This document shows, one piece after another, positions 1 to 64,000 of a DNA stretch of 64,000 bases; positions within the stretch are counted from its first letter, which is position 1; every line of letters begins with the position of its first letter. Under the pieces are notes generated by a model. That model was not told the origin of the DNA. It saw only the letters and a program-made list of their open reading frames with translations, and did no database searches. The position numbers and the translations under genes were made by a program. The stretch is from Coriobacterium glomerans PW2 (GTDB lineage Bacteria; Actinomycetota; Coriobacteriia; Coriobacteriales; Coriobacteriaceae), in contig NC_015389.1 of the NCBI RefSeq assembly GCF_000195315.1, positions 1,922,001 to 1,986,000 on the forward strand, in the 5' to 3' direction.

Positions 1-702
1 CTCGCCGCATGCAGGAAGCGCGGCATCACCGTGTGCAACTGCGCGGGCTACTCGAACGTCTCGGTCGCCGAGCTCACTATCGGGCTCACCATCAGCGTGC
101 TGCGCAAGATCGTGAACGGCGATGCCGCGGTACGCGCCTGCGGGGACGCCGCAGGCCTCACAGGCCGAGAGATCTCGGGCAGAACCGTCGGCATCGTGGG
201 CACCGGACGCATCGGCACCCAGGTCGCACGCTTGTATCGCGCGTTCGGGGCGCGCGTCCTGGGTTTTGCACCGCACCGCAGTCAAGAGGCGATCGACGCG
301 GGCATCGAGTTCACCTCTGAGGAGGAGTTGCTTGAAAGCAGCGATATCGTGACGCTGCATCTGCCGCTCAACGACTCGACGCGCAAGAGCTTCGGCACCG
401 AGCAGCTGGGGCGCATGAAAAGAAGCGCGATCCTCATCAACTGCGCGCGCGGTGCGATCGTGGACAACCAGGCGCTCGCTGACGCCCTGAACGACGGACG
501 AATCGCCGGAGCGGGCATCGACGTCTTCGACATGGAGCCACCGCTGCCGAACGACTACCCGCTCCTGTCGGCCGACAACATCGTTCTCACTCCGCACGTC
601 GCCTTCCTCACGGAGGAGGCGATGGAGCGGCGTGCCAGAATCGAGTTCGACAACGTGACCGCCTACCTCGCAGGCAAGCCGCAAAACGTTATGAAGCTGT
701 AA
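1..702 (+). CDS. D-isomer-specific 2-hydroxyacid dehydrogenase, 3' part
   Basis: NAD-dependent dehydrogenase of the D-2-hydroxyacid/phosphoglycerate dehydrogenase family. The frame is open from base 1, so the gene begins upstream of the window; the first ATG at 31 is internal. Visible: the Rossmann motif GTGRIG, the family signature around NCARGAIVDNQALADAL (Arg then Asp/Glu of the active site), then GAGIDVFDMEPP and the C-terminal TPHVAF with the catalytic His. About 233 codons are present of the usual 310-390, so the N-terminal substrate domain is mostly missing. The substrate (3-phosphoglycerate, lactate or other 2-oxo acid) cannot be decided from this part. Confidence 0.93.
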   Translation, partial: LAACRKRGITVCNCAGYSNVSVAELTIGLTISVLRKIVNGDAAVRACGDAAGLTGREISGRTVGIVGTGRIGTQVARLYRAFGARVLGFAPHRSQEAIDAGIEFTSEEELLESSDIVTLHLPLNDSTRKSFGTEQLGRMKRSAILINCARGAIVDNQALADALNDGRIAGAGIDVFDMEPPLPNDYPLLSADNIVLTPHVAFLTEEAMERRARIEFDNVTAYLAGKPQNVMKL

Positions 703-778
703 GGGAGCACGGAGAGGGACACGGGCACGTCGCGGCGATTGCAATCGCCGTGCGAGGGGGAATGCTGTCGTCACAGAG

Positions 779-808
779 TTGCATCTGGTACAGAAAAGCC
801 TGAATAAA
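779..808 (+). promoter_or_regulatory. candidate promoter of the NimA-like gene
   Basis: TTGCAT at 779-784 and AATAAA at 803-808 are separated by 18 bp, about 60 bp upstream of the ATG at 871. It is the only plausible -35/-10 pair in the gap. Medium-low certainty. Confidence 0.4.
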
Positions 809-870
809 ACTTAGGGACAGCCAGACTCAACGGTACCGATCAATTAAGGCTGGATAGAAGGAAAACGATT

Positions 871-1341
871 ATGTTCCGCGCTATGAGAAGAATCAAGCAG
901 GCTATGCCCGAACAGGAATGCATCGAGATGTTGAAGCGGGAACCCCGAGGAGTTATGGCGATACAAGGGGAGGATGGCTACCCATATGCCTTTCCGCTCA
1001 ACTATATCTACCTAGATGGCAAACTCTACTTCCATTGTGCGAAAACGGGACACAAGCTGGATGCTCTCGCAGCAGATAACCGGGTATCGTTCTGTGTCAT
1101 GGATCAGGGTTACCGCAAAGAAGGGGATTGGGCGCTGACTATTAAAAGCATCGTCATCTTCGGCCGGATACACATGATTGATGACCCGGATGAAACTGTT
1201 CGGCTTGTCCGCCAGCTTGGACAGAAATACTTTCCACCCACAGAATCCGTAGAGGAAGACATCCGCCGCTCGGGAAATAGGGTACAGGTGCTAGAACTTT
1301 GCATCGACCACATGACAGGGAAAACAGTGCACGAAAAATGA
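871..1341 (+). CDS. pyridoxamine 5'-phosphate oxidase-family flavoprotein (NimA-like)
   Basis: A 156-aa split-barrel flavin-binding protein. The pattern from about residue 17 (CIEMLKREPRGVMAIQGEDG, then YPYAFPLNYIYLDGKLYFHC and GHKLDAL, with FCVMD after) is that of the NimA / PNPOx-like group, which are small FMN or heme-binding reductases often linked to nitro-drug reduction in anaerobes. Size fits the family (150-170 aa). The ATG follows a purine-rich GAAGGAAAA. It stands alone between an unrelated dehydrogenase and a repeat-rich gap. The natural substrate is unknown; drug resistance is not implied by sequence alone. Confidence 0.85.
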   Translation: MFRAMRRIKQAMPEQECIEMLKREPRGVMAIQGEDGYPYAFPLNYIYLDGKLYFHCAKTGHKLDALAADNRVSFCVMDQGYRKEGDWALTIKSIVIFGRIHMIDDPDETVRLVRQLGQKYFPPTESVEEDIRRSGNRVQVLELCIDHMTGKTVHEK

Positions 1342-1422
1342 TTTGTCAAGGACGAATAGAGAGCTGACAGGAGGGCTGAGCCGCGACGGGGTCTGCAGAG
1401 CGGGCAAGGTGGGTCATTTCTG

Positions 1423-1497
1423 GTGCAAAAGCGCGGTTTTGGTACAGAAAAGTTTTACTAACCCCCTGGTTTGAGGTAAAAAAACGCGCTTTTGTGA
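1423..1497. repeat. imperfect inverted repeat, possible small mobile-element relic
   Basis: CAAAAGCGCG (1426-1435) and CGCGCTTTTG (1485-1494) are perfect inverted arms about 50 bp apart, with weaker complementarity extending inward. The inner part carries GGTACAGAAAAG, also found at about 787-798 upstream of the previous gene. The AT-rich interior and absence of coding suggest a MITE-like or intergenic repeat unit. No target duplication was identified. Confidence 0.4.
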
Positions 1498-1504
1498 ACT
1501 CGAT

Positions 1505-1536
1505 GAGTCCGTCAACATCAGAGTCCGTCAACATCA
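1505..1536. repeat. perfect tandem duplication of a 16-bp unit
   Basis: GAGTCCGTCAACATCA occurs at 1505-1520 and again immediately at 1521-1536. It lies in a 356-bp gap (1342-1697) in which I see no gene; the only short frames there lack family features. Confidence 0.85.
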
Positions 1537-1618
1537 GTAAGAGATGACCGCGAGAGATCATATTCGAGTGGCCGCTCCGCCCGTGATGACACCATCGAAG
1601 TGATCATGATATTCGGGC

Positions 1619-1667
1619 GTGATCGCGACGCCTTGTCGGCTCAAGGCGGGCGAGGCGTCGCGATCAC
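1619..1667 (-). terminator. large perfect inverted repeat downstream of fucO
   Basis: GTGATCGCGACGCC (1619-1632) pairs with GGCGTCGCGATCAC (1654-1667) over 14 bp; the 21-nt loop can form a small inner stem (CTTG/CAAG). It lies about 30 bp after the fucO stop, where a terminator is expected, but no U-run follows on either strand, so it may instead stabilise the mRNA 3' end. Confidence 0.5.
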
Positions 1668-1697
1668 GTGATCAATAGAGCTGCCCAGCAGCATATC

Positions 1698-2855
1698 CTA
1701 CATCAGCTTGCGGAACAGATCCTTAAGCTCCTCGACGCTCGCCTCGCGCGGATTGCCCGGGGCGCAGGCGTCGGCATGTGCGGACTCGGCCAAGAAGTCC
1801 AGATCTGATTCGGAGAGAGCCTCGAGTTCTGCAGGGATTCCGACATCCTGGCCCAGCTTCTTCACTGCGGCGATCGCCTGCGCACGGCACTCGTCGAGCG
1901 GCATGCCATCGACATCTGCCACGCCCATGGCACGCGCGATCTCGCGATAGCGCTCGCCGGTGCAGCTCGCATTGAACTCCATGACGATAGGAAGCGCCAT
2001 CGCACACGCCACGCCATGCGGGGTGTCATACACCGCACCGAGGGTATGCGCCATGGAGTGCGCGAGTCCCAAGCCGACGTTTGAGAACCCCATGCCGGCG
2101 ATGTACTGAGCAAGCGCCATGCCCTCACGGCCCGATCCCGGCTGCTTCGATTTCGCCTCTGCCACCGCATCGCGCAGATGCTTCGAGATGAGCCTGATGG
2201 CCTCGATATGGAACATATCGGTCATAGCCCATGCGGCTCTTGTGGTATAGCCCTCGATCGCATGGGTGAGCGCATCCATGCCCGTTGCCGCGGTGAGCCC
2301 CACGGGCATGGATGTCATCATATCCGGATCGATCACGGCGACGACTGGTATGTCGTGCGGATCGACGCAGACGAACTTGCGCTTTCGCTCCACATCGGTG
2401 ATCACGTAGTTGATCGTGACCTCCGCAGCGGTCCCGGCTGTCGTGGGAACCGCGATGATGGGCGCACAGGGGTTCTTTGTCGGTGCCACGCCCTCAAGGG
2501 ATCGCACGTCAGAGAACTCGGGATTAGATGCGATGATGCCGATCGCCTTCGCGGTGTCCATGGAGGAACCGCCACCTATAGCGATGATGCAATTCGCTCC
2601 GGACGCGTTGTACGCTTGGACCCCGTGCTGCACGTTCTCAATCGTGGGATTGGGTTTGATGTCCTCGAACAGCTCATAGCAGATGTGCTCGCGATCGAGT
2701 ATGTCGGTCACCTTCGCCGTTACGCCGAACCTCACCAGATCGGGATCGGATGCGACAAACGCGCGCTTGAGGCCACGGGCGCGCATCTCATCGGCAATCG
2801 CCTCGATGGCACCGGAACCATGATAGGAAGTTTCGTTGAGCATGATTCTCTGCAT
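1698..2855 (-). CDS. fucO: lactaldehyde reductase / iron-containing alcohol dehydrogenase
   Basis: Group III iron-dependent alcohol dehydrogenase, 385 aa, very close in sequence to E. coli FucO (MILNET start, AIGGGS, PTTAGTAAEVTINYVITD, FVCVDPHDIP, GMGFSNVGLGL). FucO reduces L-lactaldehyde to 1,2-propanediol with NADH in anaerobic fucose or rhamnose breakdown. The metal ligands are visible: Asp194 and His198 in GMDALTHAIE, His in GLAHSMAHTLG and His in YDTPHGVA. I chose the ATG at 2855 rather than 2873: GAGAGG sits correctly upstream and the product then aligns with the FucO N-terminus. No fucose or rhamnose genes adjoin; lactaldehyde could come from deoxyhexoses released by the glycan loci later in the window (inference). 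Confidence 0.93.
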   Translation of the reverse strand: MQRIMLNETSYHGSGAIEAIADEMRARGLKRAFVASDPDLVRFGVTAKVTDILDREHICYELFEDIKPNPTIENVQHGVQAYNASGANCIIAIGGGSSMDTAKAIGIIASNPEFSDVRSLEGVAPTKNPCAPIIAVPTTAGTAAEVTINYVITDVERKRKFVCVDPHDIPVVAVIDPDMMTSMPVGLTAATGMDALTHAIEGYTTRAAWAMTDMFHIEAIRLISKHLRDAVAEAKSKQPGSGREGMALAQYIAGMGFSNVGLGLAHSMAHTLGAVYDTPHGVACAMALPIVMEFNASCTGERYREIARAMGVADVDGMPLDECRAQAIAAVKKLGQDVGIPAELEALSESDLDFLAESAHADACAPGNPREASVEELKDLFRKLM

Positions 2856-2873
2856 GATCGCAACCTCTCTCAT

Positions 2874-3053
2874 CCAAGTGGACCAAGCGGGCTGCTCAGC
2901 CCTCCCTGTGCTTACTCTACTCTAAATTGCGGCCGGGGTCGAAAATGATTTTCGCTCGCGACAGACAGCGCCTCGTGAGCGCCTTTTGCCCACCCTGCTC
3001 GCTCTCATGCGCATCGCGTCCAACAGCGGTGATGAGGATTGTCCTCGCTCATC
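2874..3053. other. intergenic region upstream of fucO
   Basis: No gene seen. It should contain the fucO promoter on the minus strand, but no convincing -35/-10 pair stands out; open frames here are short and GC-driven. Confidence 0.5.
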
Positions 3054-3329
3054 TCACAGAGCCCTCCACCTGCGACAGAACGGCACCATCAGAGACAGAG
3101 CCGCGCCGAGCGCGCAGATCGCCGCACCCCGTCGCGCGGACAAGCCGGAGGCGCCGCCCGCCGAGGGCAGCTCCGGTGCGACCGAGAAGGCTATGGCGAC
3201 GGCGCGCCCCGATATTCTCGTTGGAATGGTCAGTATGACCAAAGATGCGACAATGGTCGAGCGGAAGCATCCTGCACAGTCCCATGTGTCCTCGTTCCTC
3301 CGCTCAATTACGATAACGGCCACCCGCAC
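3054..3329 (-). pseudogene. possible remnant of a sortase-anchored surface protein C-terminus
   Basis: This 91-codon minus-strand frame ends with features of a cell-wall sorting signal: LPSAGG, then a hydrophobic stretch GAAICALGAALSLMVPF, then the basic tail CRRWRAL and a stop. The upstream part is non-descript and has no clear start, and the neighbouring gene on the same strand is a complete surface protein with its own LPGSG anchor. I read it as the 3' relic of a second surface protein gene. The motif match could be chance in GC-rich DNA. Confidence 0.35.
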
Positions 3330-3342
3330 AGCGGATGGCCGT
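3316..3342 (-). terminator. hairpin downstream of the YDG-repeat surface protein
   Basis: ACGGCCACCCGC (3316-3327), loop ACA, GCGGATGGCCGT (3331-3342): a 12-bp stem with one mismatch, 62 bp after the stop of the surface protein. The U tract is weak on both strands. Confidence 0.5.
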
Positions 3343-3403
3343 ATAGAATCTTACGATTTCGCGAAACCCCGATCACGCGATAGCGACACCGCGTCCCGCG
3401 CGA

Positions 3404-6400
3404 TCAGCCCCGGTGCCGGGCGCCCACCAGACAGATACCCCCAGCTGCCGCCAACGCGACGGCGACGGCGGTTGCAGCCCACGTTGCATCGCCGGAACCG
3501 GGCAAAGCGCCGCCGCGGTGCGGCTGCGTTTTCGCTTTTGCACCGGTCTTACCACCGGTCCTGCCGCCGCTGCTCTTCCCGCCGTCGGTCTTGCCGCCGC
3601 CGTCGGTCTTGCCTCCATCGGTGCCGCCGCCGTCGGTCTTGCCGCCGTCGTCGCCACCGCCCGAATCGGCCGGGGTGATGTCGGCCTTGGCGCTCAGGTG
3701 CGCATCGTCCATCAGGTAGTTCGAGGCGACGGGGCCCTCGCCGATCAGCGAGATCGTCACGTCGACGCGCTTGGCTTTGCCCACCGCGGCATCGGAGAAC
3801 GCCGCCGCGACGGTGTAGTCCTGCTTCGGAGCGAGCCGCTCCTTGCCGACCAAGCCGGAGAAGGCGACGGCTGAGACGGTCGCACTTGTGTTGCCGTCGA
3901 AGACCTTGGAATCCACCTTCGCCGAACTCACTTCGATCGGCTTGCGCTCGATGGTCGCCGTTGTCTTGAATGCGCCGTCGAGGGTGTAGTTTGCAGCCAC
4001 CGAGCTGTCTTGCGAGAGCTTGGCGGTGACGCTGACCTCCTTGTCAGCCCCTGCGTGGGAGTCGGCAAAGGTGCCGGACGCGGTGTAGTCATCCCCCGAG
4101 ACGAGCTGCTCGCCGGCGACGAGGTTCGAGAATGCCAGATCCGAGACGGTCGCGTCGGTGGTCGCGTCGTAGACCTTCGAGTCCGCTTTAGCCTCGCTGA
4201 TCTGAAGCGGGCGCCTGGAGATGTCGCCGCTTGCCATGTAGGGACTGCCCGACAGGGTGTAGTTGCCCGACAGCGGGCCTCCCTCGAGCAGCTCGACGTC
4301 GACCGGCACGTCCTTGCCGTTCGCGGCGCGCGCGTCGCCGAAGGCGGCACTCACCTGATAGTCGGTGCCCTGCGCGAGCTGATCGTCGCCCGCGAGGTTC
4401 TTGAACGTGACGCTGGATACGGTCGCCTCCGTCGTCCCATCATAGACCCGCGTTGCGATGTCCGCGGAGCCCACCGTGATCGGTCGGCGTGTGATATCGG
4501 ACTTCGTCGTGATCGTGCCCGCGATTTTGTAGTTCGCGGCCGCTTGGGAGCCTTCCTTGAGCGTCACGGTGACGGTGACATCCTTGTCGGTAGCCGCTCG
4601 CGCGTCGGCGTAGGCGCCGGAGGCATCGTAATCGGTGCCCGCGACGAGCTTCTCACCTGACGCCAGGCCGCCGAACGTGACCTCGGGGACGGCCGAGACG
4701 GTGGTCGCGTCGTAGACCTTCGGCCCCACGGACGCGATCTTGATGGTGATCTGCCCCGGGTCGACATCGATGGTCGTATCCACGGTGTCGCCTTCCAAGC
4801 TGTAGTTGTGCGACCTACTGTTCAGCGAGGTGCTCCAATTGGTGATCTTCACGGTTGCCGGCCTGTTCGGTCCCGCGTTCGCATCGGCCAGCTTGCCTTG
4901 GAACTCATAGTCGTCCATGACACCGAAGTGCTCCCCCTCCACCGCGTTGTCGAACGTGAAGATCACGTCTTTTGGATTCGGGTAGATGGGAGGGCACCCG
5001 AACACGGTGGAGCCCGTGTAACTCAGATGGAAGAGGATCTTCGCGGACACGAGATGGGTGGGCCGCTTGGTTATGAAGGCCTCATAGCCCTCCAGCTCTG
5101 ACTTCTGATCCGGCTCCTTGTTGGAGACGAACAGCGTGTAGGTCGTCTCGCTGGTGCCCATGCGAGCTATAGGGTCGCTGCGCGCCCAGATCATGTAGCT
5201 GCTTGCATCAGTTGTATGTCTCCCCAGCTCAGACCATATGTGCATGGTCGCATTGCTCCTGTAGGTAAGATGCGGGTGCGCATTGGCCAGCTGCTGGAGG
5301 TCCACCTCGCCGCCGGGCACCGAGAGCGTGAAGTCCTTCAGGGCCAGGGACGTTCCATCGTAGACCTTGCTGCCGCCGTTTTGGGTCACGGCAATCTGGA
5401 ACTTGCCCTGGTTGTAGATGCGATATGGATACTTGTCCTTGGTGGCCGGATCTATGTTGTGCCACGCCACGTGCGGATCTCTGAGGCTCAGATTGTATAT
5501 GTATCCGCAGTCTGTCAGATTCCTGTCTTTCACGCCTGCGGCCTGACCGCCCGCGAAGCATCCCCCCGTGATGTATCCCAGCGACACGTTCAAACCGTTG
5601 CCCGGGTCGATGGGCTTGCCGTTTTTCGAGGAGACGTCAAACCGTCCTCCCGATATCTTGATCAGCTGATCGTACTTGTCGCCTATGCCCGGATCGTCGC
5701 TTTGAGAGTATGCGTTAACGGTGCCGCCCGTGATCGCTATAACGCCTTGGCGCCCAGTTCCAAACTGAAAGTTGGAGCCGATCGCAGCGTCGTGCGCTTC
5801 CGTTCCTTCGTCCCCGTTGCTCGCCGTGACCGTCCCGCCGGAGATGGTAACACCGGTATTTACCCCGTTCTGACCGGACCCGATGCCCGCGCCGTAGGTT
5901 TTGGGACCGAGCGTCTTGCCTTCGACGGTTCCGCCGAAGATCTTGACGGTTCCGGTGTCTCCACTGATGTTCCTCTTCCCGGCGCCGCCGCCGATGCCCG
6001 CGGCGTAGCTCGGCCATCCGCGACCGTCGCACACGCCGGTCACGGTACCGCTCTCGATGTAGATGTTACCACCCGAGTGATGATAGCTGCCTCCGATGCC
6101 CGCGCCCCAGGCACCGAGATGCTTGGGATCGGTGCCAACTCCGACGCAGGTGGCCGTCAGGGACCCGGGCCCGGAAATGTCGATTTCCGGGACGCCCGGT
6201 TGAACGAAATGATCCGTGTACTGAATCTGCAGCCCCGCGTTGTCGCCCGCACTCGTGAGTTTGTTCGTGCCCTTGAGGGTCAGCTTCACGATGGCGCCTT
6301 TGGTGACGCCATCGCGGGTCTCCACCAGCTCCATCGCCGGCTTGCTCGTGTCGCCGCTCTCATCGATGTCGACCCCGTCGAAGGTCAGGTTCGCTTCGAC

Positions 6401-6652
6401 TCCCTTGCCCACGACGATGCTGTCGGTGCCCTTCTGACCCGGAGTCGCCATGGAGAAGGTCAGGGTCGAGGACTTGGTGATCGTGACGGTGCCGTTCGCA
6501 TAGGTGCAGGCGGTCTCGTCGCCGGTCACATGGAGGGAGCCGAACGTCGCGTCGGCGTAGGCGCTCCTGATCGGCACGGCCGCCAGCGCTCCGAGCAGCA
6601 CCAGCCCGACGAGAAGCTGCCGTGAGCGGCTCCTCCGCTTCGTGATATTCAC
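3404..6652 (-). CDS. large LPxTG-like cell-wall-anchored surface protein with YDG repeats
   Basis: A 1082-aa secreted protein. Start is GTG at 6652, preceded by AAAGGGG. Residues 1-34 are a signal peptide (basic KRRSRSR, hydrophobic core, cleavage near SAYADA). Residues about 40-370 form a glycine-rich region with repeated GAGIG/GGTV turns, resembling carbohydrate-binding or adhesin beta-solenoids. A first KVYDGT lies near residue 428; four YDG-type repeats of about 91 aa follow, with KVYDATT, RVYDGTT, KVYDATT and KVFDGNT near 644, 735, 826 and 915. A spacer rich in GGGKTDGG (about 1005-1035) leads to LPGSG, a membrane segment and the tail ARHRG. Together these indicate sortase anchoring. YDG/MBG-like domains are known from bacterial adhesins; the ligand here is unknown. 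The spacer DNA (about 3550-3660) is a short-period repeat prone to length change. Confidence 0.85.
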   Translation of the reverse strand: MNITKRRSRSRQLLVGLVLLGALAAVPIRSAYADATFGSLHVTGDETACTYANGTVTITKSSTLTFSMATPGQKGTDSIVVGKGVEANLTFDGVDIDESGDTSKPAMELVETRDGVTKGAIVKLTLKGTNKLTSAGDNAGLQIQYTDHFVQPGVPEIDISGPGSLTATCVGVGTDPKHLGAWGAGIGGSYHHSGGNIYIESGTVTGVCDGRGWPSYAAGIGGGAGKRNISGDTGTVKIFGGTVEGKTLGPKTYGAGIGSGQNGVNTGVTISGGTVTASNGDEGTEAHDAAIGSNFQFGTGRQGVIAITGGTVNAYSQSDDPGIGDKYDQLIKISGGRFDVSSKNGKPIDPGNGLNVSLGYITGGCFAGGQAAGVKDRNLTDCGYIYNLSLRDPHVAWHNIDPATKDKYPYRIYNQGKFQIAVTQNGGSKVYDGTSLALKDFTLSVPGGEVDLQQLANAHPHLTYRSNATMHIWSELGRHTTDASSYMIWARSDPIARMGTSETTYTLFVSNKEPDQKSELEGYEAFITKRPTHLVSAKILFHLSYTGSTVFGCPPIYPNPKDVIFTFDNAVEGEHFGVMDDYEFQGKLADANAGPNRPATVKITNWSTSLNSRSHNYSLEGDTVDTTIDVDPGQITIKIASVGPKVYDATTVSAVPEVTFGGLASGEKLVAGTDYDASGAYADARAATDKDVTVTVTLKEGSQAAANYKIAGTITTKSDITRRPITVGSADIATRVYDGTTEATVSSVTFKNLAGDDQLAQGTDYQVSAAFGDARAANGKDVPVDVELLEGGPLSGNYTLSGSPYMASGDISRRPLQISEAKADSKVYDATTDATVSDLAFSNLVAGEQLVSGDDYTASGTFADSHAGADKEVSVTAKLSQDSSVAANYTLDGAFKTTATIERKPIEVSSAKVDSKVFDGNTSATVSAVAFSGLVGKERLAPKQDYTVAAAFSDAAVGKAKRVDVTISLIGEGPVASNYLMDDAHLSAKADITPADSGGGDDGGKTDGGGTDGGKTDGGGKTDGGKSSGGRTGGKTGAKAKTQPHRGGALPGSGDATWAATAVAVALAAAGGICLVGARHRG

Positions 6653-6983
6653 ATGTTCCCCTTTCGCGATCCTGATTCACGCGAGCCGCAGCTTCACCCG
6701 AGTCGGCTCGGGTCGCGATCACGCCGTCACCTGACGTGTACCCGAATCCGAGAAGGGTCATACGCGTTCAGAAAAAGCCCCCCCCCTGCGGAGAGCGTAT
6801 CGCCATCGCGGTCGGCGACATGCGGCTCGATGGTTTTGCGGATCGAAGACTTCTGCTCCCTGTCAGGTGATCGAGCAGCTGGAGAGGTGGCACTCGGGTC
6901 GATTGCGGGTGCAATCGAGGTGCCGTTGCAAGCGACCACCACAAAGCGTTGTGTCGGACACGGCCCGCAGATGACATCAGATC
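6653..6983. other. upstream region of the surface protein gene
   Basis: No gene seen. It holds an inverted repeat, ACCCGAG (6696-6702) with CTCGGGT (6707-6713), in the 5' leader, and a nine-base homopolymer at 6778-6786. The surface-protein promoter should lie here on the minus strand. Confidence 0.5.
6778..6786 (-). repeat. poly-G tract of nine upstream of surface protein gene
   Basis: Nine consecutive C on the plus strand (G on the coding strand), about 126 bp before the GTG start, next to an A5/T5 run. It lies where a promoter or leader would be. Such tracts are common slipped-strand phase-variation sites upstream of surface genes, but no variation can be seen in one sequence. Confidence 0.6.
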
Positions 6984-7020
6984 AAAAAAAACGCCCCATC
7001 CGCACAGGCGAATGGGGCGC
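6984..7020 (-). terminator. rho-independent terminator of PFOR
   Basis: On the minus strand GCGCCCCATTCGC pairs with GCGGATGGGGCG (6992-7020, one mismatch, short loop), followed at once by eight U (6984-6991). It lies about 50 bp after the nifJ stop. Confidence 0.95.
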
Positions 7021-7071
7021 TGCTAGCTCCGGCGGCAGGACTGTCGCCGGAGCCGTTGCTCGAAGGTCGGT

Positions 7072-10000
7072 CTACACGTCCGCGTACATGTCCTTGAGCT
7101 TCACAAGCTGCTGATAGCGAGCCATGGCAGCCTGCTCGTTTGCGGGGAACAGCTCTTTGGCGCGCTCGGGGAACTCGCGAGTCAGACGGCTGTAGCGAGC
7201 CTCGTTCATGAGGAACTCCTGGTATCCGCCGGAGGGCTCCTTTGAATCGAGGGAGAACTTCTTGCCCGTGGGCGCCGCCGGGTTGAAGCGGAACAGGTTC
7301 CAGTAGCCGCACTCGACGGCCTTCTTCATCTCGCCCTGGCAGTTTCTCATACCGCCCTTGATGGAGTGCATCTCGCAAGGGCTGTAGCCGATGACGAGCG
7401 ACGGTCCCGGATAGGCCTCGGCCTCGGCGATCGCCTTGAGCGTCTGCGCCGGGTTCGCACCCATGGCGACCTGCGCCACGTAGACGTAGCCGTAGGTCAT
7501 CGCGATCTCGGCGAGGCTCTTCTTCTTCATCACCTTGCCGGCTGCGTCGAACTGGGCCACCTGGCCGATGTTGGACGCCTTTGAAGCCTGTCCGCCGGTG
7601 TTTGAGTAGACCTCGGTGTCGAAGACGAGCACGTTGATGTCCTCGCCGGAGGCGAGCACGTGATCCAAGCCGCCAAATCCGATATCGTAGGCCCATCCGT
7701 CTCCGCCCATGACCCAGAAGGACTTCTTGGTCATGAAGGAGCGATCAGCCAAGATCCGCTTCGCGGCGTCGCAGCCGCACTTCTCAAGCTCGGCGATAAA
7801 TGCCGCAGCCGCAGTCTTGCTGGCCTCGGCGTCATCCAGCGAATCGAGCCACGCCTGACCGGTCGTCTTCACGGCCTCGCGAGCACCATCCTTCGCGATG
7901 AGGGCCCGCGTAGCGGCGATGAGCTTGTTCTGAACGGCGTGATAGCCCAAGGACATGCCCAGACCATGCTCTGCATTGTCCTCGAACAGGGAGTTGTTCC
8001 ACGCCGGGCCATGGCCCTCGGCATCGACGGTGTACGGTGCGGTCGCAGCGGGGTTGCCCCAGATCGAAGAGCACCCGGTGGCGTTGGCGATGAACATGCG
8101 ATCGCCGACGAGCTGGGTGACCAGACGCGCATAGGCGGTCTCCGCGCAGCCCGCGCAGGAGCCGGAGAACTCGAGCAGCGGCTTCTTGAACTGGCTGCCC
8201 TTGACGTTGGTGGCGACGAGCTCGGTCTTCTCGGCGACATGGTTGACGCAGTACTCGAAGGTCTTCTCCTCGTCGAGCTCCTCAGAGGTCTCCTGCATGG
8301 TGAGAGCATCCTTCGGGCAGACCTTCGCGCAGTTGGTGCAGCCCATGCAGTCGAGCGGTGAGACGGCGATCGTGAACTTCATGCCCTTGGCCTTCGGTCC
8401 CATCGCATCGAGGGTACGCAGCCCCTCTGGTGCGGCGGCGACCTCTTCGTCGGTCAAGACGAACGGGCGGATCGTGGCGTGCGGGCACACGTAGGCGCAC
8501 TGGTTGCACTGGATGCACTTCGTCTCGTCCCAGTGCGGCACCTGCACGGCGACGCCGCGCTTCTCGTAAGCGCTCGCGCCGAGTTCGAACTCCCCGTCGG
8601 CGTAGTCGGTGAACGCCGATACCGGCAGACTGTCACCTTCCATGCGGTTGACGGGCTCCATGATGCGCTCGACCTGATCGAGCACGGCAGCGCGGCCCTC
8701 TCGTGCGACGCGCACGTCCTCGTCGACGGCGTCGGCCCAGCTGGCGGGAATCTCGACCCTCTTGAACGCCGTCGCGCCGATCTCGATGGCCTTGTGGTTC
8801 ATGTCGACGATGGCCTGCCCCTTTGAGAGGTAGGAGTGGGTCGCGGCATCCTTCATATAGCGAATGGCGTCCTCTTGCGGCAGGATCTTCGCGAGCGCGA
8901 AGAACGCCGACTGCAGGATGGTGTTCGTGCGCTTGCCCATGCCGATCTCAGCTGCCAGATCGATCGCGTTGATCGTGTAGACCTGGATGTCGTTCTCCAC
9001 GATATAGCGCTTGGCCTCGGCATTGAGCTGGCGACCGAGTTCATCCACATCCCACTGGCAGTTGATGAGGAACGTGCCGCCGGGCTTGACATCGCGCACC
9101 ATCTTGAAGCGCTTGGTGACGTAGCTCGGATTGTGGCAGGCGACGAAATCCGCCTTGGAGACGTAGTAGGGGCTGCGGATGGGCGAGCAGCCGAAACGCA
9201 GGTGGCTGATGGTCACGCCGCCGGTTTTCTTCGAATCGTACTGGAAGTAGGCCTGCACGTACTTGTCGGTGTGATCGCCGATGATCTTGATGGAGTTCTT
9301 GTTCGCACCGACCGTGCCGTCGCCGCCCAGACCCCAGAACTTGCACTCGACGGTACCCGGCGCCGAGGTGCTCGGCGCGCAGGGATCCTCGGCCAGCGAG
9401 AGATTCGTGACGTCATCGACGATGCCGACGGTGAACTCGCGGCGAGGCGCATCTGCCTTGAGCTCGTTGTAGATCGCGAACGCCGAGGCGGGCGGCGTGT
9501 CCTTGGAGCCCAAGCCGTAGCGACCGCCGATCACCGAGATATCGGTTCGACCAACCTCGTAGAGAGCGGAGACGATGTCCTCGTAGAGGGGCTCTCCGAG
9601 CGAACCGGGCTCCTTGGTGCGATCCATGACGGCGATCTTGCGCACGGTGGAGGGCAGCGCGTCGACGAAATGATCGATGGAGAACGGGCGGAACAGGCGG
9701 ACCTTCACGAGGCCGACCTTCTCGCCGTGGGCGTTGAGGTAGTCCACGACCTCCTCGAGCACATCGCAGAACGACCCCATGCACACCACGACGCGGTCGG
9801 CGTCGGGCGCGCCGTAGTAGTTGAACAGCTCGTAGTTCGTGCCGAGCTTGGCGTTGACCTTATGCATGTAGTCCTCGACCACAGCCGGCAGGTTGTCGTA
9901 GACCGAATTGCCCGCCTCGCGGTGCTGGAAGAAGATGTCGCCGTTCTCGTGGCTGCCGCGCATGCGCGGGTGTTCCGGGTTGAGCGCGCTGTCGCGGAAC

Positions 10001-10605
10001 GCCTGCACGGCATCCATGTCCGTGAGCTCGGCCAGATCATCGTAGTCCCACACGGCGATCTTCTGGATCTCGTGCGAGGTGCGGAACCCATCGAAAAAGT
10101 TCAGGAACGGCACGTGGCCCTTGATCGCGGCCAGGTGCGCCACAGCGCCCAGATCCATGACCTCTTGCACGTTGCCGTCGGCGAGCATGGCGAAACCGGT
10201 CTGGCGACAGGCCATGACATCGGAGTGGTCTCCGAAGATGTTGAGCGCATGCGACGCCACGGTTCGCGCTGATACATGGAAGACACCCGGCAGGTGCTCG
10301 CCGGCGATCTTGTACATGTTGGGGATCATGAGCAGCAGGCCCTGCGATGCCGTGTAGGTGGTGGTGAGCGCACCGGTCACAAGCGAGCCATGGACCGTGC
10401 CGGCGGCTCCGGCCTCGGACTGCATCTCGACGACTTTGACGGGCGTGCCGAAGATGTTCTTTTTCCCCTGTGCGGCCCAGATATCGACGTAGTCGGCCAT
10501 CGGGCTGGAAGGCGTGATGGGGTAGATCCCCGCGACCTCCGTGAATGCATACGATACGTATGCAGCGGCGGTGTTGCCATCCATGGACTTGAACTGACGC
10601 TCCAT
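7072..10605 (-). CDS. nifJ: pyruvate:ferredoxin (flavodoxin) oxidoreductase, homodimeric
   Basis: 1177 aa, the full length of the one-chain NifJ/Por type. It converts pyruvate and CoA to acetyl-CoA, CO2 and reduced ferredoxin, the central energy step of anaerobic fermentation. Domain order: N-terminal TPP/pyrimidine half (AAYVSYAFTEVAGIYPITPS), CoA-binding domain III, a two-[4Fe-4S] ferredoxin domain (CIQCNQCAYVCP near 696 and CMGCTNCAKVCP near 754), then the TPP-diphosphate domain with CAGCAETAYARL, TGCSSIWG, GGDGWAYDIGFGG and NTGGQ. The frame stays open about 90 codons further upstream, but the ATG at 10605 has an AGGAGAAGG ribosome site and begins MERQFKSMDGN as in the family. Monocistronic, with its own terminator. 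Confidence 0.96.
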   Translation of the reverse strand: MERQFKSMDGNTAAAYVSYAFTEVAGIYPITPSSPMADYVDIWAAQGKKNIFGTPVKVVEMQSEAGAAGTVHGSLVTGALTTTYTASQGLLLMIPNMYKIAGEHLPGVFHVSARTVASHALNIFGDHSDVMACRQTGFAMLADGNVQEVMDLGAVAHLAAIKGHVPFLNFFDGFRTSHEIQKIAVWDYDDLAELTDMDAVQAFRDSALNPEHPRMRGSHENGDIFFQHREAGNSVYDNLPAVVEDYMHKVNAKLGTNYELFNYYGAPDADRVVVCMGSFCDVLEEVVDYLNAHGEKVGLVKVRLFRPFSIDHFVDALPSTVRKIAVMDRTKEPGSLGEPLYEDIVSALYEVGRTDISVIGGRYGLGSKDTPPASAFAIYNELKADAPRREFTVGIVDDVTNLSLAEDPCAPSTSAPGTVECKFWGLGGDGTVGANKNSIKIIGDHTDKYVQAYFQYDSKKTGGVTISHLRFGCSPIRSPYYVSKADFVACHNPSYVTKRFKMVRDVKPGGTFLINCQWDVDELGRQLNAEAKRYIVENDIQVYTINAIDLAAEIGMGKRTNTILQSAFFALAKILPQEDAIRYMKDAATHSYLSKGQAIVDMNHKAIEIGATAFKRVEIPASWADAVDEDVRVAREGRAAVLDQVERIMEPVNRMEGDSLPVSAFTDYADGEFELGASAYEKRGVAVQVPHWDETKCIQCNQCAYVCPHATIRPFVLTDEEVAAAPEGLRTLDAMGPKAKGMKFTIAVSPLDCMGCTNCAKVCPKDALTMQETSEELDEEKTFEYCVNHVAEKTELVATNVKGSQFKKPLLEFSGSCAGCAETAYARLVTQLVGDRMFIANATGCSSIWGNPAATAPYTVDAEGHGPAWNNSLFEDNAEHGLGMSLGYHAVQNKLIAATRALIAKDGAREAVKTTGQAWLDSLDDAEASKTAAAAFIAELEKCGCDAAKRILADRSFMTKKSFWVMGGDGWAYDIGFGGLDHVLASGEDINVLVFDTEVYSNTGGQASKASNIGQVAQFDAAGKVMKKKSLAEIAMTYGYVYVAQVAMGANPAQTLKAIAEAEAYPGPSLVIGYSPCEMHSIKGGMRNCQGEMKKAVECGYWNLFRFNPAAPTGKKFSLDSKEPSGGYQEFLMNEARYSRLTREFPERAKELFPANEQAAMARYQQLVKLKDMYADV

Positions 10606-10952
10606 ATACCTTCTCCTCTCTTGTAGGTATATAGGTCCCGGAGACGCCTGCCGACCCGGGGTGTGAACGAGCATATAGGATATCGCAGAACGAAACGGCC
10701 GATCGAGCACCGCTCGATCGCATGGCAAGCGCTTCCCCTCGATAACGGATAGGATACTGCCGCTGCAATGATCCACAGGCACGCATATTGTACTCCGTCT
10801 TCGCGCATGCCGCACGCGAATCTGGCACTCGTCGAGAAAACGTGCATGGACCATCGTCTGCGGGGTGTCCCATCGCACTCGGAAGGGGGACCCCTATCGG
10901 ACGCTCCCATCGAGGACACCGGATATCGAGCGATACGGACCCGCGACCTCGA
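10606..10952. other. intergenic region upstream of nifJ
   Basis: 347 bp with no gene. It carries a 21-bp palindrome (separate entry) and should hold the nifJ promoter on the minus strand; TTGCAG complementary to 10762-10767 with TTATCG 17 bp on is a weak candidate. No recR terminator with a U-run was found. Confidence 0.45.
10700..10720. promoter_or_regulatory. 21-bp palindrome upstream of nifJ, possible operator
   Basis: CGATCGAGC-ACC-GCTCGATCG, nine-bp perfect arms, 95 bp before the nifJ start. The symmetry fits either a dimeric-regulator site or a small hairpin in the leader. No regulator gene adjoins. Confidence 0.4.
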
Positions 10953-11549
10953 TCAAAGGGAACGTCGCGCCTCGATGGCTCGTCCGAGCGTCAGCTCGTC
11001 GGCATACTCCAGGTCCCCCCCCACGGGAAGACCGCTCGCCAAGCGCGAGACGCACACACCGAGCGGCTTGATCGCACGAGCCAGATAGCTCGCGGTCGTC
11101 TCCCCCTCGATGTTGGGATTCGTCGCGATGATGAGTTCCTCGATGTCCTCCGCGCCCAGCCGCGCGAGAAGCTCGCGCACGTGAAGCTGCTCGGGCCCGA
11201 TCTTGTCCATGGGAGATATGACCCCGCCGAGCACGTGGTACAGACCGCGATAAGACCCTGTCCGCTCGATGGCGGAGACGTCACGCGGCTCGCTCACCAC
11301 GCAGATGCGCGTTCGGTCGCGCGAGGTGTCCGAGCAGATCGAGCACTCCTGCTCCGTGGCATAGTTGAAGCACCGCGCGCAGAAGTGCACCTCCGTCTTG
11401 ACCTGGATGATCGCCGCAGCGAGGCGGCGCGCCTGCTCGGGATCCGCCTCAAGCAGATGATAGGCGATGCGCTGCGCGGACTTCGGACCGATTCCGGGAA
11501 GCCTGCCCAGCTCATCGAGAAGTATCTGAAGACTGCGATCAGCTGACAT
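10953..11549 (-). CDS. recR: recombination mediator protein RecR
   Basis: 198 aa, standard RecR length. RecR with RecF/RecO loads RecA at single-strand gaps. Order: helix-hairpin-helix ([19 protein letters not shown]), C4 zinc finger ([16 protein letters not shown]), Toprim domain ([17 protein letters not shown] ... [19 protein letters not shown]) and the Walker-B-like [15 protein letters not shown]. The ATG at 11549 follows AAGGGG. Last gene of the dnaX-ybaB-recR block, an order conserved in many bacteria. An eight-G run (coding strand) lies near the 3' end in the codons for VGGDLEY. Confidence 0.97.
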
Positions 11550-11576
11550 CGATATCCCCTTGAGTGCCCGCGGCGC

Positions 11577-11888
11577 CTAAAATGGCAGACCCGGCATGTT
11601 GAGTCCGCCCGCGATACCGCCCATCTGCTTGTTCGCGATGTCGTTGATGCCCCTCAAGGCCTCGTTCACCGCCGCTATGATCATATCTTGAAGAAGCTCG
11701 GCATCCTCGGGATCGAGCGCCTCCGGATCGATCGTGAGCGAGGTCAGCTCCATCTCGCCGTTCACGGTGACCTTGACCGTGCCGCCTCCCGCGGACGCGT
11801 CCACGGTTGTCTGGGCGAGATCCTCCTGCGCGGCCGCGAGCTGCTCTTGCATCTTGCGGGCCTGCTTCATCATCTGCTGCATGTCCAT
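11577..11888 (-). CDS. ybaB: YbaB/EbfC family nucleoid-associated protein
   Basis: 103 aa, the normal size. YbaB/EbfC dimers bind DNA in a tweezer-like manner and are encoded between dnaX and recR, as here. The family pattern is clear: MQQMMKQARKMQEQL, then the beta region VKVTVNGEMELTSLTIDPEAL, and a C-terminal tail rich in Gly and Met. I chose ATG 11888; the frame is open to 12065 but that extension is Arg-rich and not family-like. The Shine-Dalgarno (GAGAGGA) is distant. The 173-bp gap before it includes the palindrome GCGGCCGCGCGGCCGC at 11911-11926. Confidence 0.93.
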   Translation of the reverse strand: MDMQQMMKQARKMQEQLAAAQEDLAQTTVDASAGGGTVKVTVNGEMELTSLTIDPEALDPEDAELLQDMIIAAVNEALRGINDIANKQMGGIAGGLNMPGLPF

Positions 11889-12061
11889 AGCCGACTGCCT
11901 GTCCTCTCGGGCGGCCGCGCGGCCGCATCGCCTCTTGTCCGTGAGATCGTACCATGCGCGGGACGGCGCAGCGAAAACACCATCAAAGCCGGGAGGCGAC
12001 CGCACGCGGGCTGAGCGTCGCCAAAAGTCGCAGGAGCCGTTTCGACGCCCCCTCCCCTCGC

Positions 12062-14257
12062 TCACAGGGTGTCTTTGATCACGACCCCGTCGCCGAAAAC
12101 GCTGCCGAGCAGATCCGCTGCATCGATCTCGGACTCCGCCGCCGTCGGAGCCGCAGCTGATGCGGCCTGGGTGGGATCGGGCTCGAATCCCGCATCGGCG
12201 GCAGATCGCGTCTGCGCGGCACCCGTCTGAGCCGGCCGTTCATCGGTGGCCGGTCGATCACGAACCGCGGCGTCGCTCGTCGAGACCTTGGATCCCGCCT
12301 GCGGGAGGTCGACATCAAAGGGCGGCACGCTCTCATGCTCATCGGAGGCATCGCCGGCAGAGGTCGTCGACTCGACCTGATCGGCGGCGGGCGAGACTGG
12401 CTCGGGCCCAGCGGGGCGCCGGACCTCACGTCGCGGCTGCGCGCGCTCGGGATGTCCATCCATGCGGTACTCGATGGTGCGCGCTCCGAAGACCGACTGG
12501 GCGATAGGGGCGATCAACTCGTGCGAGTCCGGCCGACTGAGCATCTTGATGGCGAACCCCGAGCCGGCGGGCAACTCAACTATCAGGATCGCTCCGTCAT
12601 CCGAGCGCAGACGCGAACTTTGAAGCAGGGCGCCTCGCGATGGCTGGGCTGCGGTCACCCGCTTCACGACCTCTTGCCACCTTCGCCCGAGATCACCGAT
12701 ATCGACAACCGGACGCGCGACCTCGGCGGAGGAGGGATTCGCAGGCGGCGCGGAAGCGGATGGCGCGACCATCCGGGGCACCGACGCAGGTGTCGCATCG
12801 TCGGCGGGCGCTGCCTCCGGGGCGGTGGGCGCCGATACGGGAGCATCCCGGGGGACGGGACGCGATGCGGCGACGTCGGCCCGCGCGGAGGCGGACGAGG
12901 ACGCAGCGGTCTGCAGGGGGGCAGCCGGGGCCGGGGCAGCCGGGGCGGCTGTCGAGCCGGCAGCGAATCCTCGGCGAGGCCCGGGCGCGGCATCCGACCC
13001 CGCGCGGGCCGACTTCTCGGACACGCCGACGGCTGCCGCCCCACCCCGAGGGGATTCAACGCGACGTGTGATCCCGTCGAGCGTCGCGCTGTCGGCCGCT
13101 CGCGCGAGAGCGCGCTCCATCCGCTCGACGCGCTCCGCCAGCGACTCGAGCGTGAGATCGGACTCGGGCCGGGCAAGCCGCGCGAGCGCGATCTCGAGCA
13201 CCAGCCGGACATCTGCCGCCGTGCGCATCTCGAGCGCGGCGTCGTCGAGCACGGTGAGCACGCGCGACAGTCTCTCGACGCTCTCGAAGCGCCGCGCCTC
13301 CTCCTCAAGGGCGGCCAGCTCCTCCGCAGATCCCTCGATGAGCGTCCGGTGGGGACCGGCCACCCGCAGCATGTACACATCGCGGACGTGCGCAACGAGG
13401 TCGCGGGTCAGCTCGAGCAGATCGCCGCCGCCCTCGATCTGGGCGGCAACGGCCTCGAACAGGCCGACGACATCGCGCGAGGCGATTCCGTGGCTGAACT
13501 CGGTGAGCACGCTGGAGGCCACCTCGCCCAGAAGGGTGTGAGCGTCTTGGGCGCGGACGGATCCGTTGCCGAATACGGAAAGCTGCTCAAGCGTCGACAA
13601 TGCGTCGCGCATGCCGCCGCGCGCATGCCTGGCCACGATTTCCAGAGCCTCCTCGTCGCGCTCGAAGCCCTCTGCGTCGCAGATCAGAGCAAGCCGCGCC
13701 ACGATGTCCGCGCACGAGATGCGACGGAAGTCGAATCGCTGACAGCGCGACAGGATCGTCTCGGGGATCTTGTGCGGATCGGTGGTGCACAGCACGAAGA
13801 CGACGTGCGCGGGCGGCTCCTCGAGGGTTTTCAGCAGCGCGTTGAACGCTGCCGTGGTCAGCATATGAACCTCGTCGATGATGTATATCTTGTGACTGCC
13901 GCGTACCGGTGCGAAGTTCACCGATCCGATGATCTCCTCACGGACGTTGTCCACTCCGGTGCGTGAAGCGGCATCGAGCTCATAGACATCCGGATGGGTC
14001 CCGTCCGCGATCAGGCTGCACTCGGCGCAGGTGCCATCGGGCATGCAGCCGCCGCTGCCCTCGGAGCGCTCGCACAGCAGCGCTTTGGCGAGGATGCGCG
14101 CCATGGTGGTCTTGCCGGTGCCTCGCGGACCGCAGAACAGATACGCGTGGGAGCAGCGCCCCTCCGCTATGGCGTGCTCAAGTGTCGAGACGACGTGGTC
14201 CTGACCGACGACGCTGTCAAACGTGAGCGGGCGGTACGTTCTGTAGAGCGAATCCAT
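12062..14257 (-). CDS. dnaX: DNA polymerase III subunits gamma and tau
   Basis: 731 aa clamp-loader ATPase, the tau-length form. AAA+ module: Walker A GPRGTGKT (43-50), four-Cys zinc site (CERSEGSGGCMPDGTCAEC), Walker B IIDEVHML, sensor/arginine finger TILSRCQRFDFRR; then domain III to about residue 360. The C-terminal half (about 370-730) is Ala/Pro-rich low-complexity linker around a more ordered segment (VVDIGDLGRRWQEVVKRVTA, near 515), probably the polymerase-binding part of tau. No obvious slippery A-run for a gamma frameshift was recognised. Upstream of ybaB and recR on the same strand. Confidence 0.96.
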   Translation of the reverse strand: MDSLYRTYRPLTFDSVVGQDHVVSTLEHAIAEGRCSHAYLFCGPRGTGKTTMARILAKALLCERSEGSGGCMPDGTCAECSLIADGTHPDVYELDAASRTGVDNVREEIIGSVNFAPVRGSHKIYIIDEVHMLTTAAFNALLKTLEEPPAHVVFVLCTTDPHKIPETILSRCQRFDFRRISCADIVARLALICDAEGFERDEEALEIVARHARGGMRDALSTLEQLSVFGNGSVRAQDAHTLLGEVASSVLTEFSHGIASRDVVGLFEAVAAQIEGGGDLLELTRDLVAHVRDVYMLRVAGPHRTLIEGSAEELAALEEEARRFESVERLSRVLTVLDDAALEMRTAADVRLVLEIALARLARPESDLTLESLAERVERMERALARAADSATLDGITRRVESPRGGAAAVGVSEKSARAGSDAAPGPRRGFAAGSTAAPAAPAPAAPLQTAASSSASARADVAASRPVPRDAPVSAPTAPEAAPADDATPASVPRMVAPSASAPPANPSSAEVARPVVDIGDLGRRWQEVVKRVTAAQPSRGALLQSSRLRSDDGAILIVELPAGSGFAIKMLSRPDSHELIAPIAQSVFGARTIEYRMDGHPERAQPRREVRRPAGPEPVSPAADQVESTTSAGDASDEHESVPPFDVDLPQAGSKVSTSDAAVRDRPATDERPAQTGAAQTRSAADAGFEPDPTQAASAAAPTAAESEIDAADLLGSVFGDGVVIKDTL

Positions 14258-14635
14258 CGGATCTCTCCTAACCGTTTGGTTTCGGTGACTGAGGCCTGCC
14301 CGAGACAGGCGGCGCTCGATGCCCCGGAGGCTGTCTCGATAGGGGAAGAGCTATCGATAGACAGCTGTCTTCACCTTTTCCCCATCTCGAACCCCGCTCG
14401 TCTGCGTGCGCTGCCGCGCGGTCGGTGGCGATTCGCGCACGAAGGCGTCGTAGGCCGCGAAGCGGATCCACCATCGCAGGCGGGACCTCCTGTGTCGCTT
14501 ATGCTACTCTTTTTAACCCCCGTCCGGGGAGCACCCATCTCGTATGATACCTTGTAGACTCAGCGCGCGGTATCCGAGCAATGAAGCAACACGACTCGGG
14601 CGCACGAGACATCCGGGCGCGATCGGGGTGCGTGC
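14258..14635. other. divergent intergenic region between dnaX and the kinase operon
   Basis: About 440 bp with no gene to the kinase start. An SRP RNA or tRNA can sit near dnaX in other bacteria, so I looked for the GGTCAGG..GGAAGCAGCC core and for a T-arm, and found neither. A small hairpin GCCTG/CAGGC (14294-14310) and the palindrome CTATCGATAG (about 14350) are present. It must hold both divergent promoters. Confidence 0.5.
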
Positions 14636-14641
14636 TAAAAT
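14630..14641 (+). promoter_or_regulatory. candidate extended -10 of the kinase operon
   Basis: TGCTAAAAT with TAAAAT at 14636-14641 forms an extended -10, about 63 bp before the chosen ATG. No good -35 is visible. Confidence 0.45.
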
Positions 14642-14703
14642 AGTTGTTCTGTAAGCCAGTTTTGCGCAGCTCGTCAGAAACTCAGCCGCCTCAGAGGAAG
14701 ATC

Positions 14704-16554
14704 ATGCCGAACCTCTCGCAACATACCACCGGTGCCACCGTGACCGGACCTGCTGCAGCAAGCACCAGAGCCTCCTCGCTGCTCAGGCGCTACCGTCCGA
14801 TCGCGACGCGTGCCGCAGGGGGGTTCGGCATGGTCGAGATCTGTCTCGACGCGCGGCTTCAGCGTCGCGTCGCCATAAAGCGCATGCCCCTGGCCCCGCC
14901 GGGCAGCAACGAGCCCATGGAGACGATCGCCACCGCACTCGCCGAAGCCCGCACGGCGAGCCTGCTGCCTCATCCCAACATCGTCACGGTCTTTGACTTC
15001 TCCTACGATGAGACCTATGCCTACTTGGTCATGGAATACATCAACGGCCTGTCGCTCGAGGAACTCCTCCAGGGCATCGAGGGAAACTCGCTGACGTTCG
15101 ATGAGACGGCATACGTCGCGGACGCCCTCACGCAAGCGCTCTCCTATGCGCATGAGAACGGTGCGCTGCATCTCGATATCAAACCCGCCAACGTGCTCAT
15201 CGATCGCGAGGGCCATGTGAAGCTGACGGACTTCGGCATGGCGACGCTCACCAGCGCGGCGGGGTTCGGATCGGCGCGAGGCGGCACGGTCGACTACATG
15301 TCGCCAGAACAGCTCAGGGGCGAGCGGGTCGACGAGAGAAGCGATGTGTTCTCACTTGCCTGCGTGCTCTATGAGGCACTCTGCTCGACCAGTCCTTTTC
15401 GCGCAGAAACCACCGAGGAGTCCCTCAAGCGAATGGAGCAGGATATCGTCGCGCCTCATGTTCTGCTCCCCGACATATCGTCCTATTCGGAGGATGCGCT
15501 GTTGCGGGCTCTGCGCGTGAATCCGGAAGACCGCCTAGGCAGCGTCAACGAGTTCGGCTCGTTGTTCCTCTACGGTCTGGGCGAGGTGCGCCCCGGAGGG
15601 AAGAGCCTGTCGAGCATCGTTGTGCGCCTCGCATCTGACGAGGAGCAGGAATCCGACGGAGAGGACGCCTCATCGACGAAGACGCAAGGCGCGGAGCAGG
15701 AGCGCCGCCTCGATCCTGCGGAGGGCACCTTGGGCAGCAGGCTTGACAAAGCCCGCGACATCGTCGTCGGCGCCATCGCAGCAATCTCGGTCGCGGTCGT
15801 CTTCTTCCGGATACTGCAGATCATGGGTGCCATCCAAGGCGTCGGCGGCTATCTGCTGTGCGGCATCGAGTCGGCTGCCATCGGCGCGATCGCGGGCCTG
15901 GCACCGCCGATCGGAGCCGTGCTTCTCGCCACGGGCTTCCTGATGACGATACTCGATCACACGGCGATCTTCTCGGTGCTCCCCGTAGCGGTTGTCGCGC
16001 TTGCGCTCGTGGGTGGCTGGTGGTATGCATGCGGTCGGGTATGGACGGCTGCGTCCGCGGTATTCGTGTCGCTCAGTGCTCTTGCGCTCATCTGCGGCGA
16101 TGCCACGCTGGGAGCAGGTCTGGCGATTGTGGTGGCTGCCTACTTCCTCCCGCCGATCGCAGCGGCGGGCACCTGCGCGCTCGGCATCGCCTTCTCCCGT
16201 CTGATGCTTGCGGTCTCCTTCGGCGGCGGCGCGCTGGACGCGTTCGCGGCGGCGCGAGCGTTGAGTGCGCCCATGCTCTGGATCTCGATCGCGGCGCTCT
16301 CCGCGGCGGCTGCGCTTACGAGCCTTGTGCTTGAATCGCTTTGGGAGCGCGCGCGAGAGAATCGGGGCACGGGCCTTCTCGCGCCAGCGTGCCTCGTTCC
16401 CGGAATTATGGTCGTTTTGCTTCCCGCTCTTGCTAACCCTATGGAAATTGCCAGCCTGGGACTGCTGGGCTTCCTCCTGCGGATATGCGTGGCGACTCTA
16501 TCCTCTATACTTGTTTGGTTATGTGTACGAGTACTTGGATATCGCAAAAGCTAA
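14704..16554 (+). CDS. Ser/Thr protein kinase with polytopic C-terminal membrane domain
   Basis: 616 aa. Residues about 25-290 are a Hanks-type kinase: glycine loop AAGGFGMVE, Lys in VAIKRM, catalytic loop HLDIKPANVL (Leu replaces the Arg of HRD), DFGMAT and YMSPEQ. After an acidic linker there are some eight to nine hydrophobic segments (about 352-612) rather than the single TM plus PASTA of PknB. The ATG at 14704 follows GAGGAAG; a TTG start at 14644 would overlap the promoter. First gene of the wall-signalling operon, 17 bp before fhaA. Non-RD catalytic loops are often less dependent on activation-loop phosphorylation. What the membrane domain senses or transports is unknown. Confidence 0.88.
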   Translation: MPNLSQHTTGATVTGPAAASTRASSLLRRYRPIATRAAGGFGMVEICLDARLQRRVAIKRMPLAPPGSNEPMETIATALAEARTASLLPHPNIVTVFDFSYDETYAYLVMEYINGLSLEELLQGIEGNSLTFDETAYVADALTQALSYAHENGALHLDIKPANVLIDREGHVKLTDFGMATLTSAAGFGSARGGTVDYMSPEQLRGERVDERSDVFSLACVLYEALCSTSPFRAETTEESLKRMEQDIVAPHVLLPDISSYSEDALLRALRVNPEDRLGSVNEFGSLFLYGLGEVRPGGKSLSSIVVRLASDEEQESDGEDASSTKTQGAEQERRLDPAEGTLGSRLDKARDIVVGAIAAISVAVVFFRILQIMGAIQGVGGYLLCGIESAAIGAIAGLAPPIGAVLLATGFLMTILDHTAIFSVLPVAVVALALVGGWWYACGRVWTAASAVFVSLSALALICGDATLGAGLAIVVAAYFLPPIAAAGTCALGIAFSRLMLAVSFGGGALDAFAAARALSAPMLWISIAALSAAAALTSLVLESLWERARENRGTGLLAPACLVPGIMVVLLPALANPMEIASLGLLGFLLRICVATLSSILVWLCVRVLGYRKS

Positions 16555-16571
16555 TCGGAGGGTGATAGCTC

Positions 16572-17570
16572 GTGAACTTCCTGAATATCTTCGAGGATCA
16601 CGTGGCGAGCATATTCGGCGCTTCCCGGGCGCCCTTTTCATTCAAGAAGCTCGCCAAGCGGGCGGCCCGCGAGATGGAACAGCAGACATTATCACTGGAT
16701 GGGGTCAACACAGCGCCCGCTCTGTACACGATTCTCGTCGCAAGTGCAGACGATCCCCTGCTGTCGCCCTACTATATCGAACTGGCGCGCGAGGTCAGCG
16801 ACTTCGTGAAAGCGCAGATCGAGAAGAAGCGCTTCGCGCTCATCGGAGAGCCTCTCGTTCGTTTCATGGTCGATCCGTCGCTCAAGGAGGGCAAGTTCAC
16901 CGTCTTCGCGGAAAACGTCGATGCGCCGACGTTGGGCCGGCTCTATGAGGAGGAGCGCGCCTATCAGAGCGGCTTGTCCGCGGGCGGCGGCGAGGAGATG
17001 CGGCCGGTTCGCGATACGCCTGCCGATCCCCGCGAACCTCGATCTCTGCGGGGATCCGTTCCTCTGGTGAGCTCGCGCGTCCCCTCGCCGATCGAGCCCG
17101 CCGCAGGCGTTGCAGGTGCAGCGGTCGCCGACCCGTTCGCACCGACCGCGCCGGACCCTGCCGTCGTGCCCGTCCGCAGGACCGTTCCGCGAGACGAGCT
17201 TCTCGGTCTTGGCGGGGCCGCTGCGACAGGCGCCGAAAGCGTCGCCGTCAACATGGTCGGCTCGCGTGCCCCGCAGGCCCCCGCTCAGCCGCTTGCTCAC
17301 CTCGTCGATGTCGTCACCGGCGACATCTTCAACATCACCGAAGCCCAGTGCATCATCGGCCGCGAGCGCTCCATGACCGACATCACGCTGCGCGACCCGA
17401 ACGTGTCGCGTCGCCACGCGCGTCTGACCTTCACCGGCGCCGATTGGTCGATCGAGGACCTGAACTCGACAAACGGAACGCACGTCAACAATCGTCCGGT
17501 CAGCAGGTCGCCGTTGCGTAGCGGCGATTTGCTGACATTCGGACTCAACACGTTTGAATTTAGGGGCTGA
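16572..17570 (+). CDS. fhaA: FHA domain protein with DUF3662 N-terminus (FhaA)
   Basis: 332 aa. Residues 1-125 match the DUF3662 domain of actinobacterial FhaA; a Pro/Ala-rich linker (about 145-240) follows; residues about 250-332 are an FHA phosphothreonine-binding domain (IIGRERS, NVSRRHARL, DLNSTNGTHVN). In mycobacteria FhaA binds phosphorylated wall-synthesis regulators such as MviN. Start is GTG at 16572, nine bases after GGAGGG. It sits nine bases before fhaB in an operon matching the mycobacterial fhaA-fhaB-pstP-rodA-pbpA order. Confidence 0.93.
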   Translation: MNFLNIFEDHVASIFGASRAPFSFKKLAKRAAREMEQQTLSLDGVNTAPALYTILVASADDPLLSPYYIELAREVSDFVKAQIEKKRFALIGEPLVRFMVDPSLKEGKFTVFAENVDAPTLGRLYEEERAYQSGLSAGGGEEMRPVRDTPADPREPRSLRGSVPLVSSRVPSPIEPAAGVAGAAVADPFAPTAPDPAVVPVRRTVPRDELLGLGGAAATGAESVAVNMVGSRAPQAPAQPLAHLVDVVTGDIFNITEAQCIIGRERSMTDITLRDPNVSRRHARLTFTGADWSIEDLNSTNGTHVNNRPVSRSPLRSGDLLTFGLNTFEFRG

Positions 17571-17578
17571 TACGCCGC

Positions 17579-17992
17579 ATGATTGATATCGTCTTGTATG
17601 CGGGAAGGATCGCGCTGGTCGTTCTGCTCTACATTTTCCTGTTCGCGGTCATGAAGACCGGAGTGGGGCTTGTGCGCGGACAGCGGCGCGACTCGGCTAT
17701 CTGGACCATCGATGTCGACAAGGGACCGCGCGGCATCCGGGGCATTCACGTGGACATGCTCGGTCCGGTCATCGTCGGTCGCTCTCCCTCGTCGGACATC
17801 TGCGTGAACGAGCCGTTCGTCTCGGCATCGCACGCGCGCTTCTCGCTGCAGGGGCCCTCGCTCATCATCGAGGATCTGAACTCGCTTAACGGCACGCTCG
17901 TGAACGGCAAAGAGCTCTCCGATCCCACCACGCTCCGAGAGGGCGATGAGGTGCAGATCGGCGATGTCGTCATGAAAGTGAATCGCCGATGA
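17579..17992 (+). CDS. fhaB: membrane-anchored FHA domain protein (FhaB)
   Basis: 137 aa. One N-terminal TM segment (about 5-26, GRIALVVLLYIFLFAVM) followed by a short linker and an FHA domain (IVGRSPSSDI, SASHARFSLQG, DLNSLNGTLVNG). Matches FhaB/FipA of actinobacteria, which links phospho-signalling to septal and polar wall synthesis. Its stop overlaps the start of the phosphatase gene (ATGA), indicating translational coupling. Confidence 0.92.
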   Translation: MIDIVLYAGRIALVVLLYIFLFAVMKTGVGLVRGQRRDSAIWTIDVDKGPRGIRGIHVDMLGPVIVGRSPSSDICVNEPFVSASHARFSLQGPSLIIEDLNSLNGTLVNGKELSDPTTLREGDEVQIGDVVMKVNRR

Positions 17993-19599
17993 CGGAAGAA
18001 AAGCGCATCGATTCGACAGAGGAGGGGTCCTGTGCGTCGCCGGAGCAGACGACGCAGGGTCTCGCAGACGCCTTCGAGAAGGATTTCACCGAGCAGCCCG
18101 ATCCGGCCTCAGGCGATGACGCATCGTGCGAGACGGCATCCGAGACGACTGAGGAGCCGGATCGGAAAGACGAGATCTCGCAACCGAAGGACACCAGAGA
18201 GCGCGCAGCCCAGCAGAGCTCCCCGGAGGACACGGCTGAGATCGATTCGTCGGCTATCGAGACGAGGATCGGTGCTCCCGACTCGACCATGGACTTCGAG
18301 CCGATTTCACTCGAGCGGGTGGAGACCGATTCGACCTATGATGCGGGCACGACCACGGCGCTGATGTGGGGCGCGCGCTCAGATGTCGGTAGCGTGCGCA
18401 CGCACAACGAGGACTCCTATCTCGTTCAGTCCCCTCTGTTCTGCGTCTGCGACGGAATGGGGGGACACGCCGCCGGCGAGGTCGCCTCCTCGATCGCTGT
18501 GAAAACGATATCGAAGACTGCGCCGCCCTCGGCCAATCCGGCGCTGCTGGGCAGTTCGGTGGAGGCGGCGAACGCCGCGATCATCGAGGCGGCGGCCAAC
18601 GGCCTGGGCAAGCCCGGCATGGGCTGCACGGCGACCGCCGCCTACATCGAGGGCACGACCGTGGCGATCGCCCATGTCGGCGACTCTCGCGCCTATCTCT
18701 TGCATGCGGGAACGCTCATCCGGATCACGCGCGATCACTCCTACGTAGAGGAGTTGATCGACGCTGGCCAGATCACAGCCGACGAGGCCCGCGTCCATCC
18801 CAATCGATCGGTCATCACGCGTGCACTCGGCTCGGATCCGGCGATGTATGCCGACCACTTTCAGCTGAACATCGAGATGGGGGATCGTCTCATCCTGTGC
18901 TCTGATGGGCTGTCGAGCATGATTCCGGACGAGGAGATCGAGAGGATCTCCATCCAGTCCGATACGGCTCAGATCTGCACGGACAACCTTGTCGACGCGG
19001 CGCTCGCGCACGGAGGATCAGACAACGTGACCGTACTGGTCATCGATGTCGTAGACGATGGACGGCTCCGCAAGATCCTGCGTCGGCGGCGACGCAACCT
19101 GATCATCGCGGCATGCTCGCTTCTTCTCACGATCGCGGCAGCCGTCGGCATCGCGTTTTTTCTCGTCACGAACTCGACCTACCTCGGTTCCAATAGCGGC
19201 AAGGTCGCCATCTACTCGGGGGTGCCCTCCTCGTTCATGGGTCTCAAGTTCAGCTGGCTTCAGGACACCACGTCGATCAAGCTCGAAGATCTCCCCGAGG
19301 ACACGCGAGCTCGCCTCCAAGGCGGAATCCCGCAGAAAAGCTACGATGAAGCGATGGACACCATCTCAAAATACCGCAAGCAGATCGACGAGGAGCAGAC
19401 CCGTCAGGCGAACGACGCCGCGGCGATTCGCAAGAACAAGAACGAGCCGGAGCCGTCGGCGGATTCTCCTGCTACCCCCCCATCCGATGATGCCACCGCG
19501 GAATCGCAGGGCGATCCCGCGCAAGGCGATACGCTCGATCAGGATGAAAGCGGACTCGCCGGCACGCTCGCTCCCACGAACGGAGGCGATGCGCAATGA
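17989..19599 (+). CDS. pstP: PP2C-family Ser/Thr phosphatase, membrane bound (PstP)
   Basis: 536 aa. The first ~120 residues are acidic and disordered (rich in E, D, S, T), not seen in the compact mycobacterial protein. The PP2C catalytic domain spans about 128-360: SDVGSVRTHNEDSY, VCDGMGGHAAGE, HVGDSRAY, CSDGLSSMI and GGSDNVTVLV, with the metal-binding Asp residues present. One TM segment (about 370-394) leads to an extracytoplasmic tail of about 140 residues ending in low-complexity sequence. It should reverse phosphorylation by the two kinases of the operon. Coupled at both ends by ATGA overlaps. Confidence 0.93.
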   Translation: MTEEKRIDSTEEGSCASPEQTTQGLADAFEKDFTEQPDPASGDDASCETASETTEEPDRKDEISQPKDTRERAAQQSSPEDTAEIDSSAIETRIGAPDSTMDFEPISLERVETDSTYDAGTTTALMWGARSDVGSVRTHNEDSYLVQSPLFCVCDGMGGHAAGEVASSIAVKTISKTAPPSANPALLGSSVEAANAAIIEAAANGLGKPGMGCTATAAYIEGTTVAIAHVGDSRAYLLHAGTLIRITRDHSYVEELIDAGQITADEARVHPNRSVITRALGSDPAMYADHFQLNIEMGDRLILCSDGLSSMIPDEEIERISIQSDTAQICTDNLVDAALAHGGSDNVTVLVIDVVDDGRLRKILRRRRRNLIIAACSLLLTIAAAVGIAFFLVTNSTYLGSNSGKVAIYSGVPSSFMGLKFSWLQDTTSIKLEDLPEDTRARLQGGIPQKSYDEAMDTISKYRKQIDEEQTRQANDAAAIRKNKNEPEPSADSPATPPSDDATAESQGDPAQGDTLDQDESGLAGTLAPTNGGDAQ

Positions 19600-22523
19600 G
19601 CTCGCGCCGCAACACCGAGCTGTTTCTTCTGGTCGCAGCCGCGTTTCCCGTGACGCTGCTCTATGCGATGTACGTCGTCGCCATCGGATCGTCCCTATCG
19701 GCCCAGGCCCTGGCGGTTCCGATCGGTTTGTTCGCCGCTTTCGCCGCGGCTCACATCGCCGTTCGCATCTTCGCGGCCGGTGCCGATCCGGCGCTCTTGC
19801 CGATCGTGTTCATCCTCTCCGGCGTGGGGATCACGTTCGTCACGCGGCTGGAACCGTCCCTTGCCATGAACCAGCTCATCTACTTGTTTATCGCGATCGG
19901 TCTCATGATCGGTACGCTCGCTGTCGTCAAGAACCTCGATATGATCAAGCGATACAAGTTCACGCTCGGATTCATCGGTATCTTGCTGCTGGTGCTCCCG
20001 ATGTTTATCGGGACCGAGATCTCCGGATCGAAGCTGTGGATCAACATCGGCAACATCGCGAGCATTCAGCCCGGCGAGTTCGCGAAGTTCTTCATCGTTT
20101 TGTTCCTGGCCGGATACCTCGCGGAGAACCGCGAGCTGCTCTCGATCTCGAGCCACTCGATTCTGGGGTTCAAGCTCCCTCGGTTGCGCCTGCTCATGCC
20201 CTTGTTCATCGTCTGGGCGATATGCGTGCTCATCGTCGTGTTCGAACGCGATCTCGGTAGCGCCCTTCTGTTTTACACCTTGTTCCTCATCATGCTCTAT
20301 GCCGCCACCGGACGCATCTCATATGTGATCATCGGTATCGTCTTGCTGGTCATCGGTGGAACCGGTGCCTTCCAGGTCCTGAACCACGTGCGCACCCGCT
20401 TCGAGATCTGGATGGATCCGTTCGCCGATCCCTCCGGTTCCGGAATGCAGATCGTCCAGTCGCTGTTCTCACTCGCCGACGGCGGCTTCGTCGGAACGGG
20501 CATCGGCAAGGGACTTGCGACAAAGATTCCCGTAGTCGGCTCGGACTTCATCTTCTCCGGCATCGGCGAGGAGATGGGTCTTCTGGGTGGCGCGGCCGTT
20601 CTTCTGCTTTTCATGCTCTTCGCCGTCCGCGGTCTCACCACCGCTGCTCGCGCGAAGTCGGATCTCGCGGCTTTCTCCGCGACCGGTCTCACGGCCGCGA
20701 TCTCGTTTCAGGCCTTCCTCATCGTGGGGGGCGTCACCCGCCTCATCCCGCTCACCGGCGTCACGCTTCCCTTCATGAGCCAAGGCGGCACCTCGTTGCT
20801 GGCGAGCTTCGTCATCATCGCACTGCTCATGCGAGCCGGCGATGAGGCAACCGGCCGCGAGGCGGAGCTGGCTGGCTCCGGGGTGGTCAAAGCGCTGGCG
20901 AGCGCACCCGGCGCACCCAATCCGGGCACCACCGCTGGCAACGCGAGAGCGATTCCCTCGACCGACGCCCGACCGCGCGCGCGGTCGCGCGGGGTCGGCT
21001 CTCATGCGCAACCTACTCCGCGCATGCGGCGCCACCTGCTCGAGACCCCCGAATCCGGTGTCTTGGGACGGGTCGCGCTCGCAAAGCGCCTTACGCGCAC
21101 GGTCGTGCTGTTCACGGCTCTGTTCGCCATGCTCATCGCCAACCTGACATACATTCAAGTCATCAAAGCGGACGAGTATCGCAACATGAGCATCAACAAC
21201 CATACCATCGAGCGCACGCAGCGCATCAAGCGCGGATCCATCATCACTTCCGATGGCGTCACACTCGCTGAATCGCTGCGCCAAGGTGACGGCACCTACA
21301 AGCGCACCTATCCGAACGGCAACCTGGCAGCCCATACCGTGGGCTACTATTCACAGCGTTACGGTGCAACCGGTGTCGAGAAATCGCAGAATCGCACGCT
21401 GAGCGGCTCAAAAGATTATTCGAGCTGGGAGAACGCACTGAGCTCGCTTGCAGGCATCGCGCAACCCGGAAACTCCGTGAAGCTCACGATCGACTCGCGT
21501 ATCCAAAAGGCCGCCGAGTCGGCCCTGAAGGGTCTCAAGGGCTCCATCGTCGTGCTCGATCCGCGTACCGGCGCAGTCATCGCGAAGGCCAATGCGCCCA
21601 CCTACGACAACACTGACTCCGATAGCATCGCTGCGGTTTTGAACAGCGGATCAGATGAGTCAAAGGGGTCGATGTTCGATCGGGCGACGCAGGCGCTCTA
21701 TACACCGGGCTCCACGTTCAAGGTCGTGACCCTTTCCGCTGCGCTCGAGACGGGCACCGCGACGCTCGAGACGAAATTCAATTCTCCGAGCTCCATGAAC
21801 ATCGGCGGAGCAGACGTTACAAATGTCAACAGGGCGAACTTCGGAACCGTCTCATTGCGAAGGGCATTCGAGGTCTCCTCCAACGTGGTCTATGGCCAGG
21901 TTGCGGGCAAACTTGGCGCAGACAAGCTCGTACTGTTCGCAAAGGCGTTCGGCTTCGGACAATCACTCGGGCAGGACTTCTCCACAAGCGCCTCATATAT
22001 GCCCAAGCCACAGGAGATGAAGGCGTGGGAACTCGCTTGGGCGGGCGCAGGACAGCCCGTCGGGCAGGGCCACAAGCCCGGTCCGCAGCTGACGACGATG
22101 CAAAACGCCGTCATCGCCGCTGCGATCGCAAACGGCGGCATCGCCATGGATCCCTATATCTGCGGTCAGATTCTGGCCCCAGACGGGACCGTCATCAAAT
22201 CGACGCAACCCCGATCTCTCGGTCAGGCGGTGAGCGCAGGTACCGCCGATCAGGTGAAGAGCGCTATGCTCGATGTCGTCCAGCGCGGCACCGGACGAGA
22301 AGCCGCTATCAAAGGCGTCAAGGTGGCGGGAAAGACCGGAACCGGAGAGACCAACTTGGCCTCGAAAGAGAATGCGAACTCGACATTCGTCGGCTTCGCC
22401 CCCTATGACACCCCAACCGTCGCCATCTCGGTGGTGATCGAGAACTACTATGAGAGCAACGTCACAGCCGCATCGGTCGCAGGCAAGATCCTTGCCGCAG
22501 CACTTGCCGTACAGGGGTCGTGA
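19596..22523 (+). CDS. fused RodA/FtsW peptidoglycan polymerase and class B penicillin-binding protein
   Basis: 975 aa in one uninterrupted frame. Residues about 1-415 are a SEDS (RodA/FtsW) polytopic glycosyltransferase: about ten TM segments, FERDLGSALLFYTLFL, QSLFSLADGGFVGTGIG and FIFSGIGEEMGLLGG. A Pro/Arg-rich linker (about 425-495) precedes a single TM (about 503-522) and a PbpA-like transpeptidase with SxxK (STFK near 706), SxN (SSN near 760) and KTGTGE (near 912). In mycobacteria rodA and pbpA are adjacent separate genes; here the sugar-polymerising and peptide-crosslinking partners share one chain. Start ATG overlaps the phosphatase stop. The next gene is the PASTA kinase 53 bp on. 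I cannot exclude internal initiation that also yields free PBP. Confidence 0.93.
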   Translation: MSSRRNTELFLLVAAAFPVTLLYAMYVVAIGSSLSAQALAVPIGLFAAFAAAHIAVRIFAAGADPALLPIVFILSGVGITFVTRLEPSLAMNQLIYLFIAIGLMIGTLAVVKNLDMIKRYKFTLGFIGILLLVLPMFIGTEISGSKLWINIGNIASIQPGEFAKFFIVLFLAGYLAENRELLSISSHSILGFKLPRLRLLMPLFIVWAICVLIVVFERDLGSALLFYTLFLIMLYAATGRISYVIIGIVLLVIGGTGAFQVLNHVRTRFEIWMDPFADPSGSGMQIVQSLFSLADGGFVGTGIGKGLATKIPVVGSDFIFSGIGEEMGLLGGAAVLLLFMLFAVRGLTTAARAKSDLAAFSATGLTAAISFQAFLIVGGVTRLIPLTGVTLPFMSQGGTSLLASFVIIALLMRAGDEATGREAELAGSGVVKALASAPGAPNPGTTAGNARAIPSTDARPRARSRGVGSHAQPTPRMRRHLLETPESGVLGRVALAKRLTRTVVLFTALFAMLIANLTYIQVIKADEYRNMSINNHTIERTQRIKRGSIITSDGVTLAESLRQGDGTYKRTYPNGNLAAHTVGYYSQRYGATGVEKSQNRTLSGSKDYSSWENALSSLAGIAQPGNSVKLTIDSRIQKAAESALKGLKGSIVVLDPRTGAVIAKANAPTYDNTDSDSIAAVLNSGSDESKGSMFDRATQALYTPGSTFKVVTLSAALETGTATLETKFNSPSSMNIGGADVTNVNRANFGTVSLRRAFEVSSNVVYGQVAGKLGADKLVLFAKAFGFGQSLGQDFSTSASYMPKPQEMKAWELAWAGAGQPVGQGHKPGPQLTTMQNAVIAAAIANGGIAMDPYICGQILAPDGTVIKSTQPRSLGQAVSAGTADQVKSAMLDVVQRGTGREAAIKGVKVAGKTGTGETNLASKENANSTFVGFAPYDTPTVAISVVIENYYESNVTAASVAGKILAAALAVQGS

Positions 22524-22576
22524 GGACCATGACAGATGGAAACAGCATGCCCGAGAGCATCGGATAGGAGAGCAGC

Positions 22577-24544
22577 ATGGGTCAGAGGATCCTTGGAGGA
22601 AGATATCTTCTCAAAGATAAGATCGGCACCGGGGGCATGGCCACGGTGTATCGGGCGCAGGACAAGGTCTTGGATCGCTCGGTCGCCGTCAAGATCATGC
22701 TGCCGCAGTACGCATCGGACGCAACATTCGCGGCGCGCTTCAAGCAGGAAGCCCGCGCCGCCGCGGGTCTGCAGAGTCCCTATATCGTAGGCGTCTACGA
22801 TTGGGGCAAAGACGGTGACACGTACTACATCGTCATGGAGTATCTGCGCGGTACCGATCTCAAAAGCGGAATCCGAGCTCACGGCGCGCTCGATTCAAAG
22901 AAGGTCGCGCAGATCGGCTCGCAGATCTGCTCGGCTCTTGCAGTCGCTCACAAGCACGAGATCGTGCACCGCGACATCAAGCCGCAAAACATCATGGTTC
23001 AGCCCGACGGCAACATCAAGGTCATGGACTTCGGCATCGCTCGAGCCAAGAACAGCCATCTCACGCAAGACAACAACGTGCTCGGTACGGCCCACTATGT
23101 CTCACCCGAGCAGACGCGCGGTCAAGAGCTCGGGCCGACGTCGGATCTGTACTCGCTCGGCGTAGTCATGTACGAGTGCGCGACCGGGTCGGTTCCCTTC
23201 GACGGCGACGATGCCATCTCTGTCGCGCTTCGGCAGGTCAACGAGCTACCCGTCGCACCCAGACAGGTAAATCCAGCCGTGGATGCGGACCTCGAGCGCA
23301 TCATCTTGCGCTGCATGGAGAAGAACCCTGCAGACCGGTTCCAGAGCGCGGAGGAACTTCGCGCCGCACTCAACAGCTATCTTGCCGGTCGCACGGTCGA
23401 CATCCCCGAACCAACCCACGTGCTCGGTGTCGCACCGATCGGCGCGACGACCGAAACCGACCTCTTGGGCAATCAGACCAGAACCATGGTGAGTCCGGTA
23501 CGCGACGCCGCCGCGGGACCGAGTGCGACCGAGCAGGCGAGCTCGGGTCCCTACGAGCGCAAGCCGAGGCGTCGTGGCAAGATCATCGCGGGCATCATAG
23601 CCGCGATCGTGCTCATCGCTGCGATCACGATCTTCGCGACGAATCTGTTCGGCCAGACGCAGCAGGTTGAGGTACCCAACGTGCTCGATATGAGCCAGGA
23701 GGAGGCCATCAAGAAGATCGAGGACAGCGGTTTCAAGGTCCACCAACCCATATCGAGCCAGTTCGACAACGACTACGAGGAGGGCAAGGTCTGCGACCAG
23801 ACTCCCAAGGGTGCTCAGAGCAGAGCGAAGGGCTCCGAGATCTCCATCACGATCTCAAAGGGAGCCAAACCCGATGAGACCGTTCAGGTCCCCAACATCG
23901 TTGGCAAGGACAAAGATGAAGCGAGCAGGCTTCTGACTGATCAGGGTTTGGTCCCCAATCCGACCGAGGAGTCGAACGACGCTCCGATCGGCCAAGTTTT
24001 CCAGCAGATCCAAGCGGCGGGCACATCCGTCAAGAAGGGGTCTGCGATCGACTACAAGGTCTCGACCGGGCCCGAACAGGTCACAGTTCCCAACCTTATC
24101 GGTTTGACCCAGCAACAGGCCGAGGCGAAGTTGAAGTCCCTCAACCTGCAGGGCAGCGCCTCGAAGGATACCAGCAATACAACGAAGGGGCAGGTTTTCA
24201 AGCAGGATCCCGCATCGGGCTCTTCGGTCGATATCGGTTCCACGGTGAGCTATACGATCTCGACCGGCCCGGCAGAGCCCAGCACCGTACTCGTTCCCGA
24301 TCTCAGCGGCATGACCGAGCAACAGGCGAGCGATGCGCTCAAATCCAAGGGTTTCGGCATGAATACGACATTTGAGTATGACAGCACCGTGAAGAGGGGC
24401 TATGTGATCAGCTTCAACCCGAAACTGAACCAGAAGAGCGGCACCACGATCACCGTCGTCATCTCAAGGGGACCAAAGCCCGACCCGAATCCCCAGCCGA
24501 GCACCGACCCCGATAAGAAACCGGTTCAAAGCTCGGGGAACTGA
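22577..24544 (+). CDS. pknB: PASTA-domain Ser/Thr protein kinase PknB
   Basis: 655 aa. Kinase domain about 9-270 (GTGGMATVY, AVKIM, HRDIKPQNIM, DFGIAR, YVSPEQ), juxtamembrane linker, one TM (about 336-356), then four extracellular PASTA repeats starting at VEVPNVLDMS, VQVPNIVGK, VTVPNLIGL and VLVPDLSGM, and a Pro-rich tail. This is the usual Gram-positive receptor kinase that binds muropeptides or lipid II and controls wall synthesis; its likely targets FhaA, FhaB and the RodA-PBP fusion are in the same operon. ATG follows AGGAGAG by five bases. Confidence 0.96.
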   Translation: MGQRILGGRYLLKDKIGTGGMATVYRAQDKVLDRSVAVKIMLPQYASDATFAARFKQEARAAAGLQSPYIVGVYDWGKDGDTYYIVMEYLRGTDLKSGIRAHGALDSKKVAQIGSQICSALAVAHKHEIVHRDIKPQNIMVQPDGNIKVMDFGIARAKNSHLTQDNNVLGTAHYVSPEQTRGQELGPTSDLYSLGVVMYECATGSVPFDGDDAISVALRQVNELPVAPRQVNPAVDADLERIILRCMEKNPADRFQSAEELRAALNSYLAGRTVDIPEPTHVLGVAPIGATTETDLLGNQTRTMVSPVRDAAAGPSATEQASSGPYERKPRRRGKIIAGIIAAIVLIAAITIFATNLFGQTQQVEVPNVLDMSQEEAIKKIEDSGFKVHQPISSQFDNDYEEGKVCDQTPKGAQSRAKGSEISITISKGAKPDETVQVPNIVGKDKDEASRLLTDQGLVPNPTEESNDAPIGQVFQQIQAAGTSVKKGSAIDYKVSTGPEQVTVPNLIGLTQQQAEAKLKSLNLQGSASKDTSNTTKGQVFKQDPASGSSVDIGSTVSYTISTGPAEPSTVLVPDLSGMTEQQASDALKSKGFGMNTTFEYDSTVKRGYVISFNPKLNQKSGTTITVVISRGPKPDPNPQPSTDPDKKPVQSSGN

Positions 24545-24634
24545 TGCCTTCGCGATCGGTCGGTCTCATCGATCAAACTGAGGCAGCTGCATAGCCCTGC
24601 CTGCTCCTCCTGCGAGGTAGCGAACTGTTTTCGC

Positions 24635-24659
24635 GAGCCGCTCAGCATTCGAGCGGCTC
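24635..24659 (+). terminator. hairpin after pknB
   Basis: GAGCCGCTC and GAGCGGCTC form a nine-bp perfect stem with a seven-base loop, 91 bp after the pknB stop. The T-rich stretch only begins at about 24675, so it is a plausible but not classical terminator. Confidence 0.55.
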
Positions 24660-24774
24660 CCTTGCGACCTGCATGGTTCTTTTTCTTTCGGCGGAATCAG
24701 ATTGTGATTCGATCGCAATCGGGAATAAGGGTGGTATCCAATTCGTAGGCATCTGTTGTACACGAGGTGATTCC

Positions 24775-26175
24775 ATGCCTGTTCTCGCCGCATTCGCGCT
24801 GCCCCATCCACCGCTCATCCTCCCGCGCATAGGACATGGCCGCGAACACGAGATATCGTCTACCGTCGAGGCATATCACGAAGTCGCGCGCCGCGTGGCG
24901 GAGCTCGAGCCTGAGACGATCGTGTTGTCGAGCCCGCACTCCCCAATGTTTGCCGATTATCTGCATATCGCCCCCGGATCGGGGGCACGGGGCACGTTCG
25001 CGCAATTCGGCGACGAATCCGACGGATCGAACGTGCGCTACGATGAGGAGTTCGTCGACGAGCTGTCTCGTCGCGCCGACCGCGACGGCCTGCGCGCGGG
25101 CACCTTCGGCGGGCCCGCGCAGGATCTCGACTGGGGCGTGCTCGTTCCGCTTCACTTCATCGAGGAGAGCTATCGCGACTTCAGATTGGTGCGGATCAGT
25201 CTCTCGGGGCTCTCGCCACTCGATCACTACCATCTCGGACAGCTTGTGCTCGCTTCGGCTGACGCCCTCTCTCGACGCGTCGTCATGATCGCTTCAGGGG
25301 ATCTCTCCCATAAGCTCAGCTCCGAGGGACCCTATGGCTTCGCTGAAGAAGGCTCCGTCTTCGATGCGCTTGTCTGCGAGACGTTTCAGAGCGGCGAGCT
25401 CGATCGTCTGCTTACGATAGATCCGGCCCTGGCAGAGCGAGCCGCCGAGTGCGGACTGCGATCCTTTCAGATCATGGCGGGCACACTCGATCGCACGCCC
25501 ATCACATCCGAGCTTCTCTGCTATGAGGGACCGTTCGGCGTGGGATACGGCATCGGGGCGTTCACACCGATCGATGCTCCGGGTACAGATGAAGCGCGCG
25601 CCTACGGAAGCCGATACGAGCAGAGCCACGAACAGGAGATGCGCACCTTGCGTGAAAACGAGGATCCTCTTGTACGCCTCGCACGGACCTCCCTTGAGCA
25701 CTATGTCCATGAACGCACCGCGCTGATTCTGCCAGACGATACGCCAGCCGAGCTACTCGGAAGACGGTCGGGAGCTTTTGTCTCGATCAAGAAACATGGT
25801 CAGCTGAGGGGCTGCATCGGCACGATCGAGCCCGTCCATGCAGATCTCGCCTACGAAATCATCGATAACGCGGTATCCGCCGGTTGCCGAGATCCCAGAT
25901 TCCCCCCGGTGAGCATCGATGAACTCGACGAGCTCGTCTATGATGTCGATGTCATGGGGACGCCCGAACCGGTAACAAGCATCGACGAGCTCGATCCTTC
26001 TCGCTTCGGTGTGATCGTGAGCGGAAGCGACGGGCGTCGCGGCCTGCTTCTGCCCGATCTCGATGGGGTGGACAGCGTCGAGGACCAAGTGAGCATCGCC
26101 GCACGCAAGGGCGGCATCGATCCGAGTGAACCCGGCGTTCGCCTCGAGCGGTTCTCCGTCGAGCGCCACGCATGA
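24775..26175 (+). CDS. fused Memo-like / AMMECR1 protein (AmmeMemoRadiSam system)
   Basis: 466 aa with two halves. Residues about 1-260 belong to the class III extradiol dioxygenase-like (LigB/Memo) family, with VLSSPHSPMFADY, the GSGARGTFAQFG segment, LDWGVLVPLHF and MIASGDLSHKLS. Residues about 295-460 are an AMMECR1 domain (GAFVSIKKHGQLRGCIGTIEP, SAGCRDPRFPPVSIDEL, LLLPDL). These domains, together with a radical SAM protein, make up the AmmeMemoRadiSam set of unsettled function; no radical SAM gene is next to it here. ATG 24775 has GAGGTGA five bases upstream; the frame is open further up but not family-like. Confidence 0.9.
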   Translation: MPVLAAFALPHPPLILPRIGHGREHEISSTVEAYHEVARRVAELEPETIVLSSPHSPMFADYLHIAPGSGARGTFAQFGDESDGSNVRYDEEFVDELSRRADRDGLRAGTFGGPAQDLDWGVLVPLHFIEESYRDFRLVRISLSGLSPLDHYHLGQLVLASADALSRRVVMIASGDLSHKLSSEGPYGFAEEGSVFDALVCETFQSGELDRLLTIDPALAERAAECGLRSFQIMAGTLDRTPITSELLCYEGPFGVGYGIGAFTPIDAPGTDEARAYGSRYEQSHEQEMRTLRENEDPLVRLARTSLEHYVHERTALILPDDTPAELLGRRSGAFVSIKKHGQLRGCIGTIEPVHADLAYEIIDNAVSAGCRDPRFPPVSIDELDELVYDVDVMGTPEPVTSIDELDPSRFGVIVSGSDGRRGLLLPDLDGVDSVEDQVSIAARKGGIDPSEPGVRLERFSVERHA

Positions 26176-26337
26176 ACTCAGCCTGCTGATGTGCTGAGCG
26201 CTCAGACGGAGCATGCGACGCTGTGGCGTTTGAGCGAGAAGAGCGCGATCAGACCATGTGATGATCCAGATGGGTATACCAACCGACATGTCTTGCGTGC
26301 CGTATCGGATTCGGCTCGGCAAAGGAGGATGCGTCGC

Positions 26338-27702
26338 TTGGATAAACTCGGAGTGATCACAGATGATTTGACCATGACCTCCGGCGTGATGCTCGCGCAG
26401 AGCGGTATCCGCGCCGTGTCCTACCTGAGTGCGGCGCGCATGCCGCGATCAGAGTCCTATGAAGCGCTCATCATCAGCACAAATAGCCGCAATCTGCCCC
26501 CAAGGCAGGCACAGCAGCGTGTACGTGACACCTACCGCGCCCTCGCCTCCCACGGTGCCGTTCACTTCACGAAGCGCATTGACACGACATATCGCGGCGG
26601 GATCGGCGTGGAGATCGACGCTCTGCTCGATGAGATCGGCGACGATCACACGGCGATCGTCGCGAACACGCTGAGCGCATCGAAACGGATCACGGTCGGG
26701 GGCTACGCCCTCATTGACGGCCAGGCGCTTTCTGAAACCGATGCTGCTCGCGATGTGCTCTCGCCGGTGCGCGAATCGCACATTCCGACGCTGCTGGCAT
26801 CTCAGAGCACGCGTCAAGTCGGTGAGATCCATCTGGGGTGCGTGCTCGCCGGCCGCAGCGAGCTACAGCGAGCCATCGACAGGCAGTCGCATGCGGGCAG
26901 CCGAATCATCGTTATCGATGCGATCACCACCGCTCATGTTCGCGCGATCGCCCAAGCTGTCACCGACATGGATCTAGCCGTGGTTTGCGTCGACTCCGGC
27001 GCTCTGACGCAGCAGATGGCGATCTGTCGAGGTCTCGGATCTGCCGACCGTCTGCCCGTGAGATCCCCGCGCTTGGCCTCTATCGCCGATGCGCGGCATC
27101 GAGTTCTCGTCGTCGCCGGTAGCGCAACCGAGCTCACGAGACAGCAGATCGGAAAGCTGGCAAAAGAGAAGGGCGTGCAAATCGTATCGATATCGCCACA
27201 AGAGCTGCTGGACGACGAGATGCGAGCGACGGCTATTCGCGGCGGTGTGCGCAAGATTCGTGATGCCCTCGCACGCAGCGCTGCGCAGGTCGTCGTCGTC
27301 GAGACCGCCGTCAGCTCGATGCGGATCGATCTCTCATCGATCGAGACAGCGCGCAAGATGACGCGAGGATCATCATCGGCACGGCTGACCTCCGGGCTCG
27401 CCTCGATCGTGCGCGAGGTCCTGAGCGATCAGCGCATCGCAGACGATCTGTGCGGCATATCGATGACCGGTGGTGACACCCTGTTTGCCGTGCTCAAGGC
27501 TATAGGGGCAGAGGGCATACGATTCATCGACTCCGTGCAGCCGCAGGCCAACCTCGGCGCTATCGTGGGCGGTCCGCATGATGGCCTCAGAATCGTCGGC
27601 AAAGGCGGCATGGTCGGCGATGACGAAACCGCGAAGCGAATTGTAACTCGGTTGATTCTCGAAGACGTTTGCGGCGGAATCCGGGTCGGCGCTTCGAAAT
27701 GA
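26338..27702 (+). CDS. DUF1537 four-carbon acid sugar kinase family protein
   Basis: 454 aa. Matches the DUF1537 family (DtnK/LtnK/OtnK, YgbK), ATP-dependent kinases for four-carbon acid sugars such as threonate or erythronate: N-terminal GVITDDLTMTSG substrate-binding motif, HFTKRIDTTYRGGIG, and the C-terminal nucleotide site SMTGGDTLFAVLKAI and KGGMVGDD. The start is decided by the ribosome site: AAAGGAGG at 26321-26328 ends directly before an ATG (26329), too close to use, but is nine bases from the in-frame TTG at 26338. The stop overlaps the next ATG (ATGA). The PdxA-like dehydrogenase usually paired with such kinases is missing; the partner here is a KdgT-like permease, so the substrate may be different. 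Confidence 0.88.
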   Translation: MDKLGVITDDLTMTSGVMLAQSGIRAVSYLSAARMPRSESYEALIISTNSRNLPPRQAQQRVRDTYRALASHGAVHFTKRIDTTYRGGIGVEIDALLDEIGDDHTAIVANTLSASKRITVGGYALIDGQALSETDAARDVLSPVRESHIPTLLASQSTRQVGEIHLGCVLAGRSELQRAIDRQSHAGSRIIVIDAITTAHVRAIAQAVTDMDLAVVCVDSGALTQQMAICRGLGSADRLPVRSPRLASIADARHRVLVVAGSATELTRQQIGKLAKEKGVQIVSISPQELLDDEMRATAIRGGVRKIRDALARSAAQVVVVETAVSSMRIDLSSIETARKMTRGSSSARLTSGLASIVREVLSDQRIADDLCGISMTGGDTLFAVLKAIGAEGIRFIDSVQPQANLGAIVGGPHDGLRIVGKGGMVGDDETAKRIVTRLILEDVCGGIRVGASK

Positions 27703-28616
27703 GAGCGATGGAAAAGGTGCCCGGCGGCCAGATCATCGTACCGCTGGTCGCAGCTATGCTGATCAATACGATCTTTCCCGGAGCGCTCGGAGTCGGGGGC
27801 CCGGCCACCGCGCTGCTGCGCAAAGGCGGCCAGACGCTCATGGGCCTGTTTCTCATAATCTGCGGATCGCAGATAAATATCCGGCAGGCGGGTCTTCCGT
27901 TGTACAAAGGTGCGCTTCTGCTCGGTATGAAACTGGGTTTCGGAGCGGCACTCGGCTGGGGCGTCAACGCTGCGTTCGGCTCCGCTGGTGTTCTCGGTCT
28001 GAGCCCGTTCGTGCTCTTCTGCGCGATTCCAAGCAATAACAGCTCGTTATACATCGCGCTGAGCGGCGAATACGGTGATGCGACCGACGTCGGAGCGGTC
28101 TCGGTCCTTGCGCTCAAAAACGGGCCGATGGGCTCCATGGTGATCATGGGGCTCTCCGGCGCAGCGCAATTCTCCATGGGTGATCTCATCGGAACTGCGA
28201 TCCCGGTGCTGATCGGGATCGTCTGGGGCAACTGTGATCGCGAATTCCGGTGCCTCTGCCTCAGATCGGAGCCTGTGATCATGATATTTCTGAGCTTCGC
28301 GATCGGTGCCACCTCAAACCTGGGCGTACTGTTTACCGCAGGTGCCTCTGGAATCGCACTCGCCGTGCTTGCCATAGGCGTCGGTATCGCTATCCAAATC
28401 GTGTACAACGTCCTTTTGAAAAAGAAAACCCCTCTCGGGGTCGCGATGGGAACCGTCGCGGCGAACTCAGCCTTGACTCCCTCTATCATCGCCTCTGCCG
28501 ACCGCGCCTTCGAGGGGGCCGTACCTGTCGCAGCGGCGCAGTGCGCGACCGCGTCGATCATCACGATGATACTGATGCCGTTTATTGTGAGCTTTTTTGA
28601 CCATCACCTGCACTGA
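27699..28616 (+). CDS. KdgT-like 2-keto-3-deoxygluconate permease family transporter
   Basis: 305 aa, about ten hydrophobic segments. It follows the KdgT pattern (KVPGGQIIVPLVAAMLINTI, GLFLIICGSQINIR, FCAIPSNNSSLYIALSGEYG, GNCDREFR, GTVAANSALTPSIIA), the proton symporters of 2-keto-3-deoxygluconate and related acids. The start ATG overlaps the DUF1537 kinase stop, so the two are translationally coupled and should act on the same acid sugar. It converges with the RpiR gene 47 bp downstream. The exact ligand is not predictable. Confidence 0.9.
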   Translation: MRAMEKVPGGQIIVPLVAAMLINTIFPGALGVGGPATALLRKGGQTLMGLFLIICGSQINIRQAGLPLYKGALLLGMKLGFGAALGWGVNAAFGSAGVLGLSPFVLFCAIPSNNSSLYIALSGEYGDATDVGAVSVLALKNGPMGSMVIMGLSGAAQFSMGDLIGTAIPVLIGIVWGNCDREFRCLCLRSEPVIMIFLSFAIGATSNLGVLFTAGASGIALAVLAIGVGIAIQIVYNVLLKKKTPLGVAMGTVAANSALTPSIIASADRAFEGAVPVAAAQCATASIITMILMPFIVSFFDHHLH

Positions 28617-28663
28617 GCCATGATCATCTGCTGTCCGCCAAAAGCGGATGAAGCGCGCCGACG

Positions 28664-29416
28664 CTAGTCGCTGTGATTCGAGCGGCTCTTGCGCGCCCGC
28701 TGCACGCCATCGATCAGGGTCTCGACGAGATAGAGCATGTCCATTCGTGAGTTCCCGCCCAGCTCGCCGGTTTCCTCCTGCTCGAGCTTGCAGCACAGGT
28801 TCAGACTGCTGTATCGAGCGATTCGGCTGCCCGGGATGGCCGACAGCGATATCGTCTTCACATGACCTCTTCGCGCGATACGTGCAGCGTCCACAAGACC
28901 GGGGGTCTCACCGGACGGAGAAATCAAAATGAGTAGCTCATCGCTTGAAATAGCCCTCGTAAGAGCATCAGCGAGGCTGAAATCTCTCATGAGAAGGCAT
29001 TTGATACCCAATGTCAGCAATAGATACTCGAGATATGAGCCGACCGGGCGACTGTCCCCTTCAGCGAGGATGTAGATGAAGCGCGCTTTGCAGATCGCCT
29101 TCCCGCTCTTGCGGAGGATACCGCTCTGCTGCGCGGCAGTTGGCTTCGGAGGAGCAACCTCGAGCACTTTCATGGCCCTGTGGCGTATGGGGAGCATGCG
29201 CTCATCGTCATTGTTGAGAAACTCTATGAAGCTGCTGTACTTGTCGAAACCCAGCTTGCGAATCAGGCTGGATATGACATCTTTTGATACGAGCGCGCTC
29301 TTTGCGAGCTCTTTCTTCTTCATCTTCGCTGCAGAGCGCTGGTTGAGATAGACATAGCCAAAGGCCCGCTGCTCGCGTTCGGTCAGGTTATCGTAGTATG
29401 TGATCAGCTGCTCCAT
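28664..29416 (-). CDS. RpiR-family transcriptional regulator
   Basis: 250 aa. N-terminal helix-turn-helix of the HTH_6 type (KKKELAKSALVSKDVISSLI, about 30-60) and a C-terminal SIS sugar-phosphate-binding domain (FIYILAEGDSRPVGSYLEY, LLILISPSGETPGLVDAAR). RpiR proteins sense phosphorylated sugars. The ATG at 29416 with GGGAGC upstream fits better than the ATG at 29446, which has no ribosome site. It may control the convergent DUF1537/KdgT pair (inference by position). The upstream region is markedly AT-rich. Confidence 0.88.
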   Translation of the reverse strand: MEQLITYYDNLTEREQRAFGYVYLNQRSAAKMKKKELAKSALVSKDVISSLIRKLGFDKYSSFIEFLNNDDERMLPIRHRAMKVLEVAPPKPTAAQQSGILRKSGKAICKARFIYILAEGDSRPVGSYLEYLLLTLGIKCLLMRDFSLADALTRAISSDELLILISPSGETPGLVDAARIARRGHVKTISLSAIPGSRIARYSSLNLCCKLEQEETGELGGNSRMDMLYLVETLIDGVQRARKSRSNHSD

Positions 29417-29446
29417 AGTTGAGCTCCCACTTATCTCTAACGTCAT

Positions 29447-29772
29447 CTTGTTAGGTAATTCTTACAAATCATCATTTCACAACCGAAGATCAACTGGTCT
29501 ATGATGGTAAAACTTATAGTGATTAATCCAATAAACAAAGCATAGCGATATCATAAATATAATTATGGTAAAAACAGTAACACTTTTCATTTACACACAG
29601 ATACTACAGAAAAGGCAAGGTAATGAAGGGTTTTTAATTGATCCATATGTCAAACATATTTGATAAAATGCTGGACATGAGGTAGGATATCATGCCAAAA
29701 ATAATACTATATTAGATGAACATACTGATTTAAATACTATGCTGATACTGTCTTTTATCGTGAATCATCATG
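29447..29772. other. AT-rich non-coding region
   Basis: About 325 bp of strongly AT-rich sequence in an otherwise GC-rich genome. No gene seen. It probably contains the RpiR promoter and may mark an acquisition boundary. Confidence 0.5.
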
Positions 29773-29807
29773 AAAAAGTGCACCGGCTTCCGCACGATGC
29801 ACTTTTT
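29773..29807 (-). terminator. terminator of the PfkB-family kinase
   Basis: AAAAAGTGCA (29773-29782) pairs with TGCACTTTTT (29798-29807); A and T tracts on either side make it usable in both directions. It lies 31 bp after the kinase stop. Confidence 0.85.
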
Positions 29808-29837
29808 CGGACCCCTCGGCGATGAGCGGAGCAAAGC

Positions 29838-30761
29838 TCACAGACGTCTCACGCAGATACGAGACCGATACTCCTCAACACAGGAGAAATCACCCAGTCC
29901 GGCTGATTCGACCACATTGGCACCGACCGCTTGACAGAGAGCGAGCGCCTCCTCGACGCGTGAGCGGTCTGCGAACCAGATTGACAGAAAGCTCCCGAGC
30001 GCACCATCGCCCGCGCATGCCGTGGACAGAACCATCGGCTCGAATGCGGGGACGGCATGCCATATCGCCGAGCCGTCCGAGAAGTAAGCTCCATGTGCTC
30101 CCAGCGTGAGCAGAACGTTGCGCGCCCCCATTTCATGCAGGCGCGCGAGCGCGGCGCGTGCGGTCGCATCGTCTCGCACGTCAAGGCCGAACACGTCGCG
30201 CAGTTCATCGTCGTTGGGCTTGATAAGGAGCGGGCGCCTTCGGATGAGCTCGGCCAGTCTCTCGCTCGATGTGTCGAGCACGACCTCCGCATCGCGATCG
30301 CGTGCGGCATCGACAAGCCGATCAAGCAGGTCAACCGAGGCTCCCGGGGGCATCGATCCTGAAATGGACAGGCATGAGAGATCTGCGACGTCGAGAATGG
30401 TTTCGATCATCTCGCGCTCCGCGGTCGCGTCGATTTTTGCACCCTCGTTCACGAATTTGTACTCTTCGCCGCTGCCGACGGAGACGAACAGGTTCACGCG
30501 TGTTATGCCTTTGCACTTCACGGGTATCACGCTCACGCCCATTCTCTGGGCACCCGCGATGATATAGTCTCCGGTAAACCCCGCAAAGAAACCGAGTATC
30601 CTTGTGGGCACACCGAATCGCCTGAGTGTGAAGGCGACGTTCAATCCCTTGCCGTTGGGCGTGAAGACGGCATCACGGGTTCTGACAACGGTGTCCGCGG
30701 CAACCACATCGCAGCTCTCATTGAGGTCGACTGCCGGATTCGGCGTGAGCGTGTAGATCAT
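29838..30761 (-). CDS. PfkB-family sugar-phosphate kinase (FruK/LacC type)
   Basis: 307 aa ribokinase-fold kinase of the 1-phosphofructokinase / tagatose-6-phosphate kinase subgroup: MIYTLTPNPAVDLNESC, TPNGKGLNVAFTLRRFG, LSISGSMPPGA, LLIKPNDDELRDVF and LTLGAHGAYF. The catalytic GAGD motif appears as CAGDGALGSF: the first Gly is Cys but the base Asp is kept. Start taken at MIYTL (30761) as in FruK; MGNDVS at 30779 is an alternative. The frame continues to 31514 but that part opposes the TetR gene and is not real. It stands alone with its own terminator; the sugar phosphate is uncertain. Confidence 0.87.
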   Translation of the reverse strand: MIYTLTPNPAVDLNESCDVVAADTVVRTRDAVFTPNGKGLNVAFTLRRFGVPTRILGFFAGFTGDYIIAGAQRMGVSVIPVKCKGITRVNLFVSVGSGEEYKFVNEGAKIDATAEREMIETILDVADLSCLSISGSMPPGASVDLLDRLVDAARDRDAEVVLDTSSERLAELIRRRPLLIKPNDDELRDVFGLDVRDDATARAALARLHEMGARNVLLTLGAHGAYFSDGSAIWHAVPAFEPMVLSTACAGDGALGSFLSIWFADRSRVEEALALCQAVGANVVESAGLGDFSCVEEYRSRICVRRL

Positions 30762-30923
30762 CGATACATCATTTCCCATCGAAGTTGACAATGTTGATTG
30801 TACCTTATGAGAACTCGGCCTTTTCGCGTCGGACCCCTTCCAAAAACGAGTCAACGGTATAGCATGCACGTGAGAGCTGATCAACCACGCGGCGACAAGC
30901 CATGCGAGAAGGGGGTAGCCACT

Positions 30924-31562
30924 ATGGGAGAGATCGTCACCGCTGCCGACAGGCTGGACCGCCTCTCCGATGAGCGGCGCGAAGCGATCGCGTCGGCTGG
31001 CATCGAGGAGTTCGGTCGCTGCGGCTACCAGAAGGCCTCCACCGAAGCTATCGCCCGGAAGGCCGGCATCTCGAAAGGCCTGCTGTTTTTCTATTTCAGC
31101 AACAAGCGCGCGCTCTATCTCTATCTGATCGACTTTTTCACTGAACGGATGGAGGCGATCGTCGCCGATGAAGAGTTCTATCGGATCGATGACTTCTTCG
31201 AGCTGTTGGGCTACGCGGCTCGCAAGAAGACAGCGGTCTTCGAACGGTGCCCTTGGATCTTCGACTTTTTCCTGCGCGTCTTCTACCCCGAGCACCGAGC
31301 GGTACGCGATGTCCTGAACGCGTGGAACCAGCAGCAGATCGACCAGATGCTCAGAATCTATTTCAAAAACGTCCGCTTCGATCGCTTTCGTGATGACGTG
31401 GACGTCCGACATGTGGTCGACCAGCTCATCTGGCTTTGCGACGGCTATCTGCACCAGCAGCGCTGTCTCAGACGCCGCATCGACCTGGACATGCTCCTCG
31501 ATGAACTCGAACAATGGTGCGACATGCTCAAGGCCTATGCATACAAGGAGGAATACCGATGA
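30924..31562 (+). CDS. TetR-family transcriptional regulator
   Basis: 212 aa. N-terminal TetR helix-turn-helix (IEEFGRCGYQKASTEAIARK, GISKGLLFFYFSNKRALYLY) and a C-terminal ligand/dimer domain without recognised ligand signature. ATG 30924 follows AGAAGGGGG. Its stop overlaps the start of the ABC ATPase gene (ATGA), so it is the local regulator of this exporter operon, probably autoregulatory. Confidence 0.93.
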   Translation: MGEIVTAADRLDRLSDERREAIASAGIEEFGRCGYQKASTEAIARKAGISKGLLFFYFSNKRALYLYLIDFFTERMEAIVADEEFYRIDDFFELLGYAARKKTAVFERCPWIFDFFLRVFYPEHRAVRDVLNAWNQQQIDQMLRIYFKNVRFDRFRDDVDVRHVVDQLIWLCDGYLHQQRCLRRRIDLDMLLDELEQWCDMLKAYAYKEEYR

Positions 31563-32494
31563 GCGAGACCGCGATGGCGGACCGCACGGCGATCGACGTC
31601 AGCGGTCTGGTCAAGGACTACGGACGAGGCCGCGGCGTGTTCGGCGTCAGCTTCTCGGTGACGCGCGGAGAGGTGTTCGGCTTTCTCGGACCCAATGGCG
31701 CCGGCAAGACGGTAACGATGCGCCATCTCATGGGATTCATCCGAGCGGACGCCGGACGCGCGTCCATCCAGAGCATGGACTGCTTCGCCGCCCGACCGCG
31801 CATCCAGGCGAGGCTCGGCTATCTGCCCGGGGAGATCTCCATGATGGACGAGATGAGCGCGAGCGGTTTTCTCGAGTTCATGGCTCGCATGAAACAACTT
31901 CAGGACCGCAGGCGCCTGCACGAGCTTGCCGAGCTGTTCGAGCTCGATCTGCGCGCACGGATCCGCAAGATGTCGAAGGGCACCAAACAAAAAGTCGGTC
32001 TGATCTGCGCGCTCATGGGCTCACCGGATGTGCTGCTGCTCGATGAGCCCACAAGCGGCTTGGACCCGCTCATGCAGCAGCGCTTCATCGACCTTGTGCT
32101 CGCCGAGAAGCGGCGGGGTGCCACAATCATGCTGTCCTCCCATATGTTCGAAGAGGTGGACCGCACCTGCGATCGCGTCGCCTTCATCCGCGGCGGCCGG
32201 CTGGCGGCGGTGGAGCGCATGGACGACGTCCGTCGGAGTCGCAAGCGAACGCTCGAGGTGAGCTTCCTCGACACGGCGACGCGCGAGCGTTATCTCACCG
32301 CGCATCCGAGGACCGCGCGCACCGGTGAGACGGGTGCCTCGATCGAGGTGATCGGCGAGATGGACGAATTTGTGAAGGATCTTGCGGGCTTCGGCGTCGC
32401 CGATCTCACGGTGCGCGAGCAGCCGATCGAGGAGTTTTTCATGCATCTATACGGAAGCGACGAGATCGTCGAGAAGGAGAACGAACATGATTAG
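31559..32494 (+). CDS. ABC transporter ATP-binding protein
   Basis: 311 aa. Walker A GPNGAGKT, Q-loop region, a degenerate signature MSKGTKQKVGL in place of LSGGQ, Walker B LLLDEPTSGLDP and the switch His in SSHMFEEVD. The C-terminal ~90 residues are the extension seen in drug/lipid-type exporters. ATG preceded by AAGGAGG; the gene overlaps the permease gene by 8 bp. Forms an exporter with the next gene. Confidence 0.94.
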   Translation: MSETAMADRTAIDVSGLVKDYGRGRGVFGVSFSVTRGEVFGFLGPNGAGKTVTMRHLMGFIRADAGRASIQSMDCFAARPRIQARLGYLPGEISMMDEMSASGFLEFMARMKQLQDRRRLHELAELFELDLRARIRKMSKGTKQKVGLICALMGSPDVLLLDEPTSGLDPLMQQRFIDLVLAEKRRGATIMLSSHMFEEVDRTCDRVAFIRGGRLAAVERMDDVRRSRKRTLEVSFLDTATRERYLTAHPRTARTGETGASIEVIGEMDEFVKDLAGFGVADLTVREQPIEEFFMHLYGSDEIVEKENEHD

Positions 32495-33284
32495 GGCGCT
32501 GTTCGCCCGGGAGATTCGGGCAAGCCTTACGGTCGTCGGCATCTTCGCCGCAGTGATAGCGGTGTACGTGGCCATGGTGATGAGCATGTTCGACCCGAAG
32601 CTAGTAGGAACCCTCGACGAGATGGCGGCGAGCATGCCGCAGATCTTCGCTGCCTTCGGCATGTCGACGCATGCAACGACGCTGATCGGGTTCATGTTGA
32701 ACTATCTGTATGGATTTCTACTCACCGTGCTGCCCCTCGCGCTCATCATGCTGCTGGTAAACCGACTCATCATCCGCCATCTCGATCGTGGCAGCATGGC
32801 CTATCTGCTCGCGACGCCGATGAGCCGAAAGACCATCGTGCTCAGCATGGCAGGTGTGCTCGCAGCCACGCTCATCGGCCTGCTCTGCGCGATCACGGGG
32901 GTCGAGCTGGCGTGTGCGGCGACGATGCTTCCCGGAAAGCTCGCCGTCGCCCCGCTCGTTCGCGCCAATGCGGGCCTGTTTGCGCTGTGGATATTCTTCA
33001 GCGGCGTCTGCTTTCTGTCGGCCTGCGCGCTTCCCGGCGCCGGCGCGGCGCGCTGGTGCGGGGGCAGCCTGTGCATCCTGTTTCTGCTCATGCAGATGAT
33101 TTCTCAGGTGGGCGACAGATTCGAGTTCCTGAAGAACGTAAATCCCCTGACGCTGTTCGACTGCTACGGACTGGCGGCGGCCGACGGCGCATCGATCGCG
33201 CATGCCGCTCTGCTCGGCGCAGGCGGCATCGCGCTGCTCGGCGTGGCGATCGTCGTCTTCGATCGCCGAGATCTGGATGTGTAA
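32487..33284 (+). CDS. ABC transporter permease
   Basis: 265 aa integral membrane protein with about six TM segments and an N-terminal cytoplasmic helix (MIRALFAREIRAS) typical of ABC-2 type permeases. ATG 32487 follows AAGGAGA and overlaps the ATPase stop. Substrate unknown; antibiotic or bile-type compounds are typical for TetR-regulated pairs. A nine-bp inverted repeat, GATCTGGAT/ATCCAGATC (33270-33295), spans its stop codon. Confidence 0.9.
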   Translation: MIRALFAREIRASLTVVGIFAAVIAVYVAMVMSMFDPKLVGTLDEMAASMPQIFAAFGMSTHATTLIGFMLNYLYGFLLTVLPLALIMLLVNRLIIRHLDRGSMAYLLATPMSRKTIVLSMAGVLAATLIGLLCAITGVELACAATMLPGKLAVAPLVRANAGLFALWIFFSGVCFLSACALPGAGAARWCGGSLCILFLLMQMISQVGDRFEFLKNVNPLTLFDCYGLAAADGASIAHAALLGAGGIALLGVAIVVFDRRDLDV

Positions 33285-33347
33285 AAATCCAGATCCTCGC
33301 TGTCTCATGCGCCAGCACGATCGCAAGGTCTCCGATGAAAGCTCAAG

Positions 33348-34199
33348 CTACTGATATTTACTGATCCAAGGCATCCGAAGAACCTCATCAAGCATGTCGT
33401 TGCCCAATTCGTCAAAGCATTTGATGCCATAGGGTTGGCAGCTCTGCGCAATCGTAATGAGCTGATGCATATCAACATGGCCCGTACCCGGTAACACCGG
33501 CTTTATCAGTCTCGAAGCGTTCGGCGTCCACTCATAATCTTTAATATGCACTGCGACGATTTGTCTCCCGAATCGGGAGAAACCTTCCCTCAGAATTTCA
33601 TCAGCCCGATCATGACCAGGCGTAATCAAACTGACCGGATCGAGTACCAGCTTCAGTGCGGCGTCATAACCAAAGTATGTCAGTACGTCTTCCACACGAT
33701 CTAGCGAATATACGGGATGATTAATTCCGGGTTCCAAGGCAAGAAAAACACCATTTTCGTGAGCGGTTTGGAGGAGCGGTGCAATGGCGTCCAACAGGGC
33801 AGCGAATGGCTCATCACCGAAGTTGTCTTCTGTGAACGCGAAATTCGGATCGACGCTACCTGTCTCGGTCACGACTATTCGCGTTCCGAACTCCGGGGCA
33901 AGCTGCAAGTAGTGGCTCAACCGTGCAACCGATTGGGCTCGTTCACATGCATCAGGGTGAATCATGTTCACATAGCAGCTTAACGTCGCGATCTCCACAT
34001 CACGCTCGGCAAGCATGCGGCGAATGTAATTCGCAAGACCGACATTGATGTGCTCGCCGGAGTCAGTCATCTCCGGCAATGACAAAGCCGGTGCGAACGC
34101 AAGCGAACGCAGCTCTCTTGCCTGTAAGGCTGTTGCCAGTCCCAAAATATCATCTCTGATTGCAATATCATGGCCGCGAACCGCAAAGTCTTCTCTCAT
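33348..34199 (-). CDS. sugar phosphate isomerase/epimerase family (xylose isomerase-like TIM barrel)
   Basis: 283 aa AP-endonuclease-2 / IolE-like TIM barrel. Metal-site pattern: Glu in VVTETGS, Glu in LALEPGI, Asp/His region LVLDPVSLITPGHDRADE, His in VAVHIKDYEW and a late Glu in FDELGND. Such enzymes isomerise or epimerise keto/aldo sugars or sugar acids. It is the last gene of the GH105-symporter-isomerase operon and probably acts on the imported or released monosaccharide; exact reaction unknown. It converges with the ABC permease 63 bp away. Confidence 0.85.
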   Translation of the reverse strand: MREDFAVRGHDIAIRDDILGLATALQARELRSLAFAPALSLPEMTDSGEHINVGLANYIRRMLAERDVEIATLSCYVNMIHPDACERAQSVARLSHYLQLAPEFGTRIVVTETGSVDPNFAFTEDNFGDEPFAALLDAIAPLLQTAHENGVFLALEPGINHPVYSLDRVEDVLTYFGYDAALKLVLDPVSLITPGHDRADEILREGFSRFGRQIVAVHIKDYEWTPNASRLIKPVLPGTGHVDMHQLITIAQSCQPYGIKCFDELGNDMLDEVLRMPWISKYQ

Positions 34200-34287
34200 A
34201 CTCAGAATCTCATTTCCCTTTTTTAGATCAGGTTGGAATCATTTGTGAAATAGGTATCCGATCCTTATCATCCGTGCAGCGCAGCGG

Positions 34288-35760
34288 CTAAGCGCTCTTG
34301 CTTGATTCCTGTTCGGCTATATCCCGAGAACGCCGTTCAGCCAGCTCTGCATCGACGGCATCGATCCTCTTTTTATTTAGCGGATAAAACAAGATGAGCG
34401 TCAACATGCCAAGCAAAAGACAACCGGCGGGGATCAGGTTTCCGATGGCATAGATTCGATTGATGACGGCTGCTGTCTGCTCGGCTCCTCCCGATGTCGA
34501 AGATACGTATCCGATAGCAGCCAACATGAAGCCGCCGAGGCCGCCGCCGAAAGCTTGAGCGAGCTTTCGAGAAAATGAATTGACTCCATAGACAGTCCCG
34601 TCCTCCCGGAACCCAGTGGAAAACTGACAGTAATCGATTACGTCGGTGATAAAAGCCCATACCATCAAATTGAACATCCCTGAGCCCAATGTTGCCAGAA
34701 ACAGCAGGACCAAGTACACCCAAGGATCTGTGATATGCATAACGTACATCAACAGATACATGACGGTTCCGAATGCCAGGCACGCTATACTTGCCTCTTT
34801 TTTACCGAAAGCTTTGATCAGCTTCGTTGCAAACGGCGCGAGCACAACGACCGTTCCGAACGTGAACAGCAACGCAATCGACAATGCCTGCGTGTTTCTG
34901 AAATAATCTGTGAACAGATACGTCGCCAGCGTCCCCGAGAGATTCTGGTTGATCACTAAAAAGAAATCGGCAACGACCAGCGCCATTAATGCCTTGTTCG
35001 TAATCAGGCCTTTGACCAGTTTTTTAGCTGAAACCTTCTGCGTTTTGCGGACCTGAACGCGTTCCGTCGTCATGGCATAGATCATGTTGTAACAAATGAA
35101 CGCGATAACGGCACACATGATCGAAACCATGAAAAAGCGCATGGAAGACACCGTCTGCTGGCCGTTGACAGTCGCCTTGTACACCAGAAGAGGAATCATA
35201 AAACCAGTCGTTGCGCCGCCGATCGCAGATCCGACGGAACGCGATGTCGATAGAGAGGCCCGATGATCCGGATTGTCGCTTATAGCGCTGGCCATGGAGC
35301 CGTACGGGATGTTGATGCATGAATTCAGGATGCCGTACACGAGATACGTGACGAAAACATACACGAGACGAAAAGCCATAGGCCAATTCCCCACCATTGG
35401 GAGAAACAAAATAACTGTTATCGCGCAGAACGGATACTTCACATATCGGATCCACGGGCGAAATCGCCCGGCCTTTTGCAACGGAGCGACATCTGCGATT
35501 CGTCCCACCGTGACGTCGGCAAATGCATCGATGCAACGCGCACTCAAGAACAGAATTCCAACGATCGCTCCAGATATGCCCAATGCGTTCGTGTAGTAGA
35601 TCGTCAAAAAGCTGTTTACCAGTCCAAGGATGAAACAGTTTCCAAGATCTCCAAATGCGTATCCGATCTTGTCTTTCCAACCGAATACGCGTGCCGTGGC
35701 CTTGACAACTTTCATGCCCTCCGCTGTATCTGCAGGACTTTCTATCACAACCGATTCCAT
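34288..35760 (-). CDS. GPH-family (glycoside-pentoside-hexuronide) cation symporter
   Basis: 490 aa with about twelve TM segments. Pattern of the MelB/UidB/YicJ group: KIGYAFGDLGNCFILGL near the N-terminus, DAFADVTVGRIADVAPLQKAGRFRPWI, and FNLMVWAFITDVIDYCQFSTGFREDGTVYG in the second half (read in parts). It should import a glycoside or uronide in symport with a cation. Placed between the split GH105 and the TIM-barrel isomerase on the same strand; ATG follows GAGGGGAGA. Confidence 0.93.
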   Translation of the reverse strand: MESVVIESPADTAEGMKVVKATARVFGWKDKIGYAFGDLGNCFILGLVNSFLTIYYTNALGISGAIVGILFLSARCIDAFADVTVGRIADVAPLQKAGRFRPWIRYVKYPFCAITVILFLPMVGNWPMAFRLVYVFVTYLVYGILNSCINIPYGSMASAISDNPDHRASLSTSRSVGSAIGGATTGFMIPLLVYKATVNGQQTVSSMRFFMVSIMCAVIAFICYNMIYAMTTERVQVRKTQKVSAKKLVKGLITNKALMALVVADFFLVINQNLSGTLATYLFTDYFRNTQALSIALLFTFGTVVVLAPFATKLIKAFGKKEASIACLAFGTVMYLLMYVMHITDPWVYLVLLFLATLGSGMFNLMVWAFITDVIDYCQFSTGFREDGTVYGVNSFSRKLAQAFGGGLGGFMLAAIGYVSSTSGGAEQTAAVINRIYAIGNLIPAGCLLLGMLTLILFYPLNKKRIDAVDAELAERRSRDIAEQESSKSA

Positions 35761-35896
35761 TCCATTGTCTCCCCTCGTGATGATGCATGACCGTGCAACG
35801 GTTCAGTATCGGATCCGACCGCTTGGGCAGATCACGTGCTAAGAATCCCATCGCTGCAAAAGTTTCATCGAGCCCGAAATTCGAGTGCGTGCAGCA

Positions 35897-36990
35897 TCAA
35901 TAGAATTCTTTAAGGTATTCCGTCAAAGCCAGAGCCGCCATCGACTGACCATAGGGCATAGCAGATATTTGAACGTCGTTATAGAACTCTTTGGTTTCTC
36001 CTATCGGAGTGCCACCGGATGTCCTTCCGAGGACACCGGTGTCATCGATATTGTCGAGCAGAGCCTGGATCCCTTTCATCGCGGTCTCTCGATGTCGTCG
36101 ACTTATTCGATGGTCGTGAACGGCTTTAAGGATGCCGTACGAAAAGCCCGCCGTAGCAGACCCTTCTAGATAGCTGCTCGAATCATCAATCAGCGTGTGC
36201 CACAATCCACTTTCATCTTGATAATTCTCTAAAGCCTCGACCTGAAACTTCAAAATTGTAGTCAGATACTCTTGGAAACTGTCTCCTCTCGGCAAATCCA
36301 AGAGATCAAGCAGCTCAGGAAATGAAATCGTTACCCAAGAGTTTCCTCTTCCCCAAAACGCCCCCGAAAAATTATCATTTCTGAGAAAACTCCAACCATG
36401 AAACCACAATCCGGTCTTCTTATCTTGCAGAAACTGAATGTGCAGCAGAACCTGCTTTTTCGCTTCCTCGGTATACTCGGGGCGATGAAGTACCTTACCG
36501 AGCTTGGCCAGCGTGAGGATGCTCATCATCAGAGTGTCGACCCACATCTCATCTTGATTCAAATCGCCATAGGTGACATGTTGGAATCCGCCTCGCTGTG
36601 TACGAGGTAGATCGTAATAAAGCCAATCCCCCCATGCACAAAGGTGTGAAAGATAGGCCTTGTCGTGCGTCTCCTCATACAGATATGCCAAAGTCAACAT
36701 TTGCACGGCGGTATTGATGTTCTTTTCCACCGGGGTCATACTGAATTGATTTCAAACCAATTCCTGATGATCTCGAGTATCTCAGGATTATTACTCAGCA
36801 TGTAATACTTCATCAAACCGTATAATCCGATTCCCGATGTCCATTCCCAAAAATTGAAACTTTTGTTATCAATCAGGGAGCCATCAGCGACTCGCACAAA
36901 ACACTCACCGGTAGGATCACACAAGTGGATTTCGTTATCGATGAGCAGCTGGATTCGCTTTTCAATTTCTGATTTGCTGCAGAGCATCAT
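35897..36990 (-). pseudogene. GH105-type unsaturated uronyl hydrolase, split by a frame change
   Basis: Two adjoining frames together match one GH105 (YteR/YesR-like) protein. The first, 36990-36736 (84 aa), holds NKSFNFWEWTSGIGLYGLMK and ends at WFEINSV; the second, 36739-35897 (280 aa), continues with NINTAVQMLTLAYLYEETHD, RGGFQHVT, DEMWVDTLMM, LWFHGW, FWGRGNSWV and SATAGFSYGIL. The sum, 364 aa, is the usual family length and no domain part is lost. The junction is ATGA: a single missing base after GT would restore one frame. It is therefore a natural frameshift, a sequencing error or coupled expression of two pieces. The family removes 4,5-unsaturated uronic acid from the end of oligosaccharides made by polysaccharide lyases. 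First gene of the operon with symporter and isomerase. Confidence 0.85.
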
Positions 36991-37776
36991 CTTGTCAGAT
37001 ACCTCCAGATCTCATGATTGGGATTCAAACGAAACAACCCTTCGATTACCCTCGTTTCGATTCTTTATGGTGATGAACGGACAGGACGTTTTTTAACACT
37101 GGTTTCTACCGATGCGCGCATAACACCTCAAAGAGCTTGAACGGCGACTCGCCGACCACTCCCCTCGCAACGGCTCGCGCTGAATCTTCTGACCAAGTCG
37201 ATCAGCCACTACACGTCAGCAGCGTTTTAGCGCCTTGCCCACACGGACTGGACTCTGCGTTGGAGCTTTCGACGACATCGCAAAGCGCAGCACCTCCTCT
37301 CAATCCAAATTCAAGTTCAAGTAAACTAGTTTGATCTTTCTCTGTAACATTGGATTTCTACGTTATTTGTTTTTAATTCTTCTTGGCACTATAAAAATTG
37401 AAAACCGTGTACTTTGTTGCAAACGGTCGGAAAAATGGGATGAACGGTAGATAAGCAGAGCTTAATTAGACAGATAGTAACATTTTAATCCGAAGTGGCT
37501 CACTTCAAGCTATCCTTCGATCTCGGCATGTCGATTGGTGAGCTGCGCGCGCACTTCCCGCCCCATTGAGCTGCCGCATGCGAGTGATTACCGATATCTC
37601 ACGCGGTTGACATGAGACCGTTGAAGACAGCGACCATACTTGCCGAATTGACTCATGTACATGGTGTATTGTCAGCAAAGTCTTTGTTTCTGGGCGAAAG
37701 CCCGGCGGACATGCGGTACGAACTATGCCGCCTTGCTTCGAGATTGTGTAAGTACGACATCAATCTGAAAAACAGC
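36991..37776. other. long intergenic region between divergent glycan operons
   Basis: About 900 bp to the next gene, mixed GC content. It must hold the promoter of the GH105 operon (minus) and of the SDR operon (plus). Fragments such as the frame at 37137-37334 have no family features. A repeated element, TCAAACGAAAC (about 37023) with CGTTTCGATT (about 37050), could be an operator for the minus-strand operon. Possibly decayed genes lie within; none is recognisable. Confidence 0.4.
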
Positions 37777-37797
37777 TTGACTTAACCGGTTTACTAG
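37777..37797 (+). promoter_or_regulatory. candidate LacI operator before the SDR gene
   Basis: TTAACCGGTTTACTAG (37782-37797) directly follows and overlaps a TTGACT -35-like hexamer (37777-37782), about 100 bp before the SDR start. It matches the core seen at 39606, 50227 and 52154. Confidence 0.6.
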
Positions 37798-37894
37798 ACT
37801 TGACTAGAAACATGCTCCTGTGCCGGAACTGGTACGATTTTCCGACATCGGCGCAATGGTTCATACTCAGGTCTCGTAGGTTTTGGGAGGAATC

Positions 37895-38713
37895 ATGGAG
37901 ACTGCTGGAACATTTTCCCCGGATAGCTTTCGGTTGGACGATCGTGTCGCGCTGATCACCGGGGCGGCGTACGGCATCGGCATGGCGATCGCGACGGCCT
38001 TTGCCGCCGCAGGAGCGCGCATCGCGTTCAATGTGCGGGATGCCGAGCAGCTGCGCGCAGCCGTTGACACGTACGCGCAACTCGGCATCGAGGCGCACGG
38101 CTATCTCGCCGATGTCACGGAGGAGTCCGAGATCGCCGAACTCGTCAAGACGATCGACCATGAGCTCGGCAGCATCGACATTCTGGTGAACAATGCGGGA
38201 ATCATCAAACGGGAGCCCATGCTCGAGATGAGCGCGGCTGATTTCCGCGAAGTAGTCGACATCGACCTGAGCGGGCCTTTCATCGTGTCCAAAGCGGTGC
38301 TCCCGGACATGATCAAAAAGGGGCGCGGCAAGATCATCAACATCTGCTCGATGATGAGCGAGCTGGGCCGCGAGACGGTCGCCGGATACGCGGCGGCAAA
38401 AGGCGGACTCAAGATGCTTACACGCAACATCTGCTCGGAATTCGGTGCTCACAACATCCAGTGCAACGGCATCGGTCCGGGATACATAGCCACCCCGCAG
38501 ACCGCTGCGCTGCGCGAGGTGCAGCCCGATGGCGCACCGCATCCCTTCGACCAGTTCATCCGCGCCAAAACGCCTGCCGGCAGATGGGGTACGCCCGAGG
38601 ATCTCGTGGGAACCGCGGTCTTTCTCGCATCGCCTGCCTCAGACTTCGTGAACGGCCAGATCATCTATGTCGACGGCGGCATCCTCGCCTACCTCGGCCG
38701 GCAGCCTCAGTAG
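37895..38713 (+). CDS. short-chain dehydrogenase, DhuD/KduD/gluconate 5-dehydrogenase type
   Basis: 272 aa SDR. Cofactor motif TGAAYGIG, NNAG, catalytic Ser152, Tyr165 and Lys169 (YAAAK), and the C-terminal IYVDGGILAYLG typical of the gluconate 5-dehydrogenase/KduD/DhuD group. Together with the adjacent RpiB-like isomerase it matches the DhuI-DhuD pair of streptococci, which turn the unsaturated uronate released by GH88 into 2-keto-3-deoxygluconate: DhuI isomerises, DhuD reduces. ATG 37895 follows GGGAGGA. Function inferred from family plus locus. Confidence 0.87.
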   Translation: METAGTFSPDSFRLDDRVALITGAAYGIGMAIATAFAAAGARIAFNVRDAEQLRAAVDTYAQLGIEAHGYLADVTEESEIAELVKTIDHELGSIDILVNNAGIIKREPMLEMSAADFREVVDIDLSGPFIVSKAVLPDMIKKGRGKIINICSMMSELGRETVAGYAAAKGGLKMLTRNICSEFGAHNIQCNGIGPGYIATPQTAALREVQPDGAPHPFDQFIRAKTPAGRWGTPEDLVGTAVFLASPASDFVNGQIIYVDGGILAYLGRQPQ

Positions 38714-38766
38714 CGTCGGCAGCCGAGAAGACAGGATCTTTCACTTCCAATACGCAAGGAGTGCAC

Positions 38767-39408
38767 ATGAACATCGCATTGATCAACGAAAACAGTCAAG
38801 CGGACAAGAACAGCATGATCGAGACGGCTCTCAAACGGGCGGTTGAACCGCTCGGACATACCGTTCACAACTATGGCATGTACACCGCAGACGATGAAGC
38901 GCAGCTCACCTATGTGCAGAACGGCATTCTCGCTGCTGTCCTGCTCAACGGCGGCGCCGCCGAGTACGTGGTGACCGGATGTGGGACCGGCGAGGGAGCC
39001 ATGCTCGCACTCAACTCGTTCCCCGGAGTTCTCTGCGGCCATGTCGCGGACCCGCTGGATGCCTATACGTTCGCGCAGGTCAACGATGGGAACGCTGTCG
39101 CTTTGCCCTTCGCCCTCAAGAATGGCTGGGGCCAGGAGCTCAATCTCGAGTACACGTTCTCGAAACTGTTCGGAGAGGGGTCCGGGAACGGATACCCACG
39201 TGATCGCGTTGTTCCCGAGCAGCGCAACAAAAAGATTCTTGATCAGGTTCGTCGCAACAACTTCAAGCCCTTCCCCGAACTTCTGCTGGGGCTCGATGAG
39301 GACCTCGTCAAGGGCGCACTCGCAGGCGAGCACTTCCAGGAGCTCTTCTTCCCCGCCGTCCGCGACGATGCCGTCGCCGACGCGGTCCGAAAGATTCTGG
39401 CGGCGTGA
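38767..39408 (+). CDS. RpiB/LacA/LacB-family isomerase (DhuI-like)
   Basis: 213 aa. RpiB fold: MNIALINENSQADKNSMIETAL, HTVHNYGM, the anion-hole loop VVTGCGTGEGAMLALN, GHVADPLDAYTFAQVNDGNAVAL. It is longer than ribose-5-phosphate isomerase (about 150 aa) through a C-terminal extension, as in the DhuI-type isomerases acting on 4-deoxy-L-threo-5-hexosulose uronate. The ATG follows AAGGAG. It lies 53 bp after the SDR gene and before a strong terminator, so the two form one operon. Confidence 0.85.
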   Translation: MNIALINENSQADKNSMIETALKRAVEPLGHTVHNYGMYTADDEAQLTYVQNGILAAVLLNGGAAEYVVTGCGTGEGAMLALNSFPGVLCGHVADPLDAYTFAQVNDGNAVALPFALKNGWGQELNLEYTFSKLFGEGSGNGYPRDRVVPEQRNKKILDQVRRNNFKPFPELLLGLDEDLVKGALAGEHFQELFFPAVRDDAVADAVRKILAA

Positions 39409-39453
39409 CGTGAGCATCTGAGCTGTTCTCCCTTGTTTGATCGCAGCAGGGCA

Positions 39454-39487
39454 GAACCCCGAGACGAGCAAAGTCGTCCCGGGGTTC
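39454..39487 (+). terminator. terminator after the DhuI-like isomerase
   Basis: GAACCCCGAGACGA (39454-39467), loop GCAAAG, TCGTCCCGGGGTTC (39474-39487): 14-bp stem with one mismatch, followed by a pyrimidine-rich TTCCGTTT. Confidence 0.8.
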
Positions 39488-39603
39488 TTCCGTTTGCCGG
39501 GAACGCTGGGCTCAGTCGAGGCCCTCGGCTGTCCTCCCTATCGTCAGGAGACGCAGTTTTCGAGGGCTTATGCAAGGAACGCTCAGTCGAATGCATCTTA
39601 CCG

Positions 39604-39623
39604 TATAATCGGTTTACTAAACT
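39604..39623 (+). promoter_or_regulatory. promoter and candidate auto-operator of the LacI gene
   Basis: A perfect -10 TATAAT (39604-39609) overlaps TAATCGGTTTACTAAAC (39606-39622), the same core as at 37782. A -35 is not evident. The overlap implies repression of its own gene. Confidence 0.65.
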
Positions 39624-39643
39624 GAGTATCATCAGGAGTTTCG

Positions 39644-40663
39644 ATGCCGAAGCAGAATTCTAGAAAACGCGTCACCATCAACGATATCGCCCAGATGACG
39701 GGAACCTCGAAAACCACCGTGTCCTTCTACATCAACGGAAAGACCGATCACATGTCAGAGGAGACGCGCCTTGTCATCCAAGAGGCGATTCGAAAAACAG
39801 GGTACGAACCCAGTCCGCTCGCGCGCGGCATGAACTCAAAGCAATCCAATCTCTTGGGCGTGGTCATCGGCGATATCACGAACACCTTCTCGAATCAGAT
39901 CGTCAAAGGCATCACCTCGGTCGCCGACGAGCATGGATACCGTGTTCTTGTCAGCAGCTCGAATTTTCGGAAGACCGATGAGCTGGCCTACATCGATCGA
40001 CTCATCGCCGTCGGGGTCGACGGATTCATCGTGCAGCCCACCGCGCAGTTCAAGAAGATCATGACCTACATCGAGAACGCCGGCAGGCAGACCGTCTTCA
40101 TCGACAGCAAGTTCTACGGTTACGAGTCGAACTGGGTGAAAACCGACAACTACGAGGCGTCGCATCGGGCGATCAGCGCCTGCATCGAAAAGGGCTACGA
40201 GCGCTTCCTGCTGGTGACCGCCGAGCCCGGGCTGCTTTCGTCTCGGATCGAGCGGTTCTCCGGTTTTGTCGATGCGCTTGAGCCGACTGAACTCGGCTTC
40301 ACGCAGCTCGAGCTCCATGACGACAAGGTACCCGTCGAGCAGCTCCAGGAGTTTCTCCGAAGCAACATCGATGGCGTGACGCCGACGCTCGTGTTCGCGC
40401 CCAACTGCTGGGCGCTTCCCGACATCTATGTCGCGATGCGGGAGTTCTATCCGCTCATGCCCGACCGCGTCGGCTTGCTTGGCTTTGACAACACGGATTG
40501 GGCGAGCGTGGCCTCTCCTTCGGTTTCGGTCGTCGTGCAGCCCGCTCAGCAGGAAGGAGCGCAGGCCTGCAAGATCCTGCTCGACCTTATCGCGCATGCC
40601 GGCAAGATCGACCCGCATCAGGTGCTCAGCTGCCGCACTCAGTGGGGAACCAGCACGCTCTAG
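39644..40663 (+). CDS. LacI-family transcriptional regulator
   Basis: 339 aa. Helix-turn-helix VTINDIAQMTGTSKTTVSFYI with hinge helix SPLARGMNSKQSN, and a periplasmic-binding-type effector domain (LLGVVIGDITNTFSNQIVKG, GLLGFDNTDWASVASPSVSV). ATG follows AGGAG. It sits between the SDR/isomerase operon and the convergent glycan hydrolase series, so it is the likely local repressor; the effector is probably an unsaturated or keto-deoxy uronate intermediate (inference). It converges with the beta-helix gene. Confidence 0.93.
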   Translation: MPKQNSRKRVTINDIAQMTGTSKTTVSFYINGKTDHMSEETRLVIQEAIRKTGYEPSPLARGMNSKQSNLLGVVIGDITNTFSNQIVKGITSVADEHGYRVLVSSSNFRKTDELAYIDRLIAVGVDGFIVQPTAQFKKIMTYIENAGRQTVFIDSKFYGYESNWVKTDNYEASHRAISACIEKGYERFLLVTAEPGLLSSRIERFSGFVDALEPTELGFTQLELHDDKVPVEQLQEFLRSNIDGVTPTLVFAPNCWALPDIYVAMREFYPLMPDRVGLLGFDNTDWASVASPSVSVVVQPAQQEGAQACKILLDLIAHAGKIDPHQVLSCRTQWGTSTL

Positions 40664-40709
40664 ATACGCGACAGGCTCCGGAACGCAGCGCCGCTCTCAT
40701 CCCGCGCGC

Positions 40710-41963
40710 TCATTTGGCACGATGCATCTCGTCGTCGGGTGCGCACCTGAGCGTGGTGGCGGCGACCTCATCGGCACGCACGATACGCGGACCCGAGAAG
40801 GGCTCGTCGCCGGCGGCAGCGTAGTCAACCTGGTTGCATTTCAGCACCGCTCTCTCGCCGATCTGCACGAACGGCTCGCCGATGTGATCGGCGTCCGGAT
40901 CGAAGACGATCTTTGCCCGAGTGAACTCGAGCGAGCCGGGCTCTTCCTCCGTCCCCCTGAAAAATGAGGGCTGACTCGCGCCGATGACGCGAATATCCTC
41001 GAAGCGCACGTTGAGAAGGGGGCGCTCAGTCTGATAGCCCTTCGCGCTGCCGTAATCATAGTTGATGAGACGCCCCGGCCGCTCGAACGTGCAGTCGCGG
41101 ATCAACCAGTTGCAGGCGTCCTCACGAATGACGTCGCCCTTGATAGAATAGTATTTCACCGCAGCATGCATGTGGTAGGTACCCTCGAGAATGTGAGGGT
41201 ACTCCCCCGGACCACTGAAGCGGCAGTGTTCGACAAGCAGATTCGCGCAACCTAGGCGCAGCGCGTTACATGCGGTGTTGAGCAGACAGTCCTCAATGAG
41301 AACATTGCGCGCGTCGAAGCCGGCGACACAGTCATCACCACAGCGCAGATCACAGCGGCGGATGATCACGTTGTCGCAGTGATGCACGTTGAAGCCATCA
41401 TGGCCGCCCCGGACCGCGACGTCCTCGATTCGCACGTCCGTGCACGAATCGATCTGGTGCGACCAGTTCGCCGCGTTGACGAACTGATAGCCGCTCAGAC
41501 GTACGCCTTCGCAGCGGCAGATACGAATGCCCATCGCACCGCGAAAGCCCTCTTCTCCGTTTGGATCGAAGCAGTCGACGCCGTCGATCTTTGATCCGGG
41601 CTCGCCGGTGATCGCGACGTTTCGAGCATCGGCCACGGTGATGAGCGCACGCGCGTAATGCTCGCAGAGCCCTTGGATGCGCGCGATATCGGGATCATCG
41701 ACATAGCGCAGCGTCGTGGAGATGTCCCAGTCGGTGTAATCGTCGATGTCCTCGCTGCCCAAGATCTGGGCACCTGCCCTCAGATGAAGCTCGGTGTCTC
41801 CGTGCATGAGGACGCTGCCGATGCGATAGGTGCCGGCAGGCACCACCACACGGGCCGGCCCCGTTTCTCGGGCCCGATCGAAGGCTTCCTGAAACGCCGA
41901 GGTCGCGAGCGAGGCGCCACCGGACGCCTCGGCTGGAATCGTTAAGTCTTGGTGCTGCACCAT
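40710..41963 (-). CDS. GH28-like right-handed beta-helix protein
   Basis: 417 aa parallel beta-helix protein of the pectin-lyase-like superfamily: VVVPAGTYRIGSVLMHGDTE, HLRAGAQILGS, then repeats of the NVxIxxC type including GGHDGFNVHHCDNVIIRRCD and CGDDCVAGFDARNVLIEDC. The GDD pair resembles the GH28 site, but the GHG and RIK motifs of polygalacturonases are not seen. No signal peptide, so it acts in the cytoplasm, consistent with PTS import. ATG 41963 follows GAGGAAGGG. Last gene of the long minus-strand series; specificity unknown. Confidence 0.8.
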   Translation of the reverse strand: MVQHQDLTIPAEASGGASLATSAFQEAFDRARETGPARVVVPAGTYRIGSVLMHGDTELHLRAGAQILGSEDIDDYTDWDISTTLRYVDDPDIARIQGLCEHYARALITVADARNVAITGEPGSKIDGVDCFDPNGEEGFRGAMGIRICRCEGVRLSGYQFVNAANWSHQIDSCTDVRIEDVAVRGGHDGFNVHHCDNVIIRRCDLRCGDDCVAGFDARNVLIEDCLLNTACNALRLGCANLLVEHCRFSGPGEYPHILEGTYHMHAAVKYYSIKGDVIREDACNWLIRDCTFERPGRLINYDYGSAKGYQTERPLLNVRFEDIRVIGASQPSFFRGTEEEPGSLEFTRAKIVFDPDADHIGEPFVQIGERAVLKCNQVDYAAAGDEPFSGPRIVRADEVAATTLRCAPDDEMHRAK

Positions 41964-42027
41964 AACCGCTTCTTCCCTTCCTCTTTGAATCGCCAGATCG
42001 CTCAGAGTCAGCTGTATGCGCCGAGCG

Positions 42028-42939
42028 TCATGAAATGCTGGCGGCTTCATCGCTCCAGACGATCTCCATCGGATCATGCCGATCATCGGTGAAGCGCACA
42101 GCAACCAAGCTGTAGCGCGAGGTGCCGAGATCCTCTCGGCACCAGTGATCTATCAATGCGAGATAGCCGTCACCCGCCCGGAAGATGCAGGTGATCTGCC
42201 CGTCAAAGGTTGTGTGCTCGCGTGGTCCGCGGCAGGGGTTGTCGATCAGCCTCCATCTGCCATCCATGGCGACGGCCGTGCCGAACAGCGCCGCGTTCGG
42301 GTGCCATCCGCTGCATCCTGAGGTGACCAGATAGCGTTGATCGTGGGCGGCGAACACGCAGGGCGCTTCCCTCTTCTGATCGATGAACACCCGGGCGAAG
42401 TCGCCTTCGACATCGAGGCAGTCTTCGGTGAGTGCAGCGATGTGAAGCGTCCAGTTGCTCTCTGAGCTGTAGATGACGTAGATGCGCCCCTGCTCCTCGG
42501 AGAACAGCGTCATGTCCCTGCTCTGCTGATTATTCGGTCGCATAGCTCGAACTAATTCGAAGGGGCCCGCAGGATCGCTCGCCATCGCGACGCCGATCGA
42601 CGCAGCACGGTAGGTCGCATCATCGGCGTGGAACCACATCACATAGCGACCGGTCGCCTCGCAGCGCACGACGCGCGGTCGCTCAACCACACCCGAGGGC
42701 CGCATGAGCGGACAAGGATGATCTGGCGAGGTGGGCAACACGAGTCCGCAGTCGTGCCAAGATCTCAGATCGGCCGATCGATAGCAGCGGATACCGATCG
42801 CCTCGACCCGCCGATCGCGGGTCTCGCACGATTTGTCCTCCCCGTACCAGAAGAATCCATCATCTGTCGGCAGAATCCAACCGCCGTGCGCTTGAATGGG
42901 CCTGCCGCGCTCATCGAACCACATCGAATTATTTCGCAT
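42028..42939 (-). CDS. GH43 glycosidase, exo-beta-1,3-galactanase-like (subfamily 24 type)
   Basis: 303 aa five-bladed beta-propeller. The N-terminal RGRPIQAHGGWIL with FFWYGEDK, then ERPRVV, YVMWFHAD, GVAMASDPAGPF, SRDMTLF and IYVIYSSES match the exo-beta-1,3-galactanase branch of GH43. That branch removes galactose (often with beta-1,6 side chains) from type II arabinogalactan. No signal peptide. The ATG at 42939 has CGGAGCG upstream and overlaps the previous gene's stop by 11 bp; the longer frame is not family-like. Confidence 0.85.
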   Translation of the reverse strand: MRNNSMWFDERGRPIQAHGGWILPTDDGFFWYGEDKSCETRDRRVEAIGIRCYRSADLRSWHDCGLVLPTSPDHPCPLMRPSGVVERPRVVRCEATGRYVMWFHADDATYRAASIGVAMASDPAGPFELVRAMRPNNQQSRDMTLFSEEQGRIYVIYSSESNWTLHIAALTEDCLDVEGDFARVFIDQKREAPCVFAAHDQRYLVTSGCSGWHPNAALFGTAVAMDGRWRLIDNPCRGPREHTTFDGQITCIFRAGDGYLALIDHWCREDLGTSRYSLVAVRFTDDRHDPMEIVWSDEAASIS

Positions 42940-43813
42940 CTGATCGCTCCGTATCACCCGTGTCGGCTTGGTCATCTTCAACGCGGCGCGGGTCCCGGAC
43001 GCTCCACGAGCCCGGATCGGTTTCGCGACCCATGACCATGATCTGGGACAGCCCGGGAAAGCCGTGCTCCTCCGCCTTCTCCAACTGTGAAAGGGCAAGC
43101 CATGCGATGCGAGCGCCACCGAGCGGAAACGTCTGACGCAGGCCCGTGGCCGCGAGCCGCAATGTCACCTGCTGGCCGTCGGACAGCGTGAGCAGCGCAC
43201 TGCGCCACCAGGTGTCGTGAGGAAAATCTGTTCGCAGATACAGCCGCAGCTCATCAGCGATCACCGATCTTCCGAACTCGATTTTGAGCCAAGCGTCGCG
43301 CTGGTCGTTGATACCCCAAGACTCATGGGGCCAGCTGCCATGCCTGCCTGTCTCGAATACTCCGTCGATCGCGTTGCGCGCAAGAAACTGGGGATTGTCG
43401 CAGCGAACGTTGGTCACCGCATGCGGATAGAGCACGGGTGCCGAGCCCGACGGCAAGCTCAGATCATGGGAGTTCTCAGCGAGGTTGCGCCAAGATTCTC
43501 GCTCCCGCTCATCGAGGACCCGAACATAGCCCCAGTGCCGCTCGCCGGCAAACGCGCGGGGTCCATAGGCCTTGCGCTCATCTCCGAACGGGATCATGAA
43601 GGTGAAGGTGCGATCTGTGAGCAGCACCACGCTCTCCGACAAACCGCGATCGAGACACATGGCGAGCATCTGAGGCGGAGCCGCACAGCTGAGCACGATC
43701 TGGTCGCCCGGCGCGTAACTGCCGCGCCAGCCGAGAGTCACCTCATCGGCCCGGTTGCCTCGCCATCTCAGGATGCCCGTGCCGGTGCGCACCTCGAGAC
43801 CCAGCTCCGCCAT
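42929..43813 (-). CDS. uncharacterised protein with discoidin-like C-terminal domain
   Basis: 294 aa. The C-terminal half resembles galactose-binding/F5-8-type beta-sandwiches: NAIDGVFETGRHGSWPHESW, DAWLKIEFGRSVIADELRLY and a late IAWLALSQLEKAEEHGFPGL. The N-terminal half has beta-rich sequence without recognised family. No signal peptide. The ATG at 43813 starts one base after the GH43 stop (TGAGATG), and the downstream gene overlaps its end, so it is made in step with the glycosidases. Possible role: sugar binding or an unrecognised glycosidase. Confidence 0.7.
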   Translation of the reverse strand: MAELGLEVRTGTGILRWRGNRADEVTLGWRGSYAPGDQIVLSCAAPPQMLAMCLDRGLSESVVLLTDRTFTFMIPFGDERKAYGPRAFAGERHWGYVRVLDERERESWRNLAENSHDLSLPSGSAPVLYPHAVTNVRCDNPQFLARNAIDGVFETGRHGSWPHESWGINDQRDAWLKIEFGRSVIADELRLYLRTDFPHDTWWRSALLTLSDGQQVTLRLAATGLRQTFPLGGARIAWLALSQLEKAEEHGFPGLSQIMVMGRETDPGSWSVRDPRRVEDDQADTGDTERSDAK

Positions 43814-43814
43814 C

Positions 43815-45536
43815 TCAACAACCTGACTTGTCAAGGCCGGGGGCGATATCCTCATAGGAGAACGAAGCGAAGCGCGCGTGAGCCGTCTTATCAAACATAT
43901 CAACGCAGGCGACACCGACCATCGATCCGGTGTATGCCCATCCCGCGACGCGCTCATCGCTCATGCACGAGGCATCGAGCTCAAGAGGCGCACCCGACGC
44001 TCCGACCGCCTGCTCGGGTCCGGCATCAAGAGAGACCGCGAAACGCAGACGGGGCTCATTCATGTGCGCGATGAGCGTCACTTCATCGACCGCATCGGGC
44101 ACCTCGATTCGCTGCCGTCCGCCAAGTGGCATATTCAGCGCACCATCGATGCAGGCGAGCACATCGATCACACGGCAGTCGCGCGCCTCATCGAAACCTA
44201 CGCATAATAAGACGAATGCCCGGGTGTCATAGATCCAAACGAGCCCGGCGAGCTGGTTGTAATGGGTCGGCTTGAAAGAGAGTGTCGTTTGAGCGCGACA
44301 GATCGTGCTCGTCTGCCGCCGCACGAGCAGAGCGGGATCGAACAGCGAGGTCAAAGAGTCGCCGCCGCGAAGCTCAAGACCCCCATCCGTCAGCGTCCAC
44401 GCAGGATCGCGCAGCGTGCGCGATGCGAGCCACTCCTCACACCATAGATCGGTGGCAGATGTAAACGCCGTCTCATAGTTATATCCCGGCTCACCGGGGC
44501 ACTTAAAACGATCTGGTGCACACGTGCCGTCCTCATCGGCGGACTCGGCGCAAACGGTTGCATCCGCGACCACGTAGCTGCCGATCGGCGCGGTGTCCCC
44601 GCATGCCAAGCGGGGCCAGCCGTCGACCCATATGACGTTTTGGATCGCGGTCTCCCGCCCGAGCGGTGACACCTCGGTACCCGGCAGGTACCGTGCGCAC
44701 AGATGACAGACGTACCAAGCTCCGGCATCATCGCGGAGCAGGTTGCCGTGCCCCGCCTTTCTGAGCGAGCAGTCCTTTCCCCACGAACTGAGCATCGGAC
44801 GGGCCGGATCAACCTCGTAGGGACCCCACAGATCATCGGCGCGCGCGACCACGATGCTGTGGTGACGGCCCGTGCCGCCCTCGGCGCACACGATATAATA
44901 GCGTCCGTCGTGCTTCATGACATGCGGACCCTCGCGCAGATCGTGCACAGCATCGTCATTGGTGAGCACCGTGCGCGCCATTCCGATCAGGCCGCTCTCG
45001 ACCGAGAACTCCTGCATGATCAGACCGTTGAACCTATGATGGCCCGGCAGCGGACGCGGATCCCACTGGGGATTGATGAAGTAGTGTCTGCCGTTCTCGT
45101 GGAAGATACCCGGATCGAACCCTGATGCGTTGATGAATACCGGCTTGCTCCACGGGCCGATAATCTCCTGAGCGGTCGTCACGTAGTTTTCGACGTCCCT
45201 GAATACGCCGTCGATCTGCTTGCAGACGGTGTAGGCGAGCCAGAAGCGGCCCGTCATCTCATCGAAGGTGAGATCGGGTGCCCAGATGCCCGCCGAATCC
45301 GGAATGCCGCGCAGGTCGAGATCGCCCAGCAGACCACCTAGGCTTCTCCAGCGCACAAGATCGATCGACTCGTATATCGAGACTCCCGGCATCCATTGAA
45401 ACGTCGAGGTGACGAGGTAGTACTTCCCTCGTGCGCGGCACAGACATGGATCGGGATGCGCACCGGCGAGGACCGGGTTGGCGACCACCGTCCTGTCCCC
45501 CGCATCGTAAGGCTCTTGGCAGAGTTCCTCTACCAT
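43815..45536 (-). CDS. GH43 beta-xylosidase/alpha-L-arabinofuranosidase-type glycosidase
   Basis: 573 aa. N-terminal GH43 propeller (about 15-330) with the three acidic residues in place: Asp29 in GAHPDPCLC, Asp141 in SGFDPGIF and Glu202 in LREGPHVM; also YYLVTSTFQWMPGVSIYES and GIWAPDLTF. Residues about 360-573 form a GH43 C2-type beta-sandwich. This arrangement is that of cytoplasmic xylosidases/arabinofuranosidases of the XynB group. No signal peptide. Overlaps the GH88 stop (ATGGTAG). Confidence 0.9.
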   Translation of the reverse strand: MVEELCQEPYDAGDRTVVANPVLAGAHPDPCLCRARGKYYLVTSTFQWMPGVSIYESIDLVRWRSLGGLLGDLDLRGIPDSAGIWAPDLTFDEMTGRFWLAYTVCKQIDGVFRDVENYVTTAQEIIGPWSKPVFINASGFDPGIFHENGRHYFINPQWDPRPLPGHHRFNGLIMQEFSVESGLIGMARTVLTNDDAVHDLREGPHVMKHDGRYYIVCAEGGTGRHHSIVVARADDLWGPYEVDPARPMLSSWGKDCSLRKAGHGNLLRDDAGAWYVCHLCARYLPGTEVSPLGRETAIQNVIWVDGWPRLACGDTAPIGSYVVADATVCAESADEDGTCAPDRFKCPGEPGYNYETAFTSATDLWCEEWLASRTLRDPAWTLTDGGLELRGGDSLTSLFDPALLVRRQTSTICRAQTTLSFKPTHYNQLAGLVWIYDTRAFVLLCVGFDEARDCRVIDVLACIDGALNMPLGGRQRIEVPDAVDEVTLIAHMNEPRLRFAVSLDAGPEQAVGASGAPLELDASCMSDERVAGWAYTGSMVGVACVDMFDKTAHARFASFSYEDIAPGLDKSGC

Positions 45537-46681
45537 AGCCGCGCGTCCTTACCGAGCAGCCGCAGCACGACCTCGAGCAAATAATAGTCGGCGTAAACCA
45601 TGGCCACGTGTCGATCGCTCTCGCAGTGATAGGCTCCCGAGCACATCTGAACGATGCCGTCGCGGTCGATATCCCAATCACAGAACCGCGTATCGGTCGC
45701 TCGCAGGATGCGCATCGCCCAACTGAGCCAGCTCGCTCGCTCAGCGCCCTCGCAGGCCTCCGCAATCTCGAGCAGACCGCAGGTGGCGATGCATCCGGCG
45801 AGCGCATCCCAGAGCACCGGCTTCGCCGGCTGACGAAAGTCGAGCAGGGCCACATCGCCGGTCAGTGCCACCTGGGAGGTGAAATAGTTTGCCACGCGTT
45901 TCGCCGCGCACAGATAGCGCTCATCGCCCGTGTGCCGATAGGAGAGCGCGAATCCGTAGATAGCCCATGATTGGCCCCGGGACCAAGAGGATCCGCTTGC
46001 GCAACCCTGTCCGGCGGGGGCCCCCAGAAGCGCACCGGTTGCGGGATCGAGCTGGATGATATGGTTGCACGAACCGTCCGGGCGAACGATCTTGTCGAGC
46101 ACGGTGTCGGCGTGATCGCACGCGATGTAGGTGAAACGCGGATCACCTATGCGCTCCGCAGCCCAATACAGCAGCGGGATGTTCATCATCGAATCGACGA
46201 TGACCCATCCGGCGCGGTCGCGGTTCCACGATCGAATGAAGCGACCTCTCGGATTGTAGCGCCCGGCGAGCAGATGAGACGCATGCAGCCCGCGAGCCTC
46301 TGAGCGCTCGTTGCCGGTGAGACGGAAGTCCGCAACAGCCGAGAGAAGCCACATGAATCCCACGTCGTGATGGAGACCGGTATATCGGTCGAGCGCGCGG
46401 TCGAGTTTCTCCTCGACGGCTCGAGCTGGTTTGGCGTAGCGCTCGTTACCCGTCAGGTGATAGAGCTGCCAAAGAATCCCCGGCCAGAAGCCGTTGGTCC
46501 ACCACACGATGTCTGTCAGAGATTTGTCCTCGCGATATGCACCGTTCTGCGCAATGTAGGGAATCGCTGAGCCCACGCGGTCGCACTCCGCGAAGAGCTT
46601 GGCGGTGAGCCGAGCCAGCGTCGCCTGCGTCCAAGCGCGCTCCTCAGCATTCAGATCAAATGGCTGTTCCAACACCGACAC
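45530..46681 (-). CDS. GH88 unsaturated glucuronyl hydrolase
   Basis: About 383 aa alpha/alpha-barrel. Family landmarks: TDIVWWTNGFWPGILWQLY, HHDVGFMWLLSA with Asp106, GWVIVDSMMNIPLLYWA with Asp163 (equivalents of the catalytic Asp pair in Bacillus UGL), GCASGSSWSRGQSWAIYGFA. GH88 enzymes hydrate the double bond of 4-deoxy-unsaturated uronate on oligosaccharides from lyase digestion of glycosaminoglycans or other acidic glycans. No ATG fits; I propose GTG at 46681 (GTG 46675 or TTG 46672 are possible), overlapping the preceding gene. The product would feed the DhuI/DhuD-like pair. Confidence 0.9.
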   Translation of the reverse strand: MSVLEQPFDLNAEERAWTQATLARLTAKLFAECDRVGSAIPYIAQNGAYREDKSLTDIVWWTNGFWPGILWQLYHLTGNERYAKPARAVEEKLDRALDRYTGLHHDVGFMWLLSAVADFRLTGNERSEARGLHASHLLAGRYNPRGRFIRSWNRDRAGWVIVDSMMNIPLLYWAAERIGDPRFTYIACDHADTVLDKIVRPDGSCNHIIQLDPATGALLGAPAGQGCASGSSWSRGQSWAIYGFALSYRHTGDERYLCAAKRVANYFTSQVALTGDVALLDFRQPAKPVLWDALAGCIATCGLLEIAEACEGAERASWLSWAMRILRATDTRFCDWDIDRDGIVQMCSGAYHCESDRHVAMVYADYYLLEVVLRLLGKDARLW

Positions 46682-47300
46682 CCCCGTCGAGCTGATCGAC
46701 TTGCATTTCGAGATGCAGCGCAGCACGCGAGCGCAACGCGAGCACGCGGCCATCGCCGATTGACGCATAGATGCACGCGAGTAGATACTCGGCGTACCCC
46801 AAGCGATGGCCATTGAGATTGGCAATTTGATCTTCGATGCGTTCGCGCTGATCGACTCGACCTGCGAGCACGATCTCGAAGAACTGCCGGTATCCCTCCA
46901 AGCTGGTAACGTTTACATGCGAGGCCTCCATCTCCTTGAGGATGCGCTCGCACCGTTTTCGGTCGCGCATGCGGGCGAACGCCGCGAACCCGTCGGTGAG
47001 CAGGCTCACGCGATTGAACTCATTCAGAGGAAGTTTCATAAGCACATTGAACTGATCAGCCATACGCTGTCGGTCATGTGAAAGTGCATATGCCTTGAAG
47101 CACGCGATTCCACGTGCATAGGGCGACACCAGCATCCTCGCTGCGCGACCATCAGCGCGGGCGAGAACCGCTTCGGGGTTCCCCCGTTCAAGATCATGCA
47201 TCATCTGAAGATAGACGTCGCTGCGCAGACGAAACATGGCAAGTGCCGAGACGAGAACGACAATGACAATGGCAGCGAGCATGATTCCGAGCGCGCTCAT
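46656..47300 (-). CDS. unknown small membrane protein with TPR-like helices
   Basis: 214 aa. One N-terminal TM segment (about 5-23, GIMLAAIVIVVLVSALAMF) and a soluble part of helical repeats of TPR character (for example AFARMRDRKRCERILKEMEA, YAEYLLACIYASIGDGRVLA). I do not recognise a family. It lies between the PTS IID gene and GH88 and overlaps GH88 by 26 bp, so it is produced with the hydrolases. A strong hairpin precedes it. It may scaffold the PTS or hydrolases at the membrane; this is speculation. Confidence 0.7.
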   Translation of the reverse strand: MSALGIMLAAIVIVVLVSALAMFRLRSDVYLQMMHDLERGNPEAVLARADGRAARMLVSPYARGIACFKAYALSHDRQRMADQFNVLMKLPLNEFNRVSLLTDGFAAFARMRDRKRCERILKEMEASHVNVTSLEGYRQFFEIVLAGRVDQRERIEDQIANLNGHRLGYAEYLLACIYASIGDGRVLALRSRAALHLEMQVDQLDGGVGVGTAI

Positions 47301-47320
47301 ACATCCCCTTCCTGGCCGAT

Positions 47321-47354
47321 GAGCGGAGTGCCGGTGGAAACCGGTACTCCGCTC
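47321..47354 (-). terminator. strong intercistronic hairpin between PTS IID and the membrane protein gene
   Basis: GAGCGGAGTGCCGGT and ACCGGTACTCCGCTC form a 15-bp stem (one G-T position) with a GGAA/TTCC loop. There is no U-run, so a processing/stability element or partial terminator is more likely than full termination. Confidence 0.6.
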
Positions 47355-47391
47355 CCTTCATCGTGAAGATCAATCAGCATTGCAAGTGCCT

Positions 47392-48261
47392 TTAACCAGT
47401 AACTCCCAGCAACGTGAGCACGATGGCAATTACGATCATTATGAGCAGAAGAATCATCGCGCTGTTCTTTGATCTGCTCCGACGCAGGTACATGAAGCTA
47501 CCGAGCGTAAGCAACAGTGGGAAGAGCCCGGGCAGAATCGAGTTGAGCATATTCTGCAGATTGAAGACCGCACCACCGCCCATGTCAACGACGAGCGTGG
47601 TCTTGACAGATACGAACTGAGCGACCATGGCCCCGGTCATAATCATGCCGAGAACGGTAAAGCCCTTGGTGAGCGCCTGCATTTTGCCCGAAGCGAGCGC
47701 CTCGGTGATGAAGCCGGTTCCGAGCCGCATGCCGAGACTTCCGCACAGGTAGTGGATGATGAGATCGGGAACGTTATATACGAGCGCAAATAGAATAGGT
47801 CCTAGCCAACTGCCCTGCTGCGCGAAGCCCACGGAGACGCCGATAGCGATAATGCGCAGACACGACAGGGTGATCGCATCGCCGATACCGGCGAGCGGGC
47901 CCATAAGGGCGACCTTGATGGCCTCGATAGAGGCATCATCGAACTCTTCGCCGCGTGACAGGGCTGCTTTGCGGTCATATTCCATAGAGATGACGAGCGC
48001 GAATATAAACGAAGCATACTGAGGCGTGGTGTTGAAAAAGTTCTGATGGCGCTGAATTGCCTCGTAGAACTCGTCTGTCTCCTTGCCGTAGATGTCCTCG
48101 AGATACGGGATCATCATGAATGCGAACGTCGTGCCCTGCTGCTTGGTATAACTCGTGCAGAACATGATGAACATGGTGCGCCAGAACAGACTCCAAGTGA
48201 TCTTGGCCTTTTTCCCCGGGGTGAGCGCAGCCGCCCCTTCGGTGGCAATCGCATTAGTCAT
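47392..48261 (-). CDS. PTS mannose-family EIID component
   Basis: 289 aa. EIID pattern: ITWSLFWRTMFIMFCTSYTKQQGTTFAF (read in parts), MIPYLEDIYG, FFNTTPQYASFI, ALMGPLAGIGDAI, and C-terminal TM segments. EIID with EIIC forms the membrane channel. The ATG at 48261 overlaps the IIC stop by 8 bp. The family with associated GH88 and DhuI/DhuD resembles the streptococcal PTS for unsaturated glycosaminoglycan disaccharides. Confidence 0.94.
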   Translation of the reverse strand: MTNAIATEGAAALTPGKKAKITWSLFWRTMFIMFCTSYTKQQGTTFAFMMIPYLEDIYGKETDEFYEAIQRHQNFFNTTPQYASFIFALVISMEYDRKAALSRGEEFDDASIEAIKVALMGPLAGIGDAITLSCLRIIAIGVSVGFAQQGSWLGPILFALVYNVPDLIIHYLCGSLGMRLGTGFITEALASGKMQALTKGFTVLGMIMTGAMVAQFVSVKTTLVVDMGGGAVFNLQNMLNSILPGLFPLLLTLGSFMYLRRSRSKNSAMILLLIMIVIAIVLTLLGVTG

Positions 48262-49120
48262 TGAAGAAGTCCTCGCTTTCATCGCTCGATGCGGAAATGG
48301 CATGCGCCGCCTTCTTCTCATTGATCTTCCTGAACTCGTTGAAAATGACGAGCGCGGCCAAGGCGCCGCCGAACAACGCAAGCTCTACGAGCGTCAGGAT
48401 CGGAGTGGGCGCACTCGTGAGATTGACCGCTTTGCCGTCAAGCGCCGCCGCAGTCACGTTGTTGTAGCTGAAAAACGCGATCGCACCGAAACCGACAAAG
48501 AAATACGGGAACTCGGTGGGCGTGTAGAGCTGCTTGAGCAGCAACGCGAGTCCGAGCGCGGGCAGCATCGTTGACGCCACCGTAAGCGATTTCTGAAGCC
48601 ATGTCGGCAGGGCATCGACGAATGCCTGAACGACCGGCTGCCCGGCGAGCGTGCAGACGAAACCGAGAACGAAGTAGCACAGCACGAAAACGATTGCCTG
48701 TGCAAACCAAAGTCGCTTGTAACTACCCACTTTGTGCTCGGTGAGCAGGATCTCGAAGCGAGGCACGATCATGGTGACAACGATCTTCATGCACGAGTAG
48801 AGAAGCGTGCCGAGCGCGGAGAGGGGTACGGCAAGCGTCACTGCCACCGAGACGTTCTGGCCCAGAATCATGGCAAACGCTGATCCGAAGATAGCACCCA
48901 TCGTGATATCAGAGGGCATCACGCCACCTAGACTCACGTTGCCGATGAAGATAAGCTCCATCTCAGCCGCTAGCGTCAGCCCCTCCTGGGGATGGCCGAG
49001 CAGCAGGCCCAGGACAGGGACGCAGACGATCGGTCTGGAGAGCTGCGAGGAACAGGTCCAGTCGAGGAATTTCGCCCCCATCAGCACAAGGCCGACCATT
49101 AACGCGGCATACACATCCAT
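48254..49120 (-). CDS. PTS mannose/sorbose-family EIIC component
   Basis: 288 aa, eight or so TM segments. N-terminal ALMVGLVLMGAKFLDWTC, then LLLGHPQEGLTLAAEMELIF (typical of EIIC-Man), GVMPSDITMGAIFGSAFAM. It imports the sugar with EIID while EIIA/EIIB pass phosphate. Acidic C-terminal tail. Upstream EIIB ends 83 bp before. Confidence 0.94.
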   Translation of the reverse strand: MDVYAALMVGLVLMGAKFLDWTCSSQLSRPIVCVPVLGLLLGHPQEGLTLAAEMELIFIGNVSLGGVMPSDITMGAIFGSAFAMILGQNVSVAVTLAVPLSALGTLLYSCMKIVVTMIVPRFEILLTEHKVGSYKRLWFAQAIVFVLCYFVLGFVCTLAGQPVVQAFVDALPTWLQKSLTVASTMLPALGLALLLKQLYTPTEFPYFFVGFGAIAFFSYNNVTAAALDGKAVNLTSAPTPILTLVELALFGGALAALVIFNEFRKINEKKAAHAISASSDESEDFFND

Positions 49121-49202
49121 ATTGACTCCTTCCTTCTATTCTTGGTTAAGCGTATGAAACGACCAGCTCACCGGGGCGAGCGGGACACCAAATTACTGAG
49201 AG

Positions 49203-49688
49203 CTATGCGAGCATGCCCATGAAGTCAAGACGCGCGTCATCGGGTAGCGGTTGGTAAATCACCTCAATGCCCAGATTGGCGATCTGCCGTATGGCCTTTT
49301 CGTCTCCCTCGGTAAGATAAACCGTATCGGATATCTTCTTTTTGCCGGTGATCGACCCGTTAATGCGTCCATAGTTGGCTATATCGAGAACAGGGCGTTC
49401 CTCGATCGCCTTGAACACCTCGAGCAGATTCGCCGGATCATTTGAGATGAGCAGGATCTTCATTGCGTCCGCACGATGATCAGACAGGATCGCGGCCGCC
49501 TTCTTGTTCGGCAAAATCGCTCCCTTCACCCCCGGCGGTATCGCCCCTTTTAATGCGGCGACCTGCACCGGGCTTGCTGCCACCTTGTCACTGGCAACGA
49601 TGATTCTCGTGATGCCGAGATCCTTGGACCATCTGACCGCCACCTGACCGTGAATGAGACGATCATCGATACGCGCCATGCTGATCAT
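49203..49688 (-). CDS. PTS mannose-family EIIB component
   Basis: 161 aa. Phosphorylation site His13 in ARIDDRLIHGQVAVRW, the EIIB-Man signature; the remainder follows the family (RIIVASDKVA, LPNKKAAAILSD, IANYGRINGSITGKKKISD). ATG 49688 follows GAAAGGAG. It transfers phosphate from EIIA to the incoming sugar. Confidence 0.95.
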   Translation of the reverse strand: MISMARIDDRLIHGQVAVRWSKDLGITRIIVASDKVAASPVQVAALKGAIPPGVKGAILPNKKAAAILSDHRADAMKILLISNDPANLLEVFKAIEERPVLDIANYGRINGSITGKKKISDTVYLTEGDEKAIRQIANLGIEVIYQPLPDDARLDFMGMLA

Positions 49689-49755
49689 TGCTCGCTCCTT
49701 TCTCCTTTGGTCGCTTCGATCCTGCGCCTGCCTGGTCGCACGAGCCCATTGCCCG

Positions 49756-50187
49756 CTAGAAGAAGTCCTCCTCACCGCTGGTCGTTCCATCTGAGATTAG
49801 CTTGGGTGAAAGCAGGTTCGTTCTCTCTTTCGACTCCTCGATGATGACCTGCAGCTGCTTGTCGGAGAGTTGTCCTGAAGAGCAGAGCACACCAAGGACT
49901 AAACCCAGCGACATGCCCGAGATCACCTTTGTGTTCGGCATGTCGAGCAACTGCTGAACACATTGGTTGCAAACGCTTCCACCAAGGATGTCCGCGATGA
50001 CGACGAACTGCGTCTCAGGATGCGCTGCGGCGCGATCAGCAATCTTCCCGATTATCTCCACGCAGCTTCCATCCGGCGCGAGGCACGCGCAGGACAGCTC
50101 AGCGCTTTCACCGAATACCATCTTCACCGCGCTCATCATGCCGTACGCGAGATCTCCGTGCGAAACCAGAACAATGTTTCTGTGCAC
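49756..50187 (-). CDS. PTS mannose-family EIIA component
   Basis: 143 aa. His10 in VLVSHGDLAYGM is the HPr-dependent phosphorylation site; FVVIADILGGSVCNQCV is the conserved ADxxGGS motif. It lies 67 bp before EIIB. First PTS gene after the promoter and operator at about 50226-50256. Confidence 0.95.
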   Translation of the reverse strand: MHRNIVLVSHGDLAYGMMSAVKMVFGESAELSCACLAPDGSCVEIIGKIADRAAAHPETQFVVIADILGGSVCNQCVQQLLDMPNTKVISGMSLGLVLGVLCSSGQLSDKQLQVIIEESKERTNLLSPKLISDGTTSGEEDFF

Positions 50188-50225
50188 GTTTGCCCCTCCC
50201 GTTGTCCAGAGTCGATTATGTTTAG

Positions 50226-50256
50226 TTAACCAGTTTAGTACACCTTTGTTATTGTA
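50226..50256 (-). promoter_or_regulatory. promoter and candidate LacI operator of the mannose-type PTS operon
   Basis: On the minus strand a -10 TACAAT (complement of 50251-50256) is followed about 10 bp on by GTACTAAACTGGTTAA (complement of 50226-50241), a variant of the TAAACCGGTTTA core. The operator covers the expected start of transcription, fitting repression. Confidence 0.6.
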
Positions 50257-50359
50257 GCATCCGTTTGCTTATTCCATGACGCGTCCTAGCAAAGAGATGT
50301 AAACCATCCGCTCACGGAAGATTTCAAACCGCTCGCGAATCTTTTCGTTTCCCTGTTTC

Positions 50360-52120
50360 TCAGGCGAAGAGTTCCTCGCCGAAGACGAGACATCCGAACA
50401 AGCTTTCTCCGGCGGGGATCTCAACCCGGAGCACCGGGACCGCACTCGGTTCGGAGCTGAGCACATTTGTATTGGGGTTCTGCCGAACGATGTCTGGAGA
50501 TCGGCGGCACCATGCTCCATCTTGGGGCTTCTGCGGCATCCCAGCCGCTTCCAAGATGCGTCCGATGACTGAAGGGTCATCTGCCGCATCGCTGATCTCG
50601 CTGATCTGCGTTCTCTGCGCGTGCTGCATTTTCCAGATCCGGACCGAGTTCGAACCGGTTTCGCTTTCATCGAACTTGGAGCTCCACCCCATCACCGGAA
50701 AACCGCCCTCATAGGTTTCCATGGGATACTCCGCTTCGATGCGATGCACGCGCACATGCCGTCGCGCGTCGATGGGTACCAGCCAGGTCTCAACGCGGAC
50801 CAGGTCCCGATAGCTCCACATGCTGTACGCGTACCGCTCGCAGACGGACCACGCGTCGATGCGCGATCTGCTCACGAACTGACCCGTATGTGCGATCGAC
50901 AATGCGAGGGAGCTGTCGACGCCGAAGTTCGCGATGCCGTCGACATCGCGTGAGAGATTCCATCCGAAAGCTGTCGAATAACAGAACTTGCCGTACTTTC
51001 CCATGCGCTGAAGAACCGAGCCCGCGCTGTACTGCATCACCGAAAGTGCAAAGCAATCGCGCTCACCTCGCTGGATCAAAAGACCGGGCGCGGGCTGCGC
51101 ACGACGCTCGCTGATAGCAGGTGCCGTTGGCTTAGTTTGCCAGAACTGACTCTCACCGTCGAAGGCAAGCAACAGAAACGCCTTGAACCCCCAAAAGGGC
51201 GCTCCGGGAGCCGTATAATCCTCTGCCACGAGAATATTGGGGTAGCCAAATCCGATGCTCAAAACGCCATCCTGCGTGATGGGTTGCTCCGACCAGAAGC
51301 TCAGGTTTGCGAGCGTCATCTGCTTGATCTCCGAGATGTCATGCGTATTCGCCTTGGCCAGCGTGGCGGCGGCCCAGTAGCCGATGTGCGCGAAGCGATA
51401 GGTCAGACTCCTGCCGAATGGAATGCTTCTCCCCTGCGAATCACTCCAGCAGATGAAGTCCTCTTCGAACGCCTGGCTTCGTGCGATGACATCTTTAAGC
51501 GCGTGATCGGGAACAAACCGATCTATCAACAGGGCATACAGGTGGAAGACGATGGCGACATAGTAGTCGCGCTGAAATGGCTTGCCGTCCTCGAACCATC
51601 CGTCCGACACGTACATGCTTTCCACCGCTCGGCAGTCCGACTCGATGCGCTTGCTGCTAAAACTCAGGCCGTTCTGACGCAAGCCGTAGTTAACCATGAT
51701 GCGAAACAGATACCAGTTGCCCCAGGGCAGATCGATATCGTTGATCGCGTTGAGCCAGCGCTCCAGCGATCGAGTCTCCTCCTCGGAAAAACGATCCAAC
51801 AGGCTCTTCCCACAGCTGAGCAGCCCGAAACCGTAAACTCCCATCTCGACGCAGATCTGTCTGGTCTTGATGGTCGGGTACGGGAAGGAAAGCTCGCCCG
51901 GACGCAGGCCGACCCGAATTCGCTCGATCCACGGTTCGACGATTCTCTCGTCATATTCTCCACTGCACAGCAGAGAAAAGATCGCCCACAGTGGACGCGA
52001 GACATATTCAAGATGGCGGATCTCCTCGCCGTACGATGAACCCGTCTTCCCTATGTAGTCGAACGGATCTGGCAGCAACTCGACAAGCCAGTCCGTGAGA
52101 TCTTCCCGACTGCATATCAT
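50360..52120 (-). CDS. DUF2264 family protein, probable glycan-active enzyme
   Basis: About 586 aa. Matches the DUF2264 pattern: YPTIKTRQICVEMG, LPWGNWYLFRIMVNYGLR, SDGWFEDGKPFQRDYYVA, SIPFGRSLTYRFAHIGYWAA and GAPFWGFKAFLLLAF, an alpha/alpha-barrel N-terminal domain followed by a beta-rich half (about 370-586). Members sit in polysaccharide utilisation loci and are suspected or shown to act on uronate-containing glycans. No signal peptide. ATG 52120 lies seven bases after AAAGGG. It has its own operator-like site; 172 bp separate it from the PTS genes. Confidence 0.83.
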   Translation of the reverse strand: MICSREDLTDWLVELLPDPFDYIGKTGSSYGEEIRHLEYVSRPLWAIFSLLCSGEYDERIVEPWIERIRVGLRPGELSFPYPTIKTRQICVEMGVYGFGLLSCGKSLLDRFSEEETRSLERWLNAINDIDLPWGNWYLFRIMVNYGLRQNGLSFSSKRIESDCRAVESMYVSDGWFEDGKPFQRDYYVAIVFHLYALLIDRFVPDHALKDVIARSQAFEEDFICWSDSQGRSIPFGRSLTYRFAHIGYWAAATLAKANTHDISEIKQMTLANLSFWSEQPITQDGVLSIGFGYPNILVAEDYTAPGAPFWGFKAFLLLAFDGESQFWQTKPTAPAISERRAQPAPGLLIQRGERDCFALSVMQYSAGSVLQRMGKYGKFCYSTAFGWNLSRDVDGIANFGVDSSLALSIAHTGQFVSRSRIDAWSVCERYAYSMWSYRDLVRVETWLVPIDARRHVRVHRIEAEYPMETYEGGFPVMGWSSKFDESETGSNSVRIWKMQHAQRTQISEISDAADDPSVIGRILEAAGMPQKPQDGAWCRRSPDIVRQNPNTNVLSSEPSAVPVLRVEIPAGESLFGCLVFGEELFA

Positions 52121-52153
52121 CATATCGCCCTTTCGCAACTCATTCCGGATTGA

Positions 52154-52178
52154 TAAACCGGTCCGCCTTTCAGTTTAC
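52154..52178 (-). promoter_or_regulatory. candidate LacI operator before the DUF2264 gene
   Basis: The minus strand reads GGTAAACTG then GGACCGGTTTATC (complement of 52152-52180). GGACCGGTTTA resembles the core of the other three sites, with a second half-like TAAACTG 8 bp away. It lies 35-60 bp before the start. Confidence 0.45.
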
Positions 52179-53266
52179 CATCGGATATGACTCATCGCGT
52201 CGGGTCGGGGGCCGCTGCCGCAGCCCTGTCGGGCGCTGCGGCTGCCTGTCGCGAATCATGTCGGGCGACACCGCAGCGACGCTCTCATCGGAGCTGCCCC
52301 ATACGGCTTCCATACCCGTCAGATCGCTCGCCGCCTTAAGCGTATTCGGCTCGACCCTCGACAGCTTGGCTTCACTTCTATCGAGGACCACATCGCTGCC
52401 CCGGAGCAAGCAACTTGTTGATCAGCTCGGTCACGTCGTAGTCGAAGTTCTTATTAGCTATGGCATATGATTTTCCCATGCGTCCTCGGGATCCTGCGGA
52501 CACGTATTGAAGGTGATATTCTCCGGAGTCCATAAGATATGCGTCGGCTGTTCGTCTTCTGTGAGGTGCCCACTGGTTTCAGTAAGCAAGGTGTTCTGAG
52601 CATCTCTGTTCTTGCTGTATATCACAGAGATCAGAGCTTTGCTTACCCCGGTTTTGGAAAGTTCGACCGGATTGAGACGCAGATAGGCGATAAGTCCGCT
52701 GCCGAAGATGAGCGTCGTGCCGTCATTAAAGTTCTTGCCTGCTTCACCGTCATCCGTTACAAACGCGTCGGCACTCACCGCCATCGATAAATTCGTGAAG
52801 GTAAGTTTTGTTCCATGGGGATTCTTGCAAACATCTCAGGCGTAATGTCATTGAAAACCGTTCCGTCGTCTTCTCCCCTCTTCGTGAGAGATCTCGATGG
52901 CAACACGATCCGCAAAGAACGGGACAAACGGCTCGGAAACCGAGTTGGGGTGTTCAAGGAGCGGTCAAGTGCCTGCCGCTACTGTTGGGAAACGTCGAGA
53001 TCGAGTGTCTGATACCATGCCGGTCCAATAGGTGACGCTAGCATCTAATCCGCTCCCAGCGCTCAAATCCCTTGTGTAATAATCTGGATACTCTGAATCA
53101 AGCAACGTCAGGATTTCTTCATGCGAGCAGATCTCAAACAATTCAGCGCCTTCGCGGTTCGTGAAACAGCAACAACATATGCACCGGGCTCGTCACGGGA
53201 GCCAACAACTTGTACCGTCTCGGAAGAGCTGTCAGAAGGAGAGCTTGCATAGGACCTCTCATCCAT
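52175..53266 (-). pseudogene. decayed gene with many frameshifts, family unknown
   Basis: Consecutive minus-strand segments in changing frames read like one protein: a start near 53266 with GAGG upstream (MDERSYASSPSDSSSETVQV), GAYVVAVSRTA, then AELFEICSHEEILTLLDSEY, YYTRDLSAGSG, FFADRVAIEISHEEG, DGTVFNDITPEMFARI, LTFTNLSMAVSADAFVTDDG, then NKNFDYDVTELINKLLAPG and SDVVLDRSEAKLSRVEPNTL. At least five frame changes separate them. I cannot name the family. The longest surviving frame is 52784-52458. Confidence 0.6.
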
Positions 53267-53407
53267 AAGTCAGCCTCACGTATTCGATAGTCTTAATCCC
53301 GTTTGAATCTAAACAGGGTTCTTCACCATCACTTCAACGCGCAACATGACCAAGGAACCATGCCCTCAGATCGTCTGATCTGACCTCGTGGAATCATCCC
53401 TGGCTTT

Positions 53408-53424
53408 TATACCGAATCGGTATA
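53408..53424. promoter_or_regulatory. orphan 17-bp perfect palindrome
   Basis: TATACCGA-A-TCGGTATA. Length, symmetry and CCGxxxCGG core look like a TetR/MarR-type operator, but no intact gene starts near it (pseudogene start at 53266 on one side, end of an orphan gene on the other). Confidence 0.45.
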
Positions 53425-53522
53425 CTCGTGGTGCGATGCATCAAGCCGATATTGGCGGAAGCGCGGTGAAAATTGCAGCCCGAAACCGCCTTCTGAATCA
53501 AGATTGCGGAGATGAAATGGCA

Positions 53523-54104
53523 CTACCGCGCATCAGAGCTAGCTAGAGAGTCATCAGATTCATACAATCTTTTAAGAACGAGGTTCACAAGACTATTCGC
53601 CTTTTTGTTGGAAAGCGGAAGCTCGAACTTCGTGACTTCGGCCGTGACCTTTCCGCAAAAGTCAAATCCATCAGTTCCCGGAGCAATGAAAGCAATCCTG
53701 TCTTCGAGAATATGATGGTTTCTAGGTTCGTTCTTCTTAGTTTCGTTGCTGTCACGGTCGGGAGCCTGCAGGCTGACGATTAGTGCGTCTTCCTCACCCT
53801 TCTTGATGGTAATCCAACGCCAATTGGAGAGGTCGTAAGGCACATCTAAAGTACTGCCGGATTTGTACGTTTTCGCGCCATGACCAGAATTACCTGTTTG
53901 TACCCAATAGCCAGCCTGTTTAAGCTTTGCCGCAAATTTATTTTCCGGCTTGTCCCCCGGCTTGTCCTCCGATTTGTCCCTCAGCTTGTCCCCCAGCTCG
54001 TTCTTCAGCTTCTCCCTCAGAATTCTCCATTCCACTTTTCTCGCGTCGTGATAAAGTTTGCGAGCCGCTATAAAATATTGTTGCCGATAGTCTTCAGTAT
54101 TCAT
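53523..54104 (-). CDS. orphan protein of unknown function with charged repeat linker
   Basis: 193 aa. N-terminal helical part (NTEDYRQQYFIAARKLYHDA), a charged short-period repeat (GDKLRDKSEDKPGDKPENK, about 45-65), then a globular part (AGYWVQTGNSGHGAKTYKSG, WRWITIKKGEEDALIVSL, EDRIAFIAPGTDGFDFCGKV). No family recognised, no signal peptide or TM. ATG 54104 follows AGGAAGGA; the frame is open to 54191. Base composition is lower in GC than its neighbours and it lies in a decayed stretch, which suggests recent acquisition. Confidence 0.65.
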   Translation of the reverse strand: MNTEDYRQQYFIAARKLYHDARKVEWRILREKLKNELGDKLRDKSEDKPGDKPENKFAAKLKQAGYWVQTGNSGHGAKTYKSGSTLDVPYDLSNWRWITIKKGEEDALIVSLQAPDRDSNETKKNEPRNHHILEDRIAFIAPGTDGFDFCGKVTAEVTKFELPLSNKKANSLVNLVLKRLYESDDSLASSDAR

Positions 54105-54248
54105 GACTACAAGTCCTTCCTGCCTCGTTGTAACGCGTGCCGTTCCTTTTGGTACTTTGAATGAAAGATGTCTGGATTGCAACGGAGCCAAAGAGGTCTG
54201 ATTGAATTTACCGCTTTCAAGCGATGCGTAGCCGGCGGATTCTAACGA

Positions 54249-54533
54249 TCATCGCACCGCGACTCGAGGGAGTGATGCTCGATGACTTACGAAAGGAGCC
54301 TCAAGGGGAGGGACCTGAACTGGTGAGAGGGGGATGCTCGACCCGCGTCGCCGCCCCGCGTCCTCAGGCGTCGGCGCCTCGACGGCGAGCGGGTGCGTCT
54401 CGGAGGGCGGATCACCGAGGGTCTCAAACAGCCGTCCGCCCGAGGTGAGAGCCCGGGCGCTTGATCTGGTGGGGCGCGTCCGAACGTCCGCTGCGATCGC
54501 CCTCTTCCTCTGCTCTCTAGTGCAGTGCGCCAT
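54249..54533 (-). pseudogene. probable IS3-family OrfA transposase remnant
   Basis: The ATG at 54533 has an excellent AGGAGGTG ribosome site; the product begins MAHCTREQRKRAIAADVRT and later has TLGDPPSETHPLAVEA, which resembles the helix-turn-helix of IS3 OrfA proteins (TREQR..AI, then ELGYPS..TL). The rest is degraded and no OrfB follows. Weak but consistent; inverted ends were not found. Confidence 0.4.
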
Positions 54534-54962
54534 GGAAACGACACCTCCTCGCATGCGGTCCGACAAATGCCCCGGCTAGCAACAACAACTTTATGCCGCC
54601 ACTTCCCGTCGCAAACTCTCGACAAGAGTCGTGTCATCGCAGCAGAATATGGGAAGCGACATAGCCCGCAGTCTGGTGCGGCGGGGCTACGTTTTGGTCA
54701 CGGCGCCAGCGGATACTGGCCACTATTTCCTTCTACTGACTCCACCCGCCATCGCTTACAATTCCGCCCAGCCCTCAGCAGAAGCCTCAGAATGCTCGGT
54801 GCGTAGAGCGCCGATTGCAGAATTTCAAGAAGGATCGCCGCGGGTGACGCCTCCCATCCGCATTCCGCATCACGTGGAAATCGAATGTGCTTACAACGCC
54901 TGCGCTCCACACTAGACTGAAGCCATATAGGCAGGCAGATACGTTGCTAGGGGGTGAATGAA
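54534..54962. other. non-coding region before the mannoside PTS operon
   Basis: About 430 bp with no supported gene (frames at 54631-54915 lack family features). The promoter of the PTS/mannosidase operon should lie near its end; TATAGG at about 54926 is a possible -10. Confidence 0.4.
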
Positions 54963-55421
54963 ATGGAGATCACAGTTGAAGATATCCTGCTCGATGTTCT
55001 GAGCGCCGATCGAGACGATCTTATCAGGACCATCTCCGATATCGCCGTCAAAAGGGGCTATACCCTATCGGCATCCAAGCTCTTCGATGCCTTCATCGAC
55101 CGCGAGATGGAGTACTCAACCGGGCTGCAAGATGGCTTTGCCATCCCGCACGCCAAAAGCGACGCTGTCGAGCGGGCGGGCGTCATCTACGCCCGCCTCA
55201 GGCAGCCCATCGAGTGGAAGACGTATGACGACGCGCCCGTCACAGACGTGTTCGCTCTGATGGTTCCTGAGCAGGAGAAGGGAACGATTCACCTGCAGAT
55301 GCTTGGTAACCTTGCAAACGCCCTGCTCGAAGATGATTTCAAAACGCAATTGAGAGCTTTGGACGATGAGGCGGCGATCGCAGGCTTCATCACGGAACAG
55401 ATAGGAGTAGAGGTCTCATGA
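54963..55421 (+). CDS. PTS fructose-family EIIA component
   Basis: 152 aa EIIA of the fructose/mannitol type. Active-site His63 in GFAIPHAKSDAV; N-terminal EDILLDVLSADRDDLI helix and a C-terminal LQMLGNLANALLEDDF typical of the fold. ATG 54963 follows AGGGGGTG; the in-frame GTG at 54954 overlaps that site. Its stop overlaps the EIIB start (ATGA). First gene of a IIA-IIB-IIC-mannosidase-regulator operon. Confidence 0.95.
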   Translation: MEITVEDILLDVLSADRDDLIRTISDIAVKRGYTLSASKLFDAFIDREMEYSTGLQDGFAIPHAKSDAVERAGVIYARLRQPIEWKTYDDAPVTDVFALMVPEQEKGTIHLQMLGNLANALLEDDFKTQLRALDDEAAIAGFITEQIGVEVS

Positions 55422-55732
55422 ATATCGTAGGTATCTCAGCGTGCCCGGCCGGTCTGGCGCACACGCCCATGGCGGCAAAGGCCCTGGAGAAGGCCGGAGC
55501 AGAGCTCGGTTACAACGTCAAGATGGAACAACAGGGTTCCATGGGACCGGTCAACGCGATAACGCAGGAGGAGGCCGACGCGGCGGACTTCGTGCTCATC
55601 GCATCGGACCAGAAGATCACGGGCATGGAGCGTTTCAAAGGCAAGAAGATCCTGCGCCTGGACATCAACGTATGCATCAAGGCACCGAAAGCAGTCCTTC
55701 AGAAATGCGTTGCAGCCGTAGAGGGGGCGTAG
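55418..55732 (+). CDS. PTS fructose-family EIIB component
   Basis: 104 aa. Cys9 in GISACPAGLAHTPMAA is the phosphocysteine, with the full EIIB-Fru signature. The family includes MngA (mannosylglycerate) and FrwB-like proteins. Three bases separate it from EIIC. Confidence 0.95.
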   Translation: MNIVGISACPAGLAHTPMAAKALEKAGAELGYNVKMEQQGSMGPVNAITQEEADAADFVLIASDQKITGMERFKGKKILRLDINVCIKAPKAVLQKCVAAVEGA

Positions 55733-55735
55733 ACG

Positions 55736-56842
55736 ATGAAGAAGCTACTAGCAGAGATGAAGGGCTCGCTGATGAGCGGGATCTCATATATGATCCCGAC
55801 CGTCATCGGCGGTGCCATGATCGTCGGGATCCCCCAGCTTATCGGCATGGCCTTCGGAGTCAACGACCTGTCAGCCTATAAGGACGCGGCGGGATTCTTC
55901 CATATCCTGTATCAGATCAATCAGGTCGGCTGGATCGGCATCGGACTGGTCAATCTCGTCATCGCTGGATACGTCGCATACGCTATCGGCGATAAACCCG
56001 CCTTGGGTGCCGGTTTCATCGGCGGCCAGCTGGCAACGAACATTCAAGCAGGCTTTCTCGGCGCGCTCGTTGCTGGCTTCGTCGCGGGCTATACCGCGCG
56101 CTGGTGCCGCAACATCAAGGTCGGAGAAGCTTGGAGCTCCTCGATTCCTCTGATCGTCGTTCCCCTTCTGACCACGGGCGCCGTCGCCATCGTGCTGGGC
56201 GCGGTGCTTGCCACTCCCCTTTCTTGGATCAACACCAGTCTCGTGGCGTGGGTCAAAGGAATGATCGCCAGCAACACCAACAGCGTCGTCATCGCGGTCG
56301 TTCTGGGCGCTATGATCGGCACGGATCTGGGAGGGCCTATCAACAAGGCCGCGTGGATGGTCGGCAACGTCTTGTTCATCGAGGGCATCTACCAGCCCTG
56401 CCTCATGACCAATATCGCGATCTGCTGCATCCCGTTGGGCTACGCCGTCTCGACGTTCATCTACCCGCGCAAGAAGTTCTCCGATGAGATGTTCGCCGCG
56501 GGCAGAAACAATCTGATCATGGGTTCATTCGGAATCACCGAGGGCGCCATCCCGTTTCTGCTCGCCAGTTCTCTGAAGCTGCTGCCCATCAACATGATCG
56601 GCGGCGCGCTGGGAGCGGCGACCGGAGTCATCTTGGGTATGCACTCGCATATCCCGCCCCTGGGAGGTTTGCCCGGAATCATCACCGCCGACAACAAGCT
56701 CGCCTATATCGCAGGCATCGCCGTCGGCGCGCTGTTCATCGGTATCGTCGCGCCGCTCGTCGCGAACTTCAATCCGAGCAAGGACAAGGTGGAGGAAGAA
56801 ATCGATCTCGATGACATCAAGATCGATATGTCAGAGCTCTAG
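55736..56842 (+). CDS. PTS fructose-family EIIC component
   Basis: 368 aa, about ten TM segments. EIIC-Fru landmarks: GSLMSGISYMIPTVIGGAMI, the GFIGGQLA region, DLGGPINKAAWMVG, FGITEGAIPFL and HSHIPPLGG. It imports the sugar, with IIA and IIB encoded upstream. The following GH38 gene suggests an alpha-mannoside such as 2-O-alpha-mannosylglycerate (inference from MngA/MngB). Confidence 0.95.
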   Translation: MKKLLAEMKGSLMSGISYMIPTVIGGAMIVGIPQLIGMAFGVNDLSAYKDAAGFFHILYQINQVGWIGIGLVNLVIAGYVAYAIGDKPALGAGFIGGQLATNIQAGFLGALVAGFVAGYTARWCRNIKVGEAWSSSIPLIVVPLLTTGAVAIVLGAVLATPLSWINTSLVAWVKGMIASNTNSVVIAVVLGAMIGTDLGGPINKAAWMVGNVLFIEGIYQPCLMTNIAICCIPLGYAVSTFIYPRKKFSDEMFAAGRNNLIMGSFGITEGAIPFLLASSLKLLPINMIGGALGAATGVILGMHSHIPPLGGLPGIITADNKLAYIAGIAVGALFIGIVAPLVANFNPSKDKVEEEIDLDDIKIDMSEL

Positions 56843-56869
56843 GCTGCTTTTGGGAGGGGACTTCAGAGC

Positions 56870-59539
56870 ATGGTAAGAACAGTTCACGTCATCCCGCATA
56901 CGCACTGGGACAGGGAGTGGTACTTCACGACCTCGCGCTCCATGGTCTATCTGCTGAAGGACTTCGGCGATGTGCTCGCCAACCTGGAGTCCAATCCCGG
57001 TTACGATCGCTTCGTCTTGGATGGGCAGTCCTCCCTCATAGAGGATTATCTCGCTCTGCGACCGCAAGACGAGCTGCGCGTGAGACAGCTCGTCGCCGAC
57101 GGGAAGCTGATCTTGGGCCCTTGGTACACGCAGACCGATCAGTTCGTGATATCGGGCGAGAGCATCGTGCGCAATCTGCAATACGGCATGGACATCGCAG
57201 ATCGCCTTGGCGCCCACATGAATGTGGGCTACGTTCCCGACTCGTTCGGTCAGGAATCGAGCATGCCCCAGATCTATCAGGGGATGGGCATCCGGGACAC
57301 GCTGTTCTGGCGCGGCGTGTCCCGTCAAGACAGCGAGAGGACCGAGTTCATCTGGCGGGGCGAGGATGGCAGCACCGTCTGCGCCTACCAGATCCCCTAT
57401 GGCTACTACATCGGAGGCGTCATCGACGAGACGAAACTCGCCGAGTTGATGCGCGAGGAGCCCTTCGCCTCGATCGTCGAGCGCTCGACCACGAGCCATA
57501 TCGCCTTTCCGAACGGATTCGACCAGGCGCCTGCCCGTCGTGATCTGCCGGACCTCGTCTCAGAGCTGAATCGGCTGAACGAGAGCTTCCGCTTCGAGGT
57601 CTCATCTATCGAGGAGTACATAGAGGCGGTCAGATCGGAGGATCCTGCGCTCGAGACGATTGAGGGCGAGCTCACGAACGGCAGGGACATGCGCATCCAC
57701 AAGTCGATCTACTCCTCGCGCTCGGATCTCAAGAAGCTGAACACCGAGCTTCAGCACTATCTTGTCAACATTCTCGAGCCGGTTTTGAGCATGGGCGACC
57801 ACCTCGGTATCGAATACCCCCGAGGAGCTATGGATCGCCTCTGGAAGCTGATGTTCGAAAACGCCGCGCACGACTCCATCGGTTCGTGCGTTTCGGATAC
57901 GACCAACGAAGACATCCGCATGCGCTACAAGCAGGTTCGAGATACCAGCTCGAGCCTGGTCGAGATCACGCTGCGCCAGATCGCCACGCGCATTGCCGGT
58001 AGAGCCGATCAGCCCATCACCTGCACGCTGTTCAACACGATGCCGAGCGCGCGCTCAGAGGTGGCCCACGTTATGCTCTATGCCCCCTCGGCCCAGGTGA
58101 AGCTCATCGATGCCAAGGGCGGGGAGCTCCCGATGGTCATCGAGAGCGCCGAGGAGATGAGTGAGTACATCTTGGCGCAGACCATTCAGCTCGATCCCGG
58201 CGAGCCGATCTACCGACCGGAGAAGGTGTATCGCATCCAAGCCGACATCGCCGTCCAGGATCTGCCGGCGATGGGCTATGAGCAGCTCTATCTATGTGAG
58301 ACGGCTGATAGTGCCCAGACGTTGCGCGAAACCGATGACAGGGTACTTGAAAACGACTTCCTCCGGATCTCGGTCGAGGATGACGGATCGCTCACGATCC
58401 TCGACAAGCAGAGCGGCCGAATCTACGCAAACCAGGCTGTGCTCGAGGAGAACGGCGATGGGGGCGACTCGTTCAACTACTCTCCGGCAAAAGAGGACAT
58501 GGTCATCTCCTCGACAGATCAGCCGTGCGAGATACAGGTCCGGCGCTCAGATCTGGTCGACATCGCGGAGATCAGATTCGACTTCGCCGTACCGAGATCG
58601 CTTGAGGATCGAGCCCGTGCCGTCACACAGGCAAAAATGCCGGTCACGCTGACCGCTCGTCTGGAAAAGGGATCACGCCTGATCAAGTTCCGCATCACGG
58701 CAGACAATCGAGAGCCGATGGATCATCGTCTCTGCGTATGCTTCGACACGGGAATCGCCTCGAGCGTCTCGATCGCCGATCTCCAGTTCGGCACGATTCG
58801 AAGGCCGGTCTTCCGCAAGAAGGAGATGCAGCGATGGGAACTCGAGCCGCAGAGCTGGAACGAGAAGCCGATCGCGATCGAAACCTGTCAGTCCTTCGTT
58901 GCACTCTCAGATGAGCTGCAGACGGTGGCTGTCATGCCTCAAGGTGTTCGGGAGTATGAGATAATCGGTGACGAGCATTCCACCATCCGGCTGACCCTGT
59001 TTCGCACCTACGGTATGATGGGTAAGGATGATCTGCTCTTCCGGCCGGGCAGAGCCTCGGGCGAAAAAGTGGTCGCGACACCGGCAGCGGAGCTGAACGA
59101 AGTGCTTGTCTTTGACTTCGCGCATCTCATCGTCGATGCGCCATTCGATAGCGCGCAGGTGGCTCAGACGGCGAAGCGCTACAACACGCCGATACAGCCC
59201 TACGAGTACGCGGACTTTCTGAACGGCCGGCTCATCTTCGAGCTGGACCGCGTCAACAGAATGCTACCGGAAAGTGACGAGCTGCTGAGCTGCACCGGGG
59301 CTCTGGTGCTCAGCACCCTCAAGAAGGCGCATCATCGAAGCGGCTACATCGCCAGGTTCTACAACGCGAACGCTCAGGGCAGCCTCTCAGATTCGGTTCG
59401 CTTCACCCGGACGCCCGCGCGCGTTGAACTTGTGGATCTCAAAGAGGAGAACCCGGAGCGGCTTGAGGTCTGCGACAACGAAGTCGTGCTCGCCGACATC
59501 GGCCATGCAAAGGTCGTGACTCTGTACTTCGAGTACTGA
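56870..59539 (+). CDS. GH38 alpha-mannosidase, MngB-like
   Basis: 889 aa, full length. Zinc ligands His12 and Asp14 in PHTHWDREWYF, catalytic nucleophile Asp124 in GYVPDSFGQESSMPQ, third ligand His334 in NAAHDSIGSCVSDT; then the central three-helix and C-terminal beta domains. No signal peptide, consistent with cleavage of a PTS-phosphorylated mannoside in the cytoplasm, as E. coli MngB does with mannosylglycerate 6-phosphate. It could also be an alpha-1,3-mannosidase acting on host N-glycan fragments, as in streptococci. 28 bp after EIIC with GGGAGGGG upstream. Confidence 0.93.
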   Translation: MVRTVHVIPHTHWDREWYFTTSRSMVYLLKDFGDVLANLESNPGYDRFVLDGQSSLIEDYLALRPQDELRVRQLVADGKLILGPWYTQTDQFVISGESIVRNLQYGMDIADRLGAHMNVGYVPDSFGQESSMPQIYQGMGIRDTLFWRGVSRQDSERTEFIWRGEDGSTVCAYQIPYGYYIGGVIDETKLAELMREEPFASIVERSTTSHIAFPNGFDQAPARRDLPDLVSELNRLNESFRFEVSSIEEYIEAVRSEDPALETIEGELTNGRDMRIHKSIYSSRSDLKKLNTELQHYLVNILEPVLSMGDHLGIEYPRGAMDRLWKLMFENAAHDSIGSCVSDTTNEDIRMRYKQVRDTSSSLVEITLRQIATRIAGRADQPITCTLFNTMPSARSEVAHVMLYAPSAQVKLIDAKGGELPMVIESAEEMSEYILAQTIQLDPGEPIYRPEKVYRIQADIAVQDLPAMGYEQLYLCETADSAQTLRETDDRVLENDFLRISVEDDGSLTILDKQSGRIYANQAVLEENGDGGDSFNYSPAKEDMVISSTDQPCEIQVRRSDLVDIAEIRFDFAVPRSLEDRARAVTQAKMPVTLTARLEKGSRLIKFRITADNREPMDHRLCVCFDTGIASSVSIADLQFGTIRRPVFRKKEMQRWELEPQSWNEKPIAIETCQSFVALSDELQTVAVMPQGVREYEIIGDEHSTIRLTLFRTYGMMGKDDLLFRPGRASGEKVVATPAAELNEVLVFDFAHLIVDAPFDSAQVAQTAKRYNTPIQPYEYADFLNGRLIFELDRVNRMLPESDELLSCTGALVLSTLKKAHHRSGYIARFYNANAQGSLSDSVRFTRTPARVELVDLKEENPERLEVCDNEVVLADIGHAKVVTLYFEY

Positions 59540-59556
59540 TCGATTCATCGATGTGT

Positions 59557-59591
59557 GCGGGGCCGGTATCGCGCAGCGAGACCGGCCCCGC
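59557..59591 (+). terminator. GC-rich hairpin between mannosidase and regulator
   Basis: GCGGGGCCGGT (59557-59567) pairs perfectly with ACCGGCCCCGC (59581-59591). No U-run follows, so it may reduce rather than stop transcription into the regulator gene. It does not resemble a known RAT antiterminator site. Confidence 0.6.
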
Positions 59592-59634
59592 TGCGCGAGC
59601 AGGCACACGGAGTTCGAGGGGAGGCGGCAAGACA

Positions 59635-61623
59635 GTGAAGTTCTCATATGCGCGTCTGGAGCAGATCGCGACGGTCCTTGTCACTTCTGCCAACGAGATC
59701 CCTGCAGCCTCTTTGGCCAACAGGCTCGACGTCACCGACAGAACCATCAGATCCGACATCCGCGCCCTCAACGCCGAGCTGAAAGAATACCATCTCTCAA
59801 TCGTCAACAGTCGCGGCAAGGGCTACCGACTCAAAGCCGATTCAGCAGACGGCTGCGCCGATGCGCTGCTTCCTCTGAAGGAAGCGCTTCAGAACTCGGC
59901 GGCGGAACTCATTCTCGAGACGACTGAGGACCGCGTCGGCGCTTTGTTGTATCAGCTGCTCACAGCTGATTCGGCGATCTCTTTGGATGAGGAGATGAAC
60001 AGGCTTTTCATCGGGTGGAACACGATGACGTCCTACCTTGACAGGCTGCGCAGGCTCATCGCGGCTTACGATCTCAAGCTCATCCGGCGAGACAACCGAA
60101 TCCGACTCGTCGGCGATGAGGACGCAAAGCGCCAATGCCTGATCGATCAGGTGAACACGCGCGACTACGCGAATTATGTCCTTGGTTTCAGCCAGAGAGA
60201 GCGAGCCATCTTCGAGGGGATCGATTTGGATCGCCTGGCCGAGCGGACGAGCGGTTTTCTCGACGGGCTCGGAGTTCCCATCTCCGACTACAATCGGAAA
60301 AATGTCATCATACATGTGGCCCTGACGGTCTGCCGAATCATGGGAGACCATGCGATCGAGCAGTTCGATGGCGAGGTCATGCTTGACGAGCGCTCTCGCG
60401 ATAGACTTCATGCGCTGTTCGCATGGCTCGAAGAAGTTTTCGCGATCGGGATCAGTCGTGCCGAGCGACGCTATCTTGCCCACCACATCGCGCTCAATGT
60501 TCCGTCGATCGTGCTCAGCGGTCAGAGAGTCGATGAGGGCTATATCCGACAGGGCGTGCTGCTGTTCTTAGACCGCATAAGGGAGAACTACTCGTTTGAT
60601 CTGAGTCGAGACCAGCAGATGGTTGAGAGCCTCGTGGCGCATTTCAAATCGGTCATCGGCATCAGCGAGCTTTCAAGCACGCGAAAGAATCCTCTGCTCG
60701 ATGTTATTATCTCGACCTTCCCGCTCGCCTATGAGATGACGGCGACATCTGCCGATGTCGTGGAGAGCTGGCTGCATCTCAAACTGACTCCTGACGAGGC
60801 CTCCTTTGTGACCCTGCATATCGGTGCCTCGATGGAACGTCTGTATGCAGCGCGCTCGGAGAAGCGGCGAGCGGCGCTCGTCTGCGGATCGGGTACAGCG
60901 ACCGCCGTCCTTCTGAAAGCGAAGATCGAGAGCAGATTCTCCAGCTACCTCGATATCGTCGGCACCTATCCCTATGCAGACTACAGGGAGGGAAGAATCG
61001 GCGATGCGGACTTCATCATCTCGACGATCCCCCTTATCGACAGTCCCATCCCGGTCATTCAAATCGATCTGACGAACTTTCTCGATGACAGCCGACAGCT
61101 TCATGAGTTTCTCACATCGAACAACTCGGAATCCGAGGTGCTCGCGTCTCTCTTCGATCGGGAACTGACCTTTGTTCGCTCATCGTTTGCCGCGAAGAAT
61201 GAAGCACTGGACTTCCTCTGCAGCGAGCTCAGGAAACGAGATGTGGTTGACGAGCATTTCAAAGGGCGGCTTCTGGCCCGCGAAGAGCTGTATTCGACCG
61301 CCATCGGCGGCAGCATAGCGATTCCGCATCCGCTCAGATTCTCATCCAAGGTGTCGCGCGTCGCGTTCATGAGCCTCGAGCGCCCCCTCGTGTGGGACGA
61401 CCGGGGAAACGAAATCAGCTACATCTTCATGCTCGCGATCAGCAAAGCTGACTACGTGAAGATTCAGCCTCTGTTCGGATTTCTGGTCGAGCTGCAAAAT
61501 GACAGCAAGTTCGATGCAAAGATGCGCAGATGCGAAGGAGCTCGCGAGGCGGTCGAGATGCTGCGGGCGTATCTGAAGGAGCTTGGGTATGAATACCATC
61601 TAGCGAAGTCGACGAGATCCTAA
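59635..61623 (+). CDS. BglG/MtlR-type PTS-regulated transcriptional activator (PRD, EIIB, EIIA domains)
   Basis: 662 aa. Order: helix-turn-helix (ASLANRLDVTDRTIRSDIRA, about 20-45), a second HTH-like region, PRD1 and PRD2 (about 170-390, with the His in AHHIALNVP), EIIB-like domain with Cys near 420 (LVCGSGTATAVLLKAKIES) and a fructose-type EIIA-like domain with His near 565 (SIAIPHPLRF). These regulators read PTS phosphorylation state and activate the adjoining operon. GTG 59635 follows GGGGAGG; the longer frame overlaps the hairpin. Confidence 0.92.
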   Translation: MKFSYARLEQIATVLVTSANEIPAASLANRLDVTDRTIRSDIRALNAELKEYHLSIVNSRGKGYRLKADSADGCADALLPLKEALQNSAAELILETTEDRVGALLYQLLTADSAISLDEEMNRLFIGWNTMTSYLDRLRRLIAAYDLKLIRRDNRIRLVGDEDAKRQCLIDQVNTRDYANYVLGFSQRERAIFEGIDLDRLAERTSGFLDGLGVPISDYNRKNVIIHVALTVCRIMGDHAIEQFDGEVMLDERSRDRLHALFAWLEEVFAIGISRAERRYLAHHIALNVPSIVLSGQRVDEGYIRQGVLLFLDRIRENYSFDLSRDQQMVESLVAHFKSVIGISELSSTRKNPLLDVIISTFPLAYEMTATSADVVESWLHLKLTPDEASFVTLHIGASMERLYAARSEKRRAALVCGSGTATAVLLKAKIESRFSSYLDIVGTYPYADYREGRIGDADFIISTIPLIDSPIPVIQIDLTNFLDDSRQLHEFLTSNNSESEVLASLFDRELTFVRSSFAAKNEALDFLCSELRKRDVVDEHFKGRLLAREELYSTAIGGSIAIPHPLRFSSKVSRVAFMSLERPLVWDDRGNEISYIFMLAISKADYVKIQPLFGFLVELQNDSKFDAKMRRCEGAREAVEMLRAYLKELGYEYHLAKSTRS

Positions 61624-61942
61624 ATACGACGCTACGATGCCTACCATTTTATGCAAGGACATGGCGAGCGGAATAGAATCTTTTAAACTTTGATCAGCGC
61701 AGCGATGAGCATTCTTCATTTCCAATCTTTGCTCATTGAAGCTGGAATTAATAAGGACATTTAAAACGAATCCGAGGGTACGAGGGATCGTAGAACAGCT
61801 CACCGAGGTATAGCGACGTAAATTGGTATAGCATGCATGGTTGATCGGAAATTCCCACAACCAATCAGGGGATGATTGAAGCCTATGAACGATTCGGATG
61901 GAAACCACCAGTTGAGACATTAAGCCGAAGGGCCTTGAACGG
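61624..61942. other. intergenic region upstream of the GntR gene
   Basis: About 320 bp, AT-richer than average, no gene seen. GGTATAGC occurs at 61807-61814 and 61825-61832; either could serve as a -10 for the GntR gene. Confidence 0.4.
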
Positions 61943-62632
61943 ATGACCCCCAAATACAAACTAATCGCAGATACACTGCGAAAACGGATTACTTCGGGTG
62001 ACTACAAGATCGGCGATCGTCTGCCTCGGGAAGCTGCTCTGGTAAAAGCTTACAACGCCAGTCGAATCACGATTCGCCGTGCCTTAGATGAGCTCCGAGC
62101 AGAGGGACTGATCTATAAGATTCAAGGTGCCGGTACCTTCATAAAAGATAATGAACCCCGTGCTGAGCGACAAGCGATAGCCCTTGACCTCATTGATCTC
62201 AGCACTGTCGAGATCGAGGTTGTCGATTTTTCTGTAGTCAGGCCATCCCCCAAAGTTAAAAGTATCTTGGGAATCAACGATTTCGATTTTGTCCACGACA
62301 TCAAGAGACTGTTGCGACGTGAGAAACTGCCCGTCGCCTTCAGCCACATCTGGATGCCGATAACGTTGGTTCAGGGTATGCGCATGGATGCAATAAGAGG
62401 CTCTCTCTATGATTTTTTGCGTGGTGATCTGAAGTTGACTCCGAATTCGGCGACACGACGTTTCACAGTTGCCGCTGCCACGCCTGATCTGCGCACTATG
62501 TTGAATGTGGAACAGCGCTCGCAACTGCTGAAGGTCTCACAACGTTCTTACCTGTACGATGAGCGGATGTTTGAGTACAGCGAAACATTTATCGCAACTG
62601 ACCGCTACCCGCTTGTGCAGTATTTGAATTGA
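61943..62632 (+). CDS. GntR/HutC-family transcriptional regulator
   Basis: 229 aa. N-terminal winged helix (YKLIADTLRKRITSGDYKIG, LPREAALVKAYNASRITIRR, RAEGLIYKIQGAGTFI) and C-terminal UTRA effector domain (KLPVAFSHIWMPI, YSETFIATDRYPLVQYLN). HutC-type regulators usually bind sugar phosphates when next to PTS genes. The PTS EIIC gene follows 255 bp downstream with operator-like palindromes between, so it is the likely target. Confidence 0.93.
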   Translation: MTPKYKLIADTLRKRITSGDYKIGDRLPREAALVKAYNASRITIRRALDELRAEGLIYKIQGAGTFIKDNEPRAERQAIALDLIDLSTVEIEVVDFSVVRPSPKVKSILGINDFDFVHDIKRLLRREKLPVAFSHIWMPITLVQGMRMDAIRGSLYDFLRGDLKLTPNSATRRFTVAAATPDLRTMLNVEQRSQLLKVSQRSYLYDERMFEYSETFIATDRYPLVQYLN

Positions 62633-62653
62633 AAGGACCTCTCTTTATACTTA

Positions 62654-62667
62654 GTTGTTATAACAAT
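62654..62667. promoter_or_regulatory. candidate GntR operator 1
   Basis: TTGTTATAACAA (62655-62666), a 12-bp perfect palindrome of the kind bound by HutC-type GntR proteins, just upstream of the -35. Confidence 0.6.
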
Positions 62668-62676
62668 TTCATTATA

Positions 62677-62705
62677 TTGATTCAATCCTTTTTAAAGGCT
62701 ATATT
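62677..62705 (+). promoter_or_regulatory. sigma-70 type promoter of the cellobiose-type PTS gene
   Basis: TTGATT (62677-62682), a 17-bp spacer and TATATT (62700-62705). Best promoter match in the window. Confidence 0.75.
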
Positions 62706-62742
62706 AGTGTAAATTGCGGCTCCATTATAGAAATCGAAAGGA

Positions 62743-62754
62743 GTTGTTATGACA
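62743..62754. promoter_or_regulatory. candidate GntR operator 2
   Basis: GTTGTTATGACA differs at one position from GTTGTTATAACA of operator 1, 89 bp away. It lies downstream of the promoter and includes the ATG of the mini-ORF. Confidence 0.45.
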
Positions 62755-62802
62755 CATTTATTGTTCGCTTTCGCTCGATCCGGTGCGAATAGATCAACTT
62801 GA
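62749..62802 (+). CDS. 17-codon leader mini-ORF
   Basis: MTHLLFAFARSGANRST with an AAAGGAG ribosome site five bases before the ATG, in the transcribed leader 85 bp upstream of the PTS gene. It may be a leader peptide or a chance frame; no attenuator hairpin was recognised. Confidence 0.35.
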   Translation: MTHLLFAFARSGANRST

Positions 62803-62886
62803 AACACAAAACCATCGATCATCAAATTCAGAGCTATAACAGGCGTGAATTCCTTCATGCACACGATCGAGAGAGGTTGATCAACG

Positions 62887-64000
62887 ATGGCGAACGAAGG
62901 CAACCTAGCTAAACTCCAGGGCGGCTTCATCAAGACGGCGGGTAGAATAGCCGCGAGCAAGCTCCTTCTAACACTGCGGGATTCATTTATTCTGATCGCC
63001 TCGGCATCGATGATCGCCGGTTTTGCGACCATGCTGTCGTCGGTCTTCATCGATCCCGCCAATGGTCTCGTCTTTGGCAAGCAGGGACTTCAGATCGGAA
63101 GGCTGATCAGCGGCTCTTGGACCGCATGGGCGGATTCAGGCTTTTATGCGGGCCTTCAGTCGACTCAGAGCATCATCGCTCTTATCGCGAACGGATCTCT
63201 AAACCTGTTTTCACTTCTAATCGTAATGGTGTTCTCCTATATCCTATCCCGCAGATACTATCCAAAGAACAAAGAGCATATGATTTCCGTGCTGTATGCA
63301 ATGGGTGCGTTTTTCATCTGCGTGCCTTGGCAGTTCGACTTTGCCAACAACGAGCAAACAGTCAATGTCACCAACGCCATCAGTGGCACTTACCTCGGAA
63401 CACAAGGGGTCTTTGCAGCGCTGGTGATCTCCGGCGCAGCCGTCGTGATCTACAACGAGATCTTGAAGCGAAACATAACGATCAAGATGCCGGAATCGGT
63501 GCCACCTGCAGTCGCGCGCAGCTTCGAGTCCCTCGTTCCCGGTCTCGCCACGATGCTGTTTTTCGTCTTCGCAACGAGCCTCTCCCATGGATTAGCGGGC
63601 AAATCCGTCCCCGACCTCATGCTTTATGCTTTGCAAAAGCCAGCACTTGCGGTTTCACGTACGGCGGCTTTTGCTTTCGTATCCCAATTCACGTGGTCGC
63701 TGCTGCAGTGGTTCGGAATCCATCCGTCCTCGATCTGGTCTCCCATCTTCGGACTGACTTGGAATATCAATGACACGCAAAACATGCTGGGGCAGGCGCA
63801 TCACCTTTATTCAACCATCTTCATGAATTTCTCCACAGTGGCCGCAGGTACGTGCTCGCTTGCCCCCGTCTTGGCGATCATAATCGCCTCTCATCAGAAA
63901 TCAGACAAGAAGCTCTCAAAAATCGCTCTGATGCCAGCGGTATTCAATATATCGGAACCCATCACCTTCGGTTTGCCGATCGTGTTAAATCCACTGTATG
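62887..64000 (+). CDS. PTS cellobiose/lactose-family EIIC component, 5' part
   Basis: An open frame from ATG 62887 to the window end (371 codons), so the stop lies outside. The N-terminus (KLQGGFIKTAGRIAASKLLL, LRDSFILIASASMIAGFATM) and the diagnostic FNISEPITFGLPIVLNP at the end identify an EIIC of the ChbC/CelB/LacE family for beta-linked disaccharides. The usual length is 420-450 aa, so about 60-80 residues are missing. ATG follows AGAGAGG at ten bases. Regulated by the upstream GntR gene (inference); EIIA and EIIB must be outside the window. Confidence 0.93.
   Translation, partial: MANEGNLAKLQGGFIKTAGRIAASKLLLTLRDSFILIASASMIAGFATMLSSVFIDPANGLVFGKQGLQIGRLISGSWTAWADSGFYAGLQSTQSIIALIANGSLNLFSLLIVMVFSYILSRRYYPKNKEHMISVLYAMGAFFICVPWQFDFANNEQTVNVTNAISGTYLGTQGVFAALVISGAAVVIYNEILKRNITIKMPESVPPAVARSFESLVPGLATMLFFVFATSLSHGLAGKSVPDLMLYALQKPALAVSRTAAFAFVSQFTWSLLQWFGIHPSSIWSPIFGLTWNINDTQNMLGQAHHLYSTIFMNFSTVAAGTCSLAPVLAIIIASHQKSDKKLSKIALMPAVFNISEPITFGLPIVLNPLY

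Follow-up and report, generated by a model that had tools for sequence, protein, structure and literature searches.

The window analysed here, a stretch of 64,000 nucleotides from the genome of Coriobacterium glomerans PW2 (one contig of 2,115,681 bases), raises the question of what a small membrane protein, called X below, does between the genes of a mannose-family PTS and those of a series of hydrolases. The genes lie on the minus strand in the order IIA-IIB-IIC-IID-X-GH88-GH43, with X (46656-47300) downstream of the PTS (50187 to 47392) and upstream of the hydrolases. The PTS genes encode EIIA (49756-50187; PF03610, E 6.5e-16), EIIB (49203-49688, start presumed; PF03830, 3.4e-36), EIIC (48254-49120; PF03609, 5.3e-51) and EIID (47392-48261, from a presumed ATG at 48261; PF03613, 3.6e-77). 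A DUF2264 protein (50360-52138; PF10022, 1.2e-79) is encoded upstream of the PTS on the same strand. The hydrolases are a GH88-type enzyme (45530-46681; PF07470, 7.5e-08), a GH43 enzyme (43815-45536; PF04616, 1.7e-74), a second GH43-like enzyme (42028-43119; PF04616, 5.1e-12) and a GH28-like enzyme (40710-42104; PF00295, 6.2e-07), the last two given as listed reading frames with tentative starts. Because hydropathy shows no signal peptide or TM helix in the window hydrolases, the GH88-type enzyme among them, they are probably cytosolic.

Around the locus, sigma-70-like promoters number 4 against an expectation of 5.0, and terminator-like sites 14 against 9.6 (standard deviation 2.9), both near chance; an Rfam scan of the window returned nothing at gathering scores. 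The gap between IID and X (47301-47391) holds a hairpin (47321-47354, minus strand) with no U-tract behind it, which is therefore not an intrinsic terminator; the folding z-score of this gap is -2.9, compared to only -1.2 for the equivalent gap in L134, the one other locus of this type. The sequence-only reading of this DNA had pointed to a 26-bp overlap between X and the GH88 gene. The overlap has this length if the GH88 gene starts at GTG 46681, later in-frame starts being present, but it is not conserved: in the syntenic L134, about 100 bp separate the end of X from the beginning of the GH88 reading frame. The GH88 gene of L134 (L134:6406-7556) is divided between two frames close to the start, either by a real break or by an assembly error.

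The X reading frame runs on the minus strand from an ATG, preceded on its 5' side by the ribosome-binding-like stretch AGGAAGGGG, to a stop codon, and encodes 214 residues. On the Kyte-Doolittle hydropathy scale a single TM helix stands out, near residues 4-22 (highest 19-residue mean 2.91; next best stretch 1.08). The AlphaFold model (mean pLDDT 90.0) has 11 helices, a long N-terminal helix followed by a TPR solenoid whose helices span about residues 42-206, and the model of a relative from the GH35-type loci described below (pLDDT 90.7) likewise combines a TM helix with a TPR solenoid. X is, by its predicted fold, a TPR repeat protein; reading frame, hydropathy, structure model and matches to TPR structures all bear out the early description of a 214-residue protein with one TM segment and helical repeats. 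The best solved structures found by Foldseek are MamA chains (E 0.03), none reaching E <= 0.001, and VIA-align gives Z up to 13.3 against TPR proteins (NprR), although Z of 12-13 falls within the tool's warning range for helical repeats and shows the fold only. The TPR solenoid is thus what X has in common with MamA, BamD, NlpI, NprR and other TPR proteins, to which no sequence relation was found; a common fold shows no function.

Searched alone, window X matches no Pfam or NCBIfam family, and no TPR profile of Pfam at E <= 1. Unlike its four PTS neighbours, it has no match at E <= 1 to PF03610, PF03830, PF03609 or PF03613. Hits to PP2C_2 in Pfam (E 0.039) and to PRK14500 in NCBIfam (E 0.07) were rejected as chance. 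The final thirty or so residues cannot be aligned to relatives; a frameshift there was considered and rejected, as the frame is open, relatives are variable in this region, and two copies end earlier. These two, both directly behind IID, lack the C-terminal third (133 residues in L102, 151 in L134).

X is not an orphan but a member of an unnamed, fast-evolving family, to which we extend the name X. Used alone as the query, the window sequence retrieves relatives (18-27% identity) from 46 of the 65 genomes in its taxonomic family, with a direct match at 1.8e-10 to L032, a second copy in the window's own genome. With a profile built from an alignment of 26 members (A1), X turns up in 80 of 296 genomes sampled from the class, and all of these belong to two families (f1 and f2) of the window's order. 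The window copy, itself a row of the profile, matches at 1.2e-53 and has the features that define the family: one N-terminal TM helix, Lys and Arg residues after it, and a TPR domain. Profile and structure searches had been suggested in the sequence-only reading, and they yield this family and the TPR fold. Neither Pfam nor NCBIfam, both searched, has an entry for the family. The earlier statement that no family is recognised holds for the window protein by itself; among its relatives, 12 of the 26 in the alignment match TPR_14, weakly (best E 3.4e-05), window X not being one of them. An alignment of the GH35 type, run against 84,980 named species genomes, reaches mainly members of that type and may miss close kin of the window's genome; it identified 37 loci, in Collinsella, Enorma, Olsenella, Thermophilibacter, 'Candidatus Coprousia' and bins named Coriobacteriaceae or Atopobiaceae.

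Topology is nearly uniform in the family. Not counting three fragments (L066, L132, L141) and three copies missed by the gene caller (L049, L137, L140), a clear TM helix is found in 93 of 95 members and a second in none, and Lys and Arg are commoner after the TM helix than before it in 94 of 95. Given this excess, the positive-inside rule would place the TPR domain in the cytoplasm. All eight X pairs tested have dN below dS, which, together with the place kept in a second locus, means that X is a real gene.

The contexts of 100 fetched X genes, near-copies included, show where members of the family reside. X lies directly between IID and IIA in 26 cases, adjoins IIA at a contig end in 2, and follows IID directly with no neighbouring IIA in 4 (L048, L102, L113 and L134). 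In a further 21 the IID lies upstream of X on the same strand, at a distance of up to 5.5 kb, and in 5 the IID is on the other strand. The enzymes that accompany X in PTS clusters form three sets: GH35, sulfatases, and GH88 with GH43. GH35-type loci have the order GH35-IIB-IIC-IID-X-IIA, usually followed by genes for a SIS-domain (AgaS-like) protein and an amidohydrolase (AgaA-like). Sulfatase-type loci have the order IIA-IIB-IIC-IID-sulfatase, with X beside the sulfatases; a radical SAM SPASM protein is often encoded there too, and the gene order varies. The window's own arrangement was found once more, in genome G194 (L134), again with X. Because the accompanying enzymes differ between subtypes, the transporter is the factor that these X copies have in common.

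Queries that start from the transporter give the unbiased test of this linkage. A GH35-type IID used against 395 genomes of the order identifies 42 loci, and X stands directly behind IID in 40 of them (29 of the 30 loci L234-L263 and 11 of 12 others). One of the two misses (G256) ends at a contig edge; in the other (G258, L264) IID is followed by IIA with no X. A sulfatase-type IID identifies 19 loci, 17 with X within 6 kb downstream; X was not seen within that distance in L270 and L271. Both window-type loci have X. X is not essential, since the transporters of L264, L270 and L271 occur without it.

In a tree of 60 EIIDs, whose rows come mostly from X-bearing loci, the GH35-type, sulfatase-type and window-type sequences fall into separate supported groups (11, 12 and 2 members), all linked to X; one sulfatase-type row, L104_17665, is counted as linked through the X in the adjoining locus L105. 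Of the 35 EIIDs outside these groups, three are followed by X on their own strand (L035, L126, L159), and for seven more (L103_3865, L110_3506, L115_13795, L122, L128, L131, L135) an X lies within about 5 kb, upstream or on the opposite strand; for five rows from G042, absence of X was judged by single-sequence search only. The window's own genome encodes 12 EIIDs, and X is directly behind two of them, those of the window and of L102. The L102 gene (L102:8197-8598, 133 residues), the third X copy of this genome, lies behind GH35-IIB-IIC-IID and has no adjacent IIA on its strand.

BgaC, the beta-galactosidase of the pneumococcal aga operon, is a GH35 enzyme. The operon, given as bgaC-IIB-IIC-IID-IIA-agaS-galM in the available part of its description (PMC5018945), resembles the GH35-type loci in joining a beta-galactosidase gene with IIB-IIC-IID-IIA and AgaS in the same core order. 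As described there, nothing lies between IID and IIA, the place that holds X in 40 of the 42 GH35-type loci, and the X-less L264 resembles the pneumococcal order. Because this operon has the same core order with no gene between IID and IIA, X is an extra part that the chemistry does not require. The sequence-only reading had remarked that standard PTS loci do not contain X, which agrees with its absence from the available parts of two published operon descriptions.

The sequence-only reading had proposed that X could tether hydrolases to the PTS channel; with cytosolic enzymes such as GH88 and GH43 kept there, imported sugar phosphates would be handed on directly. In all three linked types GH35, sulfatases or GH88/GH43 occur in the same cluster, hydropathy gives neither a signal peptide nor a TM helix for the window hydrolases, the TPR domain is probably cytoplasmic, and in the window the X gene overlaps GH88. 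Against this, all four GH88 loci examined that have another PTS subtype lack X (G047, L174, L175, L176). Three of the four came from a search with GH88 matches in 14 of 296 genomes, of which the window, G194 and these three were viewed with wide flanks. At E <= 1e-80 the window GH88 has matches in 3 of 395 genomes, namely the window's own, G194, which has X, and G047, which has another PTS subtype and lacks X. The four X-less loci led us to reject X as a marker of GH88 loci. In addition, one GH35 operon keeps IIB-IIC-IID-IIA without X (L264), and the overlap with GH88 is not conserved. Co-occurrence of X with both EIID and GH88 had been proposed as a check; it holds for EIID subtypes (40 of 42, 17 of 19, 2 of 2) and fails for the four GH88 loci examined with another PTS. 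Judged by gene context, X tracks transporter subtype rather than hydrolase. What stands of the role first proposed is that the family recurs with mannose-family PTS in clusters whose hydrolases are probably cytosolic. Hydrolase tethering is possible, draws no specific support from these distributions, and seems to us improbable.

The sequences of X and its transporters have diverged at different rates. In the window-type pair, identity between the window and L134 is 36% for X, compared to 69% for IID, 66% for IIC and 68% for IIB; the two X proteins align at 35% over 130 residues, and GH88 is 73% identical. With dN below dS throughout, these comparisons indicate that X changes faster than the transporter and yet is under purifying selection. 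A tree was built from 85 of the 100 fetched X genes plus the window copy; the 15 outside it are nine near-identical stand-alone copies, the three fragments and the three copies missed by the gene caller. The GH35-type copies between IID and IIA form one side of a branch with support 94, and the X proteins of the window and L134 are sisters with support 99. Sulfatase-type copies fall into separate groups, with four rows apart from the rest, though their IIDs form one group, and L102 X sits on a long, weakly supported branch; long branches make the deep order unsure. The X tree is not a simple mirror of the transporter tree. Taken with the linkage counts, X is matched to transporter subtype, perhaps through more than one recruitment.

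The remaining 42 of the 100 fetched genes, a share that is a lower bound since not all copies were fetched, have no mannose-family IID in the fetched flank. Because of these copies, we conclude that the family has a role outside the mannose-family PTS and is not only a part of these transporters; they are the chief finding against a role bound to the PTS alone. A Ppx/GppA-like gene lies within 2.5 kb of 20 of the 42 and a PTS_IIB-like gene within 2.5 kb of 18, Pfam names being taken from L052 and L032. All of these cases are in family f1, so the PTS_IIB-like neighbours possibly represent one inherited arrangement. In L052 and L032 the small PTS_IIB-domain genes (L052:7430-7717, L032:7628-7939) are divergent to X. 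The stretch around L032, the stand-alone copy of the window's genome, also encodes HPr, PTS_IIB, a PRD regulator with an EIIA domain, and PTS_EIIC. In f2, some stand-alone copies adjoin a gene for a peptidase or a DUF711 protein, or have LacI and phosphoketolase genes nearby.

These scattered copies invite a reading of X as a general envelope TPR protein of Coriobacteriales that reached PTS operons by duplication and hitchhiking and does nothing specific for transport. Its fast change (36% identity in the window-type pair, compared to 69% for EIID) would suit such a protein, but X keeps a fixed place beside IID in 40 of 42 loci, from two bacterial families, and is under purifying selection, and we hold this explanation to be quite unlikely. 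The sequence-only reading had named presence in many unrelated contexts as a finding that would count against its proposal, and the 42 copies with no mannose-family IID nearby show this in part.

The explanation we favour, with a probability of roughly 45%, is that X is a dedicated accessory protein of certain oligosaccharide-importing mannose-family PTS in Coriobacteriales, anchored in the membrane and facing the cytoplasm with a TPR domain that docks soluble partners. The N-terminal helix would anchor X in the membrane beside IIC-IID, and the TPR domain, on the cytoplasmic side, would most likely dock IIA and IIB, perhaps also the first cytosolic enzymes, at the transporter. That the substrates would be oligosaccharides is suggested by the neighbouring enzymes. 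PTS genes near stand-alone X copies speak for the accessory reading, and the split of the sulfatase-type X copies speaks against it.

YajC works with the Sec translocon, and the products of ugl genes belong to GH88. Both genes occur in the C. perfringens hyaluronan PTS cluster, whose order is given as ugl-IIB-IIC-IID-IIA-yajC-hepC in the part of the source available (PMC11496695), and a streptococcal GAG cluster is likewise described, in the part available, with PTS A, B, C and D parts and ugl (PMC6837340). Both resemble the window in bringing PTS A/B/C/D genes together with a gene for an unsaturated glucuronyl hydrolase, and the C. perfringens cluster, as described, also has a small extra gene behind the PTS (PMC11496695). 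That gene is yajC, however, and X has no match to YajC profiles at E <= 1 in Pfam or NCBIfam, so that a relation to YajC was rejected; the window's enzymes, moreover, are GH88, GH43 and GH28-like. The strongest rival to docking takes its cue from this arrangement: X would help to assemble or stabilise membrane proteins, as a small chaperone specific to IIC-IID, in the role that yajC may have beside the hyaluronan PTS, and would not be a docking scaffold. X is small, has one TM helix and adjoins IID, yajC stands behind PTS genes in the C. perfringens cluster as described (PMC11496695), and stand-alone members suggest a general membrane role. The missing YajC match weighs on the other side, as do the many other IIC-IID pairs in the sampled genomes that do without X, and we consider the assembly role rather unlikely, less so than the other rivals.

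The gap between IID and X in GH35-type loci contains a candidate RNA element. In an alignment of 19 such gaps (A3; L104:7752-7905 and 18 further sites) two hairpins are conserved, with 30 pairs, 13 of which have changed on both sides. In the alignment 98.1% of cells are paired, compared to 35-57% when the sequences are slid; related sequences can beat shuffles without structure, and it is the slid controls that support the element. Rfam gave no match at gathering scores in six loci scanned. A3 covers 19 of the 26 loci with X between IID and IIA; of the seven outside, L071 and L146 also have the motif, and it was not seen in L038, L046, L049, L137 or L140. Nor was it seen in the GH35-type gaps of L048, L102 and L113, in the window, or in the X-less L264. 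The element may adjust how much X and IIA is made compared to IIBCD.

The usual description of mannose-family PTS has four parts, A, B, C and D. A bolder version of the accessory reading would make X a fifth, subtype-specific subunit, a TPR platform on which transporter, phosphoryl donors and first cytosolic enzymes would form a complex that channels host and plant oligosaccharides, its amount set by the new RNA element in most GH35-type operons. We regard this as a long shot. If true, a conserved fifth membrane part would alter models of sugar capture by Collinsella and Olsenella, which are common gut bacteria, and would offer a handle on whether intracellular hydrolysis is physically coupled to PTS import. 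Even on the modest reading, X is a protein family missed by Pfam and NCBIfam and tied to specific transporters. In a literature search among open-licence papers, none of the matches listed looked relevant by title and the start of the abstract.

Three loci (L041, L105, L138), from relatives of Collinsella and Olsenella, have sulfatases and a radical SAM SPASM protein inside mannose-family PTS clusters. Four sulfatases checked from these clusters have no signal peptide by hydropathy, which suggests that such clusters import sulfated sugars through the PTS.
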